A stretch of DNA of 64,000 bases from an uncultured Pseudomonadota bacterium (GCA_903844155.1 CAIMSU010000341.1:62001-126000); one strand, 5' to 3'. Shown: positions 1 through 64,000, counted from the first letter of the stretch. The notes: generated by a model from the sequence alone, not told the origin. Made by a program: numbers and translations.

Positions 1-145
1 CCCAGTCATCCAGCCGCCCGAAGTTGGACGAAAAGATGAGGGCCGGGAACAACAGCACGTTCTTCGCCCACTGCTTGGGGCGCAGGGCGGCCATCGCCGC
101 CATCACGGCGGAGCGACGCGGCACTCCGGGATGCACATCGGTCAC
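1..145 (-). CDS. UbiA-family prenyltransferase, likely decaprenyl-phosphate phosphoribosyltransferase (N-terminal part only)
   Basis: Only the first ~48 codons are in the window; the gene runs off the left edge. It starts with GTG at 145, one base past the TGA stop (149-147) of the upstream kinase, so the two are probably co-transcribed. The visible protein contains the stretch LRPKQWAKNVLLFPALIFSS. The RPKQW-KN motif followed by a hydrophobic segment is characteristic of the UbiA subfamily that transfers phosphoribose to decaprenyl phosphate (arabinose donor synthesis in actinobacteria; equivalent polyprenyl-phosphate chemistry elsewhere). The substrate is inferred from this N-terminal motif only. 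The catalytic Asp-rich motif would lie outside the window, so another UbiA-type role cannot be excluded. Confidence 0.6.
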   Translation of the reverse strand, partial: MTDVHPGVPRRSAVMAAMAALRPKQWAKNVLLFPALIFSSNFGRLDDW

Positions 146-146
146 G

Positions 147-2183
147 TCATTTTCCTTCCGGTCCGGCAGCCACCGGGGGTTGCGTCGCGGGTGCAGCGGG
201 CGTGAAGTCGAGGATTCGCATCTGGTTGGGCTGGAGCTGGAGGTGCGCTTCGACGGGGCCGTACCCCGGCCCGGAAACGCGCACCACAGCGGGCGTGTTG
301 GCGACGAGCGCGGTCGTCCACGGCGGGTTGCCGGTCAACGGCTTGCCGTCCACGGCGGCCGTGAAGCCAGCGGGCGCGCGGATCTCGATGGCGGGCGGGG
401 CGGCCATCACGCCCATCCCGGCCCCCTGTCCGCCGGGCGCCTTGCTCGTGCCGATCACAAAACCGCACGCGAGCCCGAGCATCAGGATGAAAAAGCAAAC
501 CGTGACGTAGGCGAGGTGCACCCCGTTCGGGGTTCGGTACACCACGCGGGGGCGACTGTCGGCGAGGTCCGGCCGGGCGTCGGCGCGCACGGACAGGCGG
601 TCCGGGCGGGGCGCGTCGAGGGCCGGTCGCCGCATGACCTGCCCCCGATCGGCCGGCTGGTCCATCGGCTGTCGGGCGGCGACGCGGGGGTCCGGGTGCG
701 TGGGGGGCCCGAACGGGTCGGGCCGGATCACGGTCGCCGCGTCCGACCACTGAGCCGGCCCGGAGGGGTCGGGGAGGTAGCCGGGGCCGAGGGTGGGATT
801 CCGGATCAACGTGGACTCTTCCGCGAGTCCCATCGGTGGGAGGCGTGTATGGACCGGCGCCGGCGGTGCAGCGGGCGCGGGGCGGGACGCGGCCGGCGGG
901 GGCCTGGTGGCCGACGGCGCGACGGGCGGAGGCGCGGTCGCCATGCGGGCGGGTGCGGCGGGCGGGGGCTTCGTCGATGACGGCGCGACGGGCGGAGGCG
1001 CGGTCGCCATGCGGGCGGGTGCGGCGGGCGGGCGCGAGGGGGCGCCAAGGGCGCCGGGGCCGGGAACGGGGCGTGAGATGCCCGTTGACCCGCGGGGTGA
1101 GGAGGAGGCCGGCGCGGATCGGGCTGCCGTCGGCACCTCCGGCGCTGCCGGGGTGGCGGTCGCCGAGGCGGCCTTCGCGGCCGCTGCCTTCGCGGCTCGC
1201 GCGTACGGGCCGGTGTCGATCTCAGAGGGCTTCGGCGCCGGCTTCTCGCCGTCCTGGAGGAGCCCACGCACAAACGTCGCCAGCGTCGCGGCCGAGAAGA
1301 TGAACCCGGAGTCATGGAAGAAGGTGTTCAGCGCGTCCTTGAACGCGGTCGCGGTCGGGTAGCGCTCCGCCGGGTCAAGGCGAAGGGCGGCGGCGATCAC
1401 GAGGTCGAGGGCGGGCGGCACATCCGGGTTGATGTGGCTCGGGGGTTCGACGACGCCGCGTCGGACCGCCTCAAGCGTCTTCAGGTCTCCCGCTTCGCGG
1501 AACGGGTGCCGTCCGGTCAGCAGCTCGTAGAAGACCACCCCCGCGGCAAAAAGATCCGCCCGTTGATCCAGGGGGCGTCCCGCCGCCTGCTCGGGCGCCA
1601 TGTAGTCAAAACGCCCCTTGATGACGCCGGTCTGCGTCTCGGCCGCCTTGACCGTCGCCTTGGCGATGCCAAAGTCGGTGAGCTTGACCTCCCCCTGCAC
1701 GCTCACGAGCACGTTGGCGGGCGAGATGTCGCGGTGGATGATGTCGAGCGGGACCTGCACGCCGTCGCGAACGACGGTGCGGTTGTGCGCGTACTCCAGC
1801 CCCTTGAGCATCTCGATGAGCACGTAGACGGCATGCGGAAAGGGCAGGGTGATCCCTTTCTTTGCGCAGCGCTCGAGGATCTGCCCGAGGTCCTTGCCGT
1901 TCACGTATTCCATGGCGATGAAGTACTGCTCGTCGACGGCGCCAAGATCGAGGATCTGCACGATGTTCGCGTGCGAGAGCAGCCCCGCGATCTTTGCCTC
2001 GTTGATGAGCATGTCGACGAATTCGGAATTGGACGTCAGGTGCGGCAGGATCCGCTTGATCGCATAGGTGCGGTGAAAGCCGCCGATGCCCTCAAGCCGC
2101 GCCTTGAACACCTCCGCCATGCCGCCGGCGGCGATGCGCTCGATGATCTGGTACTTGCCAAATCGCTGGGGTTCCTGCGACAC
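147..2183 (-). CDS. Membrane-anchored Ser/Thr protein kinase with PEGA-like extracytoplasmic tail
   Basis: 678 residues, GTG start. Residues ~10-285 form a Hanks-type kinase: glycine loop IAAGGMAEVF (17-26), ATP-binding Lys43, HRD at 150-152 within HRDISPANVLV, and DFG at 170-172. All catalytic residues are present, so it should be active. A long Pro/Ala linker follows (~300-550), containing a 22-residue repeat present twice. One transmembrane helix lies at ~556-578. The last ~100 residues outside the membrane resemble a PEGA-type beta domain (GKPLTGNPPWTTAL). This is the common myxobacterial sensor-kinase layout of cytoplasmic kinase, linker, membrane helix and periplasmic domain. It sits directly upstream of a UbiA prenyltransferase. 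The signal sensed and the targets cannot be told from sequence. Confidence 0.93.
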   Translation of the reverse strand: MSQEPQRFGKYQIIERIAAGGMAEVFKARLEGIGGFHRTYAIKRILPHLTSNSEFVDMLINEAKIAGLLSHANIVQILDLGAVDEQYFIAMEYVNGKDLGQILERCAKKGITLPFPHAVYVLIEMLKGLEYAHNRTVVRDGVQVPLDIIHRDISPANVLVSVQGEVKLTDFGIAKATVKAAETQTGVIKGRFDYMAPEQAAGRPLDQRADLFAAGVVFYELLTGRHPFREAGDLKTLEAVRRGVVEPPSHINPDVPPALDLVIAAALRLDPAERYPTATAFKDALNTFFHDSGFIFSAATLATFVRGLLQDGEKPAPKPSEIDTGPYARAAKAAAAKAASATATPAAPEVPTAARSAPASSSPRGSTGISRPVPGPGALGAPSRPPAAPARMATAPPPVAPSSTKPPPAAPARMATAPPPVAPSATRPPPAASRPAPAAPPAPVHTRLPPMGLAEESTLIRNPTLGPGYLPDPSGPAQWSDAATVIRPDPFGPPTHPDPRVAARQPMDQPADRGQVMRRPALDAPRPDRLSVRADARPDLADSRPRVVYRTPNGVHLAYVTVCFFILMLGLACGFVIGTSKAPGGQGAGMGVMAAPPAIEIRAPAGFTAAVDGKPLTGNPPWTTALVANTPAVVRVSGPGYGPVEAHLQLQPNQMRILDFTPAAPATQPPVAAGPEGK
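913..1032. repeat. Tandem 66-bp repeat in the kinase linker
   Basis: Two direct copies start at 913 and 979. The first 54 bp of each (913-966 and 979-1032) are identical. They encode the proline-rich unit PPPAAPARMATAPPPVAPS in the linker of the kinase. Perfect identity at codon third positions points to a recent duplication. Copy number may vary between strains and would change only linker length (22 residues per unit). Confidence 0.85.
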
Positions 2184-2410
2184 GCGGCGGGGTAATCTGA
2201 AACGCGGTTTGGTGCCCAGACGGGGCGATTTTCCGCGCCGCGCGTCCTCGTCGCTTGCAAAATGTGAGGTATCTTACAAAAAACTGCGGCGGGGGAGTTG
2301 CATTCCGCGCGGCATGACTTAGAGCGCGCCCGCTTTTTCCGCCGGACCGATCCTGGCCCGACAGGGAAGCTTCTCGGGGTTGAACCCCCGCCCCTCATCG
2401 GAGAACTCCC

Positions 2411-3142
2411 ATGGTCGCTCTTCTCGCCCTCACTCTCACCGGCTGCGCCCCCACCCCCGCCTCGATCAAGTTCGATGGCGAGCCCACCGCCACCGTCCAC
2501 ACCCTCGACGCGGTGGCCGTCAAGAAGGCCACGGTGCTCGACGCCGACGGCAAGGCCCTCGACCCCCAGCCCGCCGCCACCGAGCTCTCCTGGTCGGTCA
2601 CGCCCGCCACGGTCGCGACGCTCGACAAGACCAACGTGAAGCCCGTCGGCAACGGCGATGCGACCGTTGAGGCCAAGATCGGCGACGTGAAGGCGTCCTA
2701 CAAGTTCGTCGTCGCCCTCCCGAACAAGATCGAGATCGCCGGCTACACCGCCGGGACCCCCGTCGCCGTTGCCGCGACCCAGGCCCTCACCGCCACCGTC
2801 ATGGCCGGCGCGGACAAGATCGACAACCAGACGATCACCTGGGAGTCGGCGAACACCGGCGTCGCCACCGTGGACGCCAAGGGCACCGTCACCGGCGTGA
2901 GCGCGGGCTCCTCCACGATCAAGGCCACCGCGGGCGCGCTCAGCGCCACCGTCGACATCACCGTCGGCGCTGCGGCCCCCGCAGCGGCCGTCGCCGACGC
3001 GAAGGACGCCAAGGACACCAAGGACGCCAAGGGCAAGCCCGCGCCCGCGGACGCCAAGGCCCCCCCCGCCGGCAGCAAGCCCTCGGGCCCCAAGCCCACC
3101 GACGCGCACCCCGCCGCGCACCCGGCCCCCAAGGCCAAGTGA
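2411..3142 (+). CDS. Lipoprotein with bacterial Ig-like (Big2) domains
   Basis: 243 residues, ATG at 2411 with GGAG at 2400-2403 as a well-spaced ribosome site. A short signal peptide ends in the lipobox LTGC (Cys12). Two Ig-like domains follow. The second carries typical Big2 signatures: WESANTGVATVDAKGTVTGV and then GSSTIKATAG. The first (LSWSVTPATVATLD) is a weaker copy. The C-terminal ~55 residues are a low-complexity Ala/Pro/Lys/Asp tail, probably an extended spacer or envelope-binding segment. A monocistronic unit is likely, because a strong terminator follows and the next gene is convergent. Family role: extracellular or periplasmic adhesion or scaffold domains; the exact function is unknown. 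Confidence 0.85.
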   Translation: MVALLALTLTGCAPTPASIKFDGEPTATVHTLDAVAVKKATVLDADGKALDPQPAATELSWSVTPATVATLDKTNVKPVGNGDATVEAKIGDVKASYKFVVALPNKIEIAGYTAGTPVAVAATQALTATVMAGADKIDNQTITWESANTGVATVDAKGTVTGVSAGSSTIKATAGALSATVDITVGAAAPAAAVADAKDAKDTKDAKGKPAPADAKAPPAGSKPSGPKPTDAHPAAHPAPKAK

Positions 3143-3149
3143 ACTAGGG

Positions 3150-3212
3150 CGGGGGTTCGCCCCCGATCCCCGGGGCGGCTCGGACGTTCGCGTCCGGGCC
3201 GCTTTTCTTTTT
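3150..3212 (+). terminator. Tandem UUCG hairpins; intrinsic terminator of the Big2 lipoprotein gene
   Basis: Two hairpins with TTCG tetraloops follow the stop codon. The first is 3150-3165 (CGGGGG-TTCG-CCCCCG minus one base per arm end). The second is 3175-3202, a 12-bp stem with one G:U pair, followed by TTTTCTTTTT at 3203-3212. The T-tract makes the second a textbook rho-independent terminator on the + strand. It ends 7 bp before the stop codon of the convergent CotH gene. Confidence 0.9.
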
Positions 3213-3218
3213 GGGGGT

Positions 3219-4784
3219 TCAGGGCCGCGCGGCGACCTCGTCGCGGACGCGCTGCGGCCCCTGCTTGACGTCGTTGAGCGTGAGCTCCACGTACTGCTGG
3301 TGCTCGGCGGGCAGCCACTCGACGCGCGGATCGGCGAGGAAGTCGGCGTTGTAGGTCTCGAGCAGGCCGGTCATCACGGTGGCCAACTGCAGCGACTCGG
3401 TGAGGTCCGCGACCGCGAGCAGCTTGGCGTTGTAGTCCGCAAGGCACGTCGGGTTCGCGATGCAGAACGTGAGCACCCGCCCGTAGCCGCCCCAGGGGTC
3501 GTAGTACTCGTCGATCCACGTCTGGTCGACGCCCCAGGGGATGATCTTGAACCGGCCGTCCGCGGGGTCGTGGAAGATCCGGTAGTTGTTCGCAGTCGTG
3601 TAGCCGTCCCAGTGCAGCGTGACCTGCTCGACGGCGAGCTCGGTGAGCCACTCGTCCAGATCGACCACCGTGTTCAGCGCGACGAGGTTGGCGTCGGTCG
3701 GCGCCTGGTCCAGGACCGCGGTCACGGCGGTGATGTCCGAGCGATCGTCCGGGTTCAGGCATTCGTCGCACTGAAACGACGTCTCCTCCCCGTCGATGAA
3801 GTCCACGCCGTAGGCGCCCTCGTACAGGTTGCCGGTGTTCCCAAAATAGTGCTCGAGGAACACCGAGTCCTCCGCCTCGATATTGGCATAGACGCCGTAG
3901 TACTCCCCGTTCACGTACACCTGCGCGTAGCCCGCGCGCGGCGCCGCCACGCCCGCCGCACGGAACACGCTGTAGGTCAGGTTCTCGTGCACGCCGCTGG
4001 GGTCCTGCACCATGTTGTTGAGCTTGAGCTTCTTCAATCCGCGCATCGACCCGCCCGACGTCACCCCGTTCATGTCGATGGAGAACGACGCCTTGCCGTC
4101 GATCGTGCGCAGCGACCCGTAGACGCCCTTGAGATGGACGGTGACGGGCAACCACACGCGCTCATAGCCGAGCGTGGCGGGGACGGGGGTGTAGGGATCG
4201 GCCTCCAGGCTGTTCCAGGAGTCCTGCGGAATCGTCAGGTCAAAGCGCGAGTAGTCGGCAAAGAACAGGTCGGCGGGAGACCCCACGGGCGGTCGGGTGC
4301 CGTTCTCGTAGCCGGGGGTCGGCTGGCCGGTCAACTCGAACACGCTCGCGCCGGAGGCGTCGGCAAAGCGCGCCCAGGCCACGTCGCTTCCGGGCTTTCC
4401 GGGGTCCAGCGCGTCGATCGGGAGGCCTTGCCAGTCGAGCGTCAGGGACCCGGAGTCCGACAGCGTCGCGAGCGCCAGCTCCCCGGGGCCGAGGGTGATG
4501 CCAGCGTCGGCCCAGGTGATCGGCGCGCCCTTCCAGGACAGATCGGCCCGGTCGACGGCCTCGGACGAGCCGTTCTTGATCTCAGCCCACCCGGGCAGTG
4601 AGCCGTCTGCCGCTTGCCACGTGGAGTCGTTCTGGGTCATCACCTCGTTGATCCACACCGCCGGCGGGACCACGCCGCCGACGGGCACGAGGCCGGTGTC
4701 GCCGCTGTCCTCGACGGGCAGGGTGCGGTCGGGGACGCCGGTGGCCGGGGTTTGCACACGGCAGGCGATGAGGAGCCAGATCAT
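3219..4784 (-). CDS. CotH-family secreted lipoprotein with N-terminal lamin-tail domain
   Basis: 521 residues from the ATG at 4784. That start overlaps the stop of the upstream PDZ gene as ATGA and gives a lipoprotein signal (MIWLLIAC). A longer in-frame ORF exists upstream but is out-of-frame shadow of the PDZ gene. After a D/S/G-rich linker comes a lamin-tail-like domain (WINEVMTQND ... GWAEIKN ... GPGELALATL), then the CotH domain from about residue 170. CotH signatures include LKKLKLNNMVQDPS, VNGEYYGVYANIEAEDSVF and the later WGVDQTW. CotH proteins are atypical protein kinases in Bacillus spores; in this lineage they are abundant predicted surface proteins with unproven substrates. A second CotH gene lies at 27206. 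Confidence 0.87.
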   Translation of the reverse strand: MIWLLIACRVQTPATGVPDRTLPVEDSGDTGLVPVGGVVPPAVWINEVMTQNDSTWQAADGSLPGWAEIKNGSSEAVDRADLSWKGAPITWADAGITLGPGELALATLSDSGSLTLDWQGLPIDALDPGKPGSDVAWARFADASGASVFELTGQPTPGYENGTRPPVGSPADLFFADYSRFDLTIPQDSWNSLEADPYTPVPATLGYERVWLPVTVHLKGVYGSLRTIDGKASFSIDMNGVTSGGSMRGLKKLKLNNMVQDPSGVHENLTYSVFRAAGVAAPRAGYAQVYVNGEYYGVYANIEAEDSVFLEHYFGNTGNLYEGAYGVDFIDGEETSFQCDECLNPDDRSDITAVTAVLDQAPTDANLVALNTVVDLDEWLTELAVEQVTLHWDGYTTANNYRIFHDPADGRFKIIPWGVDQTWIDEYYDPWGGYGRVLTFCIANPTCLADYNAKLLAVADLTESLQLATVMTGLLETYNADFLADPRVEWLPAEHQQYVELTLNDVKQGPQRVRDEVAARP

Positions 4785-5629
4785 GGTGAGTATTCCCCGT
4801 CGTTGCTGGGGGTCACGGCGGGCTTCGGACCCTTCTTCCGCGCGTTCTGTTCGAGGTGGTAGCTGTAGGTCAGGTCCTCCTTCTTCCGCGTCAGGTGCAG
4901 CCGCAGGATCGGCTCCTTGCGAAGGCGGATGTAGGCCGAGACCGCCTGCAGCACGTTGTTGATCTTCACGCCGTTGATGTCGTGGACGATGTCGCCGGAG
5001 CGCAGCCCCCCCTCGCGCAGCACGGTGCAGCGGGGCAGGCCGATCCGGAAACCATCGGCGTTGCCTGCGGCGTCCTGGTGCGGCCACACGGAACCGAGGT
5101 TGTCGATCTCGGGGATGTGCGCGGCGTAGTACTCAACGAGCGCGCGCTCCACGAACCACTCCCAGGGCCCGAGCTGCTCGATCTGGGCGACGGGCGGCGG
5201 GCAGGGTTTCGGGTTCTTCTTGGGGTTCTTCGCCTTGGCGCCGTGCGAGGTCACGTCGCCCTTCTGGCTCTCGTCAGCGGCTTTCTCGCCGTTTCCGGTC
5301 TCCTTCGCGGTCACCTGGGGCGCTTCCGGGACCGGGGCGGTGCCTTCGGGGTCGGGCGTGGGGTCGGTGGCTGCCGTCACGTGCACCGGGACGGGGGGCG
5401 CTTCGCTCGGTGGGGTGGGCGTTTTTGTCGGCGTGGGCGACGAGGACGCCGCTGGCGCGTCGTTGTAGTCGAACGCGGCGAGGCTGACGGGGGCGCCGTC
5501 CGCGGGCAGCGGTGGCGGGGTCTCCTTCGGCCACGGGTGCCACCACATCACCAGCAGCACGCTCGCGTGCAGGAGCACGCTGCTCGCGCCGGCGAAGGCG
5601 GTGCGGGCGACGGCGGACAGGGAGGCCAT
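4781..5629 (-). CDS. GspC-like inner-membrane protein with C-terminal PDZ domain
   Basis: 282 residues. One N-terminal membrane helix (~10-30) is followed by a ~120-residue Pro/Thr/Ala/Lys linker and a C-terminal domain. Residues ~193-262 read as a PDZ domain of type II secretion GspC proteins: LREGGLRSGDIVHDINGVKI followed by NNVLQAVSAYIRLR. The TM-linker-PDZ architecture fits GspC, the inner-membrane subunit linking the platform to the secretin. No other T2SS core gene (gspD, gspE, gspF) is adjacent, so it may serve a pilus-like or specialised export machine, or be a stand-alone periplasmic PDZ protein. Its stop overlaps the CotH lipoprotein start (ATGA), so the two are translationally coupled and may work together on surface export. 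Confidence 0.7.
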   Translation of the reverse strand: MASLSAVARTAFAGASSVLLHASVLLVMWWHPWPKETPPPLPADGAPVSLAAFDYNDAPAASSSPTPTKTPTPPSEAPPVPVHVTAATDPTPDPEGTAPVPEAPQVTAKETGNGEKAADESQKGDVTSHGAKAKNPKKNPKPCPPPVAQIEQLGPWEWFVERALVEYYAAHIPEIDNLGSVWPHQDAAGNADGFRIGLPRCTVLREGGLRSGDIVHDINGVKINNVLQAVSAYIRLRKEPILRLHLTRKKEDLTYSYHLEQNARKKGPKPAVTPSNDGEYSP

Positions 5630-5666
5630 GCACAGCTTCTATCTCCGCCGACCGGTGCGGGATTCC

Positions 5667-8054
5667 CTACCCCACGCCCCGCGGGTCGACGTCGATGACC
5701 AGACGCACGCCGCGCGGTGGCACCCAGGACGTGTGGTGCTGCGTCAACATGCGCCGGAACGGCGTCGTCTCGCGTCCACGCAGGACGACCTGGACGCGGT
5801 ATCGGCCGACGAGCCGGGGCATGGCGGCGAACGCGGGGCCGAGCACGTCCACACCGGCGTAGGCGCCCGCCTGTGCGCGCAGCAGCGTCGCCAGCGCCTT
5901 CGCGGCGTCCAGCGTCGCTTCCCGGTCCACGCCCTCGCAGCGCAGGAGCACGAGACGGGCCACCGGCGGGTAGCGGAGCATCCGGCGGATGCGCTCTTCA
6001 TGCTCGGAGAACGCCGCCATGTCGCCGATGCAGGAGAACACCGGGTGCTCGGGATGGCTCGTCTGCAGGAACACCCTCCCGGCGACTTCGCCCCGGCCCG
6101 CGCGACCGCAGAGCTGGGTGACGAGCGAAAAACAGCGCTCGGCCGAGCGGAAGTCCGGCATGCCGAGGATGTGGTCGCAGCCGAGCACCGCTGCGACGTG
6201 GACGTCCGGAAAGTCATGGCCCTTCGCCACGATCTGGGTCCCGACCAACAGCCGGGCATCCCCCGTCCGGAACCGCTCAAGGAGCCGCGCGTGGCTCCCG
6301 CGCTCGGCGGTCGTATCGGCGTCCATGCGCGCGATCGGCACGTCCGGAAAGAGCTGTCCGAGCACCTCCTCGACACGCTCTGTCCCCTGGCCGAGCACGT
6401 CGAGCCGGCTGCCGCACGTCGGGCAGTCCGACTGGAACATCCGGTGGAATCCGCAGTAGTGGCAGTCCAGTCGACGTGAGCCCTGGTGATACACCATCGA
6501 CACACCGCAGCTCGGGCACTCGTACGCCTGCCCGCAGCCCGAACACTGGACGAACGTCGCGTAGCCCCGGCGATTGTAGAGGAGGATGGCCTTGCCACCG
6601 GCCTCCAGCGCCTCGCGGACGGCCTCGTGGACGGCCGTGGCGAGGAGCGGGGTGCGCCCGTCGGCCTGTTTTTCGAGGCGCATGTCGACGACGGTCAGGT
6701 GGGGCACGGCCCGCGCGGTTGCTCGTTCCCGGAGTGTCTGAAGCGCGTACCGGCCCCAGCGCGCGTTGGCCCAGCTCTCGAGACCTGGCGTCGCGGAGCC
6801 GAGCACGATCGGGCACCCCGCCTGGCGCGCGCGGACGACCGCCACGTCGCGCGCGTGGTACCGAACCCCCTCGTCCTGCTTGTAGGAGTCGTCGTGCTCC
6901 TCGTCCACGACGATGAGCCCGAGGCGGGTGAAAGGGGCGAACACCGCGCTCCGTGCGCCGACGGCCACGCGGACGTCGCCCGACCGGATCCGTCGCCACT
7001 CCCGCAGCCGCTCCGTTCCCGTCAGCGCCGAGTGCAGGACGGCGATCTCGCCGGGAAAACGCTCGTCAAACCGGGCCGTGAGCTGGGGCGTGAGCGCGAT
7101 CTCCGGCACCAGCACCAGCACCTGCCCACCCCCAGCCACAACCCGGGCTGCCAGGGCGAGGTACACCTCCGTCTTCCCGGCGCCGGTCACCCCGTGCAGC
7201 AGGTTCGGCTTGCCCGAGGGCGGGCCGACGGGCGGAAGGATGGCGTCGACCGCGGCCATCTGCTCGGCGTTGAGGCGCGGCGGCGTCGTCGGGGTCAGGC
7301 CTTTCGGGCGTTGCCCCCTCGGCCGCTCCTCGCGTGCCACGGCACCAAGCGCCTCCAGCCGCTTCACCCCCTCCGTCGGCAGCTCGGCAAGCCGACACGG
7401 CCCGCGCTCCAGCACCGTCGCCAGCGCCTCCCGCGCCCGCACCGACCGCATCCCCAGCGTCGCGCCCTCGGCGCCCGGCAGCGCCCGCACCCACACCTCC
7501 CGGTCCCGGATCGGCGCCACCACGACGTCGTCGGCCCGGATCAGCCCAGCCGTGAGGAGCGCGGTGATGCCCTTCGGGACGTCGTCGACCTCGGCCGCCA
7601 AACGCCGCTCGAGCGCCGACCGGGTGATCGCGGGCCGGGCCACCACCTCCCTCAGGATCTGGGCTAGACCGCCCGCCGGCGGCTCGGTCGCGATCGCCTC
7701 GATCCCAGCCTCGGTCGCCGAATACACGTGGCGCGTCCGGCTCCGGGTGTCGGACGGCGTCGCGCAAGCGATGACCTCGCCGAGCGGGGCGAGGTAATAC
7801 TCCGAGATGAATCGATACAAAGCGAGCTGTTCAGGCCCGAAGGCCGGCTCGTCGTCGAGGATGCGGAGGATGGACTTCGCCTCCACGGGCGGCGGCCCCG
7901 CGCGGTCGATGACCCAGCCGACCAGCTCCCGGGTGCCGTAGGGGACGACGACGGCGGTGCCGGGCGGCAGCGCTCGGGTCCAGGCGTAGGTGTAGAGCAT
8001 GTGGACCGGCAACGGTACGGCCACGTGCAGGTACACCCCGTCGGTCACGCTCAC
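5667..8054 (-). CDS. priA: Primosomal replication-restart helicase PriA
   Basis: 795 residues, GTG start at 8054, overlapping the upstream stop as GTGA. PriA is the 3'-5' superfamily 2 helicase that reloads the replisome at repaired or stalled forks. Seen here: N-terminal 3'-DNA-binding domain (VAVPLPVHMLYTYAW), Walker A GVTGAGKTEVY, the motif II box VVDEEHDDSYKQ, and zinc-binding cysteine pairs CSGCGQAYECPSC and CHYCGF ... CPTCGS. The C-terminal helicase lobe and motif VI (QLCGRAGRG) are intact. Length is slightly above the usual ~730. It lies within a long minus-strand cluster with unrelated neighbours, so position gives no functional link. Confidence 0.97.
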   Translation of the reverse strand: MSVTDGVYLHVAVPLPVHMLYTYAWTRALPPGTAVVVPYGTRELVGWVIDRAGPPPVEAKSILRILDDEPAFGPEQLALYRFISEYYLAPLGEVIACATPSDTRSRTRHVYSATEAGIEAIATEPPAGGLAQILREVVARPAITRSALERRLAAEVDDVPKGITALLTAGLIRADDVVVAPIRDREVWVRALPGAEGATLGMRSVRAREALATVLERGPCRLAELPTEGVKRLEALGAVAREERPRGQRPKGLTPTTPPRLNAEQMAAVDAILPPVGPPSGKPNLLHGVTGAGKTEVYLALAARVVAGGGQVLVLVPEIALTPQLTARFDERFPGEIAVLHSALTGTERLREWRRIRSGDVRVAVGARSAVFAPFTRLGLIVVDEEHDDSYKQDEGVRYHARDVAVVRARQAGCPIVLGSATPGLESWANARWGRYALQTLRERATARAVPHLTVVDMRLEKQADGRTPLLATAVHEAVREALEAGGKAILLYNRRGYATFVQCSGCGQAYECPSCGVSMVYHQGSRRLDCHYCGFHRMFQSDCPTCGSRLDVLGQGTERVEEVLGQLFPDVPIARMDADTTAERGSHARLLERFRTGDARLLVGTQIVAKGHDFPDVHVAAVLGCDHILGMPDFRSAERCFSLVTQLCGRAGRGEVAGRVFLQTSHPEHPVFSCIGDMAAFSEHEERIRRMLRYPPVARLVLLRCEGVDREATLDAAKALATLLRAQAGAYAGVDVLGPAFAAMPRLVGRYRVQVVLRGRETTPFRRMLTQHHTSWVPPRGVRLVIDVDPRGVG

Positions 8055-10339
8055 CCCTTGCGGCGTCGTGGCGCGGCGGCGAGGTACTGGACCGGCCAGG
8101 GCGCCCCGAAGCCGCTCGCGGCGGCGGCGTGCAGGGTGAAGTACGGGTCAGCCAGGTGCCCGCGGGCGAGCGCGATGAGGTCCGCGCGGCCGGACGCCAG
8201 GATCGTGTTCGCCTGGTCCGCCGTCTGGATGTTGCCGACGGCCATGGTGCAGGCCCCCGCCTCGTTCCGGAGCTGGTCCGAGTAGGGCACCTGGAACATC
8301 CGCCCGTACACGGGGCGCTGTTGGGGGACGACGCCGCCAGCGGAGCAGTCGATGATGTCTGCGCCGGCCTCGATGAGGGACCGGGCGATGACGCCACGCT
8401 CCTCGTCCGTCATGGCGTCCGGGGTCCACTCCGTCGCGGAGATCCGCACGGAGAGCGGTCGTTCGGCGGGCCAGACCGTGCGCACGGCCCGGACCACCTC
8501 CACAGGTAGCCGCAGCCGCCCGGTCAGGTCGCCGCCGTAGCCGTCGTCCCGCCGGTTCGTCAGCGCGGAGAGAAACGTGCTGAGCAGGTAGCCGTGGGCG
8601 GCGTGCAGCTCCAGCAGGTCAAAGCCGATGTCCCGGGCGCGCGCGGCTGCGGCGACGAAATCGGCGATGACGTCCTCGATCTCGCCGATGGTCAGCGCCA
8701 TCGGCACCGGCGACTGCGCGTCGTACGCGTCTGCCATCGGCCCGCCGATCGGCCAGGCCCCTTCGCTGTCGGTCAACGCGGCACCCGCGCGAACCCAGGG
8801 AAGGTTGCACGAGGCTTTTCGCCCGGCGTGCGCGAGCTGCATCCCGATTGCCGGCCGGGTCGGGCCGTCGTCGCCCTGCGCCACCCCGTGCTCCCGCGCG
8901 AACCGCACGATCCGCGCCCAGGCGGCGGCCTGGTCGTCGTTCCAGAGCCCCGTGCACCCGGGGGTGATGCGCCCTTCCGGGCTCACGGCCGTGGCTTCAG
9001 TCATCACGAGCCCGGCCCCGCCAACGAGCCGACTCCCGAGGTGGACGAGGTGCCAGTCGCTCGGGACGCCGTCCACGGCGGAATACTGACACATCGGCGA
9101 TACAACGATGCGGTTTGGGAGTGTCAGCGCGCGGACCTTCAGCGGCGTGTGGATCGGGTCGCGCGTGGTGACTCCGTGGCGCGTGCACCACTCGTCGCGG
9201 ACGGCTGCGATCAGGGCGGGGTCGCGTTTCTCGAGCTCGTCCCAGGTGATGCGCTTCGATCGGGTCATCAGACCAAAGGCGAACTGCAGGATGCCCTGCC
9301 GCAGGTAGCGCCTGGAGTGCTCAAACCACTCCAGGCTCGTCTGCGCGCTCGTCTGGAGGCGCTCCACGTCCGCCCGCCGCCCGCTCTCCCAGGTCGCCAG
9401 CGCTTTGGCGACGTCCGGCTCGGCGGTGACGGCGTTGGCGAGGGCGATCACATCCTCCATCGCCAGCTTTGTCCCCGACCCGATGGAGAAGTGCGCGGTG
9501 TGCCCGGCGTCGCCGACGAGCGCGATGTTCTTGCACGTCCACTGCTCGCACCGGATGTTCGGGAAGGCGCGCCACAGGCTCCGGTTCGGCAGGAGCCTCG
9601 CGCCCGAGAGCCGCTGCGCGAAGACCCGCTCCAGGTAGGTCACCGACTCGGCCTCCGTCGCCGTGTCCAGGCCAGCTCGCCGCCAGACGTCGTCCGCGCA
9701 CTCGACGATGAACGTGCTTCGGGCGCCGTTGATGGGCTCGGCCCCCTCAGCGACGAACGGGTAGGCGTGCACCTGGAACAGGCCGTGCGGCGTGTCCTCG
9801 AAGTAGAAGGTGAACGCGGGGAGCCGGGCGTCGGTGCCGAGCCAGGTGAACCGGCATCGGCGGGGATCGAGCGTTGGCCGGAAGACGTCGGCGTAGCGGG
9901 CCCGGATGCGGCTGTTGACACCGTCTGCGGCGAGGACGAGGTCGGCGTTTGCGCTCAGCGCGTCCAGGCCAGCGTCATCGATGTCGGCGCCGTGCGCGAT
10001 GACACATCCAAGCTGTGTCGCCCGGCGCTCCAGGATCTCCAGCAGGTGAACGCGCGCGAGACCGCAGAACCCGTGGCCGGTCGACCGAACGCGCTCGTCC
10101 CGCAGGAAGATGTCGATGTCGTCCCACCAGGCGAACCGGGCACGGATCTCGGCGGCAGAGACGGGATCGGCCTCGTCAAAATGCCCGAGGGTCTGGGCCG
10201 AGAAGACAACGCCCCAGCCGAAGGTCTCGCCGACGGCGTTGCGCTCATGGATCCGGACCTGGTGCCCCGGGTCACGGAGCTTGAGCAGGATCCCGAAATA
10301 GAGCCCGGCCGGGCCTCCGCCGACGATTTCGATGCGCAT
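8051..10339 (-). CDS. Fused FAD monooxygenase / old-yellow-enzyme oxidoreductase (salicylyl- or anthraniloyl-CoA 5-hydroxylase type)
   Basis: 762 residues. The N-terminal ~390 residues form a PHBH-type FAD monooxygenase, with GGGPAGLYFG (7-16) for the ADP moiety and VGDAGHTAHFSIGSGTKLAM as the second FAD motif. From ~395 the protein becomes an FMN old-yellow-enzyme-family domain (LPNRIVVSPMCQYSA, ELHAAHGYLLSTFLSALTNR). This fusion is the architecture of 2-aminobenzoyl-CoA monooxygenase/reductase and bifunctional salicylyl-CoA 5-hydroxylase, which dearomatise aromatic CoA thioesters. The crotonase just upstream (31 bp gap) fits a CoA-thioester degradation step. No ligase or other pathway genes are nearby, so the substrate is inferred. 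It is followed by priA with a GTGA overlap. Confidence 0.88.
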   Translation of the reverse strand: MRIEIVGGGPAGLYFGILLKLRDPGHQVRIHERNAVGETFGWGVVFSAQTLGHFDEADPVSAAEIRARFAWWDDIDIFLRDERVRSTGHGFCGLARVHLLEILERRATQLGCVIAHGADIDDAGLDALSANADLVLAADGVNSRIRARYADVFRPTLDPRRCRFTWLGTDARLPAFTFYFEDTPHGLFQVHAYPFVAEGAEPINGARSTFIVECADDVWRRAGLDTATEAESVTYLERVFAQRLSGARLLPNRSLWRAFPNIRCEQWTCKNIALVGDAGHTAHFSIGSGTKLAMEDVIALANAVTAEPDVAKALATWESGRRADVERLQTSAQTSLEWFEHSRRYLRQGILQFAFGLMTRSKRITWDELEKRDPALIAAVRDEWCTRHGVTTRDPIHTPLKVRALTLPNRIVVSPMCQYSAVDGVPSDWHLVHLGSRLVGGAGLVMTEATAVSPEGRITPGCTGLWNDDQAAAWARIVRFAREHGVAQGDDGPTRPAIGMQLAHAGRKASCNLPWVRAGAALTDSEGAWPIGGPMADAYDAQSPVPMALTIGEIEDVIADFVAAAARARDIGFDLLELHAAHGYLLSTFLSALTNRRDDGYGGDLTGRLRLPVEVVRAVRTVWPAERPLSVRISATEWTPDAMTDEERGVIARSLIEAGADIIDCSAGGVVPQQRPVYGRMFQVPYSDQLRNEAGACTMAVGNIQTADQANTILASGRADLIALARGHLADPYFTLHAAAASGFGAPWPVQYLAAAPRRRKG

Positions 10340-10370
10340 GGCGGGCGGGTATCAAGAAACGACCAGCCGG

Positions 10371-11114
10371 CTACCGGGCGCCCCGCACGAACCGTTGCGC
10401 GCCGCCGACGGCTTCGCCGAGGCACGCGACGCCGTTCCGATACTCGCCGTCGAGGGCCGCGGTGAGGTCCAGCGCCTGCGATCGGATCGCGCTCCGGCGG
10501 TCCGCGCGCAGGCAGGCTTGCGGAAACATGGCCAATTGCCGGGCGATCTCGGTCGCCGTCGCCCGGGTTTGTCCGGCGGGGACGACGCGGTTCAGCAGGC
10601 CCATCGCCAGCGCCTCCGCCGACTGCACGCCGCGACCCGTCAGGATCAGGTCCATCGCGCGCGCGAGCCCGATGAGCTGCGGGAGGCGGACGGTCCCTCC
10701 GTCGATCAGCGGAACGCCGTAGCGACGGCAGTACACGCCAAGGACGGCGTCCTCCGCGCCAACGCGCAGGTCCGCCCAGACGGCGAGTTCAAGCCCGCCC
10801 GCGACCGCATGACCCTCGATCGCGGCAATGACGGGCTTGTCGAGGCAGAGGCGCGTAGGTCCGAGGGGGCCGGGGTTCTGGCCGTCGACGGGCAGGACGT
10901 CGTTGGGCTCACCGGCGGCGATGGCGACGAGGTCGGCGCCAGCACAGAAGTCCGGACCCTCGCCCCACAACACCGCCACCGCGGCTTCGGCATCCTCGTC
11001 AAACGCCAGGAAGGCTTCGTGGAGCTGCCGAGCCGTCACCCGGTCGATGGCGTTGCGTCGCTCCGGCCGGTCGAGGATGACCGTCCAGACGGCGCCGTCC
11101 TTCTCGACCCGCAT
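10371..11114 (-). CDS. Enoyl-CoA hydratase/isomerase (crotonase) family protein
   Basis: 247 residues, a normal length for the family. The two oxyanion-hole segments are present (DFCAGADL and GHAVAGGLELAVWADLRV), as is the downstream helix motif PLIDGGTVRLPQLIG. In that motif the acid at the usual second catalytic position is Asp, so hydratase and isomerase activities cannot be distinguished. The ATG at 11114 directly abuts the TAG stop of the upstream gene (TAGATG). The gene downstream is the aromatic-CoA monooxygenase/oxidoreductase fusion, so a joint role in aromatic acid or fatty acid CoA-ester catabolism is likely but not shown. Confidence 0.92.
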   Translation of the reverse strand: MRVEKDGAVWTVILDRPERRNAIDRVTARQLHEAFLAFDEDAEAAVAVLWGEGPDFCAGADLVAIAAGEPNDVLPVDGQNPGPLGPTRLCLDKPVIAAIEGHAVAGGLELAVWADLRVGAEDAVLGVYCRRYGVPLIDGGTVRLPQLIGLARAMDLILTGRGVQSAEALAMGLLNRVVPAGQTRATATEIARQLAMFPQACLRADRRSAIRSQALDLTAALDGEYRNGVACLGEAVGGAQRFVRGAR

Positions 11115-13001
11115 CTACGCGGGCCAGAACGCAAAGGCGGCCGCGACCCCGAGCATCGCGACGATCCCGGCCACGATCCAGCCGAGTCCCAGCTTCTTGC
11201 CCTGGTCGTCGAGCCGCAGGGGTCGGCTCGGCCCGGCCGGCAGGTGGCTGGCGAGCTCCTCGGCGTCCCGGCCCGACTCCGTCCACTTGCCCGGGCCTTT
11301 TTCGTGTGCGCGGTCGCTGCTGCCGGTCACCCCGACGGCGCTCGTCCAGCCGCCGTCCTCATCGGGGAGGAGCGAGGGGCGCGCGAACACGTTGCCGGGC
11401 TCCTCGATGCCGTCCGGGCGCGGGGTCAGCACCGCGCCGCGTAGCTCGCGCGGCTCCGTGTGTTCCTCTGGCGGCGAGCGGGCTGGGGCCGTGGCCGGAG
11501 CGGCCCGCAGGGCATCCGGGTCGACCATCACGACGCCGGACACGTCGAACACCGCGCTCCCGGAGGCCTCCATGCCGTCGACGAGCGGCAGCCGCACCTC
11601 GGTGCCGTCCTCGGGGGCCGACCAGGGGTTGTCGCGCGGGGTGGGCTCCGTTGGCAGGCGGGTCGGCGCCGCCACCCGGATGACGGGGACGAGGAGGATG
11701 GGGGCTACCGCGTCGACGACGCTGGCGACGGGCTCAGGGACGACCGTGTCGACGGCGACGGGCTCGGGGACGACCGTATCGACGGCGACGGGCTCCGGGA
11801 CGACCGTATCGACGGCGACGGGCTCCGGGACGACCGCATCGACGGCGACGGGCTCCGGGACGACGGTGTCGACCACGACGGGCTCTGGGACGACCGTGTC
11901 GACCGCGATGGCGACCGGCTCCGGGACGACGCTGTCGACCGCGATGGCGACCGGCTCCGGGACGACGCTGTTGACCGCGATGGCGACCGGCTCCGGGACG
12001 ACCGTCTCGACCGTCAAGGCGGCCACCTCCGGCGCTGCCTTTTGGACGGCCGCGGCAGGCTCCGGAGTGACGGCGGGCGGCATCGGGCTGGCCGGCCGAC
12101 TGACCGGAGCGAGGCTGATCTGCAGCGTGGGCGTGCCAACCCGCCGCGCGCGCCCCCGCGCCCTCTCCGCAGCGACGCGCGCGCTCATCTCCGCCGCGAG
12201 CCGTGCCCCCTCCTCGGCCCGCACGCGTGCGAGCTCCCGCTCGACCCACCGTCGCGGCGCGTCCTCCGCCGTCACCGCCGGCAACGCCGCGATCATCGGC
12301 CCGGGAGTGTGGACGGGGTGCGCCGCTGGCCGCGTTGCCCCCTCCGCCGGCAACCGCCCGCGGACGCTCTCCAACCAACGCCCCAGCGCCTCGGCCACCC
12401 CTGCCCGCCCGATGACCGCAAGCAACGCCTGACGCGCCGCCGAGGCCTCCCCGAACGCCACCCGGCCCGCGTAGACGGGCAGCCCATCGCCGCCCCAGGC
12501 AACGCCCACGCCCCGGAGCCAGTAGCGCATGCGGGGCTCGTCGGTGAGGAGCGTGGCGAGCGCGTAGCCGACTGCCTGCACGTCCACCTCCTGCGGCCGC
12601 CCGACGGGCCCGCGCGCGGTCATGCTCGGCCGAACCACGAACACACCGTCGGCGTCAAACCCCCAGCCGTCGACCTCGATGGCACCGTGCGCGCCGCCGG
12701 CGTCGTGCACGCGCGCGAGGTCCGTCAGCACGCGCTCCCCAAGGCCGAGCACCACGTCCCGCGACGGCGTGAGCGAAGCCAGCGTTCGGACCAGCGGCGG
12801 CCCGAGCCACAGCTCCCGCCCCTCCGCACGATACTCGGCGAACACCCCGCCGATCGGCGGCAGGGGCAGCGCGCCCTTCCCGAGGTATTCCAGGCGTTCG
12901 ACCCGCTTGCCGTCGCCGTTCCCGACCAGGGTGCGCCGCACGTCCGGGCGACCACTCGGGAACGCGAGAGGCGGCGAATCGGCGGGTGACGGGACGGTCA
13001 T
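11115..13001 (-). CDS. Tail-anchored pseudokinase-like protein with VVPEPV repeats
   Basis: 628 residues from the ATG at 13001. An in-frame start 75 bp further upstream would overlap the divergent gene's 5' end. The N-terminal ~230 residues look like a degenerate Hanks kinase: a catalytic-loop-like HDAGGAHGAIEVDGWGFDADG is cut down to HG-I with no HRD Asp, and no DFG or lysine motif is recognisable. A coiled, Arg/Glu/Ala-rich stretch (~255-300) precedes nine tandem VVPEPV units. The C-terminus ends in a hydrophobic helix (GLGWIVAGIVAMLGVAAAFA) with only four residues after it, so it should be tail-anchored in the inner membrane with the bulk in the cytoplasm. It is probably a scaffold or regulator rather than an enzyme. 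Confidence 0.65.
   Translation of the reverse strand: MTVPSPADSPPLAFPSGRPDVRRTLVGNGDGKRVERLEYLGKGALPLPPIGGVFAEYRAEGRELWLGPPLVRTLASLTPSRDVVLGLGERVLTDLARVHDAGGAHGAIEVDGWGFDADGVFVVRPSMTARGPVGRPQEVDVQAVGYALATLLTDEPRMRYWLRGVGVAWGGDGLPVYAGRVAFGEASAARQALLAVIGRAGVAEALGRWLESVRGRLPAEGATRPAAHPVHTPGPMIAALPAVTAEDAPRRWVERELARVRAEEGARLAAEMSARVAAERARGRARRVGTPTLQISLAPVSRPASPMPPAVTPEPAAAVQKAAPEVAALTVETVVPEPVAIAVNSVVPEPVAIAVDSVVPEPVAIAVDTVVPEPVVVDTVVPEPVAVDAVVPEPVAVDTVVPEPVAVDTVVPEPVAVDTVVPEPVASVVDAVAPILLVPVIRVAAPTRLPTEPTPRDNPWSAPEDGTEVRLPLVDGMEASGSAVFDVSGVVMVDPDALRAAPATAPARSPPEEHTEPRELRGAVLTPRPDGIEEPGNVFARPSLLPDEDGGWTSAVGVTGSSDRAHEKGPGKWTESGRDAEELASHLPAGPSRPLRLDDQGKKLGLGWIVAGIVAMLGVAAAFAFWPA
11727..12016. repeat. 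Tandem coding minisatellite, 30- and 36-bp units
   Basis: Nine consecutive units encode VVPEPVAVDT or VVPEPVAIAVDS. Five or six are 30-bp units, some differing by only one or two bases, and three are 36-bp units. The period is a multiple of 3, so copy-number changes keep frame. The near identity indicates recent expansion or ongoing homogenisation; the number of units is likely to differ between strains. Confidence 0.85.
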
Positions 13002-13067
13002 CCGGGATCGGTATCCTCGCTTTCCAAACGAGGCCGGACGGGGCATGATGCGGACTTCGGAGTCCCC

Positions 13068-15683
13068 ATGGCCCATCCCCGCGTCCCCACCCTACGCTGG
13101 GCGTCCTGCACGCTCGCGGCGCCCGTCCTCCTCCTGGCCCTTCACGGCTGCGGCAAGGACAAGTCCGACAGCCCCGCGGCCGTGCCCTGCGACCCCGTCG
13201 CCGAGAACGCGAACCAGCCGGACGTCGTCCCCGGCGCGCCCCAGGCTGGCGTGGCGGAGGCCTACCTGGAACTGCCGGTTGGAACGCCGCTGTCCGGCTA
13301 CACTGGGCGCTGTGGCTGTTTTGGGGGCGATGGGTCGGTCGACCATCGCGACAGCAACTATGCGAGCGAGTTCAAGCCCTCCGCCGGCGTCCAGTCGCCG
13401 ATCCCGCTCAAGGTCTTCTGGCTCTACAACGGCGACCAGGATCTGGTGATCGTCAAGATCGACCTCATCTACTCGTACGATGGGCTTGTGCAGGAGGTCG
13501 AGAAGCGGCTCTCCGCCGTGGCGGGCCGGGACCTCACCGGCAAGGTGGTCGTCTCCACCAACCACTCGCACAACTCCTACGGGGATTTTTCGGACCAGAT
13601 CACCTATTATCTCGGGAGCGACCGATACAATCAGGAGATCTTCGAGCGCATCGCCACGCAGGTGCAGACGGTGGGAACCGAAGCGTTCGACGCGCTGCAG
13701 CCGGCCAAGATCGGCGTCGGATTCGCGAAGGACTGGGACCCGAACGACATGGTCTACCACGATCGTCGCGGCGAAAACGACACGCTGCAGTTCTTCCCGG
13801 ACATCCCGGCGGGGCCCTACAAGGACCCCAACCTCACGCTCATGCGCATCGACGACATGAACGATCAGCCGCTCGCCGTCCTGTTCAACTTTGGCATCCA
13901 CGGCACCCAGCTGGGTGGCGAGAACGCGATGGTGTCCAACGACGCGCCGGGCCAGATCGAGCGGGCGTTCGAGGAGAAATTCGACCACCCGGTCGTGGTG
14001 ACGCTGCTGCAGGGCGGGGCGGGCGACGCGAGCCCGTCCAGCACGGACGACGGCTTCGCCGCGCTGGAGACGACGGGAGAATATGCGAAGGACGCCATCT
14101 TCGACCTGTGGAATTCGACGCCCACCTCCAACGCTCCGATGCGGTTGGAGACGGTCTCGCGCGCGGTTCCAGAGACCCACGACGCCATCCACGTGACCCG
14201 CGCCGGCACCACGGACATGCACTACGTGCCGTACACAGAGGGCCTCGTCCCGGACAACGTCGTCTACGACTCCAGCGGCAAGATCATTCCGCTCATCGAC
14301 GAGTTCAACGCGCCGAACGGTGCCGCGTTCTGTGGCGAGAACCCGCCGTTCCTGCCCAACTACGCGCCTTCGACGGCGTTTCCCTACGTGGATTGCGTGA
14401 GCGTGGACATGATGGTGGGCCTGATCAAGGGCTGGTTCACGCTCTCGGACGAGGAAGCGGCGCTGCCCATCACCGAGTCCACGACCGCGCACGTCACCGC
14501 CGCGCGCATGGGCCCCATCGCGATGCACACCTCGGACGGCCAGACGATCTCCGACGACTTCTTCATCGGCTTCTTCCCGGGCGAGCCGACCGCCTACTAC
14601 ACCGAGCAATTCCGCAGGCGCGCAGCGGCAGAGCTCGGCTACCAGCACAGCATGGCGGTGGGCTATTCGCAGGACCACGAGGGCTACCTGCTCATCCCCG
14701 AGGACTGGCTGCTCGGTGGGTATGAGGCCGACATCAACGTGTGGGGACCGTTGCAGGGTGAGCACATCATGGAGGGGTTGCTCAACGTCGCGTCCGAGGA
14801 GTTGTCGACGGACAAGGTCGAAAAACACAACACCTGCAACCAGTACCCGGACAACAGCTACGGCACGCCGACGCCGCTGCCGACCCTCGCGCCGGACGCT
14901 TCGCCCGAGGCCGGCACGATCTACACGACCCCGCCGGACGGCCTGTATTCGCCCCTTTACACGCAGGAAGAACGCGATGCCGGCATGCTACCGACGCTGA
15001 CGGTCGAGGGCGACACGGTCCCGCGCGTGACCGGCATCGCGCAGATGGCCTGGATCGGCGGCGATCCGGGCGTGGACTACCCGATCGTGACGCTGGAGAA
15101 GCAGGACGAAGCTGGCAACTGGGCCGAGGTGCTGACACACGCCGGTCGCCCGATCTCGCTTGGGCCGGACATCCTGCTCACCACCACGCCCAACCCGATA
15201 GCGCCCGCGGCGGATTACAACGAGTATCACTGGTATGCTGCGTGGCAGGCTGTCAATCACGAGCTTGACCGCACTGGCGTGGACGAGGGGACGTATCGCC
15301 TGCACGTCGTCGGGGAGACGTACACCGGCTCGGAGACGACGTGGCCGTGGACCACCAGCGACTACGAGGTCTACAGCCCGACGTTCGTCGTCACCCCCGC
15401 GACCATCACCGTCGGCCGCGCCGGAACCAACGACGTCACGGCGTACTTCCAGGCGCCTGACCGGGGCTATCGCCTGATCGCGCTGGACGGCGGCTACCAC
15501 GGTGCCAACCCGATCCCGGACGACACGGCGACCGTCACGTGTGTCGCGGATGACGGCACCAGCACGTCCGCCTCCTACACCGGCACGCACTCCGGTGGGA
15601 TGACGACGTTTGCAGGCGCAGACCCCGGGAATTGCGCGCAGCTCGTCGTCACGGACGCCTACGGGAACGAGGGGTCGATCTGA
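13068..15683 (+). CDS. Lipoprotein related to neutral/alkaline ceramidases
   Basis: 871 residues with a signal peptide ending at LHGC (Cys28). Family-type motifs: STNHSHN at 164-170, in the place of the zinc-binding HTHSGP loop; NFGIHGTQLGGENAMVSNDA with His278, the position of the second zinc histidine; and GGAGDASPSS around Ser322, in the place of the ceramidase nucleophile segment. The overall order and spacing match the N-terminal domain of neutral ceramidases, amidases that cleave N-acyl-sphingosines. The C-terminal ~270 residues look like beta-sandwich domains. The substrate is unproven and could be another N-acyl or ester lipid. Predicted location is lipid-anchored in the periplasm or on the outer membrane. 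Its stop overlaps the start of the downstream deoxynucleoside kinase. Confidence 0.72.
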   Translation: MAHPRVPTLRWASCTLAAPVLLLALHGCGKDKSDSPAAVPCDPVAENANQPDVVPGAPQAGVAEAYLELPVGTPLSGYTGRCGCFGGDGSVDHRDSNYASEFKPSAGVQSPIPLKVFWLYNGDQDLVIVKIDLIYSYDGLVQEVEKRLSAVAGRDLTGKVVVSTNHSHNSYGDFSDQITYYLGSDRYNQEIFERIATQVQTVGTEAFDALQPAKIGVGFAKDWDPNDMVYHDRRGENDTLQFFPDIPAGPYKDPNLTLMRIDDMNDQPLAVLFNFGIHGTQLGGENAMVSNDAPGQIERAFEEKFDHPVVVTLLQGGAGDASPSSTDDGFAALETTGEYAKDAIFDLWNSTPTSNAPMRLETVSRAVPETHDAIHVTRAGTTDMHYVPYTEGLVPDNVVYDSSGKIIPLIDEFNAPNGAAFCGENPPFLPNYAPSTAFPYVDCVSVDMMVGLIKGWFTLSDEEAALPITESTTAHVTAARMGPIAMHTSDGQTISDDFFIGFFPGEPTAYYTEQFRRRAAAELGYQHSMAVGYSQDHEGYLLIPEDWLLGGYEADINVWGPLQGEHIMEGLLNVASEELSTDKVEKHNTCNQYPDNSYGTPTPLPTLAPDASPEAGTIYTTPPDGLYSPLYTQEERDAGMLPTLTVEGDTVPRVTGIAQMAWIGGDPGVDYPIVTLEKQDEAGNWAEVLTHAGRPISLGPDILLTTTPNPIAPAADYNEYHWYAAWQAVNHELDRTGVDEGTYRLHVVGETYTGSETTWPWTTSDYEVYSPTFVVTPATITVGRAGTNDVTAYFQAPDRGYRLIALDGGYHGANPIPDDTATVTCVADDGTSTSASYTGTHSGGMTTFAGADPGNCAQLVVTDAYGNEGSI

Positions 15684-16303
15684 AGCGGTTCATCGCCGTT
15701 GCGGGGAACATGGGCGTGGGGAAGACCTCGCTCGTGCAGTTCCTGTCCCAGGAATACGGCTTTGAGCCGATCTACGAGCCTTTTGCCGACAACCCGTACC
15801 TGACCGACTTCTATGAGGACATGCCCCGGTGGGCGTTCGGCTCGCAGGTCTGGTTCCTCTCGCACAAGTTTCGGCTGCACCTGGAGCTGGACAGCCGGCG
15901 GGCGGACCCGGCGCGGGCCCGGTTCGTCCAGGACCGCACGATCTACGAAGACGCCGAGATCTTCGCGGCAAACCTCGCGCGCACGGGTGCCATCACCGCG
16001 CGCGACTACCAGACGTATCAGGACCTGTATCGGGGGATGCGTCAGGCGCTGCAGCCGCCCGACCTGATGATCTACCTGAAGTGCTCGGTGCGTGCGATCC
16101 GACGCCGGATCCAGAAGCGCGCGCGCCCCAGCGAGCAGGCGATCCCGACGCCGTATTTGAAGGGTCTGAACGGGCTCTATGACCAGTGGATGGACGGGTA
16201 CGCCCAGTCGCCGCTGTTCGTCTGGGACTCCGAGCGTCCGGACTACCTCTCCGATCTCGTCGAGCGCATCGAGTTCCGCAAGGCCCTGGAGCGCGTCCTT
16301 TAG
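15680..16303 (+). CDS. Deoxynucleoside kinase (dGK/dAK family), non-ATG start
   Basis: ~207 residues. P-loop AGNMGVGKTSL lies near the N-terminus. The substrate motif DRTIYEDAEIF corresponds to the DRS/ERS loop of the family, and the Arg-rich LID segment is IRRRIQKRARPSEQ. These are hallmarks of bacterial deoxyadenosine/deoxyguanosine kinases, which salvage deoxynucleosides to monophosphates in the cytoplasm. No ATG or GTG is available: the first Met is inside the P-loop. The best start is CTG at 15680, which overlaps the TGA of the lipoprotein gene (CTGA) and has GAGGGG at 15668-15673 as ribosome site. TTG at 15632 is the alternative and would add 16 residues. Confidence 0.88.
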   Translation: MKRFIAVAGNMGVGKTSLVQFLSQEYGFEPIYEPFADNPYLTDFYEDMPRWAFGSQVWFLSHKFRLHLELDSRRADPARARFVQDRTIYEDAEIFAANLARTGAITARDYQTYQDLYRGMRQALQPPDLMIYLKCSVRAIRRRIQKRARPSEQAIPTPYLKGLNGLYDQWMDGYAQSPLFVWDSERPDYLSDLVERIEFRKALERVL

Positions 16304-16309
16304 CGGGGT

Positions 16310-19300
16310 TCAGAAGCGGCGGACCCAGACGCCGCCGGCCCGGTCGACCTTGTCGACGCGCGCGCCCTTGACCGCCGTGGCCACGCACGTCCCAACGGTG
16401 TCGGGCACGTCGCTCCCGTCGAGCACCGTGATGTCGACCACCTCGCCGGCCTCGACCCGCCAGGCCATGCGCGCTTGCCCCGCCACGCCCTTCTGCGCAC
16501 ACGCCTTCGGCGCTTTCCCCAGTCGCGCCTCCAAAGCGGCCTGAACGGCAGCGATCCCCGCCTCGTCCGTCCCGGCACCTCCGCCGCCGGCCAGCGTCAG
16601 CGCCCGAACGGCCCCCGGTCCCGCGACGACCCACGTCGCCTCGCTGTGCTGCAGCTCGACGTCCAGGTCGTAGCGCAGGCCCTGGATCACGTCGACGAGG
16701 CAGCCAGCCAGCGGATCGCTGCCGGTCGTGTTGCCGGTCACGGTCAGGTTGCGGGCGATGCCGGCGGTGACCGTCCAGCCGAGGGTGACGGTCGAGCCCG
16801 CGGCGGCGACGGGCGCTTCGGCGAGGCAGGCTTGCGTCTGCGGAAGCGCCTCGACGAGCGAATCCGCGACGAGCGCGGCCATCTTCTCCTGGGTCTTCGG
16901 CTCCATGCTGCCGCCGTGGCCGTAGAGCAGCGGCCCGGATGCATCGCGCAGGGTCTGACTGGCCACCTGCACGCCGTCGATGCGGTCGGCGATCCAGCCG
17001 CCGTCCGAGAGCATGGTGAGGCGTGCGTAGGGGAGCTGCGCGGCCTCGTCCCAGAGTGAGATGTGTCCCTGTGCGTCAGCAGAGGCAAGCTTGCCCGCCT
17101 TCAATCGCGTCCAGGTGACCACGTCGCCAAGGAAGCTGGGCGGGGCCTCGCGCACGGCGGCCTCACCCCCTGCAGCGCCGTCCTGGCCGAGGTCCACGCG
17201 CCAGTCGAGCCCGGCGAGCGTGACGGTGAGGCGCGAGAGGCCGGGCAGCCAGTCGAGGCCGATGCCGCCGGAGCCGAGCGAAAACGGGCTGATGATCCAG
17301 TGGGCGAGCGCCTTTCCGCTCGTCATGTCCCACGCCCGCAGCGTGCCCCGGTCCGAGAGCGACGCGACCCGGCTGTGGCCATCCTCACGCCGGAACGCCA
17401 GCGCCTCCGTCGACTCCCCGAACGTCAAAAATGCGCGTTCGTCGACCTTCGTGACGGTGTCGAACACCCGCACGGTCCCGTCCGCGCTCCCGACTGCGAG
17501 CAACTGCCCATCGCCCGAGGCCGCGAGCGCGTGGACAGGCGCCACCGGCCCCATGAACGCGGTGCGCTGCACCGCCCGCTCGATGTCCCAGCCGCGAACG
17601 AGGTTGTCCTCCTGCGCCGAGTACAGCGTGCGCCCGTCTGGCGAGGCGACGAGCGCGTGGATGCCGGCCACCGCGACGACCTGGTCGGGCGACTGCGCGG
17701 CAAAGTCCCCGCCGGCCCCGCCCGCGGACGCCATCCAGGGCCAGCTCCGGATCGCCCCCGTCACGTCCCGCCCGTAGAGATAAGGCCCGTTGAACCAGAT
17801 GCGTTCCGTCGCGGGCGCGGGCTCTGGGCTCCCCGCGGGGTTGCCGGCAGCGACCATGCTCACCGTCCGCCACGGCAGCGAGAGGAACGCGACGCGGTTC
17901 TGGTCGTCCACGATCGCGAGCAGCTTGCCGTCGGGGGTGATGGCCCCGGCGAGTGGCGTGCCGACAGGCGACTTGCTGGCGAGGGAGGGGCCGGCCGGCG
18001 GGCCGATCACGAGCTGGCCGTCCTTGAGCCACACGTAGTTGTCGTGGTGCGCGGCGACGGGTTGCGTGTCGGCCGCCCACACCCGACGCCCGATCGCCCG
18101 AGAGGGACCCGCCGCGAGATCGACGTACCCAAGCGGCTTCCCGTCTGCGCCCGAGAGCGTTGCAAACCGGCCCGCCCGCGCGGCGATCGCGTGGACGCCC
18201 GCCGGGATCTCCACGGTCTCGACCAGTTTTCCGTCGGCGAGCCCGTACTGCGCGAGGTGCGTCTCGTCCTTTCGGACCCAGGCGCTGCCGGGCGCGGCGA
18301 CGCCCGAGGTGAGCTCCCCTTCGTTGAGGAACTGCCGCGCGCGGTCGGCCTTGGAGCCCGGCGGCGGGCTTTTCACAATTCCGGCCAGCTCGTCGATGAC
18401 CGGCGCGAACGCGAAGAACGGGTCGGTCGTCGCCTGGCCGCTCGCCCCAGCCAGCGCCTGACCGGAGTCGGCGGTCCACACCTCGAACCGGCCGTTCTGT
18501 TCGAGGTAGGCGACTTTTGAGCCGGCGTCGTTGAACGCGCAGCCGACGAGGGGAACGCCGGTTGGGGCGAGCGACCGGCCCTGCAGGGCCTCGTGCCCGT
18601 TCCAGAGCGTGAGCACGTCGCCGTCCACGCTGGCAACGCTGGTGTGGTCGGCGTTTTCGCAGAGCAGCCGGCCGCGCGGGCGCTCGGCCTCGGCGGTCCC
18701 GGCGACGGGGGCGTGGCGCTCATGCCCGGTGGGGTCGATCCAGCGGACGCCGACGATTCCCGGGCCGCCGGGTGTGGTCGCGGGGAGCGAGGCGAAGGCG
18801 GCGTCGCGGGCGACCCAGGGGAGCGTGAGGCGACGGCCGCCGGCCTTCAGGTCGAGGACGACGGTTTCGAGATCGGTACGGACAAGCGCCAGATCGTCGG
18901 TCCCGGGCGCCGAGCCGCCGATGGCGACGGTCGCGGTGGACCCGTCGACCACCCAGGAAAAGCCCTCGGAGCCGCCGAGCACGTCGGAGGCGAGGGCGCC
19001 GCGGGTGGACGGGTCGCGCAGGAGCACGCTCACGCCGAGAGTGGGGACGGTGTCGGTGGCGAGCGGATCGTGGACGCGCGGGCCGACAGACACGGCGGTC
19101 TGGCCATCCGCGGAGGTGGCGAGCGCGACGACGGGCCCGGCGTGGACCGAGTACACGCGGGGTGTCTCGCCGCCGCCGGTGAAGGTGACGTCGCCGCTCG
19201 TCGACCCCCACACGAACGCTGCGCCGGTGCCGGTGGCGACGGTCGCGGCGGTGGTGATGTCCTTGAGCGTGGAGAGCGCCGCGCCGGTGCGGGACGTTGC

Positions 19301-20719
19301 GTGGACGGAGCCGTCGTCGGCGACGACGAGCAGGTGGTCGCCCTGGAGGCTGGCCGCGCGCGCGGGTCGGGCGAGGGCGTGGCGCACGCGGACCTTGCCG
19401 TCCGGGCCGACGACCGCGAGGTCCTTGCGTGTGGCCGCGTCGACCCACACGGATTGCCCGGTTGCATCCTCGCAGAGCCGGGTCCGCCCCTCGACCGCCG
19501 GCATCAGCCCGGTCGGGGTCAGCGTGTCCCCGGTCGCGTCCGCGACGCTGGCAAGGACGACGGCGGAGACGGGGCCGCGGGCCGGGCGATGGTGCGGGAT
19601 CTCGCGCAGCGAGCGCCCGCGCGGCATGTTGAGCCCCTCGGGCCGCTGCCAGACACGGGTGAAGCCGACGCCGTCCGAGCCGATCAGCGACCGTCCCCAC
19701 GGCGCGATGCGGAGGCGGGGGCTCGGTCCCGTCACAGGCGGCGCAGGCACCGACTCGCGGAACAGGGGCATGTCCTCGACGAGGCTCCAGACCTCGAATT
19801 CCAGGCGATCGCCCGCGGTCGGGGTCCCGGCCGGGGCGGGGGGTGCGGCGATGCGAGAGACCGCGGTGAGCGCCGTGCCGTCGCGGGAGAACGACACGTC
19901 GACGACGTCGCCGGTGCCAAAGTCGAGCGTCTGCGTGGCGGCGCCGGTCGCGGTGTCCCACAGCCTCACCCGGCCGCCGCCCTGGCCCGTCGCCAGGCGC
20001 TTTCCGTCGGTGTCCAGGGCCACGGCGTGGACCGGGTCGTCGCCGTTGCGACCCGAGGTGGTCATCGCGCGCAGGAGCCGGCCGGTGCCGCCGTGCAGGA
20101 CCGCGGCCCCCCGCTCGCCGCCGAACGCAAAGATCCCACCGAGATCGCTCGCCGCTGCGGACGTCAACGCGCCGAGATCCGGGTCGCGGGACCAGCGCTT
20201 CTTGCCCGAGCGGGCGTCGACTGCGACGGCCGTGGAGCCGTGCGCGTAGGCCAGGTAGGGTGCCGTGGACCCGACACCTGCAGCGTCGAGGACCCACGCG
20301 TTCGCCATGGCCACAGCGCTCGCGTGGGCGCGGATCTCGGTCACGGCCGCCGCGGTCGTCCCCTCATAAACGCAGATGCGTCCGTCATTTCCAAGCAGAC
20401 CGTAGAGGGACCCCGTGCTCGGGCTCGCGGCGGCGCGAATGCCCGTCCCGCAGGTGCGCGCCACCTTCAGCACGCCGTCATCGCCGTACAGCCCGCCGGC
20501 CCCGATGAACCCGACGCCGTCGTCCGGCCCCCAGCCCAGGAACGGGGTCTGAAGGTCGTGCAGCGGCGTGCTCGCCACGACCTCGCCTTGCGTCACGCGC
20601 GTAAACGTTGGCCGATCGCCGGCAAACGCCGCGAGAGCGCCGAGCGCCCCCAGGCTGGCGAGCCCGAGCGCCGCGAGACGCCGGGTGGGATGCCCTCGGC
20701 CGAGCGGGTCTCGCGTCAC
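16310..20719 (-). CDS. Very large exported WD40/beta-propeller protein with AgmX/PglI-like C-terminal domains
   Basis: 1469 residues from GTG at 20719, which overlaps the peroxiredoxin stop (GTGA). A longer ORF upstream is out-of-frame shadow. An N-terminal hydrophobic segment (LAALGLASLGALGALAAFAG) acts as signal or anchor. Most of the protein is made of WD40-like blades, clearest around VHALAASGDGQLLAVGSADG and ALVASPDGRTLYSAQEDNLV. The last ~230 residues hold two divergent Cys-containing domains with pattern C...G.V...V..S....C. They resemble the AgmX/PglI C-terminal domain of myxobacterial motility proteins: QTQACLAEAPVAAAG, then KACAQKGVAGQARMAWRVEAG. It may be a surface or periplasmic scaffold for envelope or gliding machinery; this is an inference. 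Confidence 0.8.
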   Translation of the reverse strand: MTRDPLGRGHPTRRLAALGLASLGALGALAAFAGDRPTFTRVTQGEVVASTPLHDLQTPFLGWGPDDGVGFIGAGGLYGDDGVLKVARTCGTGIRAAASPSTGSLYGLLGNDGRICVYEGTTAAAVTEIRAHASAVAMANAWVLDAAGVGSTAPYLAYAHGSTAVAVDARSGKKRWSRDPDLGALTSAAASDLGGIFAFGGERGAAVLHGGTGRLLRAMTTSGRNGDDPVHAVALDTDGKRLATGQGGGRVRLWDTATGAATQTLDFGTGDVVDVSFSRDGTALTAVSRIAAPPAPAGTPTAGDRLEFEVWSLVEDMPLFRESVPAPPVTGPSPRLRIAPWGRSLIGSDGVGFTRVWQRPEGLNMPRGRSLREIPHHRPARGPVSAVVLASVADATGDTLTPTGLMPAVEGRTRLCEDATGQSVWVDAATRKDLAVVGPDGKVRVRHALARPARAASLQGDHLLVVADDGSVHATSRTGAALSTLKDITTAATVATGTGAAFVWGSTSGDVTFTGGGETPRVYSVHAGPVVALATSADGQTAVSVGPRVHDPLATDTVPTLGVSVLLRDPSTRGALASDVLGGSEGFSWVVDGSTATVAIGGSAPGTDDLALVRTDLETVVLDLKAGGRRLTLPWVARDAAFASLPATTPGGPGIVGVRWIDPTGHERHAPVAGTAEAERPRGRLLCENADHTSVASVDGDVLTLWNGHEALQGRSLAPTGVPLVGCAFNDAGSKVAYLEQNGRFEVWTADSGQALAGASGQATTDPFFAFAPVIDELAGIVKSPPPGSKADRARQFLNEGELTSGVAAPGSAWVRKDETHLAQYGLADGKLVETVEIPAGVHAIAARAGRFATLSGADGKPLGYVDLAAGPSRAIGRRVWAADTQPVAAHHDNYVWLKDGQLVIGPPAGPSLASKSPVGTPLAGAITPDGKLLAIVDDQNRVAFLSLPWRTVSMVAAGNPAGSPEPAPATERIWFNGPYLYGRDVTGAIRSWPWMASAGGAGGDFAAQSPDQVVAVAGIHALVASPDGRTLYSAQEDNLVRGWDIERAVQRTAFMGPVAPVHALAASGDGQLLAVGSADGTVRVFDTVTKVDERAFLTFGESTEALAFRREDGHSRVASLSDRGTLRAWDMTSGKALAHWIISPFSLGSGGIGLDWLPGLSRLTVTLAGLDWRVDLGQDGAAGGEAAVREAPPSFLGDVVTWTRLKAGKLASADAQGHISLWDEAAQLPYARLTMLSDGGWIADRIDGVQVASQTLRDASGPLLYGHGGSMEPKTQEKMAALVADSLVEALPQTQACLAEAPVAAAGSTVTLGWTVTAGIARNLTVTGNTTGSDPLAGCLVDVIQGLRYDLDVELQHSEATWVVAGPGAVRALTLAGGGGAGTDEAGIAAVQAALEARLGKAPKACAQKGVAGQARMAWRVEAGEVVDITVLDGSDVPDTVGTCVATAVKGARVDKVDRAGGVWVRRF

Positions 20720-21216
20720 GCAAGCGCCCGGAGCGCCTGTGCCACTTCCTCCGCGTGTCCGGAGACCGAGACCGGGTCCCAGACTCCGCGGATGATCCCG
20801 GCTTTGTCGACGAGGAAGGTCACGCGTCGCGCGACGTCGCCGTCGGCTACACCCCACCGCGTTGCCAGGGCGCCGTCGGGGTCGAGGAGCAGCGGGAAGT
20901 TGAGGTTGTACTTCTGCTTGAACGCGAGGTGGGCGGCGAGCGAGTCGCGGGACGCGCCAAACACTCGGACGCCGAGCGTGCCGAGCCCCGGTGCGGCGTC
21001 CCGAAACGCGCAGCTCTCCTTCGTGCACCCGGGTGTGTCGTCCTTCGGGTAGAAGTACAGCACGAACGGCTGGTTCTTCGCGGACGTCAGGGTCCAGCGG
21101 ACCCCAGCCTCATCCGCGACGCCAAGCTCCGGGGCCGGCTGGCCGATCTGCAGCGGCGTCTTCTTGTTCATGCCGAGCGCGGTCTTGACGACGGATTTGA
21201 AGAGGGAGAGTCTCAT
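20716..21216 (-). CDS. bcp: Peroxiredoxin of the Bcp/PrxQ type
   Basis: 166 residues. The signature YPKDDTPGCTKESCAFRD has the peroxidatic Cys64 and resolving Cys69 four residues later, the C-x4-C arrangement of Bcp/PrxQ thiol peroxidases. These reduce H2O2 and organic hydroperoxides using thioredoxin. The annotated start is the ATG at 21216. A start at 21171 (MNKKTPLQIG) would be closer to the usual family length, leaving a 15-residue extension in doubt. It overlaps the large beta-propeller gene by 4 bp and is probably its operon partner, although no functional connection is known. Confidence 0.95.
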   Translation of the reverse strand: MRLSLFKSVVKTALGMNKKTPLQIGQPAPELGVADEAGVRWTLTSAKNQPFVLYFYPKDDTPGCTKESCAFRDAAPGLGTLGVRVFGASRDSLAAHLAFKQKYNLNFPLLLDPDGALATRWGVADGDVARRVTFLVDKAGIIRGVWDPVSVSGHAEEVAQALRALA

Positions 21217-21287
21217 GGGCGCGCCGATAACCCGACGGGTCCCGGCGTCGGCGGAGCCTGGCGCTCGGCCGGTGATAGCTCCCGGCG

Positions 21288-21833
21288 ATGACCCCGGATT
21301 CGGACCTCACCCGCCTCATCGCCACGCTCCAGGCCCCCTCGGGCGAGACGACCGTCGGCCTCGTCGTCCAACGTCTGCCGGGCGAAAAACGCGCTACGCC
21401 GCCCACCATCACCCTCGACCCGCTCCACGGCGTCGTCGGCGACCGCTGGTCGCTCAAAAACCCCAACCCGGAGGCGATGGTCACGCTGATGCGCTGGGAC
21501 GTGGCCGATGTGCTGGCCCGTCGCGCGGGTGTCCCCATCGCGATCCTCGGCGACAACGTGTTTGCGACCATCGACACCAGCACCTCAAATTTGCCGCCCG
21601 GGACCGTGCTCGAGGTGGGCGGCGCCACCTGCGTGGTCACGCCCAAGCCGCACACCGGCTGTTCCAAGTTCAGCGCCCGCGTTGGTGCGGACGCATGGGC
21701 GCTCACCCGCGAGGCCCGCTGGGTCCCAACCCAGCTTCGCGGCGTGCATCTCCGAGTACTCGTCGGGGGCGACGTCAGCGTGGGGGACCGGATCCGCGTG
21801 ATTTTCCGTCCGTCTTCCGCCGAACCAGCTTGA
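21288..21833 (+). CDS. MOSC-domain protein
   Basis: 181 residues. MOSC domains, named after the C-terminus of molybdenum cofactor sulfurases, carry a conserved Cys in an H-TGC motif. Here it is PKPHTGCSKFSARVGADA, following GVVGDRWS at the start of the domain and GDNVFATIDTS. The fold handles sulfur or metal-sulfur transfer to substrates or cofactors. No molybdenum-cofactor genes are nearby, so the partner is unknown. Its 3' end overlaps the convergent DUF3052 gene by 59 bp; the last ~15 residues could be shorter in reality, but the stop codon is clear. Start ATG at 21288, divergent from bcp. Confidence 0.85.
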   Translation: MTPDSDLTRLIATLQAPSGETTVGLVVQRLPGEKRATPPTITLDPLHGVVGDRWSLKNPNPEAMVTLMRWDVADVLARRAGVPIAILGDNVFATIDTSTSNLPPGTVLEVGGATCVVTPKPHTGCSKFSARVGADAWALTREARWVPTQLRGVHLRVLVGGDVSVGDRIRVIFRPSSAEPA

Positions 21834-22206
21834 GGCCGGACCAGACCTCCGTCACCGCGCAAACCTTGATGTCCACCAGCCCCATCGGCAGCGCCACGGC
21901 CCGGATCGTGTCCTCGGTGACCTCCGTCGCCACGCCCGACGCCTTCTTCGGCCAGCTCACCCAGATCGCCCCGCCGGCTGCCAAGCGTTCCAGCGCGCGA
22001 ACGAGGCCGGCGCGCAGCGCGTCCTCCCGCACGACGAACAGGTGGATCAGGTCGAATTCGTCAGCGTCGAGCGCCACATCCTCGCACTCGACCAGCGCGG
22101 TCCAGGCCATCGCCAGCAGCTCAGCGCCCTCGACGCAGACGCGCGACCCGGCCCGTACGCCGAGCTTCTCCGCCAGGGACTTGCCAGAGTAGCCGACGGG
22201 GCTCAC
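21775..22206 (-). CDS. DUF3052-family protein
   Basis: 143 residues from GTG at 22206, overlapping the TetR stop as GTGA. Family features are present in order: YSGKSLAEKLGVRAG at the N-terminus, DLIHLFV, the strongly conserved IWVSWPKKASGVATEVTED, and GLVDIKVCAVTEVWSGLKLV at the end. The function of this family is not established. It is small, soluble and often found beside regulators. Coupling to the TetR gene suggests they are expressed together. The C-terminal ~15 residues are Arg/Gly-rich and lie opposite the end of the MOSC gene. Confidence 0.88.
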   Translation of the reverse strand: MSPVGYSGKSLAEKLGVRAGSRVCVEGAELLAMAWTALVECEDVALDADEFDLIHLFVVREDALRAGLVRALERLAAGGAIWVSWPKKASGVATEVTEDTIRAVALPMGLVDIKVCAVTEVWSGLKLVRRKTDGKSRGSGPPR

Positions 22207-22721
22207 TCGAGGCCCAATAGCGCGCGCATCCTTGGGGCCTCGGGGTCCAGCGACCGCATCGCCAGCGCGCCAAAGATCAGGGTCAACGTCCGCGAGGCCT
22301 CGGGCGCCGGCTGGGGAATCTGCTCAGCGACCGCGGCCTGCAGCGTCCGCACTGCCGCGGTGAGCGTGGCCCGGGTCTCCTCCCCCTGCCCGCCGCTGTC
22401 CATCGCGACGCGGAAGACGCCCTGCAGATCGACCTCCCGGTGGTCGACCCAGTCCGCCAGCGCGACGAGCCGCGCCTCGGGCGACCCGGCCGGCAGCGCC
22501 GCGACTGCCTCCGTGATGAGGCGCATCGCCTGCCGCTCGACGACGGCCGACCACAGCGCCTCCTTGCCGGAGAACCAGTGGTAGATCGTGCCGGTGCTCG
22601 CGTTCAGCTCCCGGGCGACGTCGCGCATCGTGAGCGAGCGAAAGCCCAGGCGCGCGAAAAGTGCGAAGGCCTGATCGAGGATCTCACCGCGTCGGGCGAC
22701 GGGGTCGAGCGGTCGGGCCAT
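22203..22721 (-). CDS. TetR-family transcriptional regulator
   Basis: 172 residues, slightly short for the family. The N-terminal HTH is classic TetR: ILDQAFALFARLGFRSLTMR, then DVARELNASTGTIYHWFSGK. The C-terminal ligand domain is divergent, as usual. It overlaps the DUF3052 gene (GTGA) and starts 15 bp after the HTH-repeat gene, so the four genes from 24505 down to 21775 look like one operon, possibly with autoregulation. The ligand and targets are unknown. I see no convincing palindrome in the 15-bp gap, so any operator would have to lie further upstream. Confidence 0.93.
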   Translation of the reverse strand: MARPLDPVARRGEILDQAFALFARLGFRSLTMRDVARELNASTGTIYHWFSGKEALWSAVVERQAMRLITEAVAALPAGSPEARLVALADWVDHREVDLQGVFRVAMDSGGQGEETRATLTAAVRTLQAAVAEQIPQPAPEASRTLTLIFGALAMRSLDPEAPRMRALLGLE

Positions 22722-22736
22722 GGCGGGCGCTCCGGA

Positions 22737-24035
22737 TTAGAGCGCGCTACCAACGTCGCGAATCCACGCGACCGTCCAGGCTCCGCCGTCCAGCCGGGCG
22801 AGGGCTGCGACCGCGTGCGTGGACGCGGCGGCGATGTCCGTGCCGACGACGACAAAGCGTCTCTCGACAGCGCCGCGGGTGGCGGAGACACGGAACGCCC
22901 GCTGAAGGGAGGCCGGCGCAGGGCTGGCGATCGGGGCGATGGGCTCTGGCGCGGGCACGATCACCGGGGCTGGCGCCGTCGGGGCGACGACCTCGGATGG
23001 CGGCGAGGCCACCGTCACGGCGGCGGCCACGGGTGTCGCGGGGGCGACAACGGCGCGGACGGGCTTGCGGGCGGGGGGCGCGATGACAGGGGCTGGCGCC
23101 GCTGCCGGGCTGGCGGGCGGGGTGGCCCGCGCCGTTCCTGGAGCCGGCTTGATCCCATGCGAGCGGCGGTATTGCTGAACCCCGCCCGGTGTGACCCCGG
23201 CAAGCTTGGCGACCTCGGAGTCGTAGAGCACCCCGACCAGCTCGCGGAACGCGTCGATCCGTGAGGAGCGGTGCCGCGTAGGGGCGGGGGGCCGGGCCGG
23301 CGAGGCGACGACGTGCGGGGATTCATCCGCGATGAACGCGGGCAGGCCACGATGCTCCCGCTCCCGGCGGACTGCGGCGGCGGGCACGCCCGCGATGCCG
23401 GCGAGGACGGCGTCCGGCGTCGTGCCGAGCATGTCCAGGAACGCTGCGGGGACGCCGGGCGCCTTGTTTGGACCGCGAGGGCCTGCGGTGCGGTGGCCGG
23501 TGTAGCTGGCGATCCCAAGGTCCCGGCGGTATTTTCCGACGATCACGCGGGAGACACCTGCGTTTTTTGCGACCTCGCTGTCGGAGAGCTTTCCCAGGTC
23601 CGTGAGGTGCGCTGCCAGCGGGTGCGGCGCTGCGGCAGCGGGTTTGGCGACCGTCGGCGTGGCGGACGCAGCGGGCTTCGCGGCCGCGGGAGGCTTGGCA
23701 GACGCCTTGGCGATCGGCGCCGTTGCAACGATCGTCACTTCGATGGGCCTGGCGGGATCGGCGGGGTCCACCCGACGTCGCCGGGCGACAGTCGAGGGCG
23801 GCGGCACGATCGGTGCGGGTGCCGGCGCGGGCTCCGACTTGGGTAGGATCCTGACATAGGGGGGGATGTCGTGGGCGCGCCGGTAGGCCTTCACCACGTC
23901 CGGGCTCACGCCGTTCTCCTCGGCGATGACCCCGTCCGGGACGGTGCCGATCCGCGCGCGGACGGCGTCCAGAGGGTGGTGGGATTCAGATGCCCGGACC
24001 TTGCCGGGGAGGGGATATTTGGGGATGCGAGCCAT
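22737..24035 (-). CDS. Protein with four dispersed HTH-like repeats
   Basis: 432 residues from the ATG at 24035 (MARIPKYPLPGKV). Four ~34-residue units share a pattern of D-x-x-(I/V)A-x-x-x-GV followed by a YRR-x-x-(G/D)I ending: VIAEENGVSPDVVKAYRRAH, DSEVAKNAGVSRVIVGKYRR, a diverged unit ending VRREREHRGL, and DSEVAKLAGVTPGGVQQYRR. Each looks like a helix-turn-helix, and they are separated by Pro/Ala linkers of 40-90 residues. A C-terminal ~70-residue domain (FRVSATRGAVERRFVVVGTD) is unrelated. The arrangement suggests a multi-site DNA-binding protein rather than an ordinary dimeric regulator. It is encoded just upstream of a TetR regulator. Not recognised as a named family. Confidence 0.7.
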   Translation of the reverse strand: MARIPKYPLPGKVRASESHHPLDAVRARIGTVPDGVIAEENGVSPDVVKAYRRAHDIPPYVRILPKSEPAPAPAPIVPPPSTVARRRRVDPADPARPIEVTIVATAPIAKASAKPPAAAKPAASATPTVAKPAAAAPHPLAAHLTDLGKLSDSEVAKNAGVSRVIVGKYRRDLGIASYTGHRTAGPRGPNKAPGVPAAFLDMLGTTPDAVLAGIAGVPAAAVRREREHRGLPAFIADESPHVVASPARPPAPTRHRSSRIDAFRELVGVLYDSEVAKLAGVTPGGVQQYRRSHGIKPAPGTARATPPASPAAAPAPVIAPPARKPVRAVVAPATPVAAAVTVASPPSEVVAPTAPAPVIVPAPEPIAPIASPAPASLQRAFRVSATRGAVERRFVVVGTDIAAASTHAVAALARLDGGAWTVAWIRDVGSAL

Positions 24036-24079
24036 GCGCGCCCCTACCACGCTTTCCGGCTTGCGTCACCCCAGCAATC

Positions 24080-24505
24080 CTACGGCCCGGCGTCGAGTTG
24101 GCGCCGGGCGTCGGCATCCAAGAGCACCACGATCCCGTACACAAGCGCACCAAGTGAGAACGGAAAACAGTAGAGCGCGAGGACCATGGACGGCAAGCAG
24201 GCGGCAAGCCCGACGATCGCGGCGATCATTCCGCGCCCGCGCCGGAGCAGGCCCCCCGCGACGACATGTACGGTGCCCATGATCGCGGCGGCCAGGGCCA
24301 GCAACACGTAGGCGCCGCCGCCCAGCCACATCACCGGCCCCAACCGATCGTCCGCGAACCCGGCGAGGCCCAGGAGTGCGCCGCCAAAGACACAAAACAA
24401 CGCCCAGGCAAGCTCGATGACCCCGAGGAGGACGTAGACCAGGCCGAGGGTGCGGACGCGTTGCATGGCACGGTCTATCATGAAACTCGTCGGGGCGTTC
24501 GCCAT
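24080..24505 (-). CDS. Small four-helix integral membrane protein
   Basis: 141 residues from the ATG at 24505 (MANAPTSFMIDRAMQRV). An in-frame extension upstream runs through the structured repeat element and is not credible as protein. About four hydrophobic segments are visible: GLVYVLLGVIELAWALFCVF, MWLGGGAYVLLALAAAIMG, an intervening glycine-rich stretch, and LPSMVLALYCFPFSLGALVY. No family is recognised. It is the first gene of the minus-strand run that continues through the HTH-repeat protein (44 bp gap), TetR and DUF3052. Function unknown. Confidence 0.75.
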   Translation of the reverse strand: MANAPTSFMIDRAMQRVRTLGLVYVLLGVIELAWALFCVFGGALLGLAGFADDRLGPVMWLGGGAYVLLALAAAIMGTVHVVAGGLLRRGRGMIAAIVGLAACLPSMVLALYCFPFSLGALVYGIVVLLDADARRQLDAGP

Positions 24506-24534
24506 CGGATCGCGTTCTAAACGAGGCACTACCT

Positions 24535-24700
24535 TCTTTTCTGAGGGGGGCGCCTGTCCGGCGCCCCCCTCCGCCGCGCGGGGCGCGGCTACCCCCGGGC
24601 CGGGCCCTAACGCGGATTCGGAGTACCGAATCCGCGCGACTTTGCGCGGGCGGAAGCGCCGGAGCCCCGGCGGCCGCCCGCGCAAAGCTCCGGGCCGGCC
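24535..24700 (+). repeat. Three-hairpin dispersed repeat, copy 1
   Basis: ~165 bp intergenic element, repeated inverted at 63741-63906. It starts with CTTTTCTGAGGGG and holds three long hairpins. H1 is 24543-24571 (12-bp stem, loop TGTCC). H2 is 24611-24636 (11-bp stem, loop AGTA). H3 is 24640-24687 (14-bp outer stem beginning CTTTGCGCGGG, an internal AAG bulge, a 6-bp inner stem and loop AGCC). It ends at CCGGGCCGGCC. It lies between divergent genes, 98 bp before the ATG at 24799. The rest of the 293-bp gap shows no other feature. It could be a REP/MITE-like element or a structured RNA. Confidence 0.9.
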
Positions 24701-24798
24701 ACACGCTACTGCGCCCGCCGAGCGACGATCCTCGGTGGCTCAACGTTTCCTCGGGCCTGAGACGGCCTCCGAGGCGGCCGGTTGGTTACCCTTCCGCA

Positions 24799-25827
24799 AT
24801 GGCTTCCATCCGACCTGTCCCGATCGTTGTCGTGCTCGTCGCCCTCGGCGCTGGCGCCGCGACCGCGGCCACCCCCAAGGCGCTACCCGCGGTCACGGCT
24901 GCCGCAGCCGCCGCGTGGGAGCACACGCTCGTCGACGATGAGTGGGCGCGCGCCGATGCCCTCGTGCTCGCGCAGGCCGCGGACTGGACCCCATCGGGTG
25001 CGCCGCGGACCGACGTCGGCCCGGTTCGAACCGCCGTGGACGCGATCCCGCCGCTCCCCGGGGATCCGGGGCTTCGCGATGCGGTGCTGGCCTCGCTCGA
25101 CGAGATGGCCTGGGAGGCCGGCCCGGCGGCGGACCAGATCGCGACGCTCCTCGGCACCTCGCCTCCCGACGCGGCGGCCGATGCGGGCATGGAGGCCCTC
25201 TGGGGAACCTTCGTCGAGCGCCAGGCCCGGGCCAACGCTGGCCTCTCCGCTGCAGAGGCGGCGTTTGCCGCGCGGTTTGGGATCCCGCTCGTGGCGCCCA
25301 CCGTGGCCGCGCCCGCCCCGTTCTTGTGCCCCGAGCTGGTGCCGGCGGGGAGCAACGTCCCCGCGCAGCTCCAGGCCGAGTTCGTGCTTCGCTACCGGAA
25401 TTACGCGTGGGAGGAGCAGAAGGCGCTCGTCAGCGCGCTTCGGGACTTCAGCGCCGCTGCCGCCGATCTTCGGCAGTTCAATACAGCGCTTGCGGCCCTC
25501 CGGACCAGGGTCGTCGCGGTGCAGGCCCGGGCCGGCGCGCTGGAGGGGTGGCGCGGTGACACACGGTTGAAGGACGCGCTCGGCTCCGCCTGCACGACGG
25601 TCCTCGGCATCATCGACGGCGACTTGACGGCGGTCGGTGCGCAGACCGCGACGCTCTCGAAGCAGGGGACGCTCTCCGGGACCCGGGTCGTCGCCATCAA
25701 CGACGGCTCGCAGCGCGCGACGTACCGGGTCAACGGCGCGCTCGACGTCCTCGCCCGCGCCTTCCCGCCCTTTGACGCGTCCTGGCACCTGGACGCCTAC
25801 CAACGCTGGCGTCAGACCACGCGCTGA
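24799..25827 (+). CDS. Exported alanine-rich helical protein of unknown function
   Basis: 342 residues. A clear Sec signal peptide (PIVVVLVALGAGAATAATPK) should be cleaved near Ala24, with no lipobox, so the product is periplasmic or secreted. The mature part is Ala-rich and largely helical, with a central Pro/Ala hinge (~170-185) and a C-terminal half containing heptad-like stretches (ALRDFSAAAADLRQFNTALA). Two cysteines (in FLCPELV and SACTTVL) could form a disulphide. No family is recognised. It stands 98 bp downstream of the three-hairpin repeat, which has the same orientation, and is followed at 99 bp by another exported protein gene. Confidence 0.72.
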   Translation: MASIRPVPIVVVLVALGAGAATAATPKALPAVTAAAAAAWEHTLVDDEWARADALVLAQAADWTPSGAPRTDVGPVRTAVDAIPPLPGDPGLRDAVLASLDEMAWEAGPAADQIATLLGTSPPDAAADAGMEALWGTFVERQARANAGLSAAEAAFAARFGIPLVAPTVAAPAPFLCPELVPAGSNVPAQLQAEFVLRYRNYAWEEQKALVSALRDFSAAAADLRQFNTALAALRTRVVAVQARAGALEGWRGDTRLKDALGSACTTVLGIIDGDLTAVGAQTATLSKQGTLSGTRVVAINDGSQRATYRVNGALDVLARAFPPFDASWHLDAYQRWRQTTR

Positions 25828-25926
25828 CCGCGTCCGAGGCACGCTTTTCGCCACGCGCGCGGCCGGGACCTACGCCCTCTCCGGGACTGTGTTACAGGCT
25901 GGCGCCCAATACCGTGGAGCTTCATC

Positions 25927-27198
25927 GTGCGTTCCGTTTCCAGCCTGCTTGTTGTCACCAGCCTCGTCGGTTTTGCCATCCTCGGCTGTGGAGGCGGCTC
26001 CAAGCCCGCACCGCCGCCGCCCGCGCCCGTCGCCCCGCCGCCGGCCGCCCCGGTGGATCCCGCCGGCTATTTTGTCTGGTACAACCCCAGCGGTACCCTT
26101 TTCCACTCCAGCGCCGACGGGTCGACGTGGACGGCGGTCGCGGGGATGTTCCCGGCGGATCTTCGCAATTACACGATCTCGATCGCCTCGGACGTGGGCG
26201 GGCGGCTCTACACTGGTCGTAGCCCGTCGTCGCTGTTCCATAGCGAGGATGGCGGAAAGTCATGGGCTGCCGTGACCCAATCCGGCACGGTGCCCGATGG
26301 CGTCGACTACCGGTTCTGCGCCGGCGCAGCGGATGAGCTCTACGGTGTGGGGTCGGATGGCAGCGGCATCTACAGCAGCGACGCCGGGCAGTCCTGGACC
26401 ATCGGGCGGGTGCAGAAGGTGGGCGCGAAGGGCGCGGGCGACGGCTTCACGGGGGGCTGCGCGTTCAGCACGACGGGAGAGCTGGCGGTTGACGGGTGGT
26501 ATTTCGATCCACCGGGCGCCGTGACGGAGACCTCGACGGACCACGGCGCCACGTTTGCGCCGCTCGCCCGCGCAGCGGTCAACACGTCGACGGACGGCCT
26601 CGGCTTTGCCGGCGGCTCGCTGTTCTATGCCCAGCACGGCGGCTACACCGGCGCCATCGTCTCGCGGTACAGCGCCACGACCGGCATCTGGACGTCGACG
26701 CCCGAGTTGAAGGGCGTCCCCGACCGCGAGTTCGCCAACTACGCGTTCGCCACCAACGGCACGCAGGTGGTCGGTTGGGAGAACCCCTCGAAGCACGCGG
26801 CCGGGAACACCACCAGCTTCGTCCAGATCTCGACGGACGGGGGCGCGACCTTCCACTCCGTGCCCGGTCCCGTCGCCGCTGACCCGACGCCGACCACGTC
26901 CGACGAGTACCTGGCGATCGGCTGGTCCAACGGCAAGACCCCCGCGGCGATGCCAGCCGCCCGCCCGGTCGCCCAGGCGCCGGAGGGCCACATGGCGCCT
27001 CCGCAGGGCCGGGTGATGCCGCAGCCTCCGGGGATGGGCATGGGTGGTCACCCCCAGGGCGGCGCAACCAGCGCACCCGCCGCGACCAGCGCCGGCAACA
27101 ACGCCGTCCTGAACGGCTCGCCCCGGGCCCACCCGCCGGCCAACACGTCGAGGCCCGCCACCGACGGGAACCACAAGCACAACAACAAGGGGAAGTAG
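25927..27198 (+). CDS. Lipoprotein with Asp-box (BNR/sialidase-like) beta-propeller
   Basis: 423 residues. Lipobox LGC at the end of VTSLVGFAILGC, then a Pro-rich spacer. Five Asp-box motifs (S-x-D-x-G-x-x-W/F) mark propeller blades: SSADGSTWTAV, SEDGGKSWAAV, SSDAGQSWTIG, STDHGATF and STDGGATFHSV. Such propellers occur in sialidases and in many non-enzymatic surface proteins. I see no Arg-triad context for sialidase activity, so a binding or structural role is more likely. The C-terminal ~100 residues are a low-complexity Pro/Ala/Gly/His tail ending in HKHNNKGK. It is seven bases upstream of a CotH gene, probably the same operon. Confidence 0.82.
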   Translation: MRSVSSLLVVTSLVGFAILGCGGGSKPAPPPPAPVAPPPAAPVDPAGYFVWYNPSGTLFHSSADGSTWTAVAGMFPADLRNYTISIASDVGGRLYTGRSPSSLFHSEDGGKSWAAVTQSGTVPDGVDYRFCAGAADELYGVGSDGSGIYSSDAGQSWTIGRVQKVGAKGAGDGFTGGCAFSTTGELAVDGWYFDPPGAVTETSTDHGATFAPLARAAVNTSTDGLGFAGGSLFYAQHGGYTGAIVSRYSATTGIWTSTPELKGVPDREFANYAFATNGTQVVGWENPSKHAAGNTTSFVQISTDGGATFHSVPGPVAADPTPTTSDEYLAIGWSNGKTPAAMPAARPVAQAPEGHMAPPQGRVMPQPPGMGMGGHPQGGATSAPAATSAGNNAVLNGSPRAHPPANTSRPATDGNHKHNNKGK

Positions 27199-27205
27199 GC
27201 CGCCC

Positions 27206-28933
27206 GTGTGGCTCGCCCTCGCGTTCACCGCGTGCACCGCCCCCGAGGTGAAAGCCCCGGGGACGGATGCGGCGATGCAACCTGGGGCCGACAGCGGTGG
27301 CGACGCGACCCCCGCTGATTCCGTCGCCACGCTTCCCACGGCCGACAGCGGCGGGGATTCGGCGGTTGTGCCCTGGGACGATCCGGATGGGTGCAGCGAC
27401 ATCTACGACCCGAACATCCTGCAGAATTTCTCCATCGACATCAGCGATGCCGAGTGGGCGGGGGTGCAAGCCGACTACGCGTCGGGGGCGAAGAATTATC
27501 ACCCGGTCATGGTGCACTATCAGGCGGGCACGGCCGACGAGGAGGTGGTAGCGGCGATGCTCAGGCTCAAGGGGAACCCCTCGTTCTCCTGGTACGACCC
27601 GAAGATGCAGTTCGTCCTTGCCTTCAACGAATCAAACCCAAAGGCCCGGTTCCACGGCCAGCGAAAGATCTCGCTGGACGCGCCCTGGTACGACCCAAGC
27701 TTCCTGCGGGACCGCGAGGCGTGGGCGGTGATGCGCCGGTTCTCGGACACCGAGGGGGGCGACGCCATCGCCCTCCCGTTCGCGTGCGCGAACAGCGCGA
27801 CATTTACGGTGAACGGCACCTTCTACGGGGCCTATACGAACATCGAGTTCCTCGATCACGAGTGGCTGGAGCGCAACTTTGGCAAGCCCGACGCGACCGG
27901 GACGCTCTGGAAGTACGGCACCAACCCCGTAGCCAACGCCGATGCCTCCGATGGCAGCGCGATCGCCGCGATGAACGCGACCACGGACATCGCCACGCTG
28001 GCCACGCTGGGGGACCTGGATGAGTGGGTGAACGAGTTCGCGGCCGAGGCCGTCGTTGGGGACGATGACGGGTACTGGTGCTGCAACCACAATTTCTACC
28101 TCTATGAGCACCCCTCGCGTGGGATACTCTTTGTGCCATGGGACTTTGACGACGACTTTGACGTCCAGGGCTACGACACCAACCCGATCAGCGGGTACAC
28201 CGAGCCATGGGGGCTCTTCCAGCAGCCGTTGTACGTCGCGCTGACGCACGACCCCGTGTACGGCCCAAAGTTCGTCGACGCCGTCGAAAAGATGAACGCG
28301 GCGATGGACCCGTCGCTCGCGCAGGCGGACATCGACCGCTGGTCCGCCCAGGACGCCGACTCGGTACAGTCCGACCCCAGTCGCTCGATGGGCTGGCAGG
28401 AGCATGTCGACGAGGTCGCCCGCATGCGCGCCTGGGTGGCCGCCCACCACGCCTACCTGCAAAGTTGGGTCGCGTGCCAGCGCGGTGAGACGACGGACGC
28501 CGATGGCGACGGCTCGCCTGTCTGCACGGATCCCAACGATGCCGACCCCACCGTCTACCCGGGCGCGCCCGAGATCTGCAACGGCGTGGACGACAACGCC
28601 GATGGTTGGATCGACGACCCGGCGAGCACCCCGGCAGACCCCGCGTGTGACGACTGCGTGCGCCACGATTTTGTCGACCACCACTTCCTGTTCTGTCGCA
28701 ACCCGCGGTCCAACGCGGACGCCGAGGCCAACTGTGAGGCCCACGGTGGCGTGCTGACGACGTTCCAGACCACGGGCGAGGACGTGCTGTACTACTTCTA
28801 CACCTGGCCGATCACCGAGCCGTGGTGGACGGGCGTGGGGACGGGGTCGTGCCCGGCCTGGGACGAGTCGATCGCCAGCAGCTCGTCCGCGGATTGTGGG
28901 ACCCTGCACCCGAGCATCTGCTCGGCACCGTAG
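27206..28933 (+). CDS. CotH-family lipoprotein with MopE-type and C-type-lectin-like segments
   Basis: 575 residues from GTG at 27206. A very short signal ends at FTAC and is followed by a D/S/G-rich linker (ADSGGDSAVVPWDDPDG). The CotH region (~60-420) includes MLRLKGNPSFSW, RKISLDAPWYDPS, FTVNGTFYGAYTNIEFLDHE and the acidic WDFDDDFDVQG. The last corresponds to the metal-binding D-x-D of CotH kinases. Next come one MopE-like calcium motif (DADGDGSPVCTDPNDADPTV plus the CNGVDDNADG end) and a C-terminal ~80-residue Cys-containing domain (HHFLFCRNPRSNADAEANC, WWTGVG) resembling a C-type-lectin fold. Probably a surface protein combining a kinase-like and a binding domain. Confidence 0.83.
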   Translation: MWLALAFTACTAPEVKAPGTDAAMQPGADSGGDATPADSVATLPTADSGGDSAVVPWDDPDGCSDIYDPNILQNFSIDISDAEWAGVQADYASGAKNYHPVMVHYQAGTADEEVVAAMLRLKGNPSFSWYDPKMQFVLAFNESNPKARFHGQRKISLDAPWYDPSFLRDREAWAVMRRFSDTEGGDAIALPFACANSATFTVNGTFYGAYTNIEFLDHEWLERNFGKPDATGTLWKYGTNPVANADASDGSAIAAMNATTDIATLATLGDLDEWVNEFAAEAVVGDDDGYWCCNHNFYLYEHPSRGILFVPWDFDDDFDVQGYDTNPISGYTEPWGLFQQPLYVALTHDPVYGPKFVDAVEKMNAAMDPSLAQADIDRWSAQDADSVQSDPSRSMGWQEHVDEVARMRAWVAAHHAYLQSWVACQRGETTDADGDGSPVCTDPNDADPTVYPGAPEICNGVDDNADGWIDDPASTPADPACDDCVRHDFVDHHFLFCRNPRSNADAEANCEAHGGVLTTFQTTGEDVLYYFYTWPITEPWWTGVGTGSCPAWDESIASSSSADCGTLHPSICSAP

Positions 28934-28948
28934 GACGCCCGGAGCGCG

Positions 28949-31900
28949 CTACGGACAGGCCGTGCCGCTGCAGACGGTCGTGATGTCGTTGTTCTCCATC
29001 TGGTCGGTGCCATCGGTGAACGCGATGTCGTTGTTCGACGAGTCCGACAGCGAGTTGTCGTTGATGCCGGTGCCAAAATCGCAGTCGGTCGTCGTCAGGC
29101 TCGCACCGGCGGCGCCCATGCGGATGCCGCCACCCGAGATCGTCGCGATGTTCTGGTAGATGCCGTAGTTGAGCCCCGGGCTGACGCCCGTGCACGTGAG
29201 CGTGCCGACCAGGTAGACGCCGCCGCCGTACTGGGCCTCGCCGTTGTAGATGACCGAGCTCGTGGCGTGGGCCGTGGCGCCGCTCGCGACGTACATCCCG
29301 CCGCCGTCGATGGTGTCGCCGTCGCCGTTCCCGGTCAGCGTGGCGCCCGAGAGGGTTGTGGTGCCCGCGCCGACGTAGATGCCGCCGCCGTCATCGGCGA
29401 GGTTCCCGCCGAGCGTGCCGCCGAGGCTGGCGGTGCCGCCGAACCAGGCCGCGCCGCCCTGGGTCGCGGTGTTGTACGCCATCGAGATCCCGGTGGCCGT
29501 CACCGTGCCCCCGCCCTGGTAGATGCCGCCGCCGTCGAACACCGCGCTGTCGTAGTTGAAGGTGTCGTTGGTGAGCGTCACCGTGCCGCCGTTCACCAGG
29601 AGGCCCCCGCCGTCCTGGGCGAGGCCGTTCGTGAACGTCGTCGAGGTGAAGCCCACGGTGCCGGCCTCCACGTCCACGTTGCCGCCATCCCCGGTGGCGA
29701 GCCCGAGATCGATCGTGGTGCCAACGCTGGCGGAGGTGCCGAACGTCGCGGTCGAGGTGGTGTCGATGTAGATGTCGCCGCCATCGAGGCCCGCAATTCC
29801 CTCCGTGATCGTCCCGCCGTTCACGGTCAGGGTGGGCGAGCCGTTGAGGTAGAGCGCGCCGCCGTAGCCGTTGTCGGCGGTGTTGAGCGAGACCGTCGAC
29901 GTGGTCAGCGTGAGCGTGCCCGCCGTCATTCCGATGCCGCCGCCGCCGGTGGTGTCGTCTGTCGCGTTGCCGGTGATCGTCGCCGAGGTGAGCGTCGCGG
30001 TGCCGCCCTTCATGCCGATGCCGCCGCCGACGCCGCTGCCGACGCTGTCCGAGATGGTGAGCCCGCTGGCGCTCGTGAACGTGCCGCCGCCGATGTACAT
30101 GCCGCCGCCATCGTCGCCCGCCGTGCTGCCGTCGACCGTCGACGTGTTGGTGAACGTGATGGCGCCGCCGCTCTCGTAGACGCCGCCGCCGTCCGTCCCT
30201 GCGACATTGCTGCTGAAGCTGTTGTAGGTCGAGCCCCACGTGCCGCCTGCCACGTAGAGACCGCCGCCGCTCGTGTTCGTCGCCGTGTTGCTGGTGAACG
30301 TGGTCTTGGAGCCGGAGGTGCCGGTCAGCGTGGCGGTGCCGCCGGCCATGTAGACGCCGCCGCCGCTGGTGGTCGCCGTGTTGGTCGAGAACGTCATCGG
30401 CCCGGCGACGAACGTGCCGCCGGCCATGTAGAGCCCGCCGCCGAGCGTGCCGGCGCTGCTGGAGCTGATCGTCGAGGTCGTCGCCGTCTCGAACCGGGAG
30501 TTGGCGTTCATCCACACGCCGCCGCCCTGCTGCGAGGCGGTGCCGCTCTGGATCGTGGTGCTCGTGGCCTTGACGCTGGCATAGTTGTCGACGGCGATGT
30601 CGCCGCCGTAGGTCGCGCTGCCGGACTTGACCGTGTCCGAGGAGAGCTGCACGGTGTAGCTGCCGGAGCTCGGGGCGCTCGCCGCCGTGGCGTACACCGT
30701 GCCGCCGTAGCCGCCGGTCCCACTCCCGCGCGAGAGCGTGAGGTTCGACACGGTGACCGCGCCGCCGCTCACGTCGATGGTGCTGCCCGAGGCCGTCCCG
30801 CCGTCCAGGGTTGGCGCGCCGTTCTGGGCCGTGATCGTGGCGGTCACGCCGGTGGCGGTGACACGGCCGTAGATGGTCGTGGTGCCGCACAAATAGAGCG
30901 TGTCGTTGTTCGACAGCGCCAGGGTGCCCGAGCTCGCGGAGCTGCTCGTGAGCGTGGCCGATTCGTCCGTCCATGTGCTGCCGTTGCTCACGCTGGACTT
31001 GCCGGACTCGCTGGCGGTCGTCCACGCGCTGCTGCCCGTGCAGTTGTTGTACTTGCCATCGCAGAGCTCCGGCGCGCCGGTGTAGACGTACTTGTCGCTG
31101 TCGTTGCAGTCGGTGCTGGTGGTCACGCCGACAGTCGCGCAGTCGCCCGTCCCGGCGCCCTGCCCGTCGCCATCGCCGTCCGTGTAGTAGACGGTGAGGC
31201 CATTGTCCGCCGTGCCGTCGCAGTCCTGATCGACGTCGTCGCAGGTCTCGGTGGCGCCCGGGTGGATGGTCGAGCTGGCGTCGTTGCAGTCGGTCGTGCT
31301 CGCGGTGGTGCCCGTGACCTTGTAGCTGCCGCTCGACGTACACAGGCACTCATTCGTGGCGACGAGCCCGTACCCGTCGCTGTCGCCGTCGTAGTAGTAC
31401 GTCGTGCAGCTCACCGCGTTCAGATCGTTGGTGCTTCCGTCGCAATTGTCGTCGTAGGACGTCGCGCAGGTCTCGGTGCCGGCGGGGCTGACCGCCGCGC
31501 GTGTGTCGTCACAGTCGGTTGTGTTGGACGCTGTGTAGCTGCCCGAGGCGGAGCAGCGACACTCACTGGTGGCGGTGCCGTAGCCGTCCGCATCGCCGTC
31601 GTAGTAGCGGATCGTGCAGTCCGTCGCGCTCAGATCGTTCGTCGATCCGTCGCAATTGTCGTCGTAGGACGTGTCGCAGGTCTCGGTGCGGGTCGGGTTG
31701 ACGGTGGAGCGGGTGTCGTCACAGTCCGTGTTGACGAGCGCCGTGTAGCTGCCCTCGGCCGTGCACCGGCACTCGCTCGACGTCGTGCCGTAGGTGTCCG
31801 AGTCCGCGTCGTAGTACCGGGTCGTGCACGAGGTGGCGTTCAGATCGTCGATGTCGCCGTCGCAATTGTCGTCGTAGGCGGTCGCGCAGGTCTCCTTCGC

Positions 31901-33790
31901 GGCGGGGTTGACGGCGGACTTCGTGTCGTCGCAGTCGGTCGACGAGGTCGTTGTGTAGGTTGCATCCGCGGTGCACAGACACTCGTCGGTCGAGCCCGCG
32001 TAGCCGTCGCCGTCCAGATCGCTGTAGTACAGCGCACAGCCGGTCGCGTTGACATCGTTGGTTGAACCATCGCAGTTGTCGTCATACGCGGTCGAGCAGC
32101 TCTCGGTGGCGCCCGGGTGGACCCCGGACTTGGAGTCGTCGCAGTCCGTGTCCGAGGTGTAGGCGTAGGTCGCGGTCGCGACGCAGATGCACTCGTCCGT
32201 CGCCCCGGCGTAGCCGTCGCCGTCGCCGTCGCTGTAGAACAGCGCGCAGCCGGTCGCGTTGACATCGTTGGTCGATCCGTCGCAGTTGTCGTCGTAGGAG
32301 GTGGAGCAGGACTCCTTGGCGCCCGGGTGGACGGCCGAGCGCGAGTCGTCGCAGTCGGTCGTGGAGGTGTACTTGTAGGTCGCGTCCGCCGCGCAGAGGC
32401 ACTCCTCGGTGCTGCCGGCGTAGGTGTCGCCGTCTACGTCGCTGTACCAGATGCTGCAGCCGGTCGCGTTGATGTCGTTGGTAGAACCATCGCAGTTGTC
32501 GTCGTACGCCGTCGCGCAGCTCTCGGTCACGCCGGGGTGGACGGAGGCGCGCGTGTCGTCGCAGTCCGTGCCGAGGCCGGAGCCGTCCTTGCCGTAGCCG
32601 TCGCCGTCCTGATCGTAGTCGTTCGCACCGTCACAATTCGAGTCGACGCCGTCGTACCAGGCGTCCACGGCGCCTGGGTTCACGTCGCCCGCGGTGTCGT
32701 CGCAGTCATCGCCGACGATGCCGAAGGTGTCGGGCCAGGCGTCGGTGGCGTACCCGTCCGCATCCTGGTCGAAGTCGCTGTCGCCCGCGCAGTCCTGGTC
32801 GAGGCCGTCGTACCACGTCTCGGTGGCGCCGGGGTTCACCTTGTCCGCCGTCAGCGCCGGGAATCCGTTGACGGGCACCCAGTCGGGCGCGAGCGCCGGG
32901 TCGTCCCAGCAGTCGCCCGGCTGGTAGAACGCCATGTTGTTGACCGTGCCGGCGTACCCGGCCTCCACGTAGCCGTCGCCGTCCTGGTCGCCGTCGTTGC
33001 CGTCGCAGTTCTCGTCGAGGTTGTTGTACCAGACCTCGGGGATGTCGGGGTTGGGGAAGACGGAGGCGTCGAGATCGTCACACTCGGCGTAGCTTGGGTA
33101 GCCGTCGCCATCCTGGTCCCAATCGTCGTTGCCGCCGCAGTCCTGGTCCGTGCCGTCGTACCAGACGTCCGTCTCGCCGGGGTTGATGTCGGCCGGGTCG
33201 AACGGATCGCCGACGAAGGGGAGGGAGAGCGGGTAGGTGCAGCTCGTCTCGGTGCCATCGTAGAGCACACAGGTGCTGTCGAGCTCATCGTAGCAATCGT
33301 CGCCGAGCGTGCCGTCGTGGCGCGGGTGGATGGACGAGTCGTAGCCGTCCCCGTCCTGGTCGAAGTCGTCCGCCGCGTCGCAGTTGGCGTCGATGTCGTC
33401 GTAGTAGATGTCTGTCGCGCCAGGATGGACGTCTGCGGCGGTCAATTGCGGGAAGCCGCTGGAGGCTGTGTAGGCGTCCGGCGTGCTCGTCGGGTCGTCC
33501 CAGCAGTCGTCGCCCGCGCCGTTCGGGCCGGTGTACCCGACCGCGTCAAAACCATCGCCGTCCTGATCGAAGTCGTCGACGCCGTCGCAGTTGCTGTCGA
33601 TCCCGTCGTACCAGGCGTCCTGCGCGCCCGGGTAGATCGTCGGATCGGCGTCGTTGCAGTCGCCCTGCGCGAGCGTGACGCCGTCGCCGTCGCCGTCGAC
33701 AGGGGTCCACGTTGCCGAGCAGGCCGCGAGGGCGAGGGGCGCGGCGAGGGAGAGGAGCGAGGCGACGGGACGCAAGGAAAGAAGACGCAT
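28949..33790 (-). CDS. Giant lipoprotein: MopE-type calcium-binding repeats plus parallel beta-helix
   Basis: 1613 residues. Lipobox LAAC (Cys23). Residues ~30-830 contain about 14 MopE-like units, each with an acidic D-x-D-x-DG loop, a DC-D step, PGA-E, and an ending such as DDNCDG. These are predicted calcium-binding and possibly metal-capturing modules. The C-terminal ~700 residues are Gly/Thr/Ser-rich short repeats (GGGVYMAGGTATLTG, GGGLYVAGGTW) typical of right-handed beta-helices of the polymorphic outer-membrane-protein type. No autotransporter barrel is visible; the protein ends SGTACP. Likely a long surface rod, lipid-anchored at the N-terminus. It is convergent with the CotH gene, 15 bp apart. 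Confidence 0.88.
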   Translation of the reverse strand: MRLLSLRPVASLLSLAAPLALAACSATWTPVDGDGDGVTLAQGDCNDADPTIYPGAQDAWYDGIDSNCDGVDDFDQDGDGFDAVGYTGPNGAGDDCWDDPTSTPDAYTASSGFPQLTAADVHPGATDIYYDDIDANCDAADDFDQDGDGYDSSIHPRHDGTLGDDCYDELDSTCVLYDGTETSCTYPLSLPFVGDPFDPADINPGETDVWYDGTDQDCGGNDDWDQDGDGYPSYAECDDLDASVFPNPDIPEVWYNNLDENCDGNDGDQDGDGYVEAGYAGTVNNMAFYQPGDCWDDPALAPDWVPVNGFPALTADKVNPGATETWYDGLDQDCAGDSDFDQDADGYATDAWPDTFGIVGDDCDDTAGDVNPGAVDAWYDGVDSNCDGANDYDQDGDGYGKDGSGLGTDCDDTRASVHPGVTESCATAYDDNCDGSTNDINATGCSIWYSDVDGDTYAGSTEECLCAADATYKYTSTTDCDDSRSAVHPGAKESCSTSYDDNCDGSTNDVNATGCALFYSDGDGDGYAGATDECICVATATYAYTSDTDCDDSKSGVHPGATESCSTAYDDNCDGSTNDVNATGCALYYSDLDGDGYAGSTDECLCTADATYTTTSSTDCDDTKSAVNPAAKETCATAYDDNCDGDIDDLNATSCTTRYYDADSDTYGTTSSECRCTAEGSYTALVNTDCDDTRSTVNPTRTETCDTSYDDNCDGSTNDLSATDCTIRYYDGDADGYGTATSECRCSASGSYTASNTTDCDDTRAAVSPAGTETCATSYDDNCDGSTNDLNAVSCTTYYYDGDSDGYGLVATNECLCTSSGSYKVTGTTASTTDCNDASSTIHPGATETCDDVDQDCDGTADNGLTVYYTDGDGDGQGAGTGDCATVGVTTSTDCNDSDKYVYTGAPELCDGKYNNCTGSSAWTTASESGKSSVSNGSTWTDESATLTSSSASSGTLALSNNDTLYLCGTTTIYGRVTATGVTATITAQNGAPTLDGGTASGSTIDVSGGAVTVSNLTLSRGSGTGGYGGTVYATAASAPSSGSYTVQLSSDTVKSGSATYGGDIAVDNYASVKATSTTIQSGTASQQGGGVWMNANSRFETATTSTISSSSAGTLGGGLYMAGGTFVAGPMTFSTNTATTSGGGVYMAGGTATLTGTSGSKTTFTSNTATNTSGGGLYVAGGTWGSTYNSFSSNVAGTDGGGVYESGGAITFTNTSTVDGSTAGDDGGGMYIGGGTFTSASGLTISDSVGSGVGGGIGMKGGTATLTSATITGNATDDTTGGGGIGMTAGTLTLTTSTVSLNTADNGYGGALYLNGSPTLTVNGGTITEGIAGLDGGDIYIDTTSTATFGTSASVGTTIDLGLATGDGGNVDVEAGTVGFTSTTFTNGLAQDGGGLLVNGGTVTLTNDTFNYDSAVFDGGGIYQGGGTVTATGISMAYNTATQGGAAWFGGTASLGGTLGGNLADDGGGIYVGAGTTTLSGATLTGNGDGDTIDGGGMYVASGATAHATSSVIYNGEAQYGGGVYLVGTLTCTGVSPGLNYGIYQNIATISGGGIRMGAAGASLTTTDCDFGTGINDNSLSDSSNNDIAFTDGTDQMENNDITTVCSGTACP
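31430..32580. repeat. Tandem ~210-bp coding repeats (MopE units)
   Basis: Within the giant lipoprotein gene, successive units encoding DCDD...PG..ESC..YDDNCDGSTNDxNATGC recur every ~210 bp (70 residues). The segment encoding YDDNCDG recurs around 31439, 31650, 31860, 32070, 32280 and 32490. Some neighbouring units are nearly identical at the DNA level, so unequal recombination could change rod length in frame. Confidence 0.8.
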
Positions 33791-33952
33791 CGGGACACGA
33801 TATCATGAAAGCGCCGCTGGCGCTTCGGTTCGGATCGCGGGCAGGGTTAGGATCTACCGCCATTATTACGAGTCGAAGCCGCCAGATCCGGGGTTGGCAG
33901 ATCCGGCGGAACGCGTCCGATCCGGCCCGTGTGGCGGGGGCGGGGGGGGGCG

Positions 33953-34927
33953 CTACCCGGAGCAGGTCCAGACGGCGGTCCAGATGACCGAGTCCGAGCC
34001 GCTCTTTTCGGAGTCGCCGACCCAGCGACCCCAGGCGTCGTAGCTGGCGACGTCCTCGAGATATGGCGAGCCATCGCTGTAGTATTCGGTGAACGAAGAG
34101 GTGGTCAGCAGGTCCGCGTCGTAGGTCCAGGTCTCGCTGGAGTCGGGGACGCCGTTGTTGTCGTCGTCTCGTGCCCAGGCGAGCTCGTGGTCGGCGGCGT
34201 CGTAGGTCTGCGTCCAGGTCGCGTCGATCATGCCGTCGTCGTCGTAGTCCTCCGTTCCGGCGAACACGGTGTTCCCGGCGTCGTCCACGGTGACAACTTG
34301 CACCCAGCGGGTGTCGATGGTGCCGTCCAGGCCGTCGTCCTCCGTCGCGCCGATCCAGTGTCCATCGGCATCGTAGGTGTATGCCACGGCGGAGTCCGGG
34401 GTGCCGTCGCCGCCGTCGTCGCGGGTGAAGCCGGTCTCGACGCCGGCCCCGTCGTAGGCGAAGGTCCAGATCGTGTCCCATGGGTCGGCCCCGTCGTAGT
34501 CCTGGGCGTACGTCGCCTCCTCGTCGCCGTTCCAGCTCCACGCCTCGCGTGCGTCGACCGTGCCGTTGTTCCCGAGGTCCTGGATCCAGTCGATCGCGTG
34601 TCCATCATACCAGGTGGTGCTGTCGGTCCGGTCGTCGGAGGCGCGGTCCGGTTGCGGGCCGTAAAAGGCGTAGACCACGAACTCGCCGGCGCCGTTGTAC
34701 ATCCCGACCTCGTAGGTGGAGGTGTTGGAGTTGGTGGCGGTGTATTTGCAGTTGGCAGTGGGGATGTCCGGGTTGGCCGGACCGTTTGTCGTGGCGGCGG
34801 CGGAGTCCGCACCGGTGTCGCCGCCGGAGTCGAGCGGCGCGGAGTCTGCGGTCACGGCGGAGTCGCCGGCCGCAGCGTCGCCGGTGGTTTTCGGGGCGTT
34901 GCAGGCGGCGAGCGCGAGGAACCACAT
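33953..34927 (-). CDS. Lipoprotein with Asp-rich YD-like repeats
   Basis: 324 residues from the ATG at 34927 (MWFLALAAC, lipobox Cys9). A Ser/Asp/Gly spacer (GDSAVTADSAPLDSGGDTG) precedes ~8 tandem units of about 30-35 residues in the pattern W-x-x-x-YD-x-x-G... followed by DDDGDGxxD, for example TYDADGHWIGATEDDGLDG and TWTQTYDAADHELAWARDDD. They combine features of YD/RHS-type beta repeats and calcium loops. No toxin domain or protease follows, so this is not an RHS toxin; a calcium-bound surface structure is more likely. A G9 run at 33942-33950 lies just past the stop codon. The inverted-repeat element at 34950 begins 23 bp upstream of the start codon. Confidence 0.75.
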   Translation of the reverse strand: MWFLALAACNAPKTTGDAAAGDSAVTADSAPLDSGGDTGADSAAATTNGPANPDIPTANCKYTATNSNTSTYEVGMYNGAGEFVVYAFYGPQPDRASDDRTDSTTWYDGHAIDWIQDLGNNGTVDAREAWSWNGDEEATYAQDYDGADPWDTIWTFAYDGAGVETGFTRDDGGDGTPDSAVAYTYDADGHWIGATEDDGLDGTIDTRWVQVVTVDDAGNTVFAGTEDYDDDGMIDATWTQTYDAADHELAWARDDDNNGVPDSSETWTYDADLLTTSSFTEYYSDGSPYLEDVASYDAWGRWVGDSEKSGSDSVIWTAVWTCSG

Positions 34928-34949
34928 GGGGGGACGGTAGCACGGGGTC

Positions 34950-35216
34950 GAGACCGGGGTCAAATGTCGCGGATCGCGTTGAGACCCGGGTCAAAAGTCG
35001 GCGGCCAGGCGCCCGGGGAGTGGATGACGCGGCCTTCCGGGCGGTGAGCCGCGCGGCTGGAATACGGGTCCACGGTCAAACGCCGTGAATGTGCCGATGC
35101 AGTCGCGGGCCGCGCGGGCAGAGGCCCTGTCCAGCGGCCGCTGGGGGCGTCCCGGCCTGCCCCGGCGACTTTTGACCCTTGTCTGGATGGCGATCGCGAC
35201 TTTTGGCCCCGGTCTG
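34950..35216. repeat. Inverted-repeat element with four copies of a 19-bp motif
   Basis: The left arm (34951-35000) and right arm (35167-35216, reverse complement) match at about 38 of 50 positions by hand count. Each arm contains the core AGACnnGGGTCAAAAGTCG twice, exactly 31 bp apart: 34952 and 34983 in the left arm, ending at 35185 and 35216 in the right. The ~165 bp between has no gene. It sits directly upstream of the lipoprotein start at 34927. It could be a small non-autonomous mobile element with terminal inverted repeats, or an array of four protein-binding sites. Confidence 0.75.
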
Positions 35217-35504
35217 GGGCCTGACCGCACGCCCGGGAACGGCGCGGGTGCGGAGCGGCGTCCCACAGCGATCGCTGGAGCGGCGCGGGGCCGAGCGAGC
35301 CGCCCCAATCTGCCCACCCCGACCGGGCTGCCGCCCGGCCGGGGGCCCCGCAGATTGGGAGCTTTTCACCTCGACTTGCGGGCGCAGCGCGACCACGGTG
35401 ACCCGCCCCCGGCGGGTCACCGCCCGGCTGTCGCCGGGTCTGGTCGCGCTTCGCCCGCTGTCGAACGCGCTGCCGCCGGGACTGGTCGCGCTTCGCCCGG
35501 CCTG
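35217..35504. repeat. Hairpin- and repeat-rich non-coding stretch
   Basis: No credible gene here. Visible structure: CCCAATCTGC at 35304-35313 pairs with GCAGATTGGG at 35350-35359 around a GC-rich insert. An 11-bp perfect stem lies at 35397-35421 (GGTGACCCGCC, loop CCC). A 25-bp direct repeat at 35433-35457 and 35475-35499 differs at one base. Together with the adjacent inverted-repeat element this makes 34928-35504 a 577-bp repeat-dense gap. The direct repeats end just before the stop codon of the glycosyltransferase gene, i.e. in its 3' region. Confidence 0.7.
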
Positions 35505-36539
35505 TCACATGAGGGCTTCCCGGACGACCTGCGCCCAGCTCCGGACCGACACCTCCGCCCGTCGCCCGCGCCAATGCCGGATGGCGTCCTCCAACTCGGG
35601 GCCGACCGTGCCCCCTTCGCCCGTCAAAGTCCGACAATCGCCGACGTCGCTGGCTACGACGGGCGTGCCTTGCGCGCGGTAGGCGAGGATCTTGAGCGGG
35701 CAGAACCAGGGCGGCGCGTCGGGGCGGTAGGGGGCGAGGCCGATGTCCATGGCGGCGACCAGATCGGCGACGTCGCGCTCGGGGACCTGACCGACGCAGC
35801 GCAGGCGCGGGTGGGTGATGCGGACGGGGCCGTCGCCGACGCAGAGGCCGAGGGCATCGGGGAAGGCGTCGAGGAGGGCGGGCAGGCGCTCGACGCCGTG
35901 CCAGGGCTTCATTGAGCCGAGAAAGCCGAGGACAAACGTGCCTTCGAGGCCGAGGCGGCGGCGGGTGCCGGCGCGGTCGCCGACGTGGGGTTCGGCGCCG
36001 TTGGGGACGTGGCGGACGTCGGTTGCGCCCTCGCTACGTGCCCAATCGGCGAGCCAGGCGGAGACGGTGATGACGCGCGGGGCGTTGCGTAGGGCGGCGC
36101 GTTCGGAAGCGCGGGCGAGCCAGGGGAAGGTGAGGGACTCCAGCTCGGCGCGTTCGCGGGCGAGGGGGGCGTTGACCTCGAGGATGCGGGGAATATCCTG
36201 CAGATAACGGTGCGATTGGCCGTAGAGGGTGTGGCGCTCCCAGACGAGCGTGGGATGCAGGTCGCGGGCGGCTTCGGCGACGACACGGGCGACGCGGACC
36301 TCGGCCAGCTCGCGGTACCGGTGCAGCGCGGCGGGCCAGGGACGGGGGAGGGCGACGGGCTCGATGACGTCGATGCCAACGGCGTCCTGCTCCCCGCGGG
36401 TGTCCGAGCGGCGGGCGGCGACGATGGGGGCGCGCAGCGCACGGGCGACGCCGCGGAGGTGGGCGGAGGCGCCGGAGGGGCCGAGCGCGGGAATGCCGGT
36501 CGCTGGGCAGAGGACGACCGGTCGAACGCCGGGAGTCAC
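35505..36539 (-). CDS. GT4-type glycosyltransferase
   Basis: 344 residues from GTG at 36539, which overlaps the rhomboid stop (GTGA); an ORF extension upstream is out-of-frame shadow. GT-B fold with the GT4 pattern: N-terminal GPSGASAHLRGVARAL (nucleotide-sugar acceptor-side loop), central RVITVSAWLADWA and HVPNGAEPHV, FVLGFLGSMKPWHGVERL at the start of the donor domain, and a late conserved Glu region replaced by DIGLAPYRPDAPPWFCPLKI. In most GT4 enzymes an E-x7-E motif sits here; the first Glu is Asp or missing, so activity is likely but not certain. Probably transfers a sugar to an envelope glycan. It is translationally coupled to the rhomboid protease gene. Confidence 0.85.
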   Translation of the reverse strand: MTPGVRPVVLCPATGIPALGPSGASAHLRGVARALRAPIVAARRSDTRGEQDAVGIDVIEPVALPRPWPAALHRYRELAEVRVARVVAEAARDLHPTLVWERHTLYGQSHRYLQDIPRILEVNAPLARERAELESLTFPWLARASERAALRNAPRVITVSAWLADWARSEGATDVRHVPNGAEPHVGDRAGTRRRLGLEGTFVLGFLGSMKPWHGVERLPALLDAFPDALGLCVGDGPVRITHPRLRCVGQVPERDVADLVAAMDIGLAPYRPDAPPWFCPLKILAYRAQGTPVVASDVGDCRTLTGEGGTVGPELEDAIRHWRGRRAEVSVRSWAQVVREALM

Positions 36540-37876
36540 CCGCCGCCCGGTCCGGTCCAGGCGAGGGAGGCGAGGACGGCGTCGCCGATCGCGCGGCGAC
36601 CGGGGCAGGCGTCGACCGCCTTGCACGCCCTGGGGAGCCGATACCCGACGCGCGTCCTCAGCCCGTCGCGCTCCACCACACGCTCCACGATCACCAGCGA
36701 GGTGTCCTCCCCTCCGGCGCCATCAAGCTCGCTTGTGACCTCAAAAATGGCCGGATCATCCGGCAACGCCTTCGCCGCAGCGGGCGTCTGCAGCCACTCC
36801 CCCCACAGGGCCTGCTCGCGCGCCGCCGGCTCCTCGGCCGTGCCCGCGGGCTCGTCCTCCGGCGCCTCGACGACAAAGGTCCCCGCGAACACCGCATACT
36901 CGTCGCCCGACGACCAGGCGTGCATGCCCTCCCAGCGGCCGGCGTGCTCGATCCAGCGCTCCGGCAGCGACACGCTGATCCCCTCGGACACCGCCACCGT
37001 CGACCAGGACCCCGCCCACCATGACGCCGGCGAGAACGGCAGCAGCGCCGTCCAAAAGAGCCCAGCAAAGGTCAGTAACTGCGCCCGCCCCAGCGCGAAC
37101 GGCTGCGACACCGCCGCGGCCACCACCCCCCCAACCAGCCCGCCCGCGTGTCCCACCAGCGAGATCCCCGGCCCGTCGAACAGGCTCATGAACGCGAGCG
37201 GCAGGAACAGCACGAGGTTGCCGACGCCGTAGCGGCCCTGCAATTCGGCGGGGATCAGGTTGCCGTGCCGAAAGCCGAGGGCGATCTGTGCGCCCCAGAC
37301 GCCGTAGACCAGCGTGCTCGCCCCGACCACCGGAAGATCGCTCCACAGCAGGATCGCGACCGTGCTCCCGAACAGCGCGAGCGCGTAGACCGCCGCCACG
37401 CCGATCGCTCCGAGCACCCGCTCCGACCGGTAGCCGCAGTAGGCGAGCAGCGGGAGGTTCACGCCGAGGTGCCCGAACCCGACGTGGGCGAGCGCCGCGG
37501 TGAACGGGGTCCAGAACGCCCGCTCCATCACGGTTTTCTCGAAGCCCACCGCACTGAAATCCAGCACCCGCTCCCCGTACCCCGCGACCGTCGCCACCCC
37601 CTGCCCAACCCCGACGACCACCAGCACGGCGCAGAGCGCGACCGTCAGCCACGGCACGCCGAACCGCCGCAGCTGTGCACACATCCGTGCCTCCTCCGCC
37701 GACAACGCCTCCTTCAGCGCCGGGATCTCGCGCGCCGGCAGGAACCCGTCGCCCGTCCAGGCCGGGTGCTGGATGTGCACCGAGTCCGGCAACCGCCCAC
37801 GACGAAGCTGTTCTTCCAGCTCGTCCACCGGCATGAGGAACGTTTCGGATGCGGTACGGACTTGCGCTGGCGCCAC
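36536..37876 (-). CDS. Rhomboid intramembrane serine protease with N-terminal GYF-like and C-terminal soluble domains
   Basis: 446 residues, GTG start. The central six-helix rhomboid core (~72-275) has FWTPFTAALAHVGFGHLGVN, the nucleophile in GAST (Ser187) and the catalytic base in VGHAGG (His243), so the Ser/His dyad is complete. The ~65-residue N-terminus (ELEEQLRRGRLPDSVHIQHP) resembles GYF_2-type domains that bind proline-rich segments, several of which are encoded in this window. A ~170-residue soluble C-terminal domain is unrecognised. Rhomboids cut single-pass membrane proteins inside the bilayer; possible substrates here include MYXO-CTERM-tailed surface proteins, which is speculation. 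Confidence 0.9.
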   Translation of the reverse strand: MAPAQVRTASETFLMPVDELEEQLRRGRLPDSVHIQHPAWTGDGFLPAREIPALKEALSAEEARMCAQLRRFGVPWLTVALCAVLVVVGVGQGVATVAGYGERVLDFSAVGFEKTVMERAFWTPFTAALAHVGFGHLGVNLPLLAYCGYRSERVLGAIGVAAVYALALFGSTVAILLWSDLPVVGASTLVYGVWGAQIALGFRHGNLIPAELQGRYGVGNLVLFLPLAFMSLFDGPGISLVGHAGGLVGGVVAAAVSQPFALGRAQLLTFAGLFWTALLPFSPASWWAGSWSTVAVSEGISVSLPERWIEHAGRWEGMHAWSSGDEYAVFAGTFVVEAPEDEPAGTAEEPAAREQALWGEWLQTPAAAKALPDDPAIFEVTSELDGAGGEDTSLVIVERVVERDGLRTRVGYRLPRACKAVDACPGRRAIGDAVLASLAWTGPGGG

Positions 37877-37932
37877 ACCGGGAGCCTACCCGAGGTGCAC
37901 GCCGCTTCGTGTCCCGAAACCGTCAATCCGGC

Positions 37933-37953
37933 CCATCGGCTCCGAGCCGATGG
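37933..37953. terminator. Hairpin downstream of rpmG (no T-tract)
   Basis: A perfect 9-bp stem (CCATCGGCT, loop CCG on the + strand) lies 15 bp past the rpmG stop codon on the minus strand and 57 bp before the rhomboid start. It lacks a T-run on either strand, so it may be a weak or Rho-assisted terminator or a processing site. Confidence 0.4.
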
Positions 37954-37968
37954 CACCGAATCAGCGCG

Positions 37969-38157
37969 CTACTTCGTCTCTTTGTGCGCGGTGACCTTGC
38001 GCTCGTAGCGGCAGTACTTCTGCAGCTCCATGCGGGCGGCCGTGTTCTTCTTGTTCTTCTGCGTCACGTATCGGCTCACGCCGGGAACGCCGCTGGTGCG
38101 GCACGTGGTGCATTCGAGGTGGATGACCTGACGGCCCTGGGCCTTCTTCTTCGCCAT
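37969..38157 (-). CDS. rpmG: 50S ribosomal protein L33
   Basis: 62 residues from the ATG at 38157; the longer in-frame ORF is not real. The L33 pattern is clear: [19 protein letters not shown] followed by [13 protein letters not shown]. The first zinc-type pair CTTC is kept. In the second pair only the first Cys remains (KYCRYERK); the last is Glu. Full zinc-binding L33 has four Cys and zinc-free forms have none, so this one is intermediate and probably does not bind zinc in the standard way. It is not next to secE or tRNA-Trp as in many genomes. It lies 31 bp downstream of a small exported protein gene. Confidence 0.95.
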
Positions 38158-38188
38158 GTTCGACTCCGATGGGTTTCGACCGGGGCGG

Positions 38189-38686
38189 CTATTGCCCTGA
38201 GGAGGGCGCGTCAAGGTCGTCGGGCAGCGCGAAGTCGTTGGGGGCGGGCAAGGCGTCGGGGGCGGGCGGGACCTCGGGGGCCGCCGCCGGCAGCGTCTCG
38301 TCCTGCTCGGTGGCGCAGCTCTCGTTGTAGGCGGCGATGGCGCGCTTCTGGCTGATCGCCGAGCACCCGAGGACAACCCCGGCGAGCGTGACGCCGTTGA
38401 AGGCGATGTCTACTCCGAGCCTCGCGTTCACCGCAAGGCCGGCGATGCTCAGGACCTCGCCGGCGATGATGAGGCCGGTGCCGGCCGAACTTCTGCTGGT
38501 ACGAGCGCGCTCGATGTCTGCCGACGCCGGGCAGGACAGCAGCGCAGCGTGCAGGACCTTGTACCGGGCCGCGGGGTTCCCCTCCACCGGGCGCCCGTCA
38601 ATCGCGAGGTGCCCCGGAGTCTTTTCGATACCGGTCCCCGCAAACGCCCAGCCCGAGTTCGCCAGGAACGCCAACACAATCCACAT
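38189..38686 (-). CDS. Small exported or membrane protein of unknown function
   Basis: 165 residues. An N-terminal signal sequence ([19 protein letters not shown]) is probably cleaved after AFA. A second hydrophobic stretch (~70-112, [20 protein letters not shown] and [12 protein letters not shown]) could be a membrane hairpin, and the C-terminal ~35 residues are Pro/Ala/Asp-rich. Two or three cysteines could form disulphides. No family is recognised. It precedes rpmG by 31 bp and is divergent from the transaldolase-like gene (61 bp between starts). Confidence 0.65.
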
Positions 38687-38747
38687 CGTCGCCTCCAGTT
38701 GGCTCCCATTTATCCAGCGCCCCCGGTTTCCGGTTAGTCCTCACCGC

Positions 38748-39440
38748 ATGAAAATCTTCATCGACACCGCCAACCTCGCCGAGATCCGTGAAGCCCACTC
38801 GTGGGGCGTCATCGACGGCGTCACCACAAACCCCAGCTTGATCGCCAAGGAGGGGCGCGATTTCATCGCGACGATCCACGAGATCGCCGAGCTGGTGAAC
38901 GGCCCGGTTTCCGCGGAGGTCGTGGCGCAGGACGCGCCGACGATGATCAAGGAGGGGTTGTTGCTGGCGAAGGTGCACAAGAACATCGTCGTCAAGATCC
39001 CGCTCACCTACGAGGGCATCAAGGCGTGCTCGGCGCTCTCGGGCGAGGGCGTGCGCACGAACGTGACGCTTTGTTTCCAGGCCAGCCAGGCCCTGCTCGC
39101 GGCCAAGGCCGGCGCGACCTACATCTCGCCGTTCATCGGCCGGCTCGACGATCTCGGGGTGGACGGCGTCACGCTCATCAGGAGCATCGTCACGATCTTC
39201 CGGAACGACACCGATCTGAAGACGAACGTCCTCGCCGCGAGCATCCGCGACCCGCTGCACGTCGTGCAGGTCGCCGAGGCCGGTGCCCATGTCGCCACGA
39301 TCCCGTTCAAGGTCATGAAGCAGATGTTCCTGCACCCGATGACCGACCGCGGGAACGAGCAGTTCCTGAAGGACTGGGCGACCGTGGCGGATCGGGACAT
39401 CATCGGGCAGACCACACGGTTTCTCGAGGCCCGGAAGTAG
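38748..39440 (+). CDS. Transaldolase-like / fructose-6-phosphate aldolase family protein
   Basis: 230 residues from the ATG at 38748; the longer ORF upstream is shadow. The short (~220 residue) transaldolase form: [34 protein letters not shown], and the Schiff-base lysine Lys83 in [32 protein letters not shown] and [11 protein letters not shown] complete the TIM-barrel signature. This family includes FSA and the short transaldolases that work in the non-oxidative pentose phosphate pathway; sequence alone does not settle which reaction dominates. Cytoplasmic. It is followed after 39 bp by the kinase-ATPase-TPR gene. Confidence 0.93.
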
Positions 39441-39479
39441 TCCGGTCGAGGAGAGCGAGGGCCGGGTTAGCGCGCAAGG

Positions 39480-42400
39480 ATGGCCGAACCAACCGATCCC
39501 GCCGCTGATCTGACGCTCGACATCGGCGGCATGACCCTGGAGCCGGGCGCGCGCATCGGCCCCTACGTCTTCCGTCGCCTCGCCGGCAAGGGCGGAATGG
39601 CGCATGTCGTCCTCGCCACGGACCCCGATGGACGGGCCGTCGCGGTGAAGGTGCTCAAGGCCAACCGGGTCAGCACGGGACTCCTCCGGTTCAAGCGGGA
39701 GTTTCGGGCGCTCGCCCGCTTGCGGCACCCGAACGTCATCCGCGTCGACGCGTACGGCGACCTCTGGGGCCACCCCTACATTGCGATGGAGTTCGTCGAG
39801 GGCACCGATCTCCACCAGTTGATCCACGCTTTTCGCGGCTACGAACCGGCGGCACGCTGGCGACGGTGCGAGGAGATCCTCATCGATCTCTGTCGGGCGC
39901 TCGCGTACATCCATCGCCGCGGCCTCGTCCACCGCGACCTGAAGCCATCGAACATCCTCATCGACCAGGAAGGCGGCTGCAAGCTCACGGACTTCGGGAT
40001 CGTGAAGGACCTCGACCCGTCGGCCGACCTCGCGCTCTCGACCACGCTCGTCGGCACCTGGGCCTACGCGAGCCCGGAGCAGATCCAGGGCCAGCCCATC
40101 GACCATCGCTCGGACCTCTACTCGCTCGGCGTCATGCTTTTTGCCATGCTGACGGGCCGGCGCCCGTTCGTGGCGAAGGATCTCGCGGGGTATCTGGAGC
40201 TTCATCGCGGACAGTCGGTGCCGAGTCCGCGGGACGTGGACCCGGAGGTGCCCGAGCACCTCGATGAGATCTGCATGCGGCTGCTGAAGAAGCTGCCACG
40301 CGATCGGTACCGGTCGGCGCAGGAGATCCTGTTCCGGTTGGAGCTGGATTTTGAGACGGACGCGGCGCCGGGCCCGGACAGTGTGGGGGCGTGGCAGCCG
40401 CCGCTGGTGGGGCGAGACGAGGAGGAGGCGCGGATCCACGACGTCGTCGCGGGGCTCTCGGAGGGGAGCGGGAAGATCCTGCTGCTCGAAGGCCCCGAAG
40501 GGGCGGGAAAGACCCGCCTGCTGGACGCAGTCAGCTCGCACGTGGCGCTGCTTGGTCTGGCCGTGCTCCGCGAGCGGGTGTCCCCGCGCGAAGGCGTCGT
40601 CGACGTGCTGCTCAGGCTGGGGACCGGCTTGCAGCGCGAGCTGGGCAACCGGGCGAGCGGCTCGTTGGCGGCGGCGCTGGCGGGCTTCGGGGCGCGGATG
40701 GACGGCGCGCCGGCTGCCAACGCCCGGGAACGGCTCCTGGACGCGCTCGTGGAGGGGCTCAAGCGCCTCGCCGAGGACGGCCCCGTGGTGCTGCTCGTCG
40801 ATGATCTGCACTACAGCCCGCTCCCCTCGTTGGACGGCCTCGTGCACGTTGCCCGAGCGCTCGCGGAGCGCCCCGTCCTGCTGATCGGAACGCTGCGACC
40901 GGACCGGGCCTCGCCGCGCTTGCAGTCGCTGCGCAAGGGTGGCCTCGTCGGCCTTGTGCCGGAGACCATGGAGATCCCGCCGCTGGGGCGACCGGCGATC
41001 TCGGCACTCGTGGACTCGCTCCTTGGCGCTGGCAAGCCGGCGCAGGCGTTGACCGACCGGCTCTACCAGGAGACCGAGGGTTCGCCGCTGTTCCTGACGT
41101 TGTTCCTGCAGCACCTCATGGGGCAGGGCGTGCTGGAGCGTCAGGGCACGCGTTGGCGCCTCGCCTCGGACGTGGAGGAGGTCGTTTCGGGCCACCTGGA
41201 GATCCCGCCGGGTGTACGCCAGGTTGTGCGGGCGCGCCTGCAGCCGCTGGACCCGGCGGAGCGGGAGCTCGCCGAGGCGGTCGCCGTGAGCGGGCGCGAG
41301 ATGGAGCTGGACGTGCTCCTGGACGTGCTGGAGATCGACGAGGACGAGGCTGGCAGCCTGCTCGACGATCTCGAGGACGTTGGCATCATCCGGCAGCGCC
41401 GGGTGGGCGAGCAGGTGTGGCTGGACCTCGCGCACTCCAAGTTCGGCGATGTGCTGTACCGGGAGCTGGACATCGAGCGCCGCTCGTTCCTGCACCGCCG
41501 CCTCGCGAACGTGCTCGAAGTCCGCCATGGCAACGACGCGCACGCAGCAGAGGCCATCGGCGACCACTATCGGCGCGCAGGGGAGGCCGGAAAGGCCTGG
41601 CACTACCTCATCTCTGCGGCGTCACGGCTTCGGGACCGGAGCCTGGTGAGCGAGGCGATGGACCTGTGCGACCGCGCGGGCGACGTGGAGGACGCAGCGC
41701 GGGTGGACCTCGCACCCGAGGAATTCGCGGCGTCCCGGCAGGAGCTGCTCGGCGTTCGCGCCACCGTCTACTACATCCGCGGCGACTGGCAGGACGCGCG
41801 GGACGCGGCCACGAATGCCCTGTCCCTGCAGTCCGGCGACGTGCGGGCGACCCTGAAGCTCCGCGTGCTGCTCGGGCGGGTCCTGCGTGGGCTGGGGGAC
41901 CTGGAGGGTGCCGAGCAGGAGATCGCAGAGGTGCTCGAAAAGGCGCGCGAGCTGCATCACCGCGACATCCTCGCGGACGCGCTGACCGTGCTCGCCGGCG
42001 TGGCGTGGAGCCGCGGCGACCTGGACGCGTGCGAGGCTCGGGCGCAGGAGGGGCTGGTGCTCGCGAACGGGCCGGATCTGATGGACAGCCGGGCGAACCT
42101 GCTTCTGGCGTTCACCGCCGTCCAGGCGAGCCGCGGGTTGCTCGCCAGCGCGGCCAGCGGGCTGTCCGAGGCGCAGACGCTGCTCAAGGAGCTGCGGAAC
42201 AAGCCACAGCGGGCGTTGGCACTATGTAATCTGGGGGAGGTGCTGCTCGGGCAGGGCGACCTCGTCGGCGCCTGGCGCGCCCTGGCGGAAGCGCTGGCAG
42301 AAGCCCAGCAGGCGGGTCACAAGCTCGGCGAGATGGCAGCGCGGTGCTTGCGCGGATCCGCCGCGTTCCTCGCCGGCGATCTCGACGTCGCCCAGGAGGA

Positions 42401-42956
42401 GCTGCAGCACTCCGTCGTGCTTGCCCGCGCCATCCCGACACCGGGCGAGGAGCTGATCCCGGCGTGGATGCTCTCCCGCCTCGCCGCAGAGCGTGGCGAT
42501 TACGAGGCTTCCGGCAAGTTCATCGAGGAGGCTGCACGCGCCGCCGCGGTCCAGGATCCGGAGCGGTACGGTCCCGCGGTGGACGCGATGCGCGCGCGTC
42601 TCGCCGCCCTCGCTGGCCAGACCGCCCGCGCGAACGAGATGCTGGCCCGCGCGGTCACCGCGTTGCCCGGCCTGCCCGTCTATCGGCGGGTCCTCGTCCA
42701 ATTCCAGATCGCCCGCGCCCGCTCGGCGATGGGCGACCGGGTCGGGGCGCTCGCGAACGCGCAGGCCGGCACGCACCTCGCCAGCATGCGCGGCTTCCGG
42801 CTGCTCGTCACGGAGGGGCTCGCGCTCACCGCCTCATACGCCGGTGCGGACGAGCAGAAGCGCGCCCGCGTCGAGCTGGAGGAGTGGTGCACCGAGCTGA
42901 TGGTGGCCGTGCCCCCGCACTGGCATGCTTCGTTGAGGCGCCGGCTGGGCTGCTGA
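39480..42956 (+). CDS. Ser/Thr protein kinase fused to AAA/STAND-type ATPase and TPR domains
   Basis: 1158 residues. N-terminal kinase (~25-290): glycine loop AGKGGMAHVVLA, VAVKVLK lysine, HRDLKPSNILID and LTDFGIVKD, all intact. An ATPase domain follows from ~305: PLVGRDEEEARIHDVVAGL, Walker A GPEGAGKTRLL and Walker B VVLLVDDLHY, as in AfsR/MalT-type STAND regulators. From ~560 the protein is helical, with TPR-like repeats (GDWQDARDAATNALSLQSGD, GDLVGAWRALAEALAEAQQA) to the end. No membrane helix, so it is cytoplasmic. Probably a signalling hub in which ATP-driven oligomerisation and TPR-bound partners control the kinase. A paralogous architecture is encoded at 47428-50154. Confidence 0.92.
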   Translation: MAEPTDPAADLTLDIGGMTLEPGARIGPYVFRRLAGKGGMAHVVLATDPDGRAVAVKVLKANRVSTGLLRFKREFRALARLRHPNVIRVDAYGDLWGHPYIAMEFVEGTDLHQLIHAFRGYEPAARWRRCEEILIDLCRALAYIHRRGLVHRDLKPSNILIDQEGGCKLTDFGIVKDLDPSADLALSTTLVGTWAYASPEQIQGQPIDHRSDLYSLGVMLFAMLTGRRPFVAKDLAGYLELHRGQSVPSPRDVDPEVPEHLDEICMRLLKKLPRDRYRSAQEILFRLELDFETDAAPGPDSVGAWQPPLVGRDEEEARIHDVVAGLSEGSGKILLLEGPEGAGKTRLLDAVSSHVALLGLAVLRERVSPREGVVDVLLRLGTGLQRELGNRASGSLAAALAGFGARMDGAPAANARERLLDALVEGLKRLAEDGPVVLLVDDLHYSPLPSLDGLVHVARALAERPVLLIGTLRPDRASPRLQSLRKGGLVGLVPETMEIPPLGRPAISALVDSLLGAGKPAQALTDRLYQETEGSPLFLTLFLQHLMGQGVLERQGTRWRLASDVEEVVSGHLEIPPGVRQVVRARLQPLDPAERELAEAVAVSGREMELDVLLDVLEIDEDEAGSLLDDLEDVGIIRQRRVGEQVWLDLAHSKFGDVLYRELDIERRSFLHRRLANVLEVRHGNDAHAAEAIGDHYRRAGEAGKAWHYLISAASRLRDRSLVSEAMDLCDRAGDVEDAARVDLAPEEFAASRQELLGVRATVYYIRGDWQDARDAATNALSLQSGDVRATLKLRVLLGRVLRGLGDLEGAEQEIAEVLEKARELHHRDILADALTVLAGVAWSRGDLDACEARAQEGLVLANGPDLMDSRANLLLAFTAVQASRGLLASAASGLSEAQTLLKELRNKPQRALALCNLGEVLLGQGDLVGAWRALAEALAEAQQAGHKLGEMAARCLRGSAAFLAGDLDVAQEELQHSVVLARAIPTPGEELIPAWMLSRLAAERGDYEASGKFIEEAARAAAVQDPERYGPAVDAMRARLAALAGQTARANEMLARAVTALPGLPVYRRVLVQFQIARARSAMGDRVGALANAQAGTHLASMRGFRLLVTEGLALTASYAGADEQKRARVELEEWCTELMVAVPPHWHASLRRRLGC

Positions 42957-43061
42957 GCCGGCGGGCCGGGTCCGGTCACCACCAAACTACCCGTCCCCGC
43001 TGCCCGGCCGGGGTTTTGGAGGGCGGCACGGCGTACTCGCCGGGTCGACCGAACAAAACCC

Positions 43062-43117
43062 ACTTTATTCGGGTACTCCCGAATAAAGTTAGGCCGGCGG
43101 GCGGCGCCCCGCGCCGC
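43062..43117. terminator. Hairpins between convergent genes
   Basis: A perfect 12-bp stem at 43062-43089 (ACTTTATTCGGG, loop TACT) stands out as AT-rich in a GC-rich gap. On the minus strand it is followed by GGGTTTTGTT, a weak T-tract, so it could terminate the lipoprotein gene ending at 43174. A second 7-bp GC stem lies at 43101-43117. The rest of the 217-bp gap is featureless. Confidence 0.5.
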
Positions 43118-43173
43118 CAGGCGAGCAAGCGACCCCAACGCGCCGGATTGATCAAGATCACCCCGAACTAAAG

Positions 43174-44598
43174 CTACGGAACACCGATAAAGCGCACAAA
43201 GCCCGATGGCGTCCCCGCCCAGACCGTCGGCGGGCTCGTCGACGCGTCGACCGTCAATTGCTGGACGTTGGGGTCCGGTAGATAGGACGAGACGTCGGTC
43301 ATCGTCTCGGTGGTCTCGTCCCACACCAGCAGGCTGGTCTCGGTGCCGATCCACACGTGCCCGTCGCCATCGGCCCGCAGGGCGTAGACGGCGGAGGGGA
43401 ACGGGTCGCCCATGAGTGTCGTCGTGCTCGTGCCGATGTCTGTGCCGACGTCCACCCGGGCGACGCCGTACAGGTAGGACGCTACCCACAGCGTCCACCC
43501 ATCTGAATCCTGGTCGGTGATGCCGACCTCCACGCCGACGTCGACGGGCCACGGGATCCAGTATTCGGCGAGATCACCACCTTCGGACTGGGGAAGGTAG
43601 GAGAGGCTGCCGTCGTCCTCGTACTGCCAACGCGAGAGCTGGTACTGGTCGCCGTTCCAGATGCTCGCGTCGGGCGAGAACGCCAGGCCGTAGGTCAGGC
43701 TGTGCGGGTGGGTCGGATGGGCATGTTGGGCGAAGATCCCGCCGTCCTGCTGCCACACGCAGATGCCCTCGTTCGTTCCCATCCACACGTCGCCCGCGCC
43801 AATTCCATAGGGCTGCTCGCGCAACCGCAGGACGTACTGGATCTCGCCGTTGCTCGGGAACGCCAGCGCCTCGATGAGCGTGAGCGAGCCGTCGGCGTTG
43901 ATGGAGAAGTGCGAGCCTTCGCGCGTGAGATCGCCGATGTCGCCGACCCAGAGGGTGCCGTCGCTGTGGGCGAGGACCGAGTAGGGGCCGGTCTTGTACA
44001 AGCCGTCGGCGGTTGTGTAGGTGCGGAGGGTGTCGGCGACGGGGTCGAGGTGCAGCAGCCCCGAGGTCGTGGCGACCCAGAGCGTGCTGTCCGGGGCGGC
44101 GGACATGCCTTTTACCGCGAGGCCGCTGACGCCGAGCTCGGGCCCGTAGACGGTGACGGGGCTGGCGACGACGTTGATGGTGACTTCGGCGTTGGCGTCG
44201 TTGCAGTCCGAATGCCAGGCGACGGCGAGGGTGTGGGCGCCGGCGGTGGCGGTCCAGGTCGCGGGGTTGGTGGTGCCGACGGCCGTGCCGTCCACGGTCC
44301 AGGACCAGGTGTCGGACGACGAAGTCGAGGCGATGGACGCCGACAATGTCACGGTGTCGCCGACGATGTAGGTCGCGTTGTCGACGGGCGAGGTGATCGA
44401 GAGGCTGTACCCGGTGTCGCTGCAGATGCTGCTGCTGTCGCCCGTCTCGGACGAGTCGGTGTTGTCGGTCGAGTCGACGGTCGGGTTCCCGGAGTCGCCG
44501 GCGACGGGCTGGCCGGTGTCTTTCTGGCCGCTGCAGGCTGACAGTCGGGGCGTGGCGAGCACGACGGCGAGGAGCAGGGCGGGGCGCGGGAGTGTCAC
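43174..44598 (-). CDS. Lipoprotein with Ig-like domain and two-component-regulator-type propeller
   Basis: 474 residues. Signal peptide with lipobox SAC (Cys22), then a long Ser/Thr/Asp spacer (TVDSTDNTDSSETGDSSS). Residues ~65-140 look like an Ig-like/Big domain (ITSPVDNATYIVGDTVTLSA). The remainder is a beta-propeller with Reg_prop-like signatures: LWVATTSGLLHLDP, DGTLWVGDIGDL, DVWMGTNEGICVW, HVWIGTETSLLVWD and TVWAGTPSGFVRF. These occur in sensor domains of hybrid histidine kinases but also in free surface proteins. No kinase is attached here. The spacer style matches the other lipoproteins of the window. Confidence 0.82.
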   Translation of the reverse strand: MTLPRPALLLAVVLATPRLSACSGQKDTGQPVAGDSGNPTVDSTDNTDSSETGDSSSICSDTGYSLSITSPVDNATYIVGDTVTLSASIASTSSSDTWSWTVDGTAVGTTNPATWTATAGAHTLAVAWHSDCNDANAEVTINVVASPVTVYGPELGVSGLAVKGMSAAPDSTLWVATTSGLLHLDPVADTLRTYTTADGLYKTGPYSVLAHSDGTLWVGDIGDLTREGSHFSINADGSLTLIEALAFPSNGEIQYVLRLREQPYGIGAGDVWMGTNEGICVWQQDGGIFAQHAHPTHPHSLTYGLAFSPDASIWNGDQYQLSRWQYEDDGSLSYLPQSEGGDLAEYWIPWPVDVGVEVGITDQDSDGWTLWVASYLYGVARVDVGTDIGTSTTTLMGDPFPSAVYALRADGDGHVWIGTETSLLVWDETTETMTDVSSYLPDPNVQQLTVDASTSPPTVWAGTPSGFVRFIGVP

Positions 44599-44676
44599 GC
44601 GCGCAGTCTACCCGACCTTCGCAAGAACCGCTCCGACGCCCCCTTCCGGCCCGACCCGGCCAAAAAATGTCCGCGT

Positions 44677-44722
44677 CTCAGAAACGCCCTACGCGATTCT
44701 GAGCCCTGGACACAATTTGTCC
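44677..44722. promoter_or_regulatory. Two dyad-symmetric sites in a divergent promoter region
   Basis: Between the divergent genes starting at 44598 (-) and 44749/44758 (+) are two dyads. One is CTCAGAA (44677-44683) with TTCTGAG (44697-44703), 13 bp apart. The other is the near-palindrome GGACACAATTTGTCC (44708-44722), with one mismatched pair. Either could be an operator for a dimeric regulator. No -35/-10 pair is convincing. Confidence 0.4.
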
Positions 44723-44748
44723 GGGGGTGATCGGGTTAACGGGCGGAG

Positions 44749-45243
44749 ATGCTGCCGATGGCGTTTACGTGGACCTTGACTGTCGACCCGCTGACCACGC
44801 TGCTGGGGTTCGTGCACGTGCAGGTCGAGCATCGCGCGGGCCAGTACGCGTCGATCTACGTCGGACCCAGCCTGAAGCTCATCAACTCGCCGCTCGGGAT
44901 CGCAAACGGTGATTACAAGGGCTACGGCGTCGAGGCGGGGGTTCGGGTGTTTCCATGGGGAAAATCGCCGACCGGACCCTGGGTGATGACCCGCGCGGTG
45001 CTCGCGGACATCGTGGAGGCGTCGGACGTCCCCGGCCAGCGCGGTGGCAGCGAGGCGGGTGCCTACACGAGCCTCCTCGTCGGGTACACCGGCATCGTCC
45101 CGGTCGGCCCTGCCAAAAAGACCGGCCTGGTCCTCTCGGGCGGCCTCGGGCTCTCGTACTTCGACTACGGCCCGGACCCCTCGGCCGGCGGCATCCACGG
45201 CTTTCTCCCTGCCGCCCACACCAACATCGGCTGGGCGTTCTGA
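44749..45243 (+). CDS. Outer-membrane beta-barrel-like protein (DUF3575-like)
   Basis: 164 residues from the first ATG. GGAG at 44745-44748 touches this ATG, whereas it is correctly spaced for the second ATG at 44758 (MAFTWTLTVDPLTTLLGF), which is probably the true start (161 residues). Alternating beta-strand patterns fit a small outer-membrane barrel: FVHVQVEHRAGQYASIYVGP, GYGVEAGVRVF and TNIGWAF ending in an aromatic Phe, as outer-membrane proteins do. No signal peptide is visible, which is unusual for a barrel and leaves the localisation unsure. The family is of unknown function. The stop at 45243 is directly followed by the deacylase gene. Confidence 0.6.
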   Translation: MLPMAFTWTLTVDPLTTLLGFVHVQVEHRAGQYASIYVGPSLKLINSPLGIANGDYKGYGVEAGVRVFPWGKSPTGPWVMTRAVLADIVEASDVPGQRGGSEAGAYTSLLVGYTGIVPVGPAKKTGLVLSGGLGLSYFDYGPDPSAGGIHGFLPAAHTNIGWAF

Positions 45244-45245
45244 CG

Positions 45246-45758
45246 GTGCCCGCCGTCCCCGCGCCCGTCCCCAGCGATCCGCGCGAAAAACCCGCCCTCG
45301 ACCGCCTCGACGCCCTCGGCATCCCCTACGCCGTCCACCGCCACCCGCCGCTCCACACGGTCGCCGAGGCCAAGGCCCTCCGCGGCGACATCGACGCCGC
45401 CCACGTCAAAAACCTCTTCCTCCGCGACAAGAAGGAGCGGATGTGGCTGCTCACGGTGCTGGAGGGCCGGCCGATCGACACCAAAGTGCTCCGCCCCCTC
45501 CTCGGCGCGAGCGGTACCGTCAGCTTCGGCAGCCCTGACCGGCTCTTTCGCGTTCTGGGCATCCTCCCGGGCTCGGTGAGCCCGCTGGCCATCGTCAACG
45601 ACGGCGCCCGCCTCGTCCACGTCGTGCTCGACGAAGCCCTCCGCGGGTACAGCCACATCGGCGTCCACCCCCTCCACAACGAAGCCACCGTGCGCCTCGC
45701 CGTGCCGGACCTCGTCCGCTTCCTGGAGGCCTCCGACCATCCGCCAACCTGGCTTTGA
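45246..45758 (+). CDS. YbaK/ProX-type aminoacyl-tRNA deacylase (PrdX-like)
   Basis: 170 residues from GTG at 45246; the longer ORF upstream overlaps the barrel gene out of frame. Family signature in order: HVKNLFLRDKKERMWLLTVL, VDxK replaced by IDTKVLRPLLGA, FGSPDRLFRVLGILPGSVSP, IVNDGARLVHVVLDEAL and HPLHNEATV. These editing enzymes hydrolyse mischarged Ala-tRNAPro or related species in the cytoplasm. The catalytic Lys lies in the HVKNLFL segment. The spacing of two bases from the preceding gene indicates co-transcription. Confidence 0.93.
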   Translation: MPAVPAPVPSDPREKPALDRLDALGIPYAVHRHPPLHTVAEAKALRGDIDAAHVKNLFLRDKKERMWLLTVLEGRPIDTKVLRPLLGASGTVSFGSPDRLFRVLGILPGSVSPLAIVNDGARLVHVVLDEALRGYSHIGVHPLHNEATVRLAVPDLVRFLEASDHPPTWL

Positions 45759-45778
45759 CAACAAACGCGCCGCAGTGC

Positions 45779-45808
45779 TTGACCGTTGACGGGGTCGCGG
45801 TCTATAAG
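45779..45808 (+). promoter_or_regulatory. Sigma-70-type promoter for the 45829 lipoprotein gene
   Basis: TTGACC at 45779-45784 and TATAAG at 45803-45808 are 18 bp apart and 20 bp upstream of the start codon. Both hexamers match consensus at four or five positions, which is unusual in such GC-rich DNA. Transcription would begin around 45815, leaving a very short leader. Confidence 0.6.
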
Positions 45809-45828
45809 GCACCGTTCGAGGTTTCCCG

Positions 45829-47298
45829 ATGCGTCGTTCCGCGGTGTGTTCCAGCCTGTCCCTCCTCGCCCTTTCGGCCGTGACCGCCGCCAGCATGAGC
45901 GCCTGCACGCCCATGGACGCCACGGTGAACGGGACCTACGCGAGCTACTTCGCCGTCAACAGCTCGGAGAACCTCTACCGGCTGCGTTCCAAGCTGGTGG
46001 ACTTCTCCAAGCAGGCCACGCTCGACAAGTACAAGTTCACCCCCGTCGATTGCCGGCCGCCGTTCGTCGCCGCGAACTACAACTCCAACGGAAAGCTCAC
46101 GAGCTGCGCGGACAACATCACCGACCGCCTCGCGGGGACCGACTACGGCACCGAGTGCGGCACGGGCACGTTCCCGACCTGCGCCTCGGACGGCACGGTC
46201 ACGGACCAGGGCAGCTTCGTGCCGTTCCAGCGGAGCTACTTCCCCTGGATCACCGAGTATTCCTACTACGTGCGGTCCGAGAACGTGAAGCCCTGGCGCG
46301 TGGAGGCCGTGATCACGACCGAGGGCGACCTGCAGCTCACCATGCACAACGATGTCGGCAACGTGGGCGACTTCCGCTTCGGGTTTGTCGTCAAGCCGAG
46401 CTTCCAGCCGACCCAGTGCGTGGACAACCCGGACGGCAGCGGCGGCGCCGTCTCCGAGCCGGTGGACGGCGACTGGCTCACGAACTGGTCGGTCGATGAG
46501 AACGGCGGCACGCTCATCCACCTCAACGCGTACTCCTACCAGCTCAACCCGAGCAACACCGACCCGCAGTACGCTTGGTACTTCCCGCAGAGCTGGATGG
46601 CCGGCTACGCGTTCGGACGCATGGCGGACGAGGACCTGTACGGCCACGGCATCGACTACCTCGACCCCATCTCCGATACCGACAACACGGCCGATTGCGA
46701 CTTCGACAACGGCGATTGCGGCAGCGGGTACAACCCGCCGCTCTACATGGACCAGAGCAACCCGAACGGGTCGACGGGCTACAACGACTACCACGGCCAT
46801 TGGGGCCAGTCGGCGAACTATGCCGATTTCGTGAGCAGCATCCGGGATCAGGTCACGTACTCGGACACGAACCCGAGCGATCTCGCGTCCATGGGCAAGG
46901 TCACCACGGACCAGTTTGCGGTCGATTTGAAGGTTGAGGACAACACCTGGCGCGCGGACAACGCGGCCGCGGTGGCGGGCACCGATTCGTCGGATGGCTT
47001 TGCTGGCTGGGTTGGTGTCGATCCCTCGTGGGTCACGTTCGAGGACTCGCCCTCGGACCTGGCGAAGCGCACGACCGGGAACCAGGACAAGCCGCTGAAG
47101 GGGCACTTCCACATGTTCCTCGAGAGCGCGTCGGCGGCCTCCAAGGTGCTCGTCGAAGGCGACTTCGCCATCGACCACATCGCCAAGGACGTCTGGGGCT
47201 ACAGCCCCACGCTGCAGCAGCGCAAGACGGACGAGAACAACACGCCGACGTGTGGCGAAGAGCGGATGACGTTCGACAGTGGCACGTCCGGGAGCTGA
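45829..47298 (+). CDS. Large lipoprotein of unknown function
   Basis: 489 residues. Signal peptide (SLSLLALSAVTAASMSAC) with lipobox SAC. The mature part is Asp/Asn/Tyr-rich, with no recognisable domain. One short acidic stretch (DSDTDN/DCDFDNGDCGSG type) might bind calcium. Several cysteine pairs are present (for example CRPPF, CADN, ECGTGTFPTC), so disulphides in the periplasm or outside are likely. Aromatic runs such as YFPWITEYSYY and QYAWYFPQSW suggest a beta-rich fold. The promoter upstream and the absence of close neighbours suggest its own transcript. Confidence 0.72.
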   Translation: MRRSAVCSSLSLLALSAVTAASMSACTPMDATVNGTYASYFAVNSSENLYRLRSKLVDFSKQATLDKYKFTPVDCRPPFVAANYNSNGKLTSCADNITDRLAGTDYGTECGTGTFPTCASDGTVTDQGSFVPFQRSYFPWITEYSYYVRSENVKPWRVEAVITTEGDLQLTMHNDVGNVGDFRFGFVVKPSFQPTQCVDNPDGSGGAVSEPVDGDWLTNWSVDENGGTLIHLNAYSYQLNPSNTDPQYAWYFPQSWMAGYAFGRMADEDLYGHGIDYLDPISDTDNTADCDFDNGDCGSGYNPPLYMDQSNPNGSTGYNDYHGHWGQSANYADFVSSIRDQVTYSDTNPSDLASMGKVTTDQFAVDLKVEDNTWRADNAAAVAGTDSSDGFAGWVGVDPSWVTFEDSPSDLAKRTTGNQDKPLKGHFHMFLESASAASKVLVEGDFAIDHIAKDVWGYSPTLQQRKTDENNTPTCGEERMTFDSGTSGS

Positions 47299-47313
47299 CC
47301 GCGTCGCCCCGGG

Positions 47314-47342
47314 TTGACGCTCGGGGCATGCGGCGCTACAGT
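47314..47342 (+). promoter_or_regulatory. Sigma-70-type promoter in the 47299-47427 gap
   Basis: TTGACG (47314-47319) and TACAGT (47337-47342) are exactly 17 bp apart. It points away from the lipoprotein gene, into a gap with no forward gene but a strong terminator 90 bp further on. Confidence 0.55.
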
Positions 47343-47348
47343 AAGCCT

Positions 47349-47463
47349 CGACCGGGACGTCGGTTTTAGCGCTTGATGCGTCCCCCCTATTCGTCTTGCG
47401 TGAGCAGAGGCCCGGTCACCCCATCCCTCAAACCGCCCGGCTCGACCGGGCGGTTTCGGTTTT
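47349..47463 (+). ncRNA. Candidate small RNA
   Basis: Predicted transcript of ~115 nt from the promoter at 47314-47342 to the terminator at 47430-47463. There is no ORF of note. A 6-bp stem (GGGACG near 47354 with CGTCCC near 47380) encloses ~20 nt, and the central part is unstructured and could base-pair with targets. It may instead be 3' trailer or antisense RNA. Expression is not shown. Confidence 0.35.
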
Positions 47464-50154
47464 GGACGCCGGCGCCACGCCGAGTCCGGAATTCGCCAGG
47501 TCGACCAGCGCTCGGTCGCCGCACGCCGCGGCCTCCCGGAGCCCGCGGGTGAGCCACACAGCGGCTTCGTCGGCGCGGTCGGGTCGATGGAGCAGGCCGA
47601 GCCCCGCGCGGATCGCGGCCTCGGCGGCGATGGCCCGAGCGCCCTCGGCCTCGGCCTGCCCCATTGCCTCGGTGCATGCGGCGAGCGTGTCGACGCCGTC
47701 GGGCGCGACTGCGGCGTCGAGGAGGAGCACGCGAGCGTGGCCGAGTGCGTCGGGTCGGCGTTGGAGGGCGGCTCGGGCTTGCCCGATCAGCTCGGCGGCG
47801 AGCGGGGGATTGCCGGCGGCGCGGGCGACCTCGGCGCGGTGGAGGAGGCACGCGCCAGCGCCGGCGGGCTGGTCCAGGCGGGTGTAGAGCGCCTGCGCTT
47901 GCTGAAACCACTTGGCGGCCTCGGCCAGGAGTCCGCGTTGGAACGCAAAACGGCCTTGCAGACGGGCGCTGCGCGCGAGACCGTGATCGTCGCCCCGGGC
48001 CAGCGCAAGGGCGTGAGCCTCACGCGCCCACTGCTGCGCCGTCGCCGGATCCCCCGCAGCGCCGGCCACCTCGGCGCGCAGCGCGAACGCTGGCGAAAGC
48101 AGCCCGACCCATCCGTGCAGCCGCCCCGCGGCGATCAGCCGCTCCGTCAGCCGGCCCGCCTCGGCCCAGTCGTACACGTCGGCAGCGGCGCGAGCCGCCC
48201 AGAGCCAGCCCTCGCCCCAGACGGCGTCGCCAGCAGCGCGCCCGGCCTGCTGCAGACAGGCATCCCGGGCGCGCACCACGACCATCACCGCCCAGTAGTC
48301 CCTGGTGAACGCAGCCTGCGCCAGCGCGTGCAGGAGGCTCGCTGCCTGGGCGTGATCCCCGGTGGCCGCGACCCGAAGCGCGCGGGCGTAGTCCAGATCG
48401 AGCGTGTCTGCCGGATCGAACCGCGGCGGCGCCATGGCCAGCTCGGGCGCAGCACCCGCCAGGCTGCACCCGCGAACCAGGACAAGCCCTTCGTCCGTGG
48501 CGTGGAGCGCCCCGCGGCGCAGGAGGTCGCCGACGCCCTCCAGCGCCCGCCCCGGCACGCCGCCCGCGCGCTCGCGAACGTACCGTGCCGCCTCGCCGGC
48601 GAGCCCCAGCGCCCCCTCCACGAGCTGCACCTGGTGCGCGGGGCCAAGGGGGCCGAGCGCGATGCGATCGACCCCGCTCGGGCGGTCGGGCGTGGCGTCG
48701 CACGTGACCACGACCAGCAGCCCGCCCAGGCCCTCGCCCGCGGTCGCGAGCGCGACCAGGCGCTGCAGCACCGGCGCCGGGTCGGCCGCTCCAAGGTCCA
48801 CCTGCAGCACCACGTTCCCGTTGGCCCGGGCACCGGCGAGCATGCCCCGGAGCGACCCAAACCGCCGCGCCGCGCTCCCGTGGCCAGTCCGATTGGCGGG
48901 TCCCGAACCGCCGACCCCGTCGGCGCCCTGGGGGTTGACGACGCGGTCGCGGACGGCGGCGGGGTCCACGCGCTCCTCGGGGGGCGTCGGGCGCAGGCTC
49001 GCGAGGGCGGTCGCCAGGGCACCAACGGCGTCCAGGCCGGGGCTCCGCAGTTCGGCCACCCGCGCGGCGCCGGTTTCGAGTGCGTACACGCAGAGCCAGT
49101 TGGCGAGCGCCCGTTTCCCGATCCCCGCGGGCCCGGTCAGGCAGATGATGCGGGTCCCCCCGTTGTCCCGGGCGTCACACAACGCACCCCAGAGCTGATC
49201 GCGCTCCACGTCGCGGCCGATCACGGGGACCGGACGCCAGGCGTAGAGGCCCAGCCCCGCGCCGATCAGCCGCATGGGCTGTCGCCGGATGCTCCCGGTG
49301 CGCCAGTCGCGGGGGACGCCGCGGGAGGCCTGGCCGTCCACGGCGTCCAGGGCGGACAGGGTCTCGGCGGCGCACTGGACGCGGGCGGCCGGCGCCTTTT
49401 CGAGCAAGGCCCGGAGGAGGACCTCAAACCCGCGGGGTACCGCAAAACGCGGGACGAACGCCGGAGCGTCGAGCTGTGCGTGGGCGGCCGCGAGCACCTC
49501 TGGCGGGCGCGAGCTCCCAAACGGCGGCTCGCCGGTCGACAGTTGCCAGAGCAGGCAGCCGCACGCGTAGAGATCCGTCCAGGGGCCGTGCTGGCGGTAG
49601 TCCTGTGTGAACTGCTCGGGGGCCATGTACGCGGGCGTGCCGGCGATGCGACCATTCCCGAACTCCGCGGGGATCGACAGGCCAAAATCGCCGAGCTTCA
49701 ACCCCGGGCGAACGTCGCCGGCCGAGGACACGAGCACGTTGTCCGGCGTGAGGTCGCGGTGCAGGACCCCGCGGGCGTGCGCGTAGGCGAGCCCGGCGAG
49801 CAGATCGGCGGCGATCCGGCGGAGCTGGTTCCAGTTGCGGGGGCCGGCCCGGGCGAGCGAGCCGCCTGAGCACAGCTCCGTCGCGATCCAGGTGGTTGGA
49901 CGCCGGGTCCCCTCGGCGACCGGAAAGCCCGCAGGGACCATCCCGTGATCAAAGATCATCAGCAGGTTCGGGTGGTCCAAGGCTGCGAGCGCACGGACCT
50001 CGTCCGTCGAGCTGCCGCCGAGGAGCTTGATGGCGACCGGCACATCCTGGTCCTCGTGCACGCCCCGCCACACCTCGCCGAACCCGCCCTGTCCGAGCGG
50101 CGCCAGCAATCGGAAGGGACCAAGGACGATCGGCACGGACCCGTGCGTTATCAT
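47428..50154 (-). CDS. Ser/Thr protein kinase fused to ATPase-like and TPR-like domains
   Basis: 908 residues from the ATG at 50154; the upstream ORF extension is shadow of the YceI gene. Kinase domain (~10-280): LGQGGFGEVWRG, VAIKLLGG lysine, HRDLTPDNVLVS and LGDFGLSIP, all intact. From ~300 an ATPase-like module starts PVIGRDVERDQLWGALCDAR; its Walker A reads GPAGIGKRAL, with Arg in place of the usual Thr/Ser, and the Walker B candidate VVLQVDLGAA is weak. Nucleotide hydrolysis there is doubtful. The C-terminal half is Ala-rich helical hairpins of TPR type. It resembles the protein at 39480 in layout but with a more degenerate ATPase. Its start lies 18 bp from the divergent YceI gene. Confidence 0.9.
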   Translation of the reverse strand: MITHGSVPIVLGPFRLLAPLGQGGFGEVWRGVHEDQDVPVAIKLLGGSSTDEVRALAALDHPNLLMIFDHGMVPAGFPVAEGTRRPTTWIATELCSGGSLARAGPRNWNQLRRIAADLLAGLAYAHARGVLHRDLTPDNVLVSSAGDVRPGLKLGDFGLSIPAEFGNGRIAGTPAYMAPEQFTQDYRQHGPWTDLYACGCLLWQLSTGEPPFGSSRPPEVLAAAHAQLDAPAFVPRFAVPRGFEVLLRALLEKAPAARVQCAAETLSALDAVDGQASRGVPRDWRTGSIRRQPMRLIGAGLGLYAWRPVPVIGRDVERDQLWGALCDARDNGGTRIICLTGPAGIGKRALANWLCVYALETGAARVAELRSPGLDAVGALATALASLRPTPPEERVDPAAVRDRVVNPQGADGVGGSGPANRTGHGSAARRFGSLRGMLAGARANGNVVLQVDLGAADPAPVLQRLVALATAGEGLGGLLVVVTCDATPDRPSGVDRIALGPLGPAHQVQLVEGALGLAGEAARYVRERAGGVPGRALEGVGDLLRRGALHATDEGLVLVRGCSLAGAAPELAMAPPRFDPADTLDLDYARALRVAATGDHAQAASLLHALAQAAFTRDYWAVMVVVRARDACLQQAGRAAGDAVWGEGWLWAARAAADVYDWAEAGRLTERLIAAGRLHGWVGLLSPAFALRAEVAGAAGDPATAQQWAREAHALALARGDDHGLARSARLQGRFAFQRGLLAEAAKWFQQAQALYTRLDQPAGAGACLLHRAEVARAAGNPPLAAELIGQARAALQRRPDALGHARVLLLDAAVAPDGVDTLAACTEAMGQAEAEGARAIAAEAAIRAGLGLLHRPDRADEAAVWLTRGLREAAACGDRALVDLANSGLGVAPASKTETARSSRAV
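47430..47463 (+). terminator. Strong intrinsic terminator
   Basis: A perfect 11-bp stem (AAACCGCCCGG at 47430-47440, loop CTCGA, pairing arm 47446-47456) is followed by CGGTTTT. The T-tract is on the + strand. The stem also encodes the last codons of the convergent kinase gene, whose stop is at 47428-47430. Confidence 0.85.
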
Positions 50155-50172
50155 GGGCGTCCGGAGTTTTTC

Positions 50173-50895
50173 ATGCCCACCTTCTCGCTGCCTCGTCCCG
50201 CTGTAGTCGCCGGTATGTCCGCCATCGTCTGCCTCCTCACCACCGTGGCCCTCGCCGCCGCGCCGCCCGCCGCTCCGCCCGCGCCTGCCGCTGCGCCGGA
50301 GGCCGCCCCGGTCGTCACGATCGCCGACTACGCGCTCAACCCCGGGCAGAGCCAGCTCTACGTTCAGGTCTACAAGGACCCGGACACGCTCGCCGCGGGC
50401 CTCTCGCACGACCACGTCGTCGTCGCGACGGGCTGGAACGGCAAGGTCACCTGGGACACCGCGAACGTCGGCGCGTGCAAGATCAGCATCACGGTTCCGG
50501 TGTCCGGCCTCGTCAACGACGAGGAGGCGATGCGCAAGAAGGTCGGGTACGACACGGTGCTGGACGACAGCGACCGGGCAACGGTCAAGCAGCACATGCT
50601 GGATTCGGACCAGCTCAATTCCGGCTCGTTCCCCTCCATCACCTTCAACTCGACCGGGTGCACCGCCACGGCGAACGGGGCGACGGTCAAGGGCAACCTG
50701 AGCATCCACGGCGTGTCCAAGGCCGTTTCGCTTCCCATGGCCATCACGGCGGACGGCAAGGCGTTCTCGGCCAAGGGCAACCTGGCGGTCAACCAGTCCG
50801 ATTTCGGGTTCCAGCCGTTCAGCGCGTTCCTCGGCCAATTGAAGAACAAGGACGAGATGAAGTTCACGATCGACGTGAAGGGCGCGGTCAAGTAG
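50173..50895 (+). CDS. YceI-family exported lipid-binding protein
   Basis: 240 residues from the ATG at 50173; a start at 50215 would give a shorter signal peptide. The signal peptide (MSAIVCLLTTVALAAAPP) is followed by a Pro/Ala spacer and a YceI domain: LNPGQSQLYVQVYKDP, GLSHDHVVVATGWNGKVTWD, FPSITFNSTGC, ATVKGNLSIHGVSKAVSLPM and SDFGFQPFSAFLGQLKNKDE. YceI proteins are periplasmic lipocalin-like barrels that bind isoprenoids or fatty-acid derivatives. It starts 18 bp from the divergent kinase gene, so the two promoters must overlap the opposite coding regions. A GNAT gene follows after 5 bp. Confidence 0.93.
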   Translation: MPTFSLPRPAVVAGMSAIVCLLTTVALAAAPPAAPPAPAAAPEAAPVVTIADYALNPGQSQLYVQVYKDPDTLAAGLSHDHVVVATGWNGKVTWDTANVGACKISITVPVSGLVNDEEAMRKKVGYDTVLDDSDRATVKQHMLDSDQLNSGSFPSITFNSTGCTATANGATVKGNLSIHGVSKAVSLPMAITADGKAFSAKGNLAVNQSDFGFQPFSAFLGQLKNKDEMKFTIDVKGAVK

Positions 50896-50900
50896 TCGAC

Positions 50901-51494
50901 ATGGCTGCCCCCCCGTTGCTGGAGCGGGTCACGCTCGCCTCCCCGCGCGTGCGCCTCGTGCCCCTGGAGCGTGACCACATCGACGCCTGGTGGGCGGCCT
51001 CGGACGACGACACGTGGCGCTGGACGCTGGTTCATCCGCGGTCGCTGGACGAGATGGCGGCGGTGGTGGATGCGGCGCTGGCGCTCTCGGAGGCCGGCAA
51101 GGAGCGCGCGTGGACGACGTTCCTCGACGACCGCGTGGTCGGTGGGACGCGCTTTCTGAACGCGGCGGAGTGGGAACGGCGCGTCGAGATCGGGTGGACG
51201 TGGCTGGGGCCGGGCGGGCGGGGGACGGTCGCAAACCCCGCGGCGAAGCTGCTGCAGCTCACGCACGCTTTTGAGGATCGCGGCTGCGTGCGGGTGGAGC
51301 TGAAGACGGACGTGCGAAACGTGCGGTCGCAGCGGGCGATGGAGAAGATGGGGGCGGCGCGGGAGGGCGTTTTTCGACAGCACCGGCGGACGGCGGCGGG
51401 GGTGTGGTCGGACACCGTCTACTACGCAATCACCGATGGCGAATGGCCGGCGGTGAAGGCGGGTTTGATTACGCGAATCGCGGCGACGGGGTGA
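50901..51494 (+). CDS. GNAT-family N-acetyltransferase (RimJ/RimL-like)
   Basis: 197 residues from the ATG at 50901. The RimJ/RimL-type pattern is visible: RVRLVPLERDHIDAWW at the N-terminus, RRVEIGWTWLGPGGRGTVAN (acetyl-CoA loop region), and CVRVELKTDVRNVRSQRAME followed by KMGAAREGVFRQH. Members acetylate the N-termini of ribosomal proteins, small molecules or antibiotics; the target here cannot be predicted. It is cytoplasmic, lies 5 bp after yceI, and overlaps the next gene by GTGA, so the three form an operon. Confidence 0.92.
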   Translation: MAAPPLLERVTLASPRVRLVPLERDHIDAWWAASDDDTWRWTLVHPRSLDEMAAVVDAALALSEAGKERAWTTFLDDRVVGGTRFLNAAEWERRVEIGWTWLGPGGRGTVANPAAKLLQLTHAFEDRGCVRVELKTDVRNVRSQRAMEKMGAAREGVFRQHRRTAAGVWSDTVYYAITDGEWPAVKAGLITRIAATG

Positions 51495-52117
51495 GCGTCG
51501 TCTTGCTGCCTGCGCCCGTCCGGACCCGCTTCACCGAGGAGATGCGCGGGCACTTCGCCCCGTACACCGGACAATCGTTTGAGGCGGCGGACGTGGCCGG
51601 ACGCGGGGAGCTTCGCCCCGGCTACTTCGTGCTCACGGTCGTCACCGACGTTCAGGCGATGATCGCCGATCCGAATCGTCGTTCGCCCGCTTTCGGCTGT
51701 CTCCTGCTCCCGGAGCTCTCGCCCGACCCGATCCGCGTGACCGAGGGCTGGCTCGATCTCTTCGTCGACGCTGGGCCCCGTCGCGTGGAGATGCGGTACG
51801 GCCTGCGGTTGCGCACCGCGGCCGGGGAGCCCTACTACCTGCGTGGAACCAAGGTGATCGCCCATCGGCGCTGGTTCCCGACCGTGCTCGTCGACACGAC
51901 GACGCTCTTTGTCGACGTGCACCGGGGGGACGGACCCACCGGCGATCCGCTGCTGCGCGGGATCCTCCGCATGGGGCCTCTCGCGGTGACGGCGCAGGGC
52001 CTGAGCTTCCGCGGCGAAGGCGGCCTGTTCGGCATCGCGGCGATCGCCAGGTTCATGGCGTACTATGTGCGACGGGTGTGGTGGGTCTACACGGGCCCCG
52101 TCACCCCAGCCACGTGA
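51491..52117 (+). CDS. Uncharacterised single-domain protein
   Basis: 208 residues from GTG at 51491, overlapping the GNAT stop (GTGA). No signal peptide. Notable segments: VRTRFTEEMRGHFAPY, VEMRYGLRLRTAAGEPYYLR, FPTVLVDTTTLFVDVHRGD, GILRMGPLAVTAQGLSF and a hydrophobic C-terminus (IARFMAYYVRRVWWVYTG). The DTTTLFV ... GIL-MGPL pattern reminds me of the C-terminal region of large bacterial cholesterol-oxidase/GMC-type fusion proteins, where the domain is uncharacterised; this is a weak recollection. Mostly beta structure is expected. The 3' end overlaps the convergent DUF1304 gene by 17 bp. Confidence 0.65.
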   Translation: MSVVLLPAPVRTRFTEEMRGHFAPYTGQSFEAADVAGRGELRPGYFVLTVVTDVQAMIADPNRRSPAFGCLLLPELSPDPIRVTEGWLDLFVDAGPRRVEMRYGLRLRTAAGEPYYLRGTKVIAHRRWFPTVLVDTTTLFVDVHRGDGPTGDPLLRGILRMGPLAVTAQGLSFRGEGGLFGIAAIARFMAYYVRRVWWVYTGPVTPAT

Positions 52118-52469
52118 ACGCCAGCGCGGCGAGCGCCGGGCAAGCCTGCACGTAGAAGATGCTCCGCGAGACGGTCGCCGCGCCGTACGCCCCGGCGACG
52201 ATCACGCACCCCAGGAAGAAGGTCTGAACGGCACGGGCATCCGCCGCGCCCGTCGCCCCGAGGTACAGCCCCCACACCAGGCCGGCGACGAGAAAGCCGT
52301 TGTACAAGCCCTGGTTCTTCGCCAGAACTGCCGTGATCGCCGCCTTCTCGGGCGTGTTCCGGAACGTCTTCAGCCCGAGCGGCTTCTCCCACAGGAACAT
52401 CTCCAACGTCAAAAACCAGGCGTGCAGGAGGGCGACGAGGGCGACGAGCGCGGCGGCGAGAATGTGCAT
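52101..52469 (-). CDS. DUF1304-family integral membrane protein
   Basis: 122 residues, four predicted helices. The family pattern is LLHAWFLTLEMFLWEKP near the N-terminus, then LAKNQGLYNGFLVAGLVWGL and GAYGAATVSRSIFYVQACPA. Length and order match the family well. The function of DUF1304 is unknown; it is often annotated as a predicted membrane protein. It is 36 bp downstream of the hypothetical protein gene at 52506 on the same strand, so possibly in the PilT operon. Confidence 0.9.
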   Translation of the reverse strand: MHILAAALVALVALLHAWFLTLEMFLWEKPLGLKTFRNTPEKAAITAVLAKNQGLYNGFLVAGLVWGLYLGATGAADARAVQTFFLGCVIVAGAYGAATVSRSIFYVQACPALAALAFTWLG

Positions 52470-52505
52470 GCGGCCAAGTACCGCGCCGGTCGTTGTGCTG
52501 GGCGC

Positions 52506-53051
52506 TCAAAAGCGCGGGACGACGCCGGCGACGACGCGCACCGACGGCGTCTCGATCGGGAAGCCGGACGGCGACAAGGCGAGGACGCGCGCGAGCAGGT
52601 CCTCCCGGGCACGCAAGAGAGCCGCCCGAGCCGCCTCGATCAACAGTGCGCGCTCCGCCACGAGCCGCCGGTGATGGTTGAGCCCCACCAGCGCCACGGC
52701 CCCGAGCACCACCGCCCCGCCAAAAAGCCCGTACAACAGGTTCCATTCGGCCGTGATGACGATGACCGTCACGGCGATGACCGCGAGCGTCCACGGCGGC
52801 GCGCCACCGACCGACCAGGGCACGGGCTGTTGCCTGTCCACGAGGCCGGCCTCGGCGTCGAGCAGGGTTCGAAGTGCGCGTTGGACGCCCACGACCCCGC
52901 GCCAGTCGCCCGTCCCCTCCTCGCCCGCGAGATCGACCAGGAGCCCGCACACATGGAGCTGGCGTCGCCACTCGTCGCCTGTCCACGGCGGACCCTGTCG
53001 CGTCTGGATCGCCGCCTGGATCCTCGCGATGTCTACGACGCCGTTCCGCAT
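52506..53051 (-). CDS. Two-helix membrane protein encoded behind the PilT fusion
   Basis: 181 residues. The N-terminal ~80 residues are soluble and helical (DIARIQAAIQTRQG, VQRALRTLLDAEAGLVDRQ). Two adjacent membrane helices follow (PWTLAVIAVTVIVITAEW and LYGLFGGAVVLGAVALVGL), then a basic, Ala/Leu-rich helical tail. No family is recognised. It starts 3 bp after the stop of the double PilT gene, so co-expression is nearly certain and it may attach the motor to the membrane, which is an inference from position only. Confidence 0.68.
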   Translation of the reverse strand: MRNGVVDIARIQAAIQTRQGPPWTGDEWRRQLHVCGLLVDLAGEEGTGDWRGVVGVQRALRTLLDAEAGLVDRQQPVPWSVGGAPPWTLAVIAVTVIVITAEWNLLYGLFGGAVVLGAVALVGLNHHRRLVAERALLIEAARAALLRAREDLLARVLALSPSGFPIETPSVRVVAGVVPRF

Positions 53052-53054
53052 GAA

Positions 53055-55229
53055 TCAGACCGGCGGCGGCAGGATCTTTGGGTTGAGCACAAAGCGCAGG
53101 GCCTCGTCGTAGGCGATCCGTCCGTCGCGCACGGCCTCCTTGAGCGCCGTGTCCATCGTCATCATGCCGTCGCGCCGCTGTGTCTCCAGGATGGTCGGGA
53201 TCTGGTGGAGCTTGTTCTCCCGGATCAACGCCCGGATCGCGGGCGTGCCGACCAGCATCTCAAAGATGGCGACTCGCCCGCCGCCCGTCCGTTTCTGCAG
53301 CAGCCGTTGCGAGACGACGCCCAACAGGCACGACGCCAACTGCGCCCGCGCCTGCGCCTGCTGCGCCGAGGGGAACGTGTCGATGATGCGGTCCATCGCC
53401 TGCCCGGCGTCGTTGGAATGCAGGGTTGCAAGAACCAGATGCCCGGTCTCGGCCGCGGTGAGCGCCGCCCCGATCGTCTCGGCGTCGCGCATCTCGCCGA
53501 CGAGGATGACGTCTGGATCCTGGCGCAGGATGTACTTCAGGGCGGACGCAAAACTCTTCGTGTCGGCCGAGACTTCGCGCTGGTCGACGGTCGCGACCTT
53601 CGAAAAATGCGCGTACTCGATGGGATCTTCGACGGTGATGATGCGGCAGGGGCGCGTCTCGTTGATGCGGTTCACGAGGCAAGCGAGGGTGGTGGACTTG
53701 CCCGACCCCGTCGGCCCAACGACGAGCAGCAGGCCCTGGGGACGATCGCCGAGGGCGAGCAGCGCCTCAGGCAGGCCCAGCTCGGCGGGGTCGGGGATGT
53801 GGGTGGGGATGGCTCGCATCGCCGCGGCCATCCGGCCTTTCTGGAAGTAGGCGTTGACGCGGAAGCGCCGGTGGTCGTCCAGCGCGAGCGCAAAATCGAC
53901 CTCGTGGTCCAGCTCGTAGATCGCGCGTTGCCGCGTCGTCATCACCGAATTCAGCAGCATCCGCATGTCGCCCTCGGACAGGATGTCGTCCGCGAGCGGC
54001 TGGAGCGAGCCGGAGAGGCGGATGAGCGGGCATCGGCCGCTGGTGAGGTGCAGGTCGCTGGCGCCGCGGTCATCGGCCTCGCGCAGCATGGCGCGAAGAT
54101 CGAGCCCGGAGCTCTTGGAGTCCGCACGCCGCAAGCTCAGGACACCCGTGGACATGCCGCGGGCCTGCAGCGCAAATTCGTCCGGGTTGGAAGCGTAGGC
54201 GAGCCCGATCTCGTACGTGATCCTGCCCTCGCGGTAGAGGCTCAAAAAGGCGTCGTTGAAGCTCACCATCCCGTCGCCCGAGCTGACGCGCAGCAGGTCG
54301 GTCAGCTCGTCGATGCGCTGCTCGCGCAGGAGTCGGGCGACGGCCGGGGTGTTCGTGAGCACCTCGACCGCGGCGACCCGCGCGTTGCCCTCGCCGACGG
54401 CGGGCAGGAGGCGCTGGCTGATGATGCCGACGAGCGAGAGCGAGAGGTCCATCGCCGCTTGCGAGCGTAGATGCTCGGGAAAGTATGAGAGGATGCGCTG
54501 GAGCGTTTGCGTGGCGTCGATGGTGTGGAGGCTGGCGAGGACGAGGTGCCCGGTCAGGGCGGCCGAGAGGGCGACGCTCATGGTGTCGGCGTCGCGCATC
54601 TCGCCGATCAGCAGCACGTCGGGGCTCTGGCGGACGGCGTGCTTGAGCGCCTCGCGGAATCCGGGGCTGTCGCTGCCGATCTCGCGCTGGGTGACGCGGG
54701 ATTTGAGGTCGTGGTGGACGAATTCGATCGGGTCTTCGAGCGTGACGATGTGGGAGGGCCGGGTGGCGTTGATGTGGTGGATGAGGGCTGCGAGCGTCGT
54801 CGACTTGCCCGACCCCGTCGCCCCGGTGACCAAGACCAGACCGCGCGGCTGGTCGGCAAAACGCCGGATCTCCGGGGGCAGTCCGAGATCCTCGGTCTCC
54901 AGCGAACCGGACGGGACCGCCCGGGCGACGCACGCGAGCTGGCCTTGCTGACGGAGCAGCGCGAGGCGGAAGCGGCGGGGCGCGGAGCCTTCGGTCGCGG
55001 CGAGCGACAGGCCGACGTCGATGTCGCCGACAGCGTCGAATTGCGCGCGTTGGCCGGGGGTGAGGGCGAGGGCGAGGAGGTCGTCGAGGTCCGCGCGGGT
55101 GAGCGCGCTGGTCCGAAGCATGCGGACAACGCCGTGGATGCGCGCGGCGGGTACCCGGCCTTCGGTGAGGAAGAGATCGGAGGCGCTCGCCGTCTCCATC
55201 GCGGCGAGGAGGGGGAGGATGGGGGACAT
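53055..55229 (-). CDS. Tandem fusion of two PilT/PilU-type pilus retraction ATPases
   Basis: 724 residues, twice the length of a PilT. Each half is complete. N-half (~1-365): Walker A GATGSGKST (136-144), Asp-box LEDPIEF, Walker B LLIGEMRDADT and His-box LVLASLHT. C-half (~375-724): Walker A GPTGSGKST (505-513), VEDPIEYAH, VILVGEMRDAET and LVLATLHSND. Both keep the N-terminal SDLxLT signature of PilT/PilU (SASDLFLTEG and GASDLHLTSGRC). PilT and PilU are hexameric cytoplasmic motors that depolymerise type IV pili. The fusion could make a ring of three double chains with alternating subunits. ATG at 55229, TTGACA promoter motif upstream. Confidence 0.95.
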   Translation of the reverse strand: MSPILPLLAAMETASASDLFLTEGRVPAARIHGVVRMLRTSALTRADLDDLLALALTPGQRAQFDAVGDIDVGLSLAATEGSAPRRFRLALLRQQGQLACVARAVPSGSLETEDLGLPPEIRRFADQPRGLVLVTGATGSGKSTTLAALIHHINATRPSHIVTLEDPIEFVHHDLKSRVTQREIGSDSPGFREALKHAVRQSPDVLLIGEMRDADTMSVALSAALTGHLVLASLHTIDATQTLQRILSYFPEHLRSQAAMDLSLSLVGIISQRLLPAVGEGNARVAAVEVLTNTPAVARLLREQRIDELTDLLRVSSGDGMVSFNDAFLSLYREGRITYEIGLAYASNPDEFALQARGMSTGVLSLRRADSKSSGLDLRAMLREADDRGASDLHLTSGRCPLIRLSGSLQPLADDILSEGDMRMLLNSVMTTRQRAIYELDHEVDFALALDDHRRFRVNAYFQKGRMAAAMRAIPTHIPDPAELGLPEALLALGDRPQGLLLVVGPTGSGKSTTLACLVNRINETRPCRIITVEDPIEYAHFSKVATVDQREVSADTKSFASALKYILRQDPDVILVGEMRDAETIGAALTAAETGHLVLATLHSNDAGQAMDRIIDTFPSAQQAQARAQLASCLLGVVSQRLLQKRTGGGRVAIFEMLVGTPAIRALIRENKLHQIPTILETQRRDGMMTMDTALKEAVRDGRIAYDEALRFVLNPKILPPPV

Positions 55230-55296
55230 GCGCCCACGTAGCGCGCCGGCCGGGGAGGATGTCTCCGGGGCGCGCGGGCGCGGGGTACGAGCGAGA

Positions 55297-55326
55297 CAAT
55301 CGCTGCGATTGCTTCGGCCCTGTCAA
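55297..55326 (-). promoter_or_regulatory. Possible promoter/operator of the double PilT gene
   Basis: A perfect TTGACA on the minus strand (55326-55321) lies ~92 bp upstream of the PilT start codon. The palindrome CAATCGCTGCGATTG (55297-55311) lies where its -10 region would be. No good -10 hexamer is seen, so this may be an activator- or repressor-controlled promoter. Confidence 0.35.
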
Positions 55327-55342
55327 GAGATCGTCAAGTCGG

Positions 55343-55371
55343 TTGTCATTGGGGGGGGGGGGGCGCATTAT
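55343..55371 (+). promoter_or_regulatory. Promoter-like element with a G13 spacer (phase-variation candidate)
   Basis: TTGTCA (55343-55348) and CATTAT (55366-55371) are exactly 17 bp apart. The spacer is TT, 13 consecutive G (55351-55363), CG. It faces the three-gene operon starting at 55443. Loss or gain of one G would change spacing to 16 or 18 bp, the mechanism known for meningococcal porA. Confidence 0.7.
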
Positions 55372-55407
55372 GGCCAACGGGCTGGTTCCTTTCGTGGCCT
55401 TCGCGCG

Positions 55408-55443
55408 ATGGAATCTGCGAACCACCCGAACCCGGCGACCTGA
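55408..55443 (+). CDS. Possible 11-residue leader peptide
   Basis: A short ORF (MESANHPNPAT) starts at 55408 downstream of the predicted transcription start. Its TGA overlaps the ATG of the 55443 gene as TGATG. That gene has no visible ribosome site of its own, so re-initiation from the leader is one way it could be translated. Purely positional evidence. Confidence 0.25.
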   Translation: MESANHPNPAT

Positions 55444-56234
55444 TGGCCCTGATCAACTCCCACCCGCAGCGCGAGATGCACGTCTCCAGCGCTCTGACCA
55501 CGGCGAGCAAGTACATCTACTTCTGGTTCACCAGCTACGTACCCTGCATCGCCATGGACTCCGCCATCGCGTCGTTAAAGGTGAAGAACTGCCAGGGGAA
55601 CGTCGAGATTACCCCGGTGGTCCAGTTCGCGCCGACCCGGAGCGACTCGCCGAGCGCCCCGCTGGTCGTCAACGGCGGGACCGGGTTCACGCCGATCACC
55701 ACCGACAACGAGTACGTCGTCACTGCGGCGAACTACGCGTTGTCCGCGAGTACGCCGGGCAACACCTACGTCCGGTTCGGCGTCGGCGTCCGTGTGACCG
55801 CTGCCGGCACCGGCACCGCAGACGTGACGATGCACATGCACTTCCTGCAGCTCGGCCAGTTGCTGGCGCCGTGGAGCGGCCACGCCCATGCGACCTCGAC
55901 CACGGTCATGTTCACGCCGATCAGCGGGTGGCTGGCTGCGCACAACATCACGGCGTTCGTCGCCGCCATCGTGATGGCGAACCGCACCGGGAACTACCAG
56001 CTCGACATCGTCTACCGGACGGCTTCGACCTCGCCGGAGAGCGCGGATGCCTGGAGCGCGGGTCAGCTCGCCGCGCTCATCAACGCCAACGGCGAGACGT
56101 GCAGCCTCGAACGGTCGCTCTCGCTCGGAAACAAGATGTGGGTTCAGTTCGGCGTCGTCTCCAGCCTGTCGTCCGGCACCACGCCCGGTCAGGCCGACAT
56201 CAGCGTCCTCGTCGGGATCCGGCAGGCCACGTGA
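55443..56234 (+). CDS. Beta-rich protein, first gene of the G13-promoter operon
   Basis: 263 residues. No signal peptide, lipobox or membrane segment. Thr/Ser/Ala-rich with strand-like alternation throughout (GNTYVRFGVGVRVTAAGTG, ADVTMHMHFLQLGQLLAPW, NKMWVQFGVVSSLSSG). Only two or three cysteines. No family is recognised. The pattern of a small N-terminal segment and jelly-roll-like strands would suit a structural or carbohydrate-binding domain, as in fibre or spike proteins, but nothing proves this. No ribosome site is obvious. The stop overlaps the next gene's GTG start. Confidence 0.68.
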   Translation: MALINSHPQREMHVSSALTTASKYIYFWFTSYVPCIAMDSAIASLKVKNCQGNVEITPVVQFAPTRSDSPSAPLVVNGGTGFTPITTDNEYVVTAANYALSASTPGNTYVRFGVGVRVTAAGTGTADVTMHMHFLQLGQLLAPWSGHAHATSTTVMFTPISGWLAAHNITAFVAAIVMANRTGNYQLDIVYRTASTSPESADAWSAGQLAALINANGETCSLERSLSLGNKMWVQFGVVSSLSSGTTPGQADISVLVGIRQAT

Positions 56235-57769
56235 GCGCTGGGGCCTGCCAGAAGCGTGGGCCCGGTTGCGCGAGCGCGGAGTGCACGGCCTGCGCCGATC
56301 AGGCCGTTGCGGCGATCAACTATGCGAGCTCGCTGCCGCCTTCGATCCCCGTGGTGACGATGGGGCAGATCAGGGCGGCGAGGTTTCGGGGTGGATTCCA
56401 ACCGCAGCGGAGGCAGCGGACGGCGAGCTACGCAGGGTCGACGGACGCGGAGGTGCTCCTCGATGGCGTTGAGATGGACCAGTGGGAGGGGGGCAACGTC
56501 GGGCCGTTCGGGTTTCCGGGCCTTGGCTCGCCCGGTGGGGTCGGCGGGCCGGGCGGGACGGGGGATCCGGGTGGGCCGAGCAACCCGGGCGGGCATACGA
56601 TCGGTCCGCTACATGGACAGTTGCCGCCTGGCCTCGTACCGAGCGCCGGCTCCGGGCTTCACGTGACCCCGCGCGGAGGGAGTTTTGGCAGAGGCGACGA
56701 TCCGTGCTCGCCGGATGACGAGTACGAGGTGACGGATGATGGGGTGACGGTAGTGGACACCGCGCTTTTGCAGACGCAATTCCTCGCGTTCACAGGCGAC
56801 GGCCGGATCGCCGACACCACCGCCCGGCTGACGGTCGCGGACGCTTACGACGCCAAGCGGCGCCGCTACCCGCCGGGGAGCGTACGCCTCTATGTGTCGG
56901 CGAAGCCCACGTCCGCCGGGGCCGACTACTATTCCTTCCTGTCGCACCGAGGTCTCAAGTTTGAGTTTGAGGCGGCGGACTCCAGTGGGAGCGCGAACGC
57001 CACGAATCTCAATCGGCCGCTCGGTGGTGGGTGGGGGCAGGCGGAGTCCTACGAGGAGGGAGGCGTGACGTGGATGTACACCGACCAGAGTTATGACCCG
57101 TCCCCCGTGATTGTCGCGACCAGCGATCCGGTTGGGCAGAGTTTCGCTCAGGGCACATTGACCGGAATCACGAACGACACCGTCAAGCTTGACGCGAACA
57201 AGGGTCTGTTGACGGGGCTGAGCGTGGTCCGGCTGGGGCCGGACTCTTACCGAGGGTACTACGGGGCGGAGTCCAACCAGCCGCCCGGAAGCCCGGTTCC
57301 GGACGATCCTCAGTCGCCGATAGGCACTATTTTCGCTGCCACGTCTCCGGACAAGGTCCTTTGGATGGTGGACGGGGCTGCCGGGCCGGTCCACGGGAAC
57401 CTCATCGGGCCGATGGTAAGCGATGATGGGACCGGGCAGGCGAGCAACGCAGCACTCTCCGGCCAGCCGTTCGCGTTGAAGCGGAACGACCCCACGAATC
57501 CAGCGTGTGTCACGCTCTTCTACTACCGGTACCCACAGGGGGACGCGATCCCGACGGAGATCTACTACACGACGGCATTGGATGGCACCTCCTTCCCACC
57601 AGAGAACGAGCAACTGCTCTCACGGGCAGATGTCGATTCGGCCGTCGATTGGACCCCCGCCGGGCCGACAATCATCCGTCTTCGCGATGGGACGTTGCGG
57701 CTGTACCTCGACAGCGAATGTGCCGGCTTCAGGTGCATCCGAGCGTACACTCTCCGGCGGAAGTCGTGA
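56231..57769 (+). CDS. Protein with collagen-like segment and GH43-like propeller domain
   Basis: 512 residues from GTG at 56231 (GTGA overlap with the preceding gene); the much longer ORF upstream is out-of-frame shadow. Cys-rich N-terminus (ACQKRGPGCASAECTACADQ), then at ~80-130 a Gly/Pro-rich stretch in which Gly recurs every third residue (FPGLGSPGGVGGPGGTGDPG). The C-terminal ~350 residues are beta-rich and resemble five-bladed GH43-type propellers: GSVRLYVSAKPTSAGADYYS, GLSVVRLGPDSYRGYYGAES and PTIIRLRDGTLRLYLDSECA. The catalytic acids are not identified, so a binding role is equally possible. No signal peptide is seen, which is puzzling for such domains. Confidence 0.68.
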   Translation: MSAGACQKRGPGCASAECTACADQAVAAINYASSLPPSIPVVTMGQIRAARFRGGFQPQRRQRTASYAGSTDAEVLLDGVEMDQWEGGNVGPFGFPGLGSPGGVGGPGGTGDPGGPSNPGGHTIGPLHGQLPPGLVPSAGSGLHVTPRGGSFGRGDDPCSPDDEYEVTDDGVTVVDTALLQTQFLAFTGDGRIADTTARLTVADAYDAKRRRYPPGSVRLYVSAKPTSAGADYYSFLSHRGLKFEFEAADSSGSANATNLNRPLGGGWGQAESYEEGGVTWMYTDQSYDPSPVIVATSDPVGQSFAQGTLTGITNDTVKLDANKGLLTGLSVVRLGPDSYRGYYGAESNQPPGSPVPDDPQSPIGTIFAATSPDKVLWMVDGAAGPVHGNLIGPMVSDDGTGQASNAALSGQPFALKRNDPTNPACVTLFYYRYPQGDAIPTEIYYTTALDGTSFPPENEQLLSRADVDSAVDWTPAGPTIIRLRDGTLRLYLDSECAGFRCIRAYTLRRKS

Positions 57770-59496
57770 GGCTGCTGCTGGGGGCGCTGGCCCTGCTCGC
57801 CGCTCCCAGACCGGCTACCGCAGCGACTCCCCAACAAGCCTCCAGCACCCTCAACTGGCCCGACCAGGAAGTCGCCATCGTTCACCCCGCGGGCGACACA
57901 AACGGTGACGGCTACGACGATGTCGTGGTTTCCGGATGGCTCACCGCAGGCGCTTCCGTTTCCTTGGGGGGGCAGGCGGGGCTCGCGACTGGGGAGGCCC
58001 TGGAGGTGGGCCATCCGTCCACGGACGGGCTGTGTGCCGGAGGCGTCGGCGACATCAACGGGGATGGGTACGCCGATGTGGTGGTCACCTACGAGTTCGC
58101 CCCTGCCGAAGTCTATCTCGGGGCCTCATCCGGACTGACCCAAACCTTGGACTGGGACGACGGGGACCTTCTCGCCGCTTGCGCGACGCCGGTGGGCGAC
58201 ATCAATGGTGATGGCTTTGACGACGTTCTCCTGGCCGCGTCCCTGGACCACGGGTGGACCAACACGGTTCTCGTGGTTGACGGCGGGCCAGCGGGGTTCG
58301 CCGCCGCGCCCGCGCAGTCACTGTCAGGCCTCAACTATGACGACGGGTTCGGCGGCGAAGTAGCTTCTGCGGGCGACGTGGACGGGGATGGCGTCCCGGA
58401 CGTCGTCATGATGTCGAGTTACCGCCACGTCTCTGTGTACCTCGGAGATGGCACGGCGCTATCGACCGAGCCCGCCACGACGCTCTCCGGCGATCCCGGC
58501 GACACCCACTTCGGCTTTGCTGTGTCGGGCGCCGGGGACACCAATGGCGATGGGTACTCCGACGTGACGGTGGGTGAGCCCAACTGGTGCTCAGGCTTTG
58601 GTCGAGGGGTCGGGGCCTGGGCGAGGCGATCATGCCCCCCGGTTGGCCGGGTCTTCGCGTTTTACGGCTCCGCTCTCGGAGTGGATGGGGCCGACAGGTC
58701 CACGCTTCACGGAGACGAGTCGTACTTCGAGTTCGGGGAGAGCCTTTCTGCCGCCGGAGACGTCGACGGCGATGGCTTTGAGGATGTGGTGGTCGCTGAT
58801 ATGGACTCGGCCGCAGCCGTGGGAGGGATGGTTTTCATGGGCTCGCCCGGAGGCCTCCGGGACGCCGGGCCGCGTCGCCTTCAGGAGCAGCAGGCACGAG
58901 AATGTTGGGAAGGCGGAATGGTGGCTGGCGTTGGAGACGTGGACGGGGACGGCCTGGGTGACGTCGTCGTGGGGGAATTTGCCGCCGACGTGGACGTCAT
59001 CGGCGGCTGCGCCGAACCCGATTTGTCCGCTGACGCCCCCAACGTCTACCTCTACACCGGCTACCCGACCGACAACCCGGACCGGGACGGCGATGGCCTC
59101 CCGTCCAGCCAGGACTGCGACGACAGTGACCCCAGCGTCGGCAAGTTGGAGGCCTACGTGGACGCGGATGGCGATGGGTACGGCGGCGTCACCACGGCGC
59201 TCGAGTGCGGCAACGCCCCCGGCTACTCCGCCGTGAACACCGACTGCAACGACGCCGACCCCACCATCCACCCCAGCGCCACCGACATCCCCGGCGACGG
59301 CATCGACCAGAACTGCGACGGGGTGGACGCGAGCAGGGCCGAGCCGGCCCCCAAGACGCCCGCCTGTGGCGGCTGCGCCACCGATGCGGCGCGTCCCGGG
59401 TTCGCGCTGTTCGTGGCGGCGCTGCTGGTGGCGCGGCGGCGCGTGCGGGCGGGATCGCAGGCGTCGGGCTTGGCCGGCGACGAAGCCCTCGACTGA
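57766..59496 (+). CDS. Surface protein with FG-GAP propeller, MopE motifs and MYXO-CTERM-like tail
   Basis: 576 residues from GTG at 57766 (GTGA overlap). Signal peptide LLLGALALLAAPRPATAATP. Residues ~30-430 hold about seven FG-GAP/integrin-type blades, each with a calcium loop such as GDTNGDGYDDVVV, GDINGDGYADVVV, GDINGDGFDDVLL and GDVDGDGFEDVVV. Two MopE motifs follow (DRDGDGLPSSQDCDDSDPSV and DADGDGYGG ... DQNCDG). The C-terminus has a Cys-rich patch (CGGCATD), a hydrophobic helix (FALFVAALLVA) and an Arg cluster (RRRVRAG): the tripartite MYXO-CTERM sorting signal for surface attachment in myxobacteria. It is the last gene of the phase-variation-candidate operon. Confidence 0.88.
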   Translation: MRLLLGALALLAAPRPATAATPQQASSTLNWPDQEVAIVHPAGDTNGDGYDDVVVSGWLTAGASVSLGGQAGLATGEALEVGHPSTDGLCAGGVGDINGDGYADVVVTYEFAPAEVYLGASSGLTQTLDWDDGDLLAACATPVGDINGDGFDDVLLAASLDHGWTNTVLVVDGGPAGFAAAPAQSLSGLNYDDGFGGEVASAGDVDGDGVPDVVMMSSYRHVSVYLGDGTALSTEPATTLSGDPGDTHFGFAVSGAGDTNGDGYSDVTVGEPNWCSGFGRGVGAWARRSCPPVGRVFAFYGSALGVDGADRSTLHGDESYFEFGESLSAAGDVDGDGFEDVVVADMDSAAAVGGMVFMGSPGGLRDAGPRRLQEQQARECWEGGMVAGVGDVDGDGLGDVVVGEFAADVDVIGGCAEPDLSADAPNVYLYTGYPTDNPDRDGDGLPSSQDCDDSDPSVGKLEAYVDADGDGYGGVTTALECGNAPGYSAVNTDCNDADPTIHPSATDIPGDGIDQNCDGVDASRAEPAPKTPACGGCATDAARPGFALFVAALLVARRRVRAGSQASGLAGDEALD

Positions 59497-59616
59497 CCAG
59501 CACCCGCGCAGGCCCGACGCGGCGTTCCGCGCAGGATCCCAGCCAGGCGCGGATCCGGGCGAGCCGCCCAAAGGAGGCCGAGAATCCCGCACTCGACCTG
59601 CATCCGGCACCCTGCA

Positions 59617-61383
59617 TCAGGGCGCGTTCGGGTCCGACGTCTCCGCATCGTCATCCGGCGCGGGCGGCAGGTTGGCCATCTGCGAGGCGGGTTTTGGCTC
59701 CCAGATGTCGCGGAGCTTGACCGGCCAGCCCGTCAACGTCCGCGGCCCGGGCGTCTTCAGCTTTCGCGCGAGGTGGTAGCCGCGCTCGATGCCGCTCCCG
59801 GGCTTGCCATCCGGAAAAACACCGGACTTCCAGTATTGTTGCTGCATGAGCTTGTGGATGCCGGCGACGCCTGCGGCGGGTGGGCAGCCGCGATCGCTGA
59901 TGTCCCAGAGCGCGATGAGCGCGAAGCTCGGGTCGTGGCCGGAGAGCACCGCGTAGTACGGCGCGTCCGTTAGCAGGAGCGGGTCGGGGAGGGCGCGGAG
60001 CTCCTCGATGAGCGCGTCGCCCTGCTTGACGTCATCGGCATTGGGCGTGTCCTTCTTGTAGTCCGAGTGCCCGATCCAGATCTGGGCGGCCACCGCGAAC
60101 GCCAGCGCCAAAGCGCCTTTTCCGTCACCCGCCCGTCGCACCAGCAGCGCCGGCCACAGCGCCTGCAGCCACATCATCGGCATGAGCACGTTCGTGTACC
60201 CGCCAACGTGCCCACGCATCAGCGAGGCCAGGAAGAACCCCATCAATGACACGAAGAACCAGTAGAAGAACCGCGGGCTCGTCGCCAGCGGCGTTCTTGC
60301 CCGTCCGCTCTGCACCAGCGCAACGACGATGCCGATGGACAGGAGCACGATCCACAGCGCGGTGATCGCGTAGTTGTTCACGAGCGCGCGCAGCCCCGGG
60401 ACCGCAAAGCCAACGACCGTCCCCAAGACGCCGATGCCCAACAGCCAGCCGCCAAGCTGGAGCATCGCCTTGCGCTGGCCAGCGCCAACCAGATCGCGCC
60501 AGTGCGCCCGCAGCCACACCCCCGCCGCGACGACCCACAGGATCGGCGTCGCCTGGAAAACCTCGATGCCACCGCCCGAAGTCTCATAGCGGAAGGGCTT
60601 CCAGGAGTGGATGTTCAGCGTTGGCCAGAAGCGGTTCGACACGATGCCGTGGTGCGAGGGCACCTCGAAGATCCACAGGAGGAACCGGCCATCCGTCCCC
60701 ACCTGCATGACCGCGATGAACAGGAGCGCCGGGAGCGCGGCGGCGAGCCCGAACCGCAGCGCCTGCGCCCTGCCATCGCGGTACCAGAGCGCGGCGGCGA
60801 TGGGGAAGCCGAAGGCGGCGACGTGGTGCTTGCAGGTGAAGGCGGCTGCGAGGAAGAGGCCCCCGGCGATGGCGCGCCCCGGCGTCGACCCGGCCGCGAG
60901 CACCAACGCCCACCCCGTCAGGCCGATGGAGACGCCGTCGATGCGGACGAGGTCGAAGAACGAGCCGCTGTCCTCGAACGTCCCGAGAAAGATCGCCGCG
61001 CAGCCGAGCGTCAGCCACCACTTTGCCCCAAGCTCGCGGGCCCCGAACATCAGCGCCGCCACGCCACTGAGCGTCCCGGCGATCGAGATCGACCGCCCAA
61101 GCGCGTAGCCGAACGGGAAGACCCTGGAGAACACCGCGACCAACCACGGATAGAGCGGCGGGTAGATGAACGGGATGTAGGTCGCGTCCGGCACGCCGTA
61201 GATCGCCTGCCCGTGCGTGAGGCGCAGCGCCGAGATCAGCGTCGCCCCCTCCATCCACTCGATGTCGTAGGGGTAGTTCGCGCGGATCCACCAACACTGC
61301 GCGAGCGTGACGATCTGCCAGATGGCCAGGCCCACGACGAGCACCTGGACCGCAAGCTGCGAGTAGCGGAGGGCGGGCGTCAT
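59617..61383 (-). CDS. GT-C-type integral membrane glycosyltransferase
   Basis: 588 residues with about 11-12 predicted helices. The first extramembrane loop has an acidic motif (YPYDIEWMEGATLI), and further sites include YPPLYPWLVAVFSRVFPFGY. This arrangement of first-loop D/E residues is typical of polyprenyl-phosphate-sugar-dependent transferases (GT39/ArnT/DUF2029 group). The C-terminal ~140 residues are soluble, ending in a Pro/Asp/Ala tail. It probably adds a sugar to lipid-linked or protein acceptors on the outer face of the inner membrane. The ATG at 61383 overlaps the stop of the PilB gene by one base (TGATG), suggesting a link with pilus or pilin glycosylation. Confidence 0.82.
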   Translation of the reverse strand: MTPALRYSQLAVQVLVVGLAIWQIVTLAQCWWIRANYPYDIEWMEGATLISALRLTHGQAIYGVPDATYIPFIYPPLYPWLVAVFSRVFPFGYALGRSISIAGTLSGVAALMFGARELGAKWWLTLGCAAIFLGTFEDSGSFFDLVRIDGVSIGLTGWALVLAAGSTPGRAIAGGLFLAAAFTCKHHVAAFGFPIAAALWYRDGRAQALRFGLAAALPALLFIAVMQVGTDGRFLLWIFEVPSHHGIVSNRFWPTLNIHSWKPFRYETSGGGIEVFQATPILWVVAAGVWLRAHWRDLVGAGQRKAMLQLGGWLLGIGVLGTVVGFAVPGLRALVNNYAITALWIVLLSIGIVVALVQSGRARTPLATSPRFFYWFFVSLMGFFLASLMRGHVGGYTNVLMPMMWLQALWPALLVRRAGDGKGALALAFAVAAQIWIGHSDYKKDTPNADDVKQGDALIEELRALPDPLLLTDAPYYAVLSGHDPSFALIALWDISDRGCPPAAGVAGIHKLMQQQYWKSGVFPDGKPGSGIERGYHLARKLKTPGPRTLTGWPVKLRDIWEPKPASQMANLPPAPDDDAETSDPNAP

Positions 61384-63197
61384 CAGTACAGGTGCGTCTC
61401 GTCGGTGACCGCGATGACCTCGTCGATGGTCGTCTCGCCCTTCGCGAGCTTCTTGATGGCGTATTCACGGAGCGTGAGCATGCCGTCGTTCACGGCCTCG
61501 CGCTTGATCTCCTGCGCCGTCGCTTTTTCCTGCACGAGCCGCTGGATGCGCGGCGTCATGCGCATCACCTCGAAAACGCCGGTTCGCCCGCGGTAGCCCG
61601 TCCCCCGACAGCGCGGGCAGCCGGCGCCGCGCTTGACCTTCAGTCGGCGGCCCTCAGCGCCGCGGATCGCGAGCAGGTCGATCTGCTCGGGCGTGAGCAG
61701 CTCTTCGCGCGCGCACGACGTGCAGATTTTCCGGACGAGCCGCTGCGCGACCACGCCAAGCAGCGTGCCGGACACGAGAAAGGGGAAGACGCCGAGATCG
61801 AGCAGCCGGGCGATGGCCGTGGCGGCATCGTTTGTGTGGACGGTCGAGAGGACGAGATGGCCGGTGAGCGCGGCCTGGACGGCGTTCTCGGCGGTGTCCG
61901 GGTCCCGGATCTCGCCGATCATGATGATGTCCGGGTCCTGCCGCAGGACGTTTTTTAGCGCGCTGCCGAAGGTGAAGCCGATCTTCGGCTGCATCGGCAT
62001 CTGGTTGAAGGCTTCGTTCACCATCTCGATCGGGTCTTCCAACGTGCAGATGTTCACGCGGGGCGAGGCGATGTGGTTGAGCGTGCTGTACAGCGTCGTC
62101 GTCTTTCCCGAGCCCGTCGGCCCGGTGATGAGCACCATCCCGTTCGTCGCCCGGATCATCTCGTTGTACTGGTTGAGCTCCGTCTCAAAAAAGCCGAGGT
62201 CGCCCAAGGGTTGTTTGAGAACCTGGGGGTCGAAGATGCGCAGGACAGCCTTTTCGCCGAACACGGTCGGCACCGTGCTCACGCGCATCTCCACCTCGGT
62301 GTTGCCGAGCGTGGCCTTGAACCGGCCGTCTTGCGGACGACGACGCTCGGCGATGTCGAGCCGGCAGAGGAGCTTGACGCGGCTGACGACGGCCGGGTGC
62401 ACACCCCGGGGCATGCGGTGGACGGAGTGCAGCACGCCGTCGATCCGCATGCGAACGAGCGCATCGTCGCGTTTGGGCTCGATGTGGATGTCCGAGGCGC
62501 GGTTGTCGAAGGCGTAGTTCAGCAGGTACCAGACGGCCTGGACGATCGGCTGGTCCGTCGCCTCCATCTCGCCGGCGCCCTGGGCCTTGTAGAGCGACTC
62601 CAGGTTGGAGATGTCCGGCAGGTCGCTCTGAAGGTCGGCCTCGGCGAGGCGCATCGACCGGCGGAAGCCGTGGAACTCGGCGATGACCTTGAGGATCTCC
62701 GCTTTGCAGGCCATCACCGGGCGGATGGGCTTCTTCTTGAACTGCGCGAGGCTGGCGAGCAGGTCGGTGTTCCAGGGATCGCACAGCGCGACGGTCATGG
62801 CGTCGCTCTTGTCGTCCACGGCGACGACCATGTGTTTTTCGGCGAACGGACCGCCGAACGCCTCGACGACCAGCTTGAAGTTGAGCTTCAGCGGGTCGAT
62901 GCGGATGAAGGTGTACCCCTCGTGCCGGGCGACGACCTCGGTGATCACCTCCTCGTCGCAGATCGGGCCCTTCTCGTCCTTCCGAAAGCGAAAGCTCGCG
63001 ATGAGCTCGATGTCGGAGATGGTGTAGCTGACGCGTTGTCGGCCCAGCAACCGCCGAAGCTCGGCGCGACGGTCGAGGAGCAGGTGCCGGGACTGCTCCT
63101 TTCCCCGGTTCAGCACGTCCTGCTTCTGGCCCGCGTGGATGTGCCCCGCCTCGACGAGCATGTCGAGGACATCGGCCAGCCCGGGGCCCTTGGCCAC
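61383..63197 (-). CDS. PilB/GspE-type assembly ATPase
   Basis: 604 residues from GTG at 63197, overlapping the stop of the upstream lipoprotein gene by one base (TAGTG). The longer ORF is shadow. An N-terminal MshEN-like domain is followed by the secretion ATPase core: TLGNTEVEMRVSTVPTVFGE, Walker A GPTGSGKTTTL, Asp-box LEDPIEMV, Walker B IIMIGEIRDPDTAENA and His-box LVLSTVHTND. The zinc-type cysteines CTSC ... CPRCRGTGYRGRTG are present, as in PilB/GspE. PilB drives pilus extension; GspE drives type II secretion. No other assembly genes are adjacent, so which of the two is unsettled. All active-site residues are present. Confidence 0.94.
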   Translation of the reverse strand: MAKGPGLADVLDMLVEAGHIHAGQKQDVLNRGKEQSRHLLLDRRAELRRLLGRQRVSYTISDIELIASFRFRKDEKGPICDEEVITEVVARHEGYTFIRIDPLKLNFKLVVEAFGGPFAEKHMVVAVDDKSDAMTVALCDPWNTDLLASLAQFKKKPIRPVMACKAEILKVIAEFHGFRRSMRLAEADLQSDLPDISNLESLYKAQGAGEMEATDQPIVQAVWYLLNYAFDNRASDIHIEPKRDDALVRMRIDGVLHSVHRMPRGVHPAVVSRVKLLCRLDIAERRRPQDGRFKATLGNTEVEMRVSTVPTVFGEKAVLRIFDPQVLKQPLGDLGFFETELNQYNEMIRATNGMVLITGPTGSGKTTTLYSTLNHIASPRVNICTLEDPIEMVNEAFNQMPMQPKIGFTFGSALKNVLRQDPDIIMIGEIRDPDTAENAVQAALTGHLVLSTVHTNDAATAIARLLDLGVFPFLVSGTLLGVVAQRLVRKICTSCAREELLTPEQIDLLAIRGAEGRRLKVKRGAGCPRCRGTGYRGRTGVFEVMRMTPRIQRLVQEKATAQEIKREAVNDGMLTLREYAIKKLAKGETTIDEVIAVTDETHLY

Positions 63198-63595
63198 TAC
63201 GGCGTGCCTGCGTCGGCCACGGTCACGTCCTCGGTGGCCTGGATGGTGCCATCCTGCACGAACAGGCTCGCCGAGCCTGGGACGGCCCAGGTCACGTTGT
63301 TGGCGTCGATCGTCGCCATCGTCGGCGGGTCGACGGTGACGTGCATGGCGCCGGTCAAGAGCGTGCTGTCGCACCAGATCAGCACGTTCCAGACATCGCC
63401 GACGGCCGGTGCCGGAATGGTGGCGGAGCCGTTCACGTGGATCGCAGGCGAGGGGCAGGAAAACGTGTTGGTGTCGGAGTTCCCGTGGGTGTCGACGGCG
63501 CCGGCGCTGTCGTCTGCTTTCGGGGCGCAGGCCTGCAGGCACGCGACGAGGGCGATGAGCGGCAGGGCGAGGCGACGAGGGGGCGCGATGGGCAC
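63197..63595 (-). CDS. Small lipoprotein of unknown function
   Basis: 132 residues from GTG at 63595 (MPIAPPRRLALPLI). The longer ORF upstream passes through the three-hairpin repeat and is not protein. Signal peptide and lipobox LQAC, a short Asp/Ser/Thr spacer (DDSAGAVDTHGNSDTN), and a ~90-residue beta-rich domain: CPSPAIHVNGSATIPAPAVG, DVWNVLIWCDSTLL and ASLFVQDGTIQATEDVTVAD. Two cysteines may pair. No family is recognised. It is coupled to the PilB gene by a one-base overlap and has copy 2 of the structured repeat upstream. Confidence 0.7.
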   Translation of the reverse strand: MPIAPPRRLALPLIALVACLQACAPKADDSAGAVDTHGNSDTNTFSCPSPAIHVNGSATIPAPAVGDVWNVLIWCDSTLLTGAMHVTVDPPTMATIDANNVTWAVPGSASLFVQDGTIQATEDVTVADAGTP

Positions 63596-63740
63596 GGGCG
63601 GGCTCCGGCGAAGGGGGCGGGCGCTGGGCCCGCGGGAGTCTATCGCGCGATTGCTTCCGGCCGATGCGGGCGCTCGGCTGCAAGGTTCCTTGTGCGCCCG
63701 CCGTGCAGCTGGCGGCCGCTCACAGTTGGATGAAACCCGC

Positions 63741-63906
63741 GGCCGGCCCGGACCTTTGCGCGGGCGGCCGCCGGTACTCCGGCGCTTCCGCCCGCGCAAA
63801 GTCGCGGCGATTTGGTACTCCAGATCGCCGTTAGGGCCCGGCCCGGGCGTAGCCGCGCCCCGCGTGGCGGAGGGGGGCGCCGGATAGGCGTCCCCCTCAG
63901 AAAAGC
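63741..63906 (-). repeat. Three-hairpin dispersed repeat, copy 2 (inverted)
   Basis: Reverse complement of the element at 24535-24700. It begins at 63906 with CTTTTCTGAGGGG and ends at 63741 with CCGGGCCGGCC. All three hairpins are kept. H3 is identical except for its loop (AGTA instead of AGCC). H2 has several paired changes that preserve pairing plus one C-A mismatch, and H1 has one A-C mismatch. It lies 145 bp upstream of the lipoprotein gene at 63595, in the same orientation relative to its downstream gene as copy 1. Confidence 0.9.
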
Positions 63907-64000
63907 GGGTAACGCTTTGATCTGAACGCGATCGGGCGAAGACCGTCACACCCAGTTTCGTAATAGTTACCCACCGGGCGGCGCGCCCGGCCCAGGGCCA
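63907..64000. other. Intergenic end of the window
   Basis: No gene, RNA or repeat is supported here. The sequence flanking copy 2 at 63907-63945 shares a short match (GATCGCGTTC, reverse-complemented) with the flank of copy 1, so the element might extend a little further. The 145 bp on the other side (63596-63740), which should hold the promoter of the lipoprotein-pilB-glycosyltransferase run, shows no clear -35/-10 pair. Confidence 0.4.

Follow-up and report, generated by a model that had tools for sequence, protein, structure and literature searches.

In the 64-kb stretch of DNA analysed here (the window), a run of 13 Gs lies in the putative promoter of a three-gene operon, and slipped-strand, promoter-level phase variation is the mechanism best supported for this locus; we regard it as probable. 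Slipped-strand mispairing during replication would add Gs to the tract or remove them, the changed number would alter the distance between the -35 and -10 hexamers, and the altered spacing would switch the transcription of genes 1, 2 and 3 (Table 1) stochastically and reversibly. With G13 the spacer measures 17 bp, so that the assembled consensus is predicted to be ON. The locus would exemplify a design found throughout the lineage: numerous jelly-roll paralogues each have their own repeat in or beside the core promoter, and some share a TGTCA-type operator upstream of it. Cells of one clone would then express different subsets of the paralogues.

Table 1. Features of the putative phase-variable operon; positions refer to the window
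Feature	Position	Strand	Remarks
TGTCA-N6-CGTCA direct repeat, 11-bp period	55321-55336	+	Read directly; putative operator of a shared regulator
TTGTCA	55343-55348	+	Putative -35, or third GTCA half-site; read directly and found by promoter scan
G13 tract	55351-55363	+	Putative slippage-prone spacer element; read directly
CATTAT	55366-55371	+	Putative -10, weak (4/6 consensus matches)
Gene 1	55443-56234	+	263 aa, two jelly-roll domains; founder query of a lineage-restricted family
Gene 2	56231-57769	+	512 aa, no named family
Gene 3	57766-59496	+	FG-GAP repeats, signal peptide, MopE motif, MYXO-CTERM-like tail

The putative core promoter and the G13 tract

The elements follow each other in the order TTGTCA, TT, G13, CG, CATTAT. 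The coordinates thus bear out the preliminary description of this DNA, according to which the two hexamers stand exactly 17 bp apart with the run in between. A sigma-70-like scan of positions 54000-60000 returned this arrangement as the sole site, with 9/12 matches, as compared with 0.3 ± 0.6 sites in shuffled sequence. The predicted 5'UTR ahead of gene 1 is long, about 65 nt; inspection of the sequence revealed no clear Shine-Dalgarno motif before 55443, and an Rfam search of the 64-kb window no known RNA element. GTCA occurs at 55322, 55333 and 55345, and the third copy falls within TTGTCA, which makes the -35 role of this hexamer less certain than the 17-bp spacing implies. It may belong to the upstream GTCA array and not only serve as a -35 element.

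The genome is a draft of 8.13 Mb in 375 contigs with 70% GC, and its repeat statistics were obtained by pattern searches. With independent bases, about 12 G/C runs of at least 13 would be expected per genome and 0.1 in the 64-kb window. A single G13 tract might therefore arise by chance in such a genome; taken alone, it is suggestive, not conclusive. It could be a neutral homopolymer in G-rich intergenic DNA without any regulatory effect, and most of the other runs of at least 9 in this genome indeed lie inside genes or look unrelated. Long G/C runs, however, are avoided genome-wide: only two of at least 13 were found, the G13 tract among them, and about 34 of at least 9, where independent bases would predict about 830. 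A second G9 run is seen in the window at 33942-33950; a predicted minus-strand ORF of 497 aa starts about 150 bp away.

The operon and its surroundings

The coupling of the three genes had been deduced from GTGA overlaps, and such an overlap is present at both the gene 1/gene 2 and the gene 2/gene 3 junction. In gene 3, Pfam recognizes FG-GAP repeats (E 4e-24) and the MopE metal-binding motif (3e-11), and hydropathy confirms the proposed N-terminal signal as a hydrophobic N-terminus. Its tail, CGGC followed by a hydrophobic stretch and RRR, matched none of the NCBIfam MYXO-CTERM models, so that the label "MYXO-CTERM-like" is one given by eye only. The same hydropathy test detected no evident N-terminal signal in gene 1, nor in 92 of the 93 members of its family.

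The preliminary description had put its stress on gene 3 as an exposed product of the kind that phase variation usually controls. This emphasis has to be shifted. Proteins of the gene 3 type abound in every one of the 58 genomes searched and, being unspecific, were discarded as drivers of the repeat promoter. The constant partner of the repeat is gene 1, a jelly-roll protein without a signal peptide. The idea of exposed products is itself supported by the FG-GAP lipoproteins encoded downstream in some of the relatives; a variable role at the surface or in some structure may be envisaged for the products.

Paralogues of gene 2 are almost confined to the genome of the window (C102, C302, C303, C30, C215, C6), and several of them adjoin genes of the gene 1 or gene 3 type, so that the cassette has been multiplied there. 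In other genomes, a larger gene usually comes directly after the family gene, often at a distance of no more than about 50 bp; the types of this larger gene vary and include FG-GAP lipoproteins. Downstream of the family members at L018 and L139, the genes encode HEMTH and HELQH motifs and thus possibly zinc peptidases; one of these two proteins was submitted to Pfam and gave no match. The divergent neighbour of the operon (53055-55229, minus strand) encodes 724 aa with two tandem PilT/PilU-type ATPase stretches, both detected by TIGR01420, and its product is an unusual fused retraction ATPase.

The gene 1 family

Searches of gene 1 against Pfam, NCBIfam and PHROGs yielded nothing credible. Pfam DUF6611 came up with an E value of 0.003, below the cut-off, and was rejected, as other members gave it no support. 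A viral origin was likewise dropped, since neither relatives in IMG/VR (one pattern set) nor a PHROG were found. A first scan of genome contigs with gene 1 alone as query produced no match, and a first pass detected relatives in 19 of 58 related genomes. In the two-domain proteins, either half is recognized by a single-domain profile (A5); the family accordingly consists of one or two domains of about 125 aa. Within the class, 32 of 71 genomes hold matches to this profile, all of them in one order; the matches number up to 30 per genome and 10 in the genome of the window, counts that comprise domains and fragments, gene numbers being somewhat lower. In a sample of the phylum (379 genomes), 32 of the 33 positive genomes belong to the order; the remaining one is borderline. 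The named relatives stem from MAGs labelled Myxococcota, Deltaproteobacteria or Proteobacteria. Judged from these searches, the family appears to be undescribed and restricted to one myxobacterium-like order.

Two records titled Klebsiella pneumoniae (one isolate label, MaH-04nov19-8; MAG records L157, L159) also carry this Myxococcota-type family and appear to be mislabelled. A further locus, L115 (G036:C4:4500-14000), is a tandem array of several family genes without strict upstream repeats, possibly a non-variable branch.

AlphaFold2 models of gene 1 are all-beta, with a pLDDT of 81 for the whole protein and 82 for its second half. The closest solved folds are jelly rolls, namely birnavirus VP2 (Z 10.5) and XepA (9.7-10.3). 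Kinship with virus capsids or XepA was not adopted, the likeness being one of fold only and the whole-model Foldseek TM-scores being low. The subunits of the Bacillus Ena endospore appendages (7a02, 8pdz, 9i0y), with a jelly-roll fold of about 110 residues, match the predicted models of both halves of gene 1 with Z 8.5-9.5, as other jelly rolls also do. Profile searches of PDB sequences with the family, however, revealed no sequence relation to Ena, VP2 or XepA, and the similarity is thus one of predicted fold alone. The Ena connector cysteines were sought in residues 2-5: gene 1 begins with MALINSHPQ and has none there, while 37 of the 93 relatives do have a Cys in these positions. An assignment as Ena-type subunit was not adopted in view of the lacking homology; VP2 and XepA match equally well or better.

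Repeats upstream of the family

The tract gains its significance from the comparison with relatives. A set of 93 non-redundant family members was collected by protein sequence only, and repeats were sought at -130 to -10; the strict definition of a repeat was fixed after a first look and was identical for family and controls. A strict simple repeat precedes 56 of the 93 members, whereas among 121 other genes from these loci only 2 have one (Fisher p = 7e-24). In dinucleotide shuffles the mean was 3.85 and the maximum 7. Stricter thresholds still leave 43 of the 93 members with a repeat, and grouping at 40% identity leaves 29 of 45 groups. This enrichment, together with the diversity of the units and the avoidance of long runs, makes a neutral chance homopolymer an improbable explanation of the G13 tract. 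A strict repeat is missing in 37 members, several of which belong to the genome of the window.

By size of the unit, the repeats are mononucleotides in 20 members, dinucleotides in 16 and units of 3 nt in 4, of 4 nt in 1 and of 5 nt in 2; longer units measure 6 nt (6 members), 8 nt (2), 9 nt (1), 14 nt (3) or 16 nt (1). The kinds include G/C, TC, GA, TCG, GTA, TTCGCC and 14-mers. A single 40% group holds TCG, TC, G and GTA units as well as two distinct 14-mers at the equivalent position, which argues for an instability that is conserved or selected and against one inherited sequence. What selection keeps thus appears to be the instability of the repeat rather than any one sequence. Poly-G itself recurs as G8-G12 upstream of L022, L023, L090, L084, L122 and L136, with G10 in the setting TTGACA-19-TATCCT at L022 and G8 at L023. 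The C30 paralogue of the same genome has G9 at -81 to -73, without convincing flanking hexamers. The preliminary description had considered such a switch unexpected in a myxobacterial-type genome; repeat tracts instead turn out to be characteristic of the gene 1 family in these bacteria.

Position of the repeats and differences in unit number

The midpoints of the repeats concentrate 25-100 bp 5' of the start codon. This position bears on another explanation, a translational switch: the G13 tract lies within a long frame, 55259-57769, which is that of gene 2 and is open through the tract, so that a change in length would shift it. The part of this frame that runs over gene 1 is, however, a mere shadow of the gene 1 frame, which is supported by homology, and in the relatives the repeats are not part of the frame that encodes the family protein. 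On the basis of the homology-supported gene 1 frame, a frameshift switch in this ORF was rejected, and a translational mechanism is hardly credible.

TTG[ACT] lies on the 5' side of the repeat at a distance of up to 16 nt in 32 of 54 cases (null 10.3, maximum 21), and TAnnnT on the 3' side at up to 19 nt in 23 of 54 (null 7.0, maximum 17); with the search interval displaced by 15 nt, the latter count is 3 of 38. The flanking hexamers are often TTGAC/TTGC and TAnnnT, and the modal spacing is 17-18 bp. The sequences fit the view that many of the mono- and dinucleotide repeats occupy the -35/-10 spacer. The long-unit repeats of L119, L193 and L225, by contrast, are situated outside a 17-bp spacer. 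Longer units are often placed so that a -35-like or operator sequence precedes them and the -10 element follows, and those of L018 and L025 fall into the 5'UTR. With spacings of the long and of some other units so far from 17 bp and with repeats in the 5'UTR, a single spacing rule cannot account for every member, and more than one mode of action is likely.

These cases support an alternative in which the repeat does vary and does control expression, yet through the distance between regulator and promoter, the 5'UTR or the structure of the DNA instead of the -35/-10 spacing. Direct repeats of the type TGTCA-N5/6-TGTCA with a periodicity of 10-11 bp point in the same direction. They occur in 16 of 92 upstream regions, those of the window locus and C30 included, where background density in these loci predicts about 0.2, a comparison to be read with the post hoc choice of the motif in mind. 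There are also published precedents, i.e., the spacing of a distal element (PMC2791445) and the GAA repeats of vlhA (PMC6258824). At the window locus, however, and for the majority of repeats with mono- or dinucleotide units, the repeat lies between hexamers that are near 17-18 bp apart, and for the G13 locus we consider control by other means than the spacer unlikely, albeit the most serious of the alternatives. Of the 92 upstream regions of the family, 16 contain a further sequence, GTCGCGAC, which is a possible second regulatory motif.

Slippage would leave whole-unit differences between close paralogues, and such differences are found: the near-identical paralogues L129 and L125, which share a genome and conserved flanks, differ by two TC units, and a single CT unit distinguishes L124 from L140. 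Of the related pairs, L019/L087 differs by one TCG unit, and L139/L138 is similar. These differences in unit number are known from pairs of paralogues, while the window locus is read as a single assembled copy. An error in the length, or even the existence, of the tract might be suspected in a draft of 375 contigs, homopolymer lengths being error-prone. The pattern, however, is found again in assemblies from different projects and in repeat types that homopolymer errors do not readily affect (TCG, GTA, TTCGCC, 14-mers), and an artefact is of negligible probability. The repeats of the relatives at the equivalent position and the unit differences between paralogues thus lend strong support to the earlier proposal of a promoter that depends on repeat length; its transcription start and its switching have the status of predictions.

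Possible similar promoters beyond the family

Searches with CTTG-repeat-TAnnnT patterns gave 15 matches, about 10 of which are located some 24-75 bp 5' of small beta-rich proteins. These proteins comprise 109-175 aa, and most belong to other unnamed families (L263, L265, L272, L260, L266, L271 and L262; no Pfam match). The excess over controls with reversed patterns is modest (7 vs 4; 8 vs 3), and the claim of enrichment consequently rests on the family test and not on the pattern searches. Repeat promoters outside the gene 1 family are a lead, not a result.

The genome of the window contains two similar promoters. At L065 (C365), C10 follows CCTTG at about 1669-1678, 44 bp 5' of a beta-rich protein of 129 aa; this protein resembles the ones that follow promoters of a similar kind in L260 and L266 (the "VEVYE..KPF" family). 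At L067 (1689-1702; C15:7188-7201), C14, the longest tract of the genome, stands directly 3' of TTTGACAAT; it is promoter-like and lies 34 bp 5' of a putative lipoprotein of 213 aa.

Relation to known systems

Simple-repeat phase variation is known chiefly from host-adapted pathogens and commensals. In meningococcal porA and opc, poly-G or poly-C is located between -35 and -10. The G13 locus resembles them in having a G homopolymer within a -35/-10 spacer of about 17 bp ahead of a surface-related gene, and by analogy its expression is predicted to depend on the tract. It differs in that porA and opc are single loci of a host-adapted pathogen, whereas here a paralogous family with many kinds of units is spread over environmental Myxococcota-type genomes. 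The vlp genes of Mycoplasma have poly-A promoter tracts, and those of vlhA carry GAA repeats near -40 (PMC6258824). With both systems the gene 1 family shares the multigene organization, a promoter repeat for each member and a combinatorial expression, which here is predicted; in vlp and vlhA, however, each family keeps to a single type of repeat and its products are lipoproteins, whereas units of 1-16 bp interchange here and gene 1 lacks a signal peptide. In Neisseria nadA, a distal repeat alters operator spacing (PMC2791445). A repeat near the operators of a regulator is a candidate model for those members that have long units and TGTCA repeats upstream; the window repeat, in contrast, sits in the core spacer, and the regulator of the gene 1 family is putative.

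Phase variation in a myxobacterium has a precedent in Myxococcus xanthus (Furusawa et al. 2011, as cited in PMC8538405). The literature searched yielded no report of promoters switched by simple repeats in Myxococcota. To our knowledge, the phase variation of M. xanthus has not been ascribed to repeat-tract promoters. The kind of mechanism is thus known from porA/opc, vlp, vlhA and nadA; the lineage, the protein family, the scale and the interchangeable repeats appear to be new.

Implications

A wider reading, which we offer tentatively as possible rather than probable, is an order-wide combinatorial switchboard in free-living Myxococcota-type bacteria: up to tens of jelly-roll-led paralogous operons per genome, each with its own hypermutable promoter, would be under a common TGTCA regulator and yield variable surface or fibre products. 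One type of repeat would readily give way to another at a position that stays conserved, and other small beta-rich families would share the promoter design.

Dozens of family promoters offer material for testing slippage rates and spacing rules, and a single promoter position that has repeatedly acquired different repeat units is a natural experiment. The undescribed jelly-roll family merits structural study. A repeat-controlled family in environmental Myxococcota-type bacteria would broaden our view of where contingency loci evolve. If the switchboard is real, these bacteria would hedge their bets against phages, grazers or prey by varying structures at the surface or in fibres, much as pathogens do with their phasomes, yet outside any host association.
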